A stretch of DNA of 24,530 bases from a virus: the IMG/VR virus record IMGVR_UViG_3300009154_000270, positions 1 through 24,530 of that record; one strand, written 5' to 3'. The position numbers and the translations under genes are program-made. Under the pieces are notes generated by a model that was not told the DNA's origin, did no database searches, and saw only the letters and a program-made list of their open reading frames with translations. Each line of letters starts with the position of its first letter. Position 1 is the stretch's first letter. Positions 1 through 24,530 of this stretch are shown here, in pieces.

Positions 1-43
1 GTCCTACGCCTAACCCTACGGCAAGTCCTACGCCTAACCCTAC
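1..43 (+). repeat. 24-bp direct repeat encoding SPTPNPTA
   Basis: The 19-base string GTCCTACGCCTAACCCTAC occurs exactly at 1-19 and again at 25-43, a 24-base period that keeps the reading frame. The array probably continues upstream of the window. It is followed by degenerate PT/ST codons up to about base 66. Confidence 0.85.
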
Positions 44-575
44 CCCTACGCCAACGTCAACGTCAAATTTTGGTAGCTCGGGATATCAATGGATGACGAT
101 CAACTCTGTCACATCAAGTGCAGCGTCTGGCGTCGGACAAAATGGCATTACGATTTCAATTGTTCAAACTGGTGGCGGTATGGGTAGTATTAATGGAATG
201 TATGCGGCCGGAGTGTTCCCTGCGGAGTACGGGGTGCCGTCTGGCGGAACTCAAATACAAAACACCCGATCCGGAACGTTCACTGCAACCTTTGGCCAGC
301 CCGTCAGAGACGCTTTGGTTGCGTTTGCCAGTGTCGGGAACCCCAGTGTTTCTGTTCCGGTTCAAGTATCGACACCTTTCACTCCGATTTGGGGTATAGA
401 CACGACATATCAAAATCCAGTAAACGCATCGCAATACTCTCAATTCACGGGACGCGAAGGGTTCAATATCATCAGAATAGATGGAACGTTCACTAGCGTC
501 AGTTTCAACTATGCTGTAAGTGAATTCTACTGCACGGTTTGTTTTGGATTTGTCAATCAAAATGTACCCGTTTAA
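3..575 (+). CDS. Pro/Thr-repeat protein with C-terminal beta-rich module, 3' part (likely adhesin or virion decoration protein)
   Basis: The reading frame is open from the left edge (first full codon at base 3), so the true start lies upstream. The ATG at 93 is internal. The visible 190 residues begin with a Pro/Thr/Ser/Asn linker of about 22 residues containing the repeated octad SPTPNPTA. A Gly/Ser/Thr- and aromatic-rich domain of about 165 residues follows, with alternating hydrophobic pattern and no long helices, as expected for a beta-sandwich. It ends with two nearby cysteines (FYCTVCFGF) and a TAA stop. PT-rich linkers followed by a beta domain are typical of surface-exposed fibres, adhesins or capsid decorations; that role is inferred. 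The next gene downstream is a glycosyltransferase, which could modify the Thr/Ser/Pro linker. I cannot name the family. Confidence 0.7.
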   Translation, partial: PTPNPTASPTPNPTPTPTSTSNFGSSGYQWMTINSVTSSAASGVGQNGITISIVQTGGGMGSINGMYAAGVFPAEYGVPSGGTQIQNTRSGTFTATFGQPVRDALVAFASVGNPSVSVPVQVSTPFTPIWGIDTTYQNPVNASQYSQFTGREGFNIIRIDGTFTSVSFNYAVSEFYCTVCFGFVNQNVPV

Positions 576-577
576 GG

Positions 578-598
578 CTTTCATTGGGTGAATGAAGG
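578..598 (+). terminator. Weak stem-loop after the PT-repeat gene
   Basis: CTTTCATT (578-585) pairs with AATGAAGG (591-598) around a GGGTG loop, with one G-U pair, directly after the TAA at 573-575. No U tract follows, so it is at best a weak terminator or an RNA-stabilising hairpin. A second small TTCTT/AAGAA hairpin lies at about 606-620. Confidence 0.3.
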
Positions 599-634
599 TA
601 AAGTCTTCTTAAAATAAGAAAAAGCGATGAGTTA

Positions 635-642
635 CTATTTTA
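635..642 (+). promoter_or_regulatory. Possible late promoter element CTATTTTA just before the glycosyltransferase start
   Basis: CTATTTTA ends 4 bases before the ATG at 647 and resembles a -10/late-promoter box. The gene has no Shine-Dalgarno at a normal distance. A similar CTATATAG sits 5 bases before the ATG of the gene at 4136. If used as a promoter, the transcript would begin at or next to the ATG. This is inferred from sequence alone. Confidence 0.3.
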
Positions 643-646
643 TGGT

Positions 647-1525
647 ATGCAATACTTCGTGAGCGCGGAAAATTCAAGTTATTTCTATTGGCAGTTGGAA
701 CTGCTTATAGAAAGTTTCTTGATGCATGGATTGGAAAATAATTTGGTCATAGGGATGGCCGAGAATAACGATCAGAAAATAAAAGACTATTCGTCTAACT
801 TGGTGCGCTACGGCAAGAAATTTATACATTCTAACGAGGGCAAGGAACTTGGCTACCTTCCCTTGAACCGAGTGGGTGCCCTCAGGTACGCGCTTGCCTA
901 CGACATAATCAAGACACCATTCGTTCTGATCCATGCAGATATGATCCTAAGAAACCCGATCGTGCTCGGCGAGGAAGACAAGGACTATGGAATCATAGTC
1001 AATAACTACGAGGAAATATCGGCCGCAGAGGAGAAGTTAGTCAAGGATTATATAGATCCGAGCCTTCATCGATTGGCTGAAGAGCGGGGAGTAGGGCTAG
1101 ACGAACTTCCGAAACTGCCCTTTGTGTCGGCGCCGATTATCTTTAACGAGCCCTCAGAATATGTGCTAAGTACCTTTTTCTCTAAGTTGCAGTCGAATTT
1201 AATACAAATCATGAAGTCCAAGGACAAGAGCTTTTCATGCGAGCAAGCGGCGTGGGAACTAACGCTGACCGAGTCGTTCCAGCACTGCGGGATAAAAGGC
1301 AAGTTTTTGGCGGCGTCTCTTCTCCATTCGGACGACAACTTGAATTTAATACACTACAAGAACGGAATACCTCCCGTTTTCAACAAGAAGTTTTATCATT
1401 TCAATAATGGAAGTTTCTACAGCAGCCAAGGGCCCTACGAGACGCTGATGGAGCATAATCCGACCGTGAACACAAACTACCTCCAGCAAGTCATAAGATC
1501 ATACAAGAGAAGATACAACAAGTAA
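647..1525 (+). CDS. Glycosyltransferase, resembling hydroxyproline/serine O-glycosyltransferases (GT-A-like)
   Basis: The protein has 292 residues and no signal peptide or clear membrane segment. It begins with a beta strand, then a YWQ motif (residues 14-16), GYLPLNRVGAL (69-79), and VLIHADMILRNPI (93-105), where the Asp sits where GT-A enzymes bind the metal/sugar nucleotide. These three blocks match, in order and spacing, my recollection of the plant hydroxyproline O-arabinosyltransferase and peptidyl-serine galactosyltransferase group (WQ near the N-terminus; LNRP-like block; EPDHIF-like Asp motif). The expected role is transfer of a sugar to Ser/Thr/Hyp of a protein in the infected cell's cytoplasm. 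The PT-repeat protein directly upstream is the obvious candidate substrate. Starting at 647 keeps the first strand intact, although no ribosome site is seen. Its TAA abuts the stop of the opposing gene. The glycosyltransferase call is moderately sure; acceptor and donor are unknown. Confidence 0.6.
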   Translation: MQYFVSAENSSYFYWQLELLIESFLMHGLENNLVIGMAENNDQKIKDYSSNLVRYGKKFIHSNEGKELGYLPLNRVGALRYALAYDIIKTPFVLIHADMILRNPIVLGEEDKDYGIIVNNYEEISAAEEKLVKDYIDPSLHRLAEERGVGLDELPKLPFVSAPIIFNEPSEYVLSTFFSKLQSNLIQIMKSKDKSFSCEQAAWELTLTESFQHCGIKGKFLAASLLHSDDNLNLIHYKNGIPPVFNKKFYHFNNGSFYSSQGPYETLMEHNPTVNTNYLQQVIRSYKRRYNK

Positions 1526-3025
1526 TTAAGCGGCGCCGTGGTCGTCGAACATCTGACGCAACTTCTTTTTGTTAATATCCTTCACTACAGACCCTCTGAA
1601 ATGGGGCGGAACATCGTGCATGCCCAATGTCTTGATCTCCGGGTGAATTTCGGTCGTGGGATTTCCTTGTTCGTCCCTAGCGTGCCAACTTACTAGTTTC
1701 ATCGGGTCCGGCGTAAAGTCAGCGAATCTCTTGACACTTTGCGCCCAGTTTGGACGTGGAGTTCTGACGGTGTGTTTGTCCACCACGTCAAATAGTTCCA
1801 CCCATTTTTTAATCTGATCCTTGGTGATTCCCAAGATCTTTTTCTTGCTCAGAAGATCATCCAGTTGATCTTTGTCGAATTCCTTGAGTCGGAGGAGATA
1901 TACGACTATGTCTCTTTCTTGATTTGACCATCCGGTAGGAGCCTCTCTATCGCCAACCTTTCTATTTCTTCCGAGGGCTCGCTCCACGCTTTCTATCGAA
2001 TTGTCTTTTAGTATCCATGCAAGGGCGAGGTACTTGTCTTTTTTGTCCGCCAGTTGAGGAGGAACTTCTACGTTAAGGTGGACCCCTGGGAGGACTTTCT
2101 TCAAGAGGCCGAGTCTAGAATACATGACTATGTATTTCTTGGGGTCTATTGACGGATCTTCAAGGCCCTTGAGGAATTCCTCTCGGACTCTCTCTAAAGC
2201 CACGCCCTCTAAGTCCGAGAACTTAGATATAGCGTCCTTCAGCGGTTGCTCCATGGGCTGCTTTCCGTACTTGGCTTGCATCCTTATCGCCCTCATGACT
2301 CTGAGTTTGTCCTCGTCAAATCGAGCCTCGGCTTTGCCGACCGCCTTTATTTTTCCCGAATGAAGGTCATGGTATCCGGATTTGGTTGGGTCATAAAGCT
2401 TGCCGTTTTCTCCATCGGCCTTGTTGAGTTCTATGTACATGGCGTTGATGGTAAAATCCCTTCTTTCGGCGTCTTCGTGGGGGTTATCTACGAAGTCCAC
2501 TTCAGACTGGCCGTTGACGGTCTTCGCGTCCTTTCTGAACGTCGCAACGTCAAATTCCTCTCCGTTTACAACGGCACCGACGACAAACGGCTTGTCGGCA
2601 GAATCTCTGCCTTTCAAGTAGTACTTCTTGTTGTCATCGTCCCCTGCGATCTTAGGCTTGAAAGGAAGATCCCATTTTGGATCTTCCTTCGTCATGGAGA
2701 AACCCGCGTTGTGGAGGATCACGGCGATCTGTTCGGGCGTGGCATTTGTTGCAAGATCAAGATCTTTGGACTTCTTTCCGAGCAAAAAGTCGCGTACTGG
2801 ACCTCCGACCAAGAACAAAGATTTCTTGGGCATGGTCACTTTAGATGAAATGTCATTAGTAAGGGATATTGATCCACTGTCGATAAACGCTTGTACAATT
2901 GGACGCAAGTTTGAAGGAGGAATGAATCCTTTCTCTAATTTTATGTATTCCTTACGCCATTCCTTCTTTTCTGTTTCCTCGGATATGACGTCTCTATTTG
3001 CTATAAATTCTTTAAATGATTTCAT
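1526..3025 (-). CDS. cca: Class II CCA-adding enzyme / poly(A) polymerase family nucleotidyltransferase with T4-like capsid-targeting N-terminus
   Basis: The protein has 499 residues. Visible family motifs are GGPVRD (74-79); the catalytic carboxylates in DLD (88-90); EEFDVATFRKD (156-166); RRDFTINAM (188-196); the RFDEDKLRVMRAIRM block (235-249); and an ERVREEFLKGL helix typical of class II enzymes. The family adds CCA (or A residues) to tRNA 3' ends; sequence alone does not separate CCA-adding enzymes from poly(A) polymerases. The first 16 residues, MKSFKEFIANRDVISE, are not part of the enzyme fold. They resemble the capsid-targeting peptide of T4 internal proteins (IPIII begins MKTYQEFIAE), with ISE at 14-16 fitting the prohead protease I/L-x-E site. 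About 120 residues beyond the usual helical domain at the C-terminus are unassigned. A good ribosome site (AAGGAA) lies in the 15-base gap after the upstream gene. It is the last gene of a three-gene minus-strand cluster. Confidence 0.88.
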   Translation of the reverse strand: MKSFKEFIANRDVISEETEKKEWRKEYIKLEKGFIPPSNLRPIVQAFIDSGSISLTNDISSKVTMPKKSLFLVGGPVRDFLLGKKSKDLDLATNATPEQIAVILHNAGFSMTKEDPKWDLPFKPKIAGDDDNKKYYLKGRDSADKPFVVGAVVNGEEFDVATFRKDAKTVNGQSEVDFVDNPHEDAERRDFTINAMYIELNKADGENGKLYDPTKSGYHDLHSGKIKAVGKAEARFDEDKLRVMRAIRMQAKYGKQPMEQPLKDAISKFSDLEGVALERVREEFLKGLEDPSIDPKKYIVMYSRLGLLKKVLPGVHLNVEVPPQLADKKDKYLALAWILKDNSIESVERALGRNRKVGDREAPTGWSNQERDIVVYLLRLKEFDKDQLDDLLSKKKILGITKDQIKKWVELFDVVDKHTVRTPRPNWAQSVKRFADFTPDPMKLVSWHARDEQGNPTTEIHPEIKTLGMHDVPPHFRGSVVKDINKKKLRQMFDDHGAA

Positions 3026-3040
3026 GGTTTTTCCTTCGCT

Positions 3041-3748
3041 TCAATTTTGTTCGTAATTTTGCTTCTTGATTCCTTCTGGCACATTGTCCCTTTTCTTGAA
3101 AGAGAATACACAAGTCAGAACGTTATCTTTATCGACATGCTCCACTTCCGTGTGGGCGTTTACGAAGTCGTACTTCTTGAGTATCTCGGGGTCCACATCA
3201 TTCATCTTTTGAACCGTCATGATGTGGATCAAGGTCTTCGTGAAAGATATTGCAAAGTTTAGTTCTTGCTGGTTCCCAGAGGCGGGAGGGATGAATTTTT
3301 CATCTCCCTCTCTAAATGATTCACCAACCTTTCTTACTCTTGAATCAGTTTCCGGGTCATGTGTCAAGTTATTGACAGCATTCCACGAAGCGGAAGTAAT
3401 CATGTATAGAGGAGTGCCGTCCCTGCGTCTACCCGAAGGACTATCATCCGTGGGCAAAGCCGGCAACTGTAGCGGCAAGGAAACACCGTCAGAAACCTTC
3501 TTATTTGGCAGCGTAGGAATATCAGCTGTTTGTGGAGTTGCTCTTGTAACTCCACCGGAACGTTCGTAGGCTCTACGAGCACCAAGGCCTATGCCGCCTG
3601 CCAAACCGCCTGCCACCATTTGGACAGCGCCCGGCGTTCTGTCGCCTCCGAATGGAATCCCATAGGCAGTTGCTTTATCTGAGACGGTGTCCGAAGAAAG
3701 TTTTGTTCTCTTTGCGATTTCAGATAAGAGCCATTCTTTAAAGTTCAT
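3041..3748 (-). CDS. Unknown protein with tagged N-terminus (possible internal virion protein)
   Basis: The open frame extends to 3802, but I start it at the ATG at 3748. That ATG overlaps the stop of the upstream gene as ATGA, the usual sign of translational coupling, and gives the N-terminus MNFKEWLLSE, matching the tag on neighbouring genes. The 235-residue product has LSE at 8-10, a possible prohead-protease site. A Gly/Ala-rich hydrophobic stretch near residues 40-58 (VAGGLAGGIGLGA) could insert in or touch a membrane. A Pro-rich linker follows, then a C-terminal half that looks like a mixed alpha/beta domain and is also charged. No enzyme motif is recognised. It lies between the coiled-coil membrane protein and the CCA enzyme gene. 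Confidence 0.7.
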   Translation of the reverse strand: MNFKEWLLSEIAKRTKLSSDTVSDKATAYGIPFGGDRTPGAVQMVAGGLAGGIGLGARRAYERSGGVTRATPQTADIPTLPNKKVSDGVSLPLQLPALPTDDSPSGRRRDGTPLYMITSASWNAVNNLTHDPETDSRVRKVGESFREGDEKFIPPASGNQQELNFAISFTKTLIHIMTVQKMNDVDPEILKKYDFVNAHTEVEHVDKDNVLTCVFSFKKRDNVPEGIKKQNYEQN

Positions 3749-4092
3749 AAGGGGCCTTGTAATCCTAGTTTTGTTAGCAGCCATGCAGCCATCGAAACCC
3801 ACAACAACTGTACGAAAAAGTTAAGAGCCATGTTCCAACTCTGCTTTCTCTTGTCGTGATCCGACTCGAAAGATCGGACTTTACTATCTATCTCATAAAG
3901 ATGCTTTTTTACGACCTCAATGTCTTCCGATTCCAAAGTTCTCACCCTAGCCTCCAGATCGTGCTTTGATCGCATTAATTCGTCAATCTCCTTCTCAATT
4001 TCAGAGATTTTTTTTGTGATTGACCTTGCCTTCTCCATTGCTTTGTCAATTGACTCTTTAAGCGAGGAGTAATCTGGATAATCTTCGTCCAT
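3745..4092 (-). CDS. Coiled-coil protein with C-terminal membrane anchor (XhlA/holin-like topology)
   Basis: The ATG at 4092 is preferred over the TTG at 4107 because AAAGG (4096-4100) lies at the right distance before it. The 115-residue product has a charged heptad-like helix from about residue 10 to 83. A single hydrophobic segment at about 88-109 (LNFFVQLLWVSMAAWLLTKLG) is followed by a short tail. A cytoplasmic coiled coil with one C-terminal membrane helix is the topology of XhlA-type haemolysin/holin accessory proteins, so a role in lysis or membrane docking is plausible but not proven. It is first in the minus-strand cluster, and its stop overlaps the next start by 4 bases. It lacks the N-terminal tag seen on its neighbours. 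Confidence 0.7.
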   Translation of the reverse strand: MDEDYPDYSSLKESIDKAMEKARSITKKISEIEKEIDELMRSKHDLEARVRTLESEDIEVVKKHLYEIDSKVRSFESDHDKRKQSWNMALNFFVQLLWVSMAAWLLTKLGLQGPL

Positions 4093-4100
4093 AAGTGCCT

Positions 4101-4130
4101 TTGACAATTGTAATAAGTCATTCTATATAG
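4101..4130 (+). promoter_or_regulatory. Divergent promoter region between minus-strand and plus-strand genes
   Basis: In the 43-base gap (4093-4135) a perfect TTGACA (4101-4106) is followed after 17 bases by TATATA (4124-4129), within the palindrome CTATATAG (4123-4130). The palindrome could act in either direction. Rightward initiation would begin around base 4136, at the ATG itself. Leftward initiation from CTATATAG would give the minus-strand gene a leader carrying its AAAGG site. The 8-base palindrome ACAATTGT (4104-4111) overlaps the -35 box and could be an operator half. Confidence 0.45.
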
Positions 4131-4135
4131 TTGGT

Positions 4136-4585
4136 ATGGATAAAGAACTAGAGTTGGGAGGGGAGGTCATCGGGTCGGATGAGGTCACAGCCGCGAGGCC
4201 TCAAGCACAAGAATTGTCTATCATTAGCGACGAGTCCCTTTTGGGTGTTTATGGCGAAATAATGGACAATTTGCGTGATGATAGAAATCAAGTTTCGGGC
4301 CTTGTCGACACTTTTTCTAACATGGTCCTTAATGACGGCGACTCGTCTACTGCTAGCAAGGAGGCGCTTGTCAATCTTCTCAAGACGAAGATAGAGACAA
4401 GCGACAGGATGGCGAAGATAGCCGACTTAATGACGAGGGTCAAGTTGAAGCAGCCCGACACCTTTCAGCCATGGATGGGGAAGGGTAAGGAAAAAGGCGG
4501 GAACACAATCAATATATACGACTCCAGCGGGATCAACAGAAAGTCACTAATGGAAAAGATTCAGAGGGAGAAGAAAGAAACATGA
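4136..4585 (+). CDS. Small helical acidic protein, possible terminase small subunit (gp16-like)
   Basis: The product has 149 residues. After a disordered acidic N-terminus (1-30) there is a helical core (33-105) with the pattern ALVNLLKTKIETSDRMAKIADL. A Lys/Gly-rich linker is followed by a short strand NTINIYDSS (123-131) and a terminal Lys/Glu-rich helix. This order (helical core, then a short Asn-rich strand, then a C-terminal helix) recalls the small terminase gp16 of T4-like phages, which regulates DNA packaging, but no diagnostic motif is present and no large terminase is in view. The ATG has no Shine-Dalgarno and lies right after the CTATATAG box. The stop overlaps the next start as ATGA. 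Treat it as a conserved unknown with gp16 as the leading guess. Confidence 0.6.
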   Translation: MDKELELGGEVIGSDEVTAARPQAQELSIISDESLLGVYGEIMDNLRDDRNQVSGLVDTFSNMVLNDGDSSTASKEALVNLLKTKIETSDRMAKIADLMTRVKLKQPDTFQPWMGKGKEKGGNTINIYDSSGINRKSLMEKIQREKKET

Positions 4586-5838
4586 ACCACAATCTTGAAT
4601 TTTGGCTAGAGGCTGAGAGTCCGGAACAAGTAGATCCGGTGGCAGCCGCCCCGGAAGCGGGCCCGGAAATGGACGGTGGACAGATGGAGCCAGAACAAGT
4701 TCCGGCCGACGATGTTCCGACCCAAGACGACGTTTCGCAAGATCCCGAGACTCCGGATATGCCCGAGGAGTCCGATAGCAACTTGGATTTTGAGGTGTGG
4801 AAGTCAAATTATTTCAAGGAAAGTGTCAAGGGCGATGCAGCCAAGTTGATGGAAATGCTATCTCCAATGAGGGAACGGGACGAGATGGTGCCTTACCAGA
4901 GGAAGTTCGTGGAAGATAATTGGAATGTGCAACTATTGAGAGCCAACGCTAATGTCGCAAGCGCCTCAAAGAACATAAGAAAGAGCATCAAAGATCAACT
5001 TGACAAAAACAATCCCGCAACGAGCGTTGTCAACCATATCTTTCAAGGGTTGGAGCCGGTTCCAGGACTGAACGAGGCTTTTATAAGAATGATGGGATAC
5101 AGCGGGAACAAGGGCGAGATACATAGAAAGTTTCTAGCGGCGCTAACCGGTTCGGTCCAAGTAAGTAGCAGCCCCGATAAGGAAAATATCATATTCAATG
5201 ATAAGGAATACTCGATCAAGATGTCCACAAGGCTCAACTCGGAATGGGGAGAGGTCGCCCTTGGGAGTTGGAGTTTGAGAGAGGATGATCCCGAGAGATA
5301 TCTGTCAGAGCCCGAACTCAAGAGACTTGCCGAGGGGAGCCCCGAAGAGCGCGACGTGCTGAGGAGAAGGATTGTTGTTGAATCAATCGCGAAACAGTTC
5401 GACGAGCAAGCGTTCATAATAAATGTAGTAGACGACAGCGGAACGATCTACTACCTCGGATGGGACATGTCCAACGCCCTCAGAGGTGCCTACACAGAAG
5501 GCAAAGTGCTCGTCAAAACCGTTAAGTCCGAGAACTCGGAGGCGATGATAACCGACGACGGCCAAATAGTGCCGATGATAGACCTAAAGATCTACTTCGT
5601 GAAGGAGACGGGCGGTCAAGATGAGTACGGCAATCCAGAACTTGACGAGATAGAGTTCATGGAGAAAAGGAACGGAATGCTATTCCTCACGGCCGGGTTG
5701 GCGACCATCAAGGAAGCGGCGGAGGCGATGCAAGGAACAGAATTCAAAGAGTTCGCTTATCCCGGCAACCCGAGCGACTTGAAGGTGCTCAAAAGGTGCG
5801 TATACAGCGTCCACGATCTACTCATGAGGCAGTGCTGA
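4582..5838 (+). CDS. Unknown virion-type protein with acidic Pro-rich N-terminal linker
   Basis: The product has 418 residues. It begins MNHNLEFWLEAE, similar to the short tags on neighbouring genes but without an obvious I/L-x-E site. An unstructured Glu/Asp/Pro-rich stretch of about 55 residues follows, then a soluble alpha/beta body (about 70-418) ending in Cys. No catalytic motif is recognised. The start overlaps the previous stop (ATGA) and the next gene begins one base after its stop, so it is translated as part of the plus-strand operon leading to the tape measure. By position and composition it is probably a structural or internal head protein. Confidence 0.65.
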   Translation: MNHNLEFWLEAESPEQVDPVAAAPEAGPEMDGGQMEPEQVPADDVPTQDDVSQDPETPDMPEESDSNLDFEVWKSNYFKESVKGDAAKLMEMLSPMRERDEMVPYQRKFVEDNWNVQLLRANANVASASKNIRKSIKDQLDKNNPATSVVNHIFQGLEPVPGLNEAFIRMMGYSGNKGEIHRKFLAALTGSVQVSSSPDKENIIFNDKEYSIKMSTRLNSEWGEVALGSWSLREDDPERYLSEPELKRLAEGSPEERDVLRRRIVVESIAKQFDEQAFIINVVDDSGTIYYLGWDMSNALRGAYTEGKVLVKTVKSENSEAMITDDGQIVPMIDLKIYFVKETGGQDEYGNPELDEIEFMEKRNGMLFLTAGLATIKEAAEAMQGTEFKEFAYPGNPSDLKVLKRCVYSVHDLLMRQC

Positions 5839-5839
5839 A

Positions 5840-6328
5840 ATGAAATTTGAAGAATATCTCGCAAAAAATCACCCCGAAATGCTAGACGAGGTCAAGATTC
5901 CCAAGTCATTGCAGAGAGCAATGATGCCTGTGGTGGCGGCGGCGGGACTATTGGGGAGGCCGTCAGAGGTCGGGGCTGCAACGCCTCAAGCCCCGGCTAT
6001 GGATGCCCAAGGCGAGTTCAGCGAAATCCCCTTTGACAGCCGAATAGGTCCGCGCCCCGACCATCACATTTCCGACTATGACTTGTACTACTATCAATTG
6101 AAGAAGGTGAGCGAATTCTTGAAGGATAGACAGATAGCATTCAATATGGGCAAACAGATAACCCCTCCGATGTGGTACGTGAAAATGGGCGATCATTACA
6201 AGTGGAAACGCCCGAATCCACCAAAGTTCTCGGAAAGAGAACAAGCCTACGCAAAGTACATGAACGACAAGAAAAACAGCGAAGATCAAAAACAGATGAT
6301 GACCAGCCTTTACAACAGCACAAGGTGA
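5840..6328 (+). CDS. Unknown small protein with capsid-targeting-like N-terminus
   Basis: The product has 162 residues. MKFEEYLAKNHPEMLDE matches the tag seen on neighbours, and LDE at 15-17 fits the prohead-protease I/L-x-E rule. A short hydrophobic stretch (about 29-38, MPVVAAAGLL) and an Ala/Pro linker follow. The C-terminal half is Tyr-, Lys- and Pro-rich (YDLYYYQL, then PPMWYVKMGDHYKWKRP), suggesting a basic, possibly nucleic-acid-binding or structural domain. The start is one base after the preceding stop. No family is recognised; it is likely an internal or minor virion protein. Confidence 0.65.
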   Translation: MKFEEYLAKNHPEMLDEVKIPKSLQRAMMPVVAAAGLLGRPSEVGAATPQAPAMDAQGEFSEIPFDSRIGPRPDHHISDYDLYYYQLKKVSEFLKDRQIAFNMGKQITPPMWYVKMGDHYKWKRPNPPKFSEREQAYAKYMNDKKNSEDQKQMMTSLYNSTR

Positions 6329-6330
6329 AA

Positions 6331-6792
6331 ATGAGATTTTCAAGCTTCATAGACAAGAAAAACGCGAGGGCCAGGGAGGAGTTGGAGATAATACGCGACA
6401 TACTCAAGGATGGCGGACTCAAAGTACAAGACTTCCTCAAGAGCGATAGTCCCTATATTTTCCTCTCAAGTCCTCAAGAAGGACTAAATTTCGAGGGTGT
6501 GCGAATATACAAAGTTGGATCCAATCTCGCCTACAGAATACAGAACGAAAACTCCACCGAGCCCTACGGCCAAGCCTACTCGCTCGACCTAGAAGATATT
6601 TTTTCTGACCTTGTATCTGACATGTCGGGAGAAAAGGCTGCCGATAAGATCAAAGAAGCGGTTGTGGACGAGTTCAAAAATTTCTTCAAGAAGAGTTCCG
6701 AGGCGCAACAAGAGTTAAATTCAACACCGGGCGATCCGCAAAGTAAAATAATGGTTAACGGAAGCGCTGGAGACATTTCAAACACTATGTAA
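6331..6792 (+). CDS. Unknown small protein with FSSFI N-terminal tag
   Basis: The frame is open from 6172, but that part overlaps the previous gene in another frame. I use the ATG at 6331, which has AAGGTG five bases upstream and sits two bases after the previous stop. This gives MRFSSFIDKKNAR, in line with the tags on neighbouring genes. The 153-residue product has a helical N-terminus, a small beta part in the middle (PYIFLSS to AYRIQNE), an acidic helix, and a disordered Ser/Asn/Gly C-terminus. Function is unknown. It closes the short operon section before the 70-base gap at 6793-6862. Confidence 0.65.
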   Translation: MRFSSFIDKKNARAREELEIIRDILKDGGLKVQDFLKSDSPYIFLSSPQEGLNFEGVRIYKVGSNLAYRIQNENSTEPYGQAYSLDLEDIFSDLVSDMSGEKAADKIKEAVVDEFKNFFKKSSEAQQELNSTPGDPQSKIMVNGSAGDISNTM

Positions 6793-6816
6793 TTCGATCA
6801 AATTTTCCGCCAAAAA

Positions 6817-6857
6817 GCCTATATACCGTGTCCAACCCTTCCGGCTTAATCATAGGC
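6817..6857 (+). promoter_or_regulatory. CTATATA box and RBS-overlapping inverted repeat in the 6793-6862 gap
   Basis: The gap contains CTATATA (6819-6825), the same motif as at 4123, and an inverted repeat GCCTAT (6817-6822) / ATAGGC (6852-6857). The right arm contains the weak AGG ribosome site of the gene starting at 6863, so pairing would hide it in read-through transcripts. A transcript starting downstream of the CTATATA box would lack the left arm. It may be a promoter, a translation switch or both; unproven. Confidence 0.35.
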
Positions 6858-6862
6858 GCTTA

Positions 6863-7408
6863 ATGGCACTCCAACCCCGTAACAGAAAAAGTTTACTTGA
6901 GCAGTTCTTCGCCCCTGTCGGCCAAGATGTTGCCGCCAACCCCAACCAAAGAATGAAGGGAAACTTCGTGGCGGTAAAGGGTAGCCTCGTCAGTTTTAAC
7001 TACACGTTTTGGAAGCACGATCCGTATCCACTAGTAATAATAATCGACAACAATCCAGCCTCAGACAAATTATCTGGAATTAATCTCCACAGACTAACAT
7101 TCCCGTCCATAAGAGAATTGATTGCGAGAACCGGCAAAATGGGCTTTTCTTACAAGTCCGTTTCCGACGACGAGAACTTTAAGGCCGCCTACCGCTCCTA
7201 CAAGAGAGCAGGCGTGCGCCAGATGAAGGTTCTCGACAGCAATTTCCTTTTGAGAATCATGTCGGCAGTGAGGTCTTACGATCCCGCCGAGGTTCAGATA
7301 ATAAGAAGGCAAGTTCAAGAGCAGATAAGACAACAGATAAATCCAAAAGCCAGCCAAATGACTACTTTAAATCAGCCCCAACAGGGTCAAATTAACTCTG
7401 GAGAGTGA
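6863..7408 (+). CDS. Conserved virion-type protein preceding the tape measure
   Basis: The product has 181 residues. A basic N-terminus (MALQPRNRKSLLEQFFAP) is followed by a compact alpha/beta domain (about 30-140), with a strand reading GNFVAVKGSLVSFNYTFW then HDPYPLVIII. Arg/Tyr-rich helices follow (AYRSYKRAGVRQMKVLD), then a coiled Gln-rich tail (QVQEQIRQQINP). The sequence looks like a conserved small structural protein of large myoviruses, but I cannot give it a T4 name. It is not an obvious tail-assembly chaperone, and no slippery heptamer for a frameshift is visible at its end. Its TGA overlaps the tape measure ATG by one base, so it is translationally coupled to tail assembly. Confidence 0.65.
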   Translation: MALQPRNRKSLLEQFFAPVGQDVAANPNQRMKGNFVAVKGSLVSFNYTFWKHDPYPLVIIIDNNPASDKLSGINLHRLTFPSIRELIARTGKMGFSYKSVSDDENFKAAYRSYKRAGVRQMKVLDSNFLLRIMSAVRSYDPAEVQIIRRQVQEQIRQQINPKASQMTTLNQPQQGQINSGE

Positions 7409-10400
7409 TGGAAGACTCGTTAGGAAAAATAAAAGAAATGGATGCCGCCTTCGAAAGTTTGAAGGCTGCCTTATTGTCTGCGACGAAAGTGGTAGTTGAC
7501 AACTTTTCTAAGGTGGCTGGGGGTCTGGATCCGGATGTTGTTCAAGCATTTAAAGATCTTGGCGAGAACATAGAGCAAAGCACCGACCAATTCAAGAATC
7601 TAGTCACCAAACTTAAAGAGGTTGGTGAGACTATTGAAAAGCAAAAGGCAGAAAAGCCAGCGGGAGTTTCTGAAAAGAAAGTCGAGCCCAAGGCAACAAA
7701 CGACATCCTAAAACAGATATTGAAAAGCCATAAAAAAGCTCGAACGGAGATAAAGGAGGGACTTAAGGGGTTAGTTGGTACTGCCGTAATAAGCGTAGAA
7801 AGCAAAACTGAGAAGGCCGCGGCGGCCGCTTTGCCACCGAGTAGCGGTGGTGGTGGTGGTGGTGGTGGTGGTGGTGGTGGTGGTGGTGGTGGTGGTCCGC
7901 CAGACCCGCCAGATCCTTCAAAGTATGATAAGTACGGCGAAGACATGGCCAAATATATAAACAAAGGCTTCTGGGATGATTTCGGGAAGAAGTCGGCCAA
8001 GTTTGCGATGGGCGTTAGCAACATGATATCCGGCGGCGAAGGCAACATCATGCAACAAATTTTTGCCGGATCGGTTGCCGACGCAACAGAGTTCGGACAA
8101 GAGATGAGAGAGATAGCTTTCCAGACCCAAGGTGTAACTGGCGATTTCAAAGACATGCAGAGAGAATTCGTTAACCTCGGCAGTTCGGTGGTGAGCGAGA
8201 CCGGAAAGTCTATAGATGCTCTCAATAAAGCCGTAACTTCAAACTATAAGAAGGGGTTTAAGAACCAGAAAGAAGGACTTAAGGTTCTGAAGTCAGGTTT
8301 GTACCTATCAACGATGATCGGATCCGAGACTCAACAGACAGCCGATTTGTTTGGCGATTGGCATAGAACTCTAGGGATGAGCGCAAATCAGATGAGCGAC
8401 CTCTCAAGGAGCATGAGAGATGTGGCGCTTTCCACGGGAGTGACAGGCGACGAACTTCTCGGCGCGATGAAATCCTCTGAAGGGATCCTCAAAAACATGA
8501 GGAATCAAGGGACGCTTACCTCCGACGCCGCAAGAAGTGCAATTCAAATGGTCGCCGAATTCAAAAAGACGGGGTTTGAAGAAAATATCAAATTCACAGA
8601 AGCGATGTCCAGTTACGAAGCCCTTCAGAATGCCGACGCTGGGGTACAGTCTACGCTTTACGATGTCGCAAATAGAATTGGTGGCGACGCTTCCCAAAGG
8701 CTTCTTTTCGGAGAATTCGGGAAAACTAGACAAGATCAAGGTGACATAGCTGCAAAAATGAAAGAAATGGTGGCTCACGTCGTTGGCAAAGATACAGAAG
8801 ATTTTGATTTTAAGACAATGTCCAAGGAAGAAAGAAGAACGCTAGCAGTGTTCGCCAAAGCTAGAGGCACGAGCATAGCGGGATTAGAAAATCTAATATC
8901 TACGCATGAAAAAGCAAGTAAGGGTCTAAGCGGAACCTTGGACGATCTAGATCAAAGAGCCAATTCAAAGTTCGGAACCGAGGAAGAAAAAAAGCAAGCC
9001 TTGCAGCAAAAAGATCAAGCCATTATGGGAGCAAGCCAAAATGTGCTGTCGTCACTGAGAGAGAAATCCTCTGGCGATATAGGTTTGAAAGACGCAATGA
9101 CAAGCTTATTCAAGAGCGATGACTTCGCAAATAGCAAGGCAGATATGTCGGCCGCCATGATCAACATGGCCTCTCAGTCTGCGGAGATGGCGAAAAAGTT
9201 CGGACTCAGCGGGACTAAGGAGCAGATGGCGACTCAAGTCGCTGGAATGGACAAAGAGAAGTTCTTCGAGAACAGCATGGTTGCTAGTGTTGAAAATTTA
9301 ATGAAGGCTCAGAAAGAAAAAGGAATGGATGTCGGCGACTACAGCGGAATGCTCAAAGCCTTAAAGACGGGAGATGCAAAGACCTTCAATGAAATGTACG
9401 ATAATTTCGACAAAGACCAGAAAAAACTTGCGATACAAACAGAAGCTGATACTGATCCTCAGAAAAAGCTTAACCTTTCAATATTACAATTCAACGAGAA
9501 TGTAAGAAAATTTATTTCTGGGTACGTCACCGCCTCGATGGCCTTACTCGGAGGCATGGGCTTACTAGGCATTCAACTTGCTCTTAATAGTGCCGCGTTG
9601 TGGGCGACGTTAGGCAGCCCGATCAAGGGAATGGGCGCATGGCTTGCTCGCTTGGGAGGAATGGCGACTCCGGCAGCGGGTGCGGCTGCAACGGGGGCGG
9701 GTGCGGCTCGGCGGGTGCGGCCGGGGGGGGTAAAAGGCTTATTGAGATCGACAGAAAAGTTTGGTAACGCCATGAGGACAAAAATAGTTTGGGCCCTAGA
9801 AGATATTGGAAAAAATGGATCAAAAATTTTCAGATCAATGGGGCTCGGAATAAGAAGATCATTCTGGGCTATTTCAAAGGGATTCAAGGATTCTAGAGCG
9901 GCGGGTCAAGGATATTTTAAAGCCATGGGTAAAGGGGTGCTGAAAGGGTACGGATCTATTTATTCTTCAATTGGAAGATCGAATAAGTTCACCAAGCCAT
10001 TCACAAATGCTTTTATCAAAGGATTTTCTGGAGCGGCAAAATCAGGAGATAGATTCTTCAAAGCTTTTGGAAAAGGCTTTTCTAGGATGATGAAGTCCAG
10101 CGATACAACAAGAAAAATATTTGACTTTTTTGCAAATGGGCTTTCCTCAGCAAGAAAATCACTTCCTATGTTAGATGCATTTGTAAAAGGATTTTCAAAG
10201 TCAACAGCAGCCGGAAATGGGTTTTTTAAAGGATTGACAAGAGGATTTTCCGGTGCGATGAAGTCTAACCAAATCCTAAGATCATTCTCAAGTATAGAAA
10301 ATTTTAGTCAGTTAGTTTCAAATGTATTCGGCAGAATTTCAAAAGCCATTTCGTCTTTAGTTGCGCGAGGCGGTTCTTTGGTTAAATGGTTCTGGAACAT

Positions 10401-13400
10401 CGATACTAATATCTTCAAAGTATTTGAAGGCCTCAGAAAATTGCCTTCAAGCATAGGATCTATAGGCAAGGGATTGGGCTCTAATATTACAAAAATGTTC
10501 ACCGGGGCGAAGTCTGTTTTAACTGGCGGCTTAAAAGGCGGAATAATGGCCGCCTCAAAGGGGGCGAGAGCGGCGATACTAGGCGGAACGATGGGCACTG
10601 CCCAGATAGTATTCACCGCCATCGACGCAGTGTTTGGGGCTGTGTCGGGGTTCCAAAACACAGGAAAGAATTTCTCGGGCGTTATGAAGGCAATGGGCAA
10701 GGAAACAAAAGATGTGACTTGGGGAATGTATGCTGCTTCAACAATATCCGGCGCGTTGGTTGGGATACTAGACGGATTAACATTCGGCATGTTAAGGCTC
10801 AGCGGAGTAGCGGAGTGGCTTGAAAAGTTCCTCTCGCTGACGCTCTATGGAGCGTTCGTATTTTTTGAGGGAGTGCTTCAAGGATTATATGATGTATTCA
10901 AGCCTGTTGGTCGAGCATTTCTATACATAGGCCAACAGTTTAAAGGCATAGGCGATTCATTTTTGAAAGTATTCAACTCAATCGCCAGTATTTTTGGCGC
11001 AGAGGCTTCCGATATGGGCGCTGCGTTTGCGATGTTGTACCCAATATTTAAGCAGATAGGAAGAGTAATAGGATGGATTGTCGGAGTTCCAATAGGAGCC
11101 ATTCTTTGGGTGGCAGTCAAAGCAATAAGCGCAATGGTGATGGTAATAGAAATAATGGCAAATATTGTAGCGGCGGCTGTTAAATGGATAGTGAGTTTCG
11201 GAAAGGCAATATGGTCGTTGCTAACTTTAGATTTTTCTTCGTTCTGGAAGCATATTGAGGGCATGGGAAGTGCGTTCTTGGATGCAGTAACTGGGATCTT
11301 TAAGCCCATAGTAAATTTCATATGGAGTATAGTGGGAGACATAATATCTCCTTTTATGTGGCTTGGTAACATACTAGTATGGAATTCAATAATACCCGAC
11401 ATGTGCTATGCGATTGTCGGATTCTTTGTTGGAATGGCAAAGAATGTTCTGATGGTTTTGGGCAAATTTGGTTTCAACGTCGCCAAATTCTTCTTAAAAC
11501 TTCCATTCAGAATAATGAAGGGCTTGTTTAATGCTTTCGTCAAGTCGCCGATAAAGATGCTCGGAAGGTTTATAAAGGGAGCCGGAAAGATATGGCAGAA
11601 GCTCTCGCCATATGCGGATGACTTCTTCTCTATGTTCAAGAAGAATCTTTACGACTATGTCATGATAGCCATGCGTTCTTGGAAAGGACTGTTGGATTAT
11701 ATTTCGGGCGGGTGGTTCAGTAAAATTCTTGGATGGCTCAAGGGATTCGGAAAGTGGATAGACGATTACATGTGGAAGCCTCTTAAGGAACTTGGCGGTA
11801 AAGTATTGAAGTGGGCAGACGATTACATTATCACTCCGTTTAAAAACCTGGGATCAAAGATCGCAAAGTTCGCGGACGATTGGCTTGTAAAACCCATATC
11901 CAGTGCAATTCAAACGATTAGCCAAAAGTTTAGCGACTACCTATTTACACCAATTACCAACTTCATGAAAAGAATTGGGATGCTCAAAGACACAGCGAAA
12001 ACTGCTGGCAAGGTGGCGGCGGCGGTGGCGAAACCGGCGGCATCTACGGCGGACGACGCTGCAAAGGCTGCTGGAAAGGTCGCCCAAAAGGGCGGCTGGC
12101 TAAGGAAGATGTTTGGACAAACGGACGATGTTGCGAAGGCAGCCAATCCGTTTGCGAAGATGAGCGGCGGCATGGGCAAAGCCGCGAGGGCGACTTCGAA
12201 GGCCACAGCGGCTGATGACGCCGCAAAAGTTGTCTTGTCTAGTGCCGATGACATCGCAAAGGCGGCGCCCAAGGCCCTTGGCTTTTTAGGAAAGGCATCA
12301 AAGTTTGTGGGTGTGGCTGCGAAGAAGCTTCCTGTCATCGGCCCTCTAATTGATTTCGGCGTTAGAAAAATGACGGGAGAGAGTACTGGGAAGGCTGCGG
12401 TTGGGGCTGCTGGTGGCCTTGCCGGTGGCCTCGCTGGGGCTGCGGCCGGAGCGTCAATAGGAGCTCTTTTGGCTCCTCTTACTGCTGGGCTTAGCATTCC
12501 TATAGGGACTGCTATCGGCGGAATAATTGGAAGTTTGGGTGGTGGATGGTTAGCAGATAGCATCTATGACAACATGGGCGGAGCCTTAAATGCTCTTGGC
12601 GGTGGATTAAAATCAACCTTTGTTGACTTCCCGATGTGGGTTGGAGGCAAGGTCAAGGACGGATTTAATACCGTTGGTTCATGGATAGGAGAGAAGGCGT
12701 ACGGAGCATACGAGGCGGCCGGAGGCGCGGTCGATTGGGCTCTTCAGAAGTCAAAGGATTTGAGCGATTACATGGGAAAGATGCTTGATCCGTCTGCTTG
12801 GGGGGCATGGCTAGGAGGTTTGTATGACGGAATGAAATCTTCATTGGGCGGGATCTGGGACTGGATGAAGAGTTGGATACCGGGGCTAGGGGGAATTGAA
12901 GATGCTGCGGCAGGATTTAAAGAAACAGCCGCCGAGCAAGCAAAGACGATGGAGGAAAAAGGCCCAAGCAGTGCGCATGCCGTGGGGAGCCTCTACGGAG
13001 CAGGGGCGAACTTGATGCAAGGGAACGTCTGGGAGGCCGGATCGAAGGCAGGGATGGCAATTCAAGAAACGGGAATGGCTGCGGTGGACAACGCCAAGAT
13101 TGTTGTCGGGGCCATCAAGCAAGGGTTGAGTTCGGCTTGGGGTGGGTTGCAGTCCATGTTCGGCTACGGGGAGCAACAAGTTGAGCAAGGCAAAGCCATG
13201 GAAAAAACCATGGAAATGGGCCAGAATCCAGGATCCATATACGTTCATGACACGCATACAGAAAAGGTTCTTGAGGGCGTAATTTCTGAATTGAACAACT
13301 TGAAGAGTTTGGCCGACCCTGCGAAAAATGTCTCTTTTGTATCCAAATTGATAAAGCAAGTCGAAGAAGAAACATTAAAAACAAACGATATTATCGCGAA

Positions 13401-14046
13401 GGCCAACGCCTCGATATCCCCAGTTCTTCCCACACCTACGGACGCTTCTGCTTGGGATCCCATAAAGTCCGTGGAGAGGAACCCAGAATTTATCAAGGCG
13501 ATGAGCAACTTGGAGGCAGATATAATCAATGCGGGAGGGGGTGAATTGATACCTTCTGCAACTAGCACCTCTGGGCTGGAGGACTTTTTGCTAAAGACAC
13601 AAGTTGGGTTGGAGAACAAGGCAGCCACGCTAACGACACCCGTAGGCCACCACGCGGTTCCAATGCTCAAGCCCGAGGGAGAGTCGGATGTGGGTGCCGT
13701 CCAGCCCATGCATCTGCGTGACATAACAAACACTATATTGAGGGACAAGGCAGGATCTCAAGCCGAGGCCGGCAAGCTTCCGGTAAAGGAACTTGCCGGA
13801 ATAGAGGATGCATCAAACGAGCAAGTTGATCGACTAGGTTTAATAAAAGATGCCATTAACAAGTTAGTTGATTTGATGACTCCAAAGGGGTCTTCCGTGG
13901 TGGGTGATGATGGCGGCAAGGCGGGAAGTACAAAAGATTCAATGATGCCAGTTCATGCTGGTCTTTTTGGTAATAGCAGATATGGAAGAGTTGGAGATAG
14001 TGCCAATAGAAGCGTCGTCAATAATGGAACTCCTGGGAGTTGTTAA
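7408..14046 (+). CDS. Tape measure protein
   Basis: The product has 2,212 residues, starting at the ATG (7408) that overlaps the previous TGA; GGAG lies upstream. A GTG at 7405 is less likely. In order: coiled N-terminus; a pure Gly tract (147-163) and PPDPPDP linker; an alpha-helical region with MREIAFQTQGVTG; hydrophobic helices (about 703-740); a Gly-Phe repeat zone (818-951); long membrane-like helices (about 1217-1278); a 19-residue repeat zone (1450-1526); an Ala/Lys/Asp-rich linker; a glycine-zipper stretch (about 1668-1716); and a low-complexity C-terminus that likely docks on the hub. Length, helical content, membrane segments and position before baseplate genes are diagnostic. It sets tail length and is ejected to help DNA cross the inner membrane. 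At about 0.15 nm per residue the tail could reach roughly 330 nm. No peptidoglycan hydrolase domain is evident. Confidence 0.92.
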   Translation: MEDSLGKIKEMDAAFESLKAALLSATKVVVDNFSKVAGGLDPDVVQAFKDLGENIEQSTDQFKNLVTKLKEVGETIEKQKAEKPAGVSEKKVEPKATNDILKQILKSHKKARTEIKEGLKGLVGTAVISVESKTEKAAAAALPPSSGGGGGGGGGGGGGGGGGPPDPPDPSKYDKYGEDMAKYINKGFWDDFGKKSAKFAMGVSNMISGGEGNIMQQIFAGSVADATEFGQEMREIAFQTQGVTGDFKDMQREFVNLGSSVVSETGKSIDALNKAVTSNYKKGFKNQKEGLKVLKSGLYLSTMIGSETQQTADLFGDWHRTLGMSANQMSDLSRSMRDVALSTGVTGDELLGAMKSSEGILKNMRNQGTLTSDAARSAIQMVAEFKKTGFEENIKFTEAMSSYEALQNADAGVQSTLYDVANRIGGDASQRLLFGEFGKTRQDQGDIAAKMKEMVAHVVGKDTEDFDFKTMSKEERRTLAVFAKARGTSIAGLENLISTHEKASKGLSGTLDDLDQRANSKFGTEEEKKQALQQKDQAIMGASQNVLSSLREKSSGDIGLKDAMTSLFKSDDFANSKADMSAAMINMASQSAEMAKKFGLSGTKEQMATQVAGMDKEKFFENSMVASVENLMKAQKEKGMDVGDYSGMLKALKTGDAKTFNEMYDNFDKDQKKLAIQTEADTDPQKKLNLSILQFNENVRKFISGYVTASMALLGGMGLLGIQLALNSAALWATLGSPIKGMGAWLARLGGMATPAAGAAATGAGAARRVRPGGVKGLLRSTEKFGNAMRTKIVWALEDIGKNGSKIFRSMGLGIRRSFWAISKGFKDSRAAGQGYFKAMGKGVLKGYGSIYSSIGRSNKFTKPFTNAFIKGFSGAAKSGDRFFKAFGKGFSRMMKSSDTTRKIFDFFANGLSSARKSLPMLDAFVKGFSKSTAAGNGFFKGLTRGFSGAMKSNQILRSFSSIENFSQLVSNVFGRISKAISSLVARGGSLVKWFWNIDTNIFKVFEGLRKLPSSIGSIGKGLGSNITKMFTGAKSVLTGGLKGGIMAASKGARAAILGGTMGTAQIVFTAIDAVFGAVSGFQNTGKNFSGVMKAMGKETKDVTWGMYAASTISGALVGILDGLTFGMLRLSGVAEWLEKFLSLTLYGAFVFFEGVLQGLYDVFKPVGRAFLYIGQQFKGIGDSFLKVFNSIASIFGAEASDMGAAFAMLYPIFKQIGRVIGWIVGVPIGAILWVAVKAISAMVMVIEIMANIVAAAVKWIVSFGKAIWSLLTLDFSSFWKHIEGMGSAFLDAVTGIFKPIVNFIWSIVGDIISPFMWLGNILVWNSIIPDMCYAIVGFFVGMAKNVLMVLGKFGFNVAKFFLKLPFRIMKGLFNAFVKSPIKMLGRFIKGAGKIWQKLSPYADDFFSMFKKNLYDYVMIAMRSWKGLLDYISGGWFSKILGWLKGFGKWIDDYMWKPLKELGGKVLKWADDYIITPFKNLGSKIAKFADDWLVKPISSAIQTISQKFSDYLFTPITNFMKRIGMLKDTAKTAGKVAAAVAKPAASTADDAAKAAGKVAQKGGWLRKMFGQTDDVAKAANPFAKMSGGMGKAARATSKATAADDAAKVVLSSADDIAKAAPKALGFLGKASKFVGVAAKKLPVIGPLIDFGVRKMTGESTGKAAVGAAGGLAGGLAGAAAGASIGALLAPLTAGLSIPIGTAIGGIIGSLGGGWLADSIYDNMGGALNALGGGLKSTFVDFPMWVGGKVKDGFNTVGSWIGEKAYGAYEAAGGAVDWALQKSKDLSDYMGKMLDPSAWGAWLGGLYDGMKSSLGGIWDWMKSWIPGLGGIEDAAAGFKETAAEQAKTMEEKGPSSAHAVGSLYGAGANLMQGNVWEAGSKAGMAIQETGMAAVDNAKIVVGAIKQGLSSAWGGLQSMFGYGEQQVEQGKAMEKTMEMGQNPGSIYVHDTHTEKVLEGVISELNNLKSLADPAKNVSFVSKLIKQVEEETLKTNDIIAKANASISPVLPTPTDASAWDPIKSVERNPEFIKAMSNLEADIINAGGGELIPSATSTSGLEDFLLKTQVGLENKAATLTTPVGHHAVPMLKPEGESDVGAVQPMHLRDITNTILRDKAGSQAEAGKLPVKELAGIEDASNEQVDRLGLIKDAINKLVDLMTPKGSSVVGDDGGKAGSTKDSMMPVHAGLFGNSRYGRVGDSANRSVVNNGTPGSC
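7846..7896 (+). repeat. (GGT)17 microsatellite encoding polyglycine
   Basis: Seventeen uninterrupted GGT codons are followed by CCG CCA GAC. Every codon is identical, pointing to expansion by replication slippage. It encodes a flexible linker inside the tape measure; unit changes keep the frame. Confidence 0.95.
9676..9730 (+). repeat. GC-rich triplicated 12-mer and G8 run in the tape measure gene
   Basis: GCGGGTGCGGCT occurs at 9676-9687 and 9697-9708 in the coding phase (Ala-Gly-Ala-Ala). A near copy ending CC occurs at 9711-9722 but is shifted out of phase by a 2-base CG insertion. A run of eight G (9723-9730) then restores the frame. The result is a basic patch RRVRPGG (residues 768-774) in place of Ala/Gly. 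Confidence 0.8.
9856..10263 (+). repeat. Degenerate Lys-Gly-Phe repeats in the tape measure protein
   Basis: Three copies of a block of about 31 residues with the pattern KGF, about 8 variable residues, G-x-(F/Y)FK, then GKGF or RGF are seen: ISKGFKDSRAAGQGYFKAMG, FIKGFSGAAKSGDRFFKAFG and FVKGFSKSTAAGNGFFKGLT. They are spaced about 47 and 56 residues apart, with a partial copy near 10129. Tape measure proteins often carry such tandem repeats. Confidence 0.75.
11755..11985 (+). repeat. Four tandem 19-20 residue repeats in the tape measure protein
   Basis: Repeat units start at 11755, 11812, 11869 and 11929 (spacings 57, 57 and 60 bases). Each has the pattern aromatic-x-D-(D/Y)-(Y/W/L), about 4 residues, P, then a helix of about 10 residues: WIDDYMWKPLKELGGKVLK, WADDYIITPFKNLGSKIAK, FADDWLVKPISSAIQTISQK, FSDYLFTPITNFMKRIG. 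DNA identity between units is modest, so the repeats are old and maintained at protein level. Confidence 0.8.
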
Positions 14047-14059
14047 AAGGTGAGGTAAT

Positions 14060-14647
14060 ATGCCAGCAGCAACAATAACGGGTGGTTCCCTAATACCCCT
14101 AAAGAACTGTTACATAATAATACCATGTGAAGATTGTTTTTCCTTGCGTGACTTCGCTGGGAGGTATTACAAAAACAACGAATTCACACTTGAACTCAAG
14201 GTCTTGCCAGATATAACAGACACAAAGTCTGCTTCGTATAATGATGAGATTGTGATAGGAAGATCATCCCCATTAAAGACTTATTCTCAGTCAGACAACA
14301 GAGCCATCACTATGCAAATACATATGGTGGTTTCAGAGCCAAGTGACATAAATTACAATCTAATGGCTCTGAGGGCCATTCAGAGTGCAACATACCCACA
14401 AAAAGGCCACAACGGGGCTCCTTTTGTGCCTCCCCCCGTATGCAGAATGAAATGCGGCCAGTTGCTTTCAGAAGGTGAAGAGTTGTGTGTAATATTGAAA
14501 AATTACTCTGTTAAATTCCCGACGGAAGTTGCATGGGACGAGGCGACGTTCGCTCCGTTCAAATTTGACATAGAGACTAGCTGGGATGTCGTATACAAGA
14601 GCCGTGATCTTCCTGGGCAAGATAGAATTTTTAAATTGGGAAGGTAA
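14060..14647 (+). CDS. Baseplate/tube-proximal protein resembling the N-terminal domain of XkdP/Afp7
   Basis: The product has 195 residues, with AAGGTGAGG just before the ATG. It is an all-beta pattern with IGRSSPLKTYSQSDNRAITM (66-85), which resembles the conserved 'G-x-S-x-P-x-x-Y-x-x-x-x-x-R' strand pair of XkdP/Afp7-type proteins linking tube to hub. Strands near 145-175 (LCVILKNYSVKFPTEVAWDE) fit the second half of that fold. Six Cys are present. It lies between the tape measure and a small gp53/LysM-like gene, where XkdP sits in simpler phages. The assignment rests on pattern and gene order; a gp48/gp54-like tube initiator is the alternative. Confidence 0.6.
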   Translation: MPAATITGGSLIPLKNCYIIIPCEDCFSLRDFAGRYYKNNEFTLELKVLPDITDTKSASYNDEIVIGRSSPLKTYSQSDNRAITMQIHMVVSEPSDINYNLMALRAIQSATYPQKGHNGAPFVPPPVCRMKCGQLLSEGEELCVILKNYSVKFPTEVAWDEATFAPFKFDIETSWDVVYKSRDLPGQDRIFKLGR

Positions 14648-14650
14648 CAC

Positions 14651-14977
14651 ATGGCGAGCAAGATAGATTTCACAAATTTGAATCCCACCGAATTCGTCAC
14701 AAGGGTGAGTAGGTATTCTGATAGTAGGGTGATTTACTATTCTGACGAGAAGATCATCACCTTTGAAACCTACAAAAAGAAAAAGTTCGCAGAATCAAGC
14801 GGCGATCAAGTTGCCGTCATACCTCCCGGAATGGAGTATAGACCCGACTTGGTATCAAAGGACAAATATGGATTGCCAGACTTCTGGTGGAAAATCATGG
14901 AGGTCAATAGCATAAAGGATATTTTTGAATTTAAGGCGGGAAGGACTATAGTCTTACCGAAAAATATTTATGGTTGA
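14651..14977 (+). CDS. 53: Baseplate wedge protein, gp53/LysM-like
   Basis: The product has 108 residues, with AAGG before the ATG. After an N-terminal strand region with RYSDSRVIYYSDEKIITF (21-38), the conserved block EYRPDLVSKDKYGLPDFWWK (62-81) and the end IFEFKAGRTIVLPKN (91-105) follow. This 'pro-D-L-(I/V)-S-x-x-x-Y-G-x-P-x-x-W-W-x-I' signature followed by a LysM-like 'G-x-x-I-x-(L/I)-P' is that of T4 gp53-type wedge proteins and the LysM domain of tail hub proteins. It probably binds the hub/wedge interface at the baseplate centre. It is shorter than T4 gp53. The stop overlaps the following start by 8 bases. Confidence 0.72.
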   Translation: MASKIDFTNLNPTEFVTRVSRYSDSRVIYYSDEKIITFETYKKKKFAESSGDQVAVIPPGMEYRPDLVSKDKYGLPDFWWKIMEVNSIKDIFEFKAGRTIVLPKNIYG

Positions 14978-16502
14978 CGAAAATTGTCTCGCCGGATGTG
15001 CCGCAAGTTACTCGTGCGGAGAACTCCAAATTCCCGGGCCTGCTGGGCAACAAGCAGAAAGTTTTGCCCCTTGGGTATGGGTGAGGATCGGCGAAGGGGA
15101 GCAGATAACAGTTGGGAATGAATCCTACCCAAAACAAAACAATGAAGCTTGCATAAAATCTTTTGAGGTGGGTTGGATTAGCACGCCCACAGTCCAAGTA
15201 GAAATTTTGGATGAAGCAGGAGGACGAATGGGTGCGATCTTGGACTCATTGGTCAAATGCCCAGCGCATGTGGGAATTGGAACGGAAATGCAATTTCAAT
15301 TTGGCTGGATCATAAACACTTGTGAAGGACAAAAACAAGTAATACCTTCGTTGGTTTTTAAGTCCTCAATCCAAAAATTAGACGTTAACTATAGCGAGGG
15401 AAAGATAAAATACAAAATAGTAGGAAACACAACGAGTGTGCTGCTTGAGGGAATGCGAGAAAACGAGCCCATAGGGACAAGCGACAAAAAAGTAAACATA
15501 GAAACGGCAATAAGGACAATTTGCTCTAGAGATCCACAAGTAAATGTCAAGTTCATGAAAAGGGACGCTGATGGAAGATTTAAGGAAACCGAATTTGATT
15601 GGAAGGGATACGGAAAGGGAGGGCCGCTAGCGTCTTGGCAGTGTGACAATTCAAACAGAATGGCTGTCATTGTGAAATGGTTGGAGCCATACAGAATAAA
15701 CGACGGAACCCCAGATGGGGCTGGTCTCGCCATAGCGTGGGTGCCAACCGAATCAAACACAATGGTTATTTTTCAAGATGTTCTAAAAGGAGGGGAATCC
15801 GCGTGTCAAGACGCCGCAACTTCAGGCTGGTTCTCTGGGCCCTCCCAAGTGGACGGCAATATTGGAACATTTATAGTCAATGGAGGTAAATGCAGCCCTG
15901 TAATAGAATTTAGCCCAACATACGACTGGGTCAGTGCTACGCAAAACTTTGCGGCTGGCGGTGGTACTTCTGGCCCTGGCAATACAAGTAATCACAACCA
16001 CAGAGAAGCAAAAATAGATGGAAAAGATAAAGATTGCGGAGAGAGGGTAGGTTTACAACAACAAGCCACGATAACCCAGCAGTCATGGGAGTCGTACGGC
16101 CCCAAAAATGCGTGGACTGAATTGCTAAAGTCGCAGAGGGCTCACCTTCTTGCAGGAAGAGTCATCGGATCGAAGAGTCAGATGGAAGCCGATTTGAAGA
16201 TATTAGGCGACCCAAGACCCGCATTTTGCGGCATGCCCGGCGGACGAACCGCAGCCATAGTCGCAATAAATCCCTTCCATTTGGGGGGCGATGGCTATTG
16301 TGGGAGTTGGTTGGCGGAGCCCGGCTGTAATCCCATAATGAGTAATAAAAAATGGAGAGTCACAGGGATAAACCACACAATTCAATCAGGTTCGTACACC
16401 ACTACATTAAAAATGACGCTCCAAGCACCAGAGGTGGATATTTTCAGATATGAAACACTCGGAGGTGCTGGGAGCGGTGGACCGACCGTTAAAAACACTT
16501 AA
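14970..16502 (+). CDS. Baseplate central hub protein (gp27/gpD-like)
   Basis: The product has 510 residues. The N-terminal half has the beta-barrel pattern of hub proteins, with a segment on geometry of the substrate ('VGWISTPTVQVEILDEAGG') and a strand set after 150 (IQKLDVNYSEGKIKYKIVGN). The C-terminal part has ILGDPRPAFC (about 409-418) and INHTIQSGSYTTTLKMTL (about 465-482), the characteristic hub ending seen in gpD/gp27-type proteins. A Gly/Asn/His-rich linker near 330-345 separates the halves. Fourteen Cys are present, many within the first 16 residues and in C-terminal loops, which is unusual. It would form the trimeric ring under the tube that holds the spike encoded next. The start overlaps the preceding gene by 8 bases; its ribosome site is weak, so reinitiation is likely. 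Confidence 0.78.
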   Translation: MVDENCLAGCAASYSCGELQIPGPAGQQAESFAPWVWVRIGEGEQITVGNESYPKQNNEACIKSFEVGWISTPTVQVEILDEAGGRMGAILDSLVKCPAHVGIGTEMQFQFGWIINTCEGQKQVIPSLVFKSSIQKLDVNYSEGKIKYKIVGNTTSVLLEGMRENEPIGTSDKKVNIETAIRTICSRDPQVNVKFMKRDADGRFKETEFDWKGYGKGGPLASWQCDNSNRMAVIVKWLEPYRINDGTPDGAGLAIAWVPTESNTMVIFQDVLKGGESACQDAATSGWFSGPSQVDGNIGTFIVNGGKCSPVIEFSPTYDWVSATQNFAAGGGTSGPGNTSNHNHREAKIDGKDKDCGERVGLQQQATITQQSWESYGPKNAWTELLKSQRAHLLAGRVIGSKSQMEADLKILGDPRPAFCGMPGGRTAAIVAINPFHLGGDGYCGSWLAEPGCNPIMSNKKWRVTGINHTIQSGSYTTTLKMTLQAPEVDIFRYETLGGAGSGGPTVKNT

Positions 16503-16510
16503 AATAAACA

Positions 16511-18643
16511 ATGGCAGACAAAAAAATAAGAATCAGTAAATTAGACAATTGCTCAATCCCTGACAGTATCCGAATCATGGATCAGAGACTCTCCCAAGTG
16601 GAGCAGAGATTTTCTGATATGGGTTACGGAGTGAAGGCGTTAGTGACCACTAGCGTCAAAGATAATATGGGCGTGCCTGCCCAGCAAGAGGCGATATATG
16701 GTATGCACACGGCTATATGCATAAGCACTATAGACCCTTGGAAGATGGGAAGAGTAAGATACTTTAGTCCTTTGCAACATATGATGGAGTCCGCCGTCAA
16801 TTCACTTCCTTGGGCATATCCAATATCAAATCAAGGCGGCTTCGATGATTCAGGATGCACTTGGGTGCCTCCTGCTGGTTCAAAGTTGTGCTTGATATTC
16901 GAGGCTGGGAATAGACAGTGGCCTTACTATCTCGGAACGACTTGGGACAGGGATAGGACACCAGGATGGAACTTTCCGGTTCCAGAATATGAAAAGATAC
17001 ACCGAGGACACAGAGGCGGATATCTTCTCGGCGACGACGAAACGCAAGTTTTTCCTCCATGGAATACGGAAAACTACAATGGAATAGATATTGATACGAT
17101 ATCGGACTTTGAAAATGATCCAGATGCAAGAAATAAGATAACATATCCGAACATATACGGATGGAAAACGCCGCAGAAGCACATGATCAAGATGGTCGAT
17201 GGAAACTACAAGTGTAATTTCCGTTGGCAGAGGCTTGAAATCAAGTCGGCTCAAGGAAACCATCTGATACTCAAGGACGATAGGGTGCATCCGGCCGCGC
17301 AATGGGCTAATCCAAAGTGCGGGTGCGGATCGGGGGACTTCAGCAAGTGTAATGAGGGTGATGAGCCGATAGAAAAACCTGATCAGTGCCCCCCAGATGT
17401 ACAAGGTGACAACACGCCTGTGTCTCCAAGTGTGATGATGATAGGAGGTGGCGGCGGAGGTGGCGGCGGGGGAGGTGGCAGTTCCGAGGGGCAATGTGCA
17501 AATCCTTATTTTAAACATAGAAGTGAGTGCCGCCCATATTCTGGGCCTGGCAATCCCCAGAATAACAAGGTCGACAAGACGACGCTTCCTCAGTCCGGAA
17601 TACAGATGACCTCGTTGAGCGGACACACATTCTGGATGGACGACTCGGTAAAAGAACCCAAGGGAAAAAACAACTGGGAGCGTGGCATCCAGATGTTCGA
17701 CTATGGGTGTGACAAAGTTTTTAAAGGCAAGACGACTTGGAAGTCCGCCCATGGTCACCAGATAATGATCAGTGACGTCGAACCCGATGGATTACCTGAA
17801 ACGAGGGGCGACGAAAACTTCATACGGCTGCTCACGGCCACCGGCAACAGAATAGAGATGAACGACGATACGCAAGGCGAAAACTGCCGTGCGGGGCCGA
17901 GGAGGGGCATTGAACTTCACAGCACCTCTAATCACATCATCCAGATGATCGACGAGAACAACGACCAGTGCGGCCCGAAGAGGAGAGAGGGCGGAATGCC
18001 CACAAACAAGGCTACTGACGCGTTCGTAAGGATAAGAACCGGATACGGCTTAGAGATAATGATGGCCGACGACAACCACCAGAAAGACACCCAGAGCCAG
18101 TATATCCAGATCATGGCTCCTCAGTATGATGCTTGCTGCGGGCCTCACTTCATAAGAATGCAAGAGAGCGACTATTGCGGCTATATCTTCGTAAGGGCCG
18201 GTGGCGACTACATGTGTATGACGGAAGGAGACCACGTGACTGTCGTAGGGGTGGGAAAAACCACACCTCCAGATGATTTTTGCAAGGGTGGATGTCTAGG
18301 TCCAAAGAATTGGATGACAATGGTTTCTAAGCACTCGATTCACATGTCGTGCAATTTTTACTTCAATATAGCCGAGATTCATGCGTTTTTAGCAGACAAG
18401 TTCATATTGCTTATGGCGGGCAAGGATTGTCCGCCTCCACCAGAATCGGAAAGCATGAAGTGTGTGCCTTGCGTCGGTCAAGTGGCGGTCTTGCTCACCG
18501 ACCCCATTACAAAGCGATCCAAGCTCGTGGCTAGCGATAGAGTTTTCGCATCGGCATCACTTGAGGCTCAACCCATAAGCATACTAATGATGATGGACAA
18601 GAGCATCGGCGTAAACTGTCCTCCTCCCTATGAAGGTAATTAA
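16511..18643 (+). CDS. Baseplate central spike protein with N-terminal OB-fold (gp5/VgrG/gpV-like)
   Basis: The product has 710 residues. Residues about 66-145 form the OB-fold of tail spikes: ICISTIDPWKMGRVRYF, then WVPPAGSKLCLIFEAG and WPYYLGTTWD. After a linker with a run of 12 Gly (312-323) come repeated units with the VgrG/gp5 beta-prism signature 'G-(H/N)-x-I-x-(M/L)-x-D-D': NHLILKDD, GHTFWMDD, GHQIMISD, GNRIEMNDD, NHIIQMIDE, GLEIMMADD. The C-terminus is Pro/Cys-rich. About 25 Cys are present, several paired (CGC, ACC, CKGGC, CVPC). No lysozyme motif is seen between OB-fold and prism, unlike T4 gp5. The trimer would be the membrane-piercing tip beneath the hub. Its TAA is one base before the preferred start of the next gene. 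Confidence 0.82.
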   Translation: MADKKIRISKLDNCSIPDSIRIMDQRLSQVEQRFSDMGYGVKALVTTSVKDNMGVPAQQEAIYGMHTAICISTIDPWKMGRVRYFSPLQHMMESAVNSLPWAYPISNQGGFDDSGCTWVPPAGSKLCLIFEAGNRQWPYYLGTTWDRDRTPGWNFPVPEYEKIHRGHRGGYLLGDDETQVFPPWNTENYNGIDIDTISDFENDPDARNKITYPNIYGWKTPQKHMIKMVDGNYKCNFRWQRLEIKSAQGNHLILKDDRVHPAAQWANPKCGCGSGDFSKCNEGDEPIEKPDQCPPDVQGDNTPVSPSVMMIGGGGGGGGGGGGSSEGQCANPYFKHRSECRPYSGPGNPQNNKVDKTTLPQSGIQMTSLSGHTFWMDDSVKEPKGKNNWERGIQMFDYGCDKVFKGKTTWKSAHGHQIMISDVEPDGLPETRGDENFIRLLTATGNRIEMNDDTQGENCRAGPRRGIELHSTSNHIIQMIDENNDQCGPKRREGGMPTNKATDAFVRIRTGYGLEIMMADDNHQKDTQSQYIQIMAPQYDACCGPHFIRMQESDYCGYIFVRAGGDYMCMTEGDHVTVVGVGKTTPPDDFCKGGCLGPKNWMTMVSKHSIHMSCNFYFNIAEIHAFLADKFILLMAGKDCPPPPESESMKCVPCVGQVAVLLTDPITKRSKLVASDRVFASASLEAQPISILMMMDKSIGVNCPPPYEGN
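17444..17479 (+). repeat. Twelve-codon polyglycine tract in the spike gene
   Basis: Twelve consecutive Gly codons use a mixture of GGA, GGT, GGC and GGG, unlike the pure GGT tract at 7846. Mixed codons suggest that the polyglycine itself is conserved as a flexible loop or linker rather than recently expanded. Confidence 0.9.
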
Positions 18644-18644
18644 A

Positions 18645-19070
18645 ATGTCATTTCTAGGTCTTCCTTATCCAATAACCAAACATCCACTAGGTCTGTTCAG
18701 AACCCAAAGTGGAATAAACCAGATAAAATCAGACCTTCTCGTCTTGCTCCTTACAGAGCCCGGGGAGCGGGTTATGCTTCCTGAGTTCGGTACCCCTCTC
18801 AAGCGGTTCTTTTTTGAGCCCAATGATTCGATATTAGTTGATAATGTGAAGGAAATAATAACAAATTCGATAAAAACTTGGGAACCTAGGATAGCCGTAA
18901 CTCAGATAGAAGTCACAAATTCGGACGCAGAAGTGAGATCAGCACTTGACACCTCAGATAAAAGAGAAGACATTGGTCACATACTATTGATAAGAATTTT
19001 ATTTGCCGACTTTAATAACATACGCAATGTTCAAGAACTAAAACTGGAAATACCTCTGGGAGGTCAATGA
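18645..19070 (+). CDS. 25: Baseplate wedge protein gp25 (GPW/gp25 family)
   Basis: The product has 141 residues when started at the ATG at 18645, which has GAAGG eight bases upstream and lies one base after the previous stop. An in-frame ATG at 18630 would overlap that gene and has no ribosome site. Family features are GINQIKSDLLVLLLTEPGER (23-42) and VMLPEFGTPLKRFFFEPND (43-61), containing the E-P-G-x-R and P-x-F-G-x-x-L signatures of gp25/gpW. A C-terminal domain follows with the beta strands that contact sheath and gp6. T4 gp25 is 132 residues, so the length fits. It connects the inner baseplate to the first sheath ring. A strong ribosome site for the next gene lies in its last codons. Confidence 0.93.
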   Translation: MSFLGLPYPITKHPLGLFRTQSGINQIKSDLLVLLLTEPGERVMLPEFGTPLKRFFFEPNDSILVDNVKEIITNSIKTWEPRIAVTQIEVTNSDAEVRSALDTSDKREDIGHILLIRILFADFNNIRNVQELKLEIPLGGQ

Positions 19071-19071
19071 G

Positions 19072-20646
19072 ATGCCCGAAAACTGCCCTTTTGAAATATC
19101 CCCATACTCTCAATCCAACCCGATAAAGAATGACAAGATAATAAGCCTCAATTACACAAATCAAGACTTCTGGTCACTTAAGACGAGACTTGTTCAATTT
19201 ATTAGGGAAAGGTTCGGAGAGACTGGAACTGTAATCCCAAATGCCTTTAACGACTTCGTAGAGAGTTCTATAGCCGTGATGCTGGTAGAGAACTGGGCGT
19301 TCATAGCGGACACGCTGTCGTTTAAGATGGACCAGATGGTCAACGAGCTTTTTATAGACACGGTTACAGAGCCCGACAATGCCTTCAGACTGTGCCAGCT
19401 CGTCGGATTTAAGCCTACCCCGCCAATTCCCGCAAGCTCTATGTGGACAGCCACAATAAATAATCCGATCGATAAAGATCTTGAGATATTGACACCTATA
19501 TCCATAGACGTAGGAACAGAAGATGGTCTTATATCAATAGAATTATTTGCAGCCGACTCCAAAAATAATCCAGTTTTTGATGATCCTATAGTTATACCAG
19601 CGGGCGCATATACTAATTCTTCCTTGATTGGACTAGAGGGCCGCACATTCATAGACAACTACACGGGAACAGGCCAAACGCTCCAGTCTTACCAGACAAC
19701 AAAGACCTCGGTTATATATGATTCCATAAGTGTAAAGGTGGATGGAATACTTTGGGAGAGAGTCGAATACTTCAGCGATTCTCAACCAAGGAGGGAGTAC
19801 AGGGTGGAGTTAGACTCGTCTTACAGAGCATACATCATGTTTGGTAATAATCGCGCGGGACTTTCACCGCCCAACGGATCCCAGATAGAAATAAAGGCGA
19901 GAACCGGCGGCGGGGTTAAAGGCAATATAGTTACGGGGTATGTAGAATATCAGAGTCAAGCCACCGTATTCGGATTAAATTCAAGTGTTCCAGTCACATT
20001 TTCTAATTACACAAAGGGTGACTACGGGTATGACGGCGACACAATAGAGGACATAAGAAGAAAACTTCCTGCGTATTTGCGCACACAAGACAGAGCGGTA
20101 ACGGGCCTTGATTACAAGACTCTTGCCGACCAGTTTGTAACTCCTTATCATGGCCAGATAGGAAAATCAATCGCGGTTTTAAGAAATCACGGTTGCGCAG
20201 GTAATGTTGTAGACATATATGTTTTAGCAAGGAACGGAAGTTCTGGTCTTCAAGAGGCAAACGACAATATCAAGAGAGATCTTGCAGATCTGCTAGAGAA
20301 CAAGAAGATGATAACAGACTTCATCTGCATAAAAGACGGTCAAATAATAGAAACAGATGTGTCCGTAGAGGTTACTCTTTCCAAGATAAACAGAAAATTC
20401 GAGAAAGAAATAAGGACAAACATAGAAAACAGCGTGAATAGTTTCTTTAACCTACAGAACTGGGAGTTCGGTCAAGGATTAAAAGACAATGACCTAATCA
20501 AGAGTTTATCCTCGGTAAAGCAAGCAGAAGGCTTTGAGATAGTTTTCACTACAAACTATGCAGACAACTCTGGATCTTCAGTATCAGCAAAGTTCTTTGA
20601 GATAATACGACCTGGATCGATAGAAGTGGCCTTCTTGTATGAATGA
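19072..20646 (+). CDS. 6: Baseplate wedge protein gp6/gpJ-like (Baseplate_J family)
   Basis: The product has 524 residues. The N-terminal helical region (about 35-120) carries VENWAFIADTLSFKMDQMVN and FRLCQLVGFKP. The middle domain ends with a Gly-rich strand set. The family hallmark DTIEDIRRKLPAYLRTQDR is at about 323-341, followed by AVTGLDYKTLADQF. A C-terminal ferredoxin-like domain (about 420-515) has the usual strand-helix-strand organisation. It forms the dimeric wedge core around the hub, together with gp25 and the gp7-like protein encoded next. GGGAGG precedes the ATG, which lies one base after the gp25 stop. T4 gp6 has 660 residues; this form is a compact version, as in jumbo phages and P2-like systems. 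Confidence 0.9.
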   Translation: MPENCPFEISPYSQSNPIKNDKIISLNYTNQDFWSLKTRLVQFIRERFGETGTVIPNAFNDFVESSIAVMLVENWAFIADTLSFKMDQMVNELFIDTVTEPDNAFRLCQLVGFKPTPPIPASSMWTATINNPIDKDLEILTPISIDVGTEDGLISIELFAADSKNNPVFDDPIVIPAGAYTNSSLIGLEGRTFIDNYTGTGQTLQSYQTTKTSVIYDSISVKVDGILWERVEYFSDSQPRREYRVELDSSYRAYIMFGNNRAGLSPPNGSQIEIKARTGGGVKGNIVTGYVEYQSQATVFGLNSSVPVTFSNYTKGDYGYDGDTIEDIRRKLPAYLRTQDRAVTGLDYKTLADQFVTPYHGQIGKSIAVLRNHGCAGNVVDIYVLARNGSSGLQEANDNIKRDLADLLENKKMITDFICIKDGQIIETDVSVEVTLSKINRKFEKEIRTNIENSVNSFFNLQNWEFGQGLKDNDLIKSLSSVKQAEGFEIVFTTNYADNSGSSVSAKFFEIIRPGSIEVAFLYE

Positions 20647-20652
20647 GGACGA

Positions 20653-23600
20653 ATGATTAAAACAGCGGGCAAAGAAAACATAAAGGTTTCGGACCAAGTC
20701 AAGTTCATACTAGAGACTAAGGATGGAGAGGGGTGTCTACGCACGCCTTATAAAGTAATAAATGCGACCATATATTTCGTGAACAGAGAATTCACTGATC
20801 CCACGGCAACTGAGTACCAAAAAGAGACAGTGAATGAGAGCCTCAAGGAACAATACGAAACCTTGAAACGCTACATTTGTTCGAAAGCCAAAAAAAATGT
20901 TCGAGCCTCGACTACTGAAGAAATCGCACTTTTAGGCGAGCAAATTATAGATGGAATAGGAGTAGTTGAGGGGGACAGAGTTCTTGTAAAGGATCAATCT
21001 GACAAAAAATCAAATGGCATATACGTCGTGATGAGTGGTTCTTGGTCAAGATCTGAAGATGCCAATAGCACAGACAAAGTGACGAATGGAATGTATGCGT
21101 TTGTGGATGAAGGAATAGCGAACATAAGCACAGGATGGGTTCTTGATTCTGCCAATGTCGTTCTTGGATCTTCTTCTTTGAATTTTTTAAGGTTCTCATC
21201 CCCGTCCGATCCGGTTGCTGCTCCGACAGAAAAGTCACTGGAGAGTCTTAGGCTTTTAAAGAACAGACTAGATGCATCCAAGATGGCATCTCAGTTTTTT
21301 TACAAAGAGGCTGTTGCGGTTAAGGTTTTCGGAGGATACACGGACCCAGAAACCAATGAACTGTTTCCGGCGTGGTTGAACCCGCAAATGGTTCCGAATG
21401 AATTAAAAACTAAAACAGAGCAAGACAACATACTCGTTCCGTACGAAAGTGGAAATGAAGTCGTGGAGGGCAAGTTCATTTTGGAATGGGACACGAACGG
21501 GTGCAGGGAAGGTGACTATTTTATATGTTGGTCGTGGATGCCCAATCTGGCTGGGGATGTTGTTTCAGCTCATATGTTTTTCTCGTTAGATGGTAGCACT
21601 TTAGTGACGACCAGTATACCGACCCACTTCACAAATCCTAACAAGTACGACACGCTTCTTGAGCGATACACCCCAGATATGTTCAAGACGGTAATATCGG
21701 ACACGGATCTAACTCCAAAGGTAATGCGAGGCTTGAACGGTGCCGTAGCTGCTGGTTTCACTTCTTTGGAAGACATGGCAAACCAGATAATAGATCTATT
21801 GGATTCTAACGCGACGCACGAACAACTCCTTCCATTGCTTGCAAACATGTTCAATTTGAACTTGAAGTCTAGTGATCCGACGTTGTGGAGAAGACAGATA
21901 AAAAAAGCCATTCCTAACTTTAAGAAGAAGGGGAGCGTGGTAGGGCTCAGAGAAGCCTTTTCAGACGCGGGCATGAAGTTTTTGAAAATCACTAAGTTGT
22001 GGCAGATAGTATCAAAATATACATTTCAAGAAAGCTTTGATTATTCGGGATCCAATGTTTTTGATCTTTCAAAGAATATCGTTCTTGATTTAGGAATCAC
22101 TCCGGAAGGCGACTCAGATTTCGGGCTTTGGATAAGAAAGGCTGGGTCAGAATGGGAAGATCTCAAGCCGGAAGTTGCTCCCGCAGGCTGGAGCGAGTCA
22201 TATGTGACTTTTTCGAATGGGCAAATGACTTGGATTGGGGATGGGCTCAAAAAGGGTGATTCAATACGAGTGCTGTACAAGACTCGACAAATTCCATCAA
22301 GTGAGAGAAATATAGAGGAATACATAAGGCAGTTGCCTTTGATGGATGATAGAGACGAAAGGAAGCAAGCATATCCTCTAAAGAATTGGAACACGCGCTT
22401 GATAGAAGAAGACGACGATCTTTTTGATCTTCTTATTCCAGTAAGACATCCGCTCGCAGACCCAATAATATGGGGAAGGATCAGGACAGAGTTCCCGTAT
22501 AGCGAAAACGCATACAATATGGACGAGTACAACGGATCCAAACGAGACAGCATGGATCCTTGTGACATAGACAAAGAATTTATTGACCCTTGTGGGCAGT
22601 GCCAAAGCAGCAAATATAGCCTTGATCTTGAGGTGGAGAGCTTGTCCGACGAAAGCCTCCAAGAAGCCAAACGGGTAGCAGAAGAATTCATGCCCATGCA
22701 TGCAGTCATACATTCATTCAATTTTTCTGGGTCCATCAGCGAGTTTGTGAAGCCGAACGAGGAGAAAATAGAGGCTTTAGTGACTTACGCAGCAGAGGAC
22801 GTGATTCTTGCGGGAGAGGGACAACATGTATTTAACAGGGACATGGACAAACGGGAGATGCAGAACATAAAGAGAAACGCACTAGCGGACATGACGATGG
22901 CAATTACGAACGGATCGGGGATTATGCGTAACAAGAGGGTGGTCTTGCAGCCCTCAGGGATAAGCACAGAAGACGACTTAAACGATCCGTTATTCAAGAA
23001 CAAAACTCAAATATTTGAAGCCATTAACATAAACACCCAGTATCCAGATTTAGATCCCTTTGAGAGCGAAAATCTTCTTGAAGTACTCGGAAAAACAGTC
23101 AAGAACTATACGATTTCAAACTTCAGTAGAAATTCCGCAGAAATTTACGGCATAGTAGACGACATGTCTGTGGGTCCGTTGTTCGAGTATAGAATATCCA
23201 ACAAGATTGCCGATTTGAACGTGGACATAACACAATCCAATCGAATCACATTCAGCGACGAAGACGCAGACTTCTGGATGCTCGGGATAACGACGCAGCA
23301 TGACGTCGATGAAGGCCTTTCTGAGGCTGCCATATGGGTGTTCAGACATCAAGACAAGGAATATGCGGTTCAGAACATAATGCCAGACGGATCTTTGCTT
23401 CTTTCAGAGGAAACATCAATAAGTCCGATATCTGGCTGGGAGCTCAGTGACGGGACCAAAATTGTCAAAAGTTCTATTTCGGGCACAAAAAACACTGCGA
23501 GTTACGGATTTGTTGAAATTAACTATCCAGTAATGAATATGAGGGATGTTTTAGAAATAGGGGATTATGTCTATATTGGATTGCCAGCCGCAATGAAAAG

Positions 23601-24195
23601 ATACAAAATAAAGTCATTCAAGACGGGCGAAAATGGATTTTATATTGAGGGTTACAACGAGGGATCAGTCGGCGGAGAAAATATCAAAGTCTACAGAAGA
23701 ATAATGGAAAACAAGGTTGGGCAGTTTGGTTATGAGGGAATTGTGCTAGAGGCTGAGTCCAACATAGAAAAAGATCTTTCTATATCTAATGGGGCCAACA
23801 AAAACCCGGACAATATAAGGTCGGATAACGTAAAAGAAAACTTCTTAGTGTTATTTGATCAAAAATACTATTCTATTGCGGAGATAGACGGCTCCACATT
23901 GATCCTTAACGGACCTATGGAGAGTTTTACCTTGGACGGCCAAAATGCTACCTTCTCGATCTACAAATTCTCGAAGCGCGGCCTTTCGGTGGCTGAAAGG
24001 CAGATTCCATCCGTATCCGGCAATGTCTTCGAATTCGTAGACCGATCCGGAAAAGGCACGATTAAAGTTTCCCAAGACAACGCCTTGGCGGGAACCTTGA
24101 CAGTGCTGAATTCGGCCAATTCGGGAGAAACAGTAGACATGGTGGGACAAAACGAGAATATAGAATTCCAAATAGAATACAGAGAGGAAATATGA
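20653..24195 (+). CDS. Large baseplate wedge protein, gp7/gpI-like, with inserted tail-fibre-type domain
   Basis: The product has 1,180 residues, with GAGGACG before the ATG. Residues 82-184 match a module common in phage tail fibres: QIIDGIGVVEGDRVLVKDQS, NGIYVV, WSR, then TGWVLDSAN and LNFLRF. Residues about 410-450 hold LWRRQIKKAIPNFKKKGSV and GLREAFSDAG, the tail-protein-I-type signature. A cysteine group CX9CX2C at 637, 647 and 650 may bind metal or form a disulphide. The rest is beta-rich with several domains and ends in small strand-rich modules, in line with gp7, a long multi-domain wedge arm (1,032 residues in T4). Position after gp6 supports this. The stop overlaps the next ATG as ATGA. 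Confidence 0.78.
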   Translation: MIKTAGKENIKVSDQVKFILETKDGEGCLRTPYKVINATIYFVNREFTDPTATEYQKETVNESLKEQYETLKRYICSKAKKNVRASTTEEIALLGEQIIDGIGVVEGDRVLVKDQSDKKSNGIYVVMSGSWSRSEDANSTDKVTNGMYAFVDEGIANISTGWVLDSANVVLGSSSLNFLRFSSPSDPVAAPTEKSLESLRLLKNRLDASKMASQFFYKEAVAVKVFGGYTDPETNELFPAWLNPQMVPNELKTKTEQDNILVPYESGNEVVEGKFILEWDTNGCREGDYFICWSWMPNLAGDVVSAHMFFSLDGSTLVTTSIPTHFTNPNKYDTLLERYTPDMFKTVISDTDLTPKVMRGLNGAVAAGFTSLEDMANQIIDLLDSNATHEQLLPLLANMFNLNLKSSDPTLWRRQIKKAIPNFKKKGSVVGLREAFSDAGMKFLKITKLWQIVSKYTFQESFDYSGSNVFDLSKNIVLDLGITPEGDSDFGLWIRKAGSEWEDLKPEVAPAGWSESYVTFSNGQMTWIGDGLKKGDSIRVLYKTRQIPSSERNIEEYIRQLPLMDDRDERKQAYPLKNWNTRLIEEDDDLFDLLIPVRHPLADPIIWGRIRTEFPYSENAYNMDEYNGSKRDSMDPCDIDKEFIDPCGQCQSSKYSLDLEVESLSDESLQEAKRVAEEFMPMHAVIHSFNFSGSISEFVKPNEEKIEALVTYAAEDVILAGEGQHVFNRDMDKREMQNIKRNALADMTMAITNGSGIMRNKRVVLQPSGISTEDDLNDPLFKNKTQIFEAININTQYPDLDPFESENLLEVLGKTVKNYTISNFSRNSAEIYGIVDDMSVGPLFEYRISNKIADLNVDITQSNRITFSDEDADFWMLGITTQHDVDEGLSEAAIWVFRHQDKEYAVQNIMPDGSLLLSEETSISPISGWELSDGTKIVKSSISGTKNTASYGFVEINYPVMNMRDVLEIGDYVYIGLPAAMKRYKIKSFKTGENGFYIEGYNEGSVGGENIKVYRRIMENKVGQFGYEGIVLEAESNIEKDLSISNGANKNPDNIRSDNVKENFLVLFDQKYYSIAEIDGSTLILNGPMESFTLDGQNATFSIYKFSKRGLSVAERQIPSVSGNVFEFVDRSGKGTIKVSQDNALAGTLTVLNSANSGETVDMVGQNENIEFQIEYREEI

Positions 24196-24512
24196 ACGAA
24201 GAAAGAATGAAATGCAAGGGCGACGTGCAAGCAATTGTGGAGCGTAAGGACGGCGCAAAGGAAGTAATAGAATTTAGGAACACGATATTACAAACCGGGA
24301 GGGAGGCCTTGGCTCTATCTCTCGCTAACATGATAGGCGACGACTTCGATTTCTTCGTGAATCGAATGATATTCGGTGACGGCGGAACGACCGGAGGTTC
24401 GCCTAAGGTCGTGTCTGCTGATAGCACCGGTCTGTCCGCCGCGGCGAGAGTCCACACGCCGGTAGTCGCAAATATAGATGCGGCCACCGGCACGCAAGTC
24501 ATATTCACCTAG
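24192..24512 (+). CDS. Small fibre/baseplate-associated protein, possibly truncated by an in-frame TAG
   Basis: As read, the product has 106 residues, preceded by GAGGAAAT and coupled to the previous gene by ATGA. An N-terminal strand region (KCKGDVQAIVERKDGAKEVI), a helix (GREALALSLANMIG), then VNRMIFGDGGTTGGSPKVV and a strand ending GTQVIFT are seen. The pattern 'M-x-F-G-x-G-G-T-x-G-G-x-P' followed by 'P-V-V-A-x-I' is that of small proteins found next to wedge genes in large myoviruses. In that pattern the last strand is normally followed by another, not by a stop. The codons after the TAG read VVSFAE, which would continue it. The protein is probably longer than shown; the window ends 18 bases later. 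Confidence 0.6.
   Translation: MNEERMKCKGDVQAIVERKDGAKEVIEFRNTILQTGREALALSLANMIGDDFDFFVNRMIFGDGGTTGGSPKVVSADSTGLSAAARVHTPVVANIDAATGTQVIFT
24510..24512 (+). other. In-frame TAG within an apparently continuing reading frame
   Basis: This is the only TAG stop among the 19 gene ends in the window; the others are 8 TAA and 10 TGA. The frame beyond it stays open to the edge and reads VVSFAE. One base change (TCG or CAG to TAG) would explain it, as would amber suppression, recoding or a sequencing error. Confidence 0.5.
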
Positions 24513-24530
24513 GTCGTCTCCTTTGCCGAA

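Follow-up and report, generated by a model that had tools for sequence, protein, structure and literature searches.

A probable T4-type capsid-targeting sequence at the N-terminus of many proteins in a clade of huge phages

Five unrelated proteins encoded in a 24,530-nucleotide stretch of viral DNA (the window) begin with a shared short N-terminus, and the same tag, with a consensus near MKxFKEWLEE, recurs on many proteins of the window's relatives. Judging from the sequences, the tag is probably a capsid-targeting sequence of the T4 type, which a clade of huge phages whose head is T4-like would use on a large scale. The preliminary description had tentatively read the tagged proteins as an internal-protein set that is packaged and injected, and our comparisons of sequence support that reading in part; to it we add that one carrier is a putative CCA-adding enzyme and that others have predicted RNA-healing and counter-restriction domains.

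We propose that, through its amphipathic start (F4, W/F/Y7, L/I8), each of these proteins would attach to the scaffold core during assembly and be drawn into the prohead, and that a gp21-like S77 protease would cut behind L/I-x-E wherever this site is present. Once freed, the protein would remain with the packaged DNA and be delivered to the host along with it, and tagged enzymes would act from the first moments of infection. If this is true, a ten-residue code, legible in the sequence by itself, lists the proteins injected by huge phages, mostly without a known family.

The tagged genes of the window

All five N-termini of the preliminary description were recovered, with ATG starts at 3025 and 3748 on the minus strand and at 4582, 5840 and 6331 on the plus strand, as were the ATGA overlaps with the preceding stop codon at 3748 and 4582 and three I/L-x-E sites (ISE at residues 14-16, LSE at 8-10 and LDE at 15-17). 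The features of the region are as follows.

2996..3025, minus strand: tag MKSFKEFIAN on the putative CCA-adding enzyme, from the ATG start; ISE at residues 14-16
1526..3025, minus strand: putative CCA-adding enzyme (tRNA nucleotidyltransferase), 499 aa, the catalytic head preceded by tag and linker (PF01743, phrog_2244)
3719..3748, minus strand: tag MNFKEWLLSE (alignment with orthologues)
3041..3748, minus strand: tagged 235-aa protein of no known family (Pfam and PHROG searches)
3745..4107, minus strand: untagged coiled-coil-like neighbour, 120 aa from TTG or 115 aa from the ATG at 4092
4136..4585, plus strand: untagged conserved neighbour, 149 aa (48-100% identity in related loci)
4582..4611, plus strand: tag variant MNHNLEFWLE, with L in place of the first aromatic (variants in relatives)
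4582..5838, plus strand: tagged 418-aa protein (alignment)
5840..5869, plus strand: tag MKFEEYLAKN, from the ATG start; LDE at residues 15-17
5840..6328, plus strand: tagged 162-aa protein of no known family (Pfam and PHROG searches)
6331..6360, plus strand: tag MRFSSFIDKK, without a cleavage site (seven-sequence alignment)
6331..6792, plus strand: tagged 153-aa protein beside tail genes, kept across the clade (related loci)
6863..7408, plus strand: neighbouring gp2-like DNA end protector (phrog_429, E 1.3e-4)

The body of the 235-aa protein evolves fast and its tag is retained: M1, F3, W6, L7 and E10 are invariant in an alignment with six orthologues (29-91% identity). This protein had no Pfam match at E 0.1, and among PHROGs only phrog_21303 at E 0.02. 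By alignment, the 418-aa protein (AlphaFold2 model of low confidence, pLDDT 56.7) consists of the tag, a hypervariable linker to about residue 49 and a conserved body; the tags of its relatives read NLQSWLE, NVDAWLA, NLDDWLM, NLEDWLD and ALEEWLI. Orthologues of the 162-aa protein are present in 2 of the 12 loci searched. In the 153-aa family, M1, F3 and F6 are invariant in seven aligned sequences (39-86% identity to the window protein); the AlphaFold2 model (pLDDT 71.5) places the tag, with low confidence, at the start of a helix spanning residues 3-27, and a fold search with it gave no match at E ≤0.001. In the 418-aa and 153-aa proteins, inspection of roughly the first 20 residues showed no I/L-x-E. 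The tagged genes adjoin tail and end-protector genes, and this order is conserved in related loci.

Enrichment of the tag, its cut motif and the head genes of relatives

The strict pattern M-x(1,2)-[FY]-x2-[FWY]-[LIVM] matches 4 of the 18 genes in the window, against a shuffle mean of 0.07 (0/1000 shuffles reached 4), and a broad pattern matches 5 of 18 against 0.28 in shuffles (maximum 2 of 200). The pattern was derived post hoc from the window, so that the relatives constitute the independent test. It was found in 16/165 genes of G001 (shuffle mean 0.71, maximum 4), 23/272 of G007 (0.82, maximum 5), 12/129 of G009 (0.41, maximum 5) and 26/861 of LR756511 (3.31, maximum 9). The excess over chance on which the preliminary description had staked its proposal holds against shuffles both in the window and in these four relatives, and the tag is also enriched over internal Met positions. 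A distant relative, G006, has only 4/454 matches at called starts, and 10 against a null of 2.0 (maximum 6 of 200) with nearby ATGs allowed. Strict-pattern genes numbered 0-3 each in T4, in two cyanophages, in phiKZ, which has none, and in stretches from two further huge phages. We did not count G001, G002 and G003 as independent because they are near copies with identical CCA N-termini.

Gene duplication had been discounted as the source of the tag, and rightly so: with residues 1-14 removed, 89 tagged proteins fall into 73 unrelated clusters, few of them common to several records. The four strict-pattern proteins of the window likewise fall into separate BLAST clusters, the protein starting at 4582 having been left out as unfit for the strict pattern. 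Over the 73 clusters, preferred residues are F (68), W at core+3 (43) and E at core+2 (27), the F/W aromatics being built into the pattern and the preference counted within them. In strict matches the first residue of the core is 3 or 4, and in some CCA enzymes it is as late as 6. Tag codons vary, with L drawn from six different codons and E and F from both of theirs, indicating that selection acts on the protein. We gave no weight to broad-pattern matches to two DnaG-like primases, SpoVR and a protein resembling thiamine enzymes (LR756511 326559, named by eye from its sequence), which look fortuitous. In a search for late promoters, with words chosen after looking, TATATA preceded tagged leaders of LR756511 in 10/18 cases vs. 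49/433, and only 2/7 structural leaders there; the other three records had no significant excess, and none of the tagged leaders was preceded by the T4 late word TATAAATA.

The cut motif is enriched just behind the tag. [LI]xE lies in residues 6-13 of 28/78 tagged proteins (shuffled mean 10.8, maximum 22 of 5000), and in residues 7-25 of 54% of tagged vs. 22% of untagged proteins. The other 46% of tagged proteins lack it, so many would stay unprocessed, if packaged at all. Among the CCA sequences of the clade, L/I-x-E (residues 6-28) is present in 13/19 and absent in 6/19.

A gp21-like protease, for which the preliminary description proposed to search, does occur in the relatives. The gp21 family (PF03420, S77) was found in LR756511 and in 3/13 relative records (G001, G007 and G009), most of those searched being fragments without a match. 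It is also present in G014, G019, G020, G025 and G027 among 14 contigs with a tagged CCA enzyme, and in two contigs with an untagged one; neither the window, as a 24.5-kb fragment, nor G006 gave a match. H85, S140 and D168 of T4 gp21 are invariant in four aligned protease sequences. PHROG matches in relatives point to a T4-type portal (phrog_213, 3e-77), the protease (phrog_207, 7e-50) and a gp23-like capsid protein (phrog_138, 1e-81), arranged as portal, 598-aa gene, protease, scaffold-like gene and capsid, with four further genes between portal and 598-aa gene in G001. The label scaffold-like comes from position and [LI]xE density alone (3.9-5.2 per 100 residues vs. a background of 1.17; T4 gp22, 5.9), and this protein had no PHROG match.

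We consider it unlikely that the tag sends core or scaffold parts to the prohead for assembly, the proteins then being cut up or expelled and never delivered. The conserved place of tagged genes beside tail and end-protector genes would fit such a role, as would the 153-aa family, with no cleavage site near its tag and no recognised fold, but 73 clusters for 89 proteins, few common to several records, would not, and RNA-repair, restriction-evasion and host-modification enzymes make little sense as scaffold. Slightly less probable still is a tag that sorts proteins elsewhere (membrane, replication compartment or host complex) and resembles that of T4 by convergence. Many sorting systems use short amphipathic N-termini, and about half of the tags have no cleavage site; against this, positions and spacing match the T4 tag, the cut motif follows just behind, and the tag accompanies a T4-type head and protease and is absent in phiKZ. 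Chance, or a translation-start effect in which AT-rich codons following the start codon favour K, N and F, is very improbable as the source of the motif. The pattern is short and about 3-5 of the 26 matches in LR756511 are expected by chance, but the counts contradict this reading: shuffles and internal Met positions do not reproduce the tag, W (TGG) dominates core+3 and the L, E and F codons are varied.

The CCA-adding enzyme and other carriers

The 499-aa protein of the window is a putative CCA-adding enzyme, predicted to add CCA to tRNA 3' ends. It matches PF01743 (3.3e-27, 95.7 bits for a cut-off of 23) and phrog_2244 (3.1e-42), and has a Pol-beta type head with the GG-x-VRD motif (VGGPVRD at residue 72). 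The core F-x-x-[FYW]-[LIVMF] is present in 19/19 CCA sequences of the window's clade, and phage CCA homologues outside the clade begin at the catalytic head. The tag behaves as a module: tagged CCA enzymes make up one side of a branch with 100/99 support in a tree built from just the catalytic head, and one kinase family has tagged and untagged members, even within G007. Counting against capsid targeting, the first 10 residues of the CCA family are better conserved than the linker only, not than the head (pairwise conservation 0.39, 0.30, and 0.48 and 0.51, respectively).

Some other tagged proteins have domains linked to RNA repair, to evading restriction or to modifying the host, and tagged cRec, cyclic-phosphodiesterase and kinase proteins occur in some clade members. 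The CCA enzyme and a Swiss-army-knife HAD phosphatase are co-encoded, both tagged, in several members. The scan for this phosphatase (PF10307; 14 records other than the window) gave matches in six, over the curated cut-off in G020, LR756511, G009, G007 and G006 and below it in G019; G001 had none. Six RNA ligase matches (four over the cut-off) are all untagged, as are two 2H-family matches (one over) and 5/10 of the AAA_33 kinases over the cut-off, and RtcB had no match among 10 records. These findings led us to narrow the idea of a whole packaged kit for all RNA repair. RNA-repair domains were found on 8/60 tagged proteins, hand-chosen with longer ones preferred, vs. 3/80 random untagged ones (RlaP, 2H and AAA_33; p 0.055), and by family on 5 tagged vs. 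3 untagged (p 0.29), the untagged figures resting on the best 25 of 31 families in one listing and the best 25 of 27 in another. A greater frequency of RNA repair among carriers than among untagged genes is therefore suggestive only, and enrichment is not established. Untagged genes also include the counter-defence types Acb1, Mom, Macro and GNAT.

We tentatively suggest that a kit for repairing tRNA 3' ends might be packed ready-made in the virion and injected with the DNA: the CCA enzyme and the Swiss-army-knife HAD, plus cRec, cyclic-phosphodiesterase and kinase proteins in some members, would mend host tRNAs damaged by immune tRNases in the first minute, Cas12a3 and other cutters of the CCA tail among them. 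Our confidence in this possibility, already below even, was lowered slightly because RNA-repair domains were not significantly commoner in tagged than untagged genes in the control. If true, it offers a candidate answer to how phages could withstand immunity directed at tRNA tails; for viral resistance, the discoverers of Cas12a3 write in their Discussion, means not yet known would be required (PMC12851939). A literature search by titles and abstract starts, with few subscription journals covered, turned up no report that we recognised as describing this tag in huge phages or the packaging of RNA repair enzymes. Virion proteomics of the clade did not come to light either.

Comparison with known systems

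Position by position, the comparison supports the resemblance to the tag of T4 IPIII (MKTYQEFIAE) that the preliminary description had already proposed. T4 Alt is a head-packaged, injected ADP-ribosyltransferase, and the clade has a tagged ART-PolyVal protein (G007 198943-199296, PF18760 1.3e-9), of a different family from Alt and with packaging predicted. In T4 IPIII, the mutational mapping described in PMC9026906 assigns aromatics 4 and 7 to targeting and I/L 8 and E 10 to gp21 cleavage; the clade tag has the same start, aromatic spacing and hydrophobic residue 8, and often E 10, and the clade shares with T4 a gp21-family protease and T4-like head genes. Unlike the T4 tag, that of the clade prefers W at position 7, has known enzymes among its carriers and lacks the cut site in about half of them. 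T4 has three strict-pattern genes (IPII, IPIII and gp61.1), whereas clade records have up to 16-26; the pattern misses T4 IPI (MKTFKEFTS, T at position 8) and Alt (different start) and thus undercounts. Capsid targeting, if true, would extend the internal-protein system of T4 from a few factors to about 10% of called genes in some records (16/165 in G001). Similar tags do occur in T4-like cyanophages, as had been remarked (MKSFKQFLEEA and MKSFSQFLTET in P-SSM2, MKSFGQFLTEA in S-SSM7), but, unlike the clade, these have 2-3 strict-pattern matches per genome, within shuffle range.

Polyvalent proteins, as PMC5512222 describes them, contain ArdC-N, ART and GNAT domains and are proposed to travel with DNA. 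The same domains are found on tagged proteins of the clade, but instead of the single large fusions described there, its carriers are mostly small, with one short N-terminal tag in common. The jumbo-phage RNA repair repertoire in section 3.4.9 of PMC7824862 comprises a CCA-adding enzyme, Swiss-army-knife HAD, cRec and kinases, and that section makes no mention of their packaging; in the clade, several end-healing enzymes of the kinds listed there, not ligases, bear what is probably a packaging-type tag.

The tag in the window and in related genomes

Five proteins of the window (G000), a 24.5-kb linear virus fragment, had been described as sharing a capsid-targeting-like N-terminal tag, and all five tagged starts proved to be real. 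A strict pattern, M-x(1,2)-[FY]-x2-[FWY]-[LIVM], picks out 4 of the 18 window genes against a shuffle mean of 0.07, and a broad pattern 5 of 18 against 0.28; the fifth start, MNHNLEFWL, has L at the position of the first aromatic and thus fits the broad pattern only. The four carriers with strict matches are otherwise unrelated, as proposed, forming separate clusters once residues 1-14 are removed.

The window encodes a homologue of the T4-like baseplate protein gp6 and an end protector like gp2, and one of its genes is long and tape-measure-like. In the phages collection, its tagged 418-aa protein matches only LR756511, a 595-kb uncultured phage (48.6% identity over 95%). Longer IMG/VR relatives include G001 (143.6 kb; 56-96% identity to the window in the genes compared), G007 (225 kb), G009 (131 kb) and G006 (340 kb). 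Further features of the window are:

647-1525 (+): 292-aa protein without known family, starting MQYFVSAENSSYFYWQLELLIESF; look-alikes of its N-terminus adjoin CCA/HAD genes in G006, G009 and G020
7845-7895: long GGT repeat, giving a glycine run close to the N-terminus of the tape-measure-like protein (2212 aa)
16511-18643: gene for a 710-aa protein with a second glycine run

All records were analyzed with one gene caller, with starts set by codon use and ribosome site, independently of the tag. The strict pattern was found in 16/165 genes of G001, 23/272 of G007, 12/129 of G009 and 26/861 of LR756511, and in 8/54 (G005), 7/93 (G003), 5/179 (G002) and 4/50 (G004); G001, G002 and G003 are near copies of each other, and G004 and G005 of the window. 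None of 1000 shuffles of residues 2-20 reached these counts, except for G002 (2/1000), and the tag is thus enriched above chance in these genomes. Allowing nearby ATGs raised the G001 count to 21 (null 1.0). G006 had 4/454. Control counts lay within shuffle range in T4 (3/235), the cyanophages S-SSM7 (2/228) and P-SSM2 (3/248) and phiKZ (0/306), as in 200-kb stretches of two other huge phages, LR756508 (1/255) and LR756502 (1/240).

Composition and conservation of the tag

In 73 cluster representatives, residue 2 is most often K and the commonest residues from the first aromatic (the core) on are F-K-E-W-L-E-E, with F at the core in 68, W at core+3 in 43, L or I at core+4 in 40 and 14, and E at core+2, core+5 and core+6 in 27, 27 and 17, respectively. 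An [LI]xE site lies within residues 6-13 of 28/78 tagged proteins, compared to a mean of 10.8 and a maximum of 22 among 5000 shuffles of the residues behind the core. Thirteen sites end at residue 10 (1.2 expected from untagged genes), an excess partly due to the pattern fixing a hydrophobic residue within such sites; eight end at residue 11 (1.2 expected), where the pattern gives no help.

The tag is modular and under selection. The 235-aa protein of the window shares M1, F3, W6, L7 and E10 with six orthologues (29-91% identity). In the 418-aa family, [N/A]-[L/V]-x-x-W-L is conserved and a hypervariable linker follows. In the CCA-adding enzyme, the core F-x-x-[FYW]-[LIVMF], looser than the strict pattern and with F at residue 4, 5 or 6, is present in 19/19 sequences of the clade (the window and its relatives), 13 of which have an L/I-x-E site. 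Phage homologues outside the clade begin at the catalytic head (six named phages and nine contigs, L279, L280 and L282-L288, a count that leaves out L289, for which no ATG start was listed). A tree built on the catalytic head only, N-terminus removed, has a branch with 100/99 support that splits 19 tagged from 15 untagged rows, several of the latter on long branches. Ten AAA_33 kinases passed the cut-off, five tagged (G001, G020, G025, G027 and G007 196063, the last at an internal ATG) and five untagged (G006, three in LR756511 and G007 134418).

Predicted functions of the tagged proteins

A Pfam scan covered 60 of 124 broad-pattern proteins from six records, longer ones favoured, the five window carriers being scanned apart. 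Seventeen had a family over cut-off: eight in RNA or tRNA end-processing (one CCA enzyme, three HAD_SAK_1, two cREC, one tRNA-ligase phosphodiesterase and one AAA_33 kinase), four in restriction evasion or host modification (ArdC-N, SAM lyase, ART-PolyVal, GNAT) and five others (GP88, DUF5661, and three that the pattern probably picked by chance, namely SpoVR and two primases). Locus L253 of G006, 206179-207531 (+), has a SAM lyase domain (PF23780, 6.8e-12) and a broad-pattern start, MRFSFRKWLEAE.

A random draw of 80 untagged proteins (100-700 aa) gave three with RNA-repair families among the matches listed (RlaP, 2H, AAA_33), compared to 8/60 tagged proteins (p 0.055); by family, the comparison is 5 tagged vs. 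3 untagged among the matches listed (p 0.29). The over-representation of RNA repair among carriers is therefore suggestive only. Counter-defence families (Acb1, Mom, Macro, GNAT) occur in untagged genes too.

HAD_SAK_1 was found by genome search in 6/14 records, with the tag at the called start in G007, G009 and LR756511, at an internal ATG in G020 and (by a relaxed pattern) G019, and degenerate in G006. In G007 and G006 its gene adjoins that of the CCA enzyme; in LR756511 and G009 it is one gene apart, and in G020 it lies near it by coordinates. Both cREC matches carry the tag, one of them fitting just the broad pattern; the tag was seen in 0/6 RNA ligase and 0/2 2H matches, and RtcB had no match among 10 records. 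Several enzymes for cleaning and rebuilding 3' ends are thus tagged, while sealing ligases are not. The tagged set fits a tRNA 3'-end kit better than an anticodon-loop-break kit, in small numbers and with untagged genes annotated in part, and we infer a role in tRNA repair. Jumbo-phage RNA repair sets include a CCA-adding enzyme, a Swiss-army-knife HAD and cRec, packaging going unmentioned in section 3.4.9 of that source (PMC7824862). Cas12a3 is described as defending against phages by cutting the CCA tails of tRNAs, and according to its discoverers viruses would have to resist it by means that are yet unknown (PMC12851939). We hypothesize that a CCA-adding enzyme, injected together with a 3' phosphatase, could be such a means.

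Within 60 bases upstream of leader genes in LR756511 (W01), AGCTGTA (element AAGCTGTACT) occurs in 40/433 untagged non-structural, 0/18 tagged and 0/7 structural leaders, the tagged-untagged difference not being significant; it looks like a promoter class. A different promoter-like word, TGTATAA (element GGTGTATAAC), precedes 16/72 untagged vs. 0/9 tagged leader genes in the related phage G009.

Head machinery and likeness to T4

A gp21-like protease, whose presence the preliminary description had left to a search, was found: PF03420 matches G001, G007 and G009 (3/13 records) and LR756511 twice, with T4 and both cyanophages matching as positive controls. The second, weaker S77 match in LR756511 (L117, 242621-242989 (-), 34.8 bits) is distant from the head genes. 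Of 21 contigs selected for the CCA enzyme that they encode, seven have PF03420 (5/14 with a tagged CCA enzyme, 2/7 others), showing that the protease is not confined to the former. The G001 gene order is portal, four other genes, a 598-aa protein, protease, scaffold-like protein and capsid protein; PHROG matches cover the G001 portal and protease and the G009 capsid protein. Residues H85, S140 and D168 of T4 gp21, the first two of which we take to be catalytic, are invariant in alignment with the clade proteases. The LR756511 and G009 capsid proteins are 30-31% identical to T4 gp23, and the scaffold-like protein, like T4 gp22, is dense in L/I-x-E sites.

Work on T4 IPIII assigns targeting to residues 4 and 7; processing maps to residues 8 and 10, and D at 10 prevents cleavage and spares targeting (PMC9026906). 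The strict pattern matches IPII, IPIII and gp61.1 of T4 and misses IPI (MKTFKEFTS) and Alt. The annotated hypothetical gp61.1 (NC_000866 18966-19130 (-), L173) starts MKTFKEFIKED, with an I-x-E site; this near-perfect targeting tag makes it a candidate further T4 internal protein. At the sequence level, the assignment of the clade tag to the T4-type capsid-targeting kind is strongly supported, and the tagged enzymes would then be injected. The clade differs from T4 in how many genes the strict pattern picks: 3/235 in T4, compared to 16/165 in G001 and 23/272 in G007.
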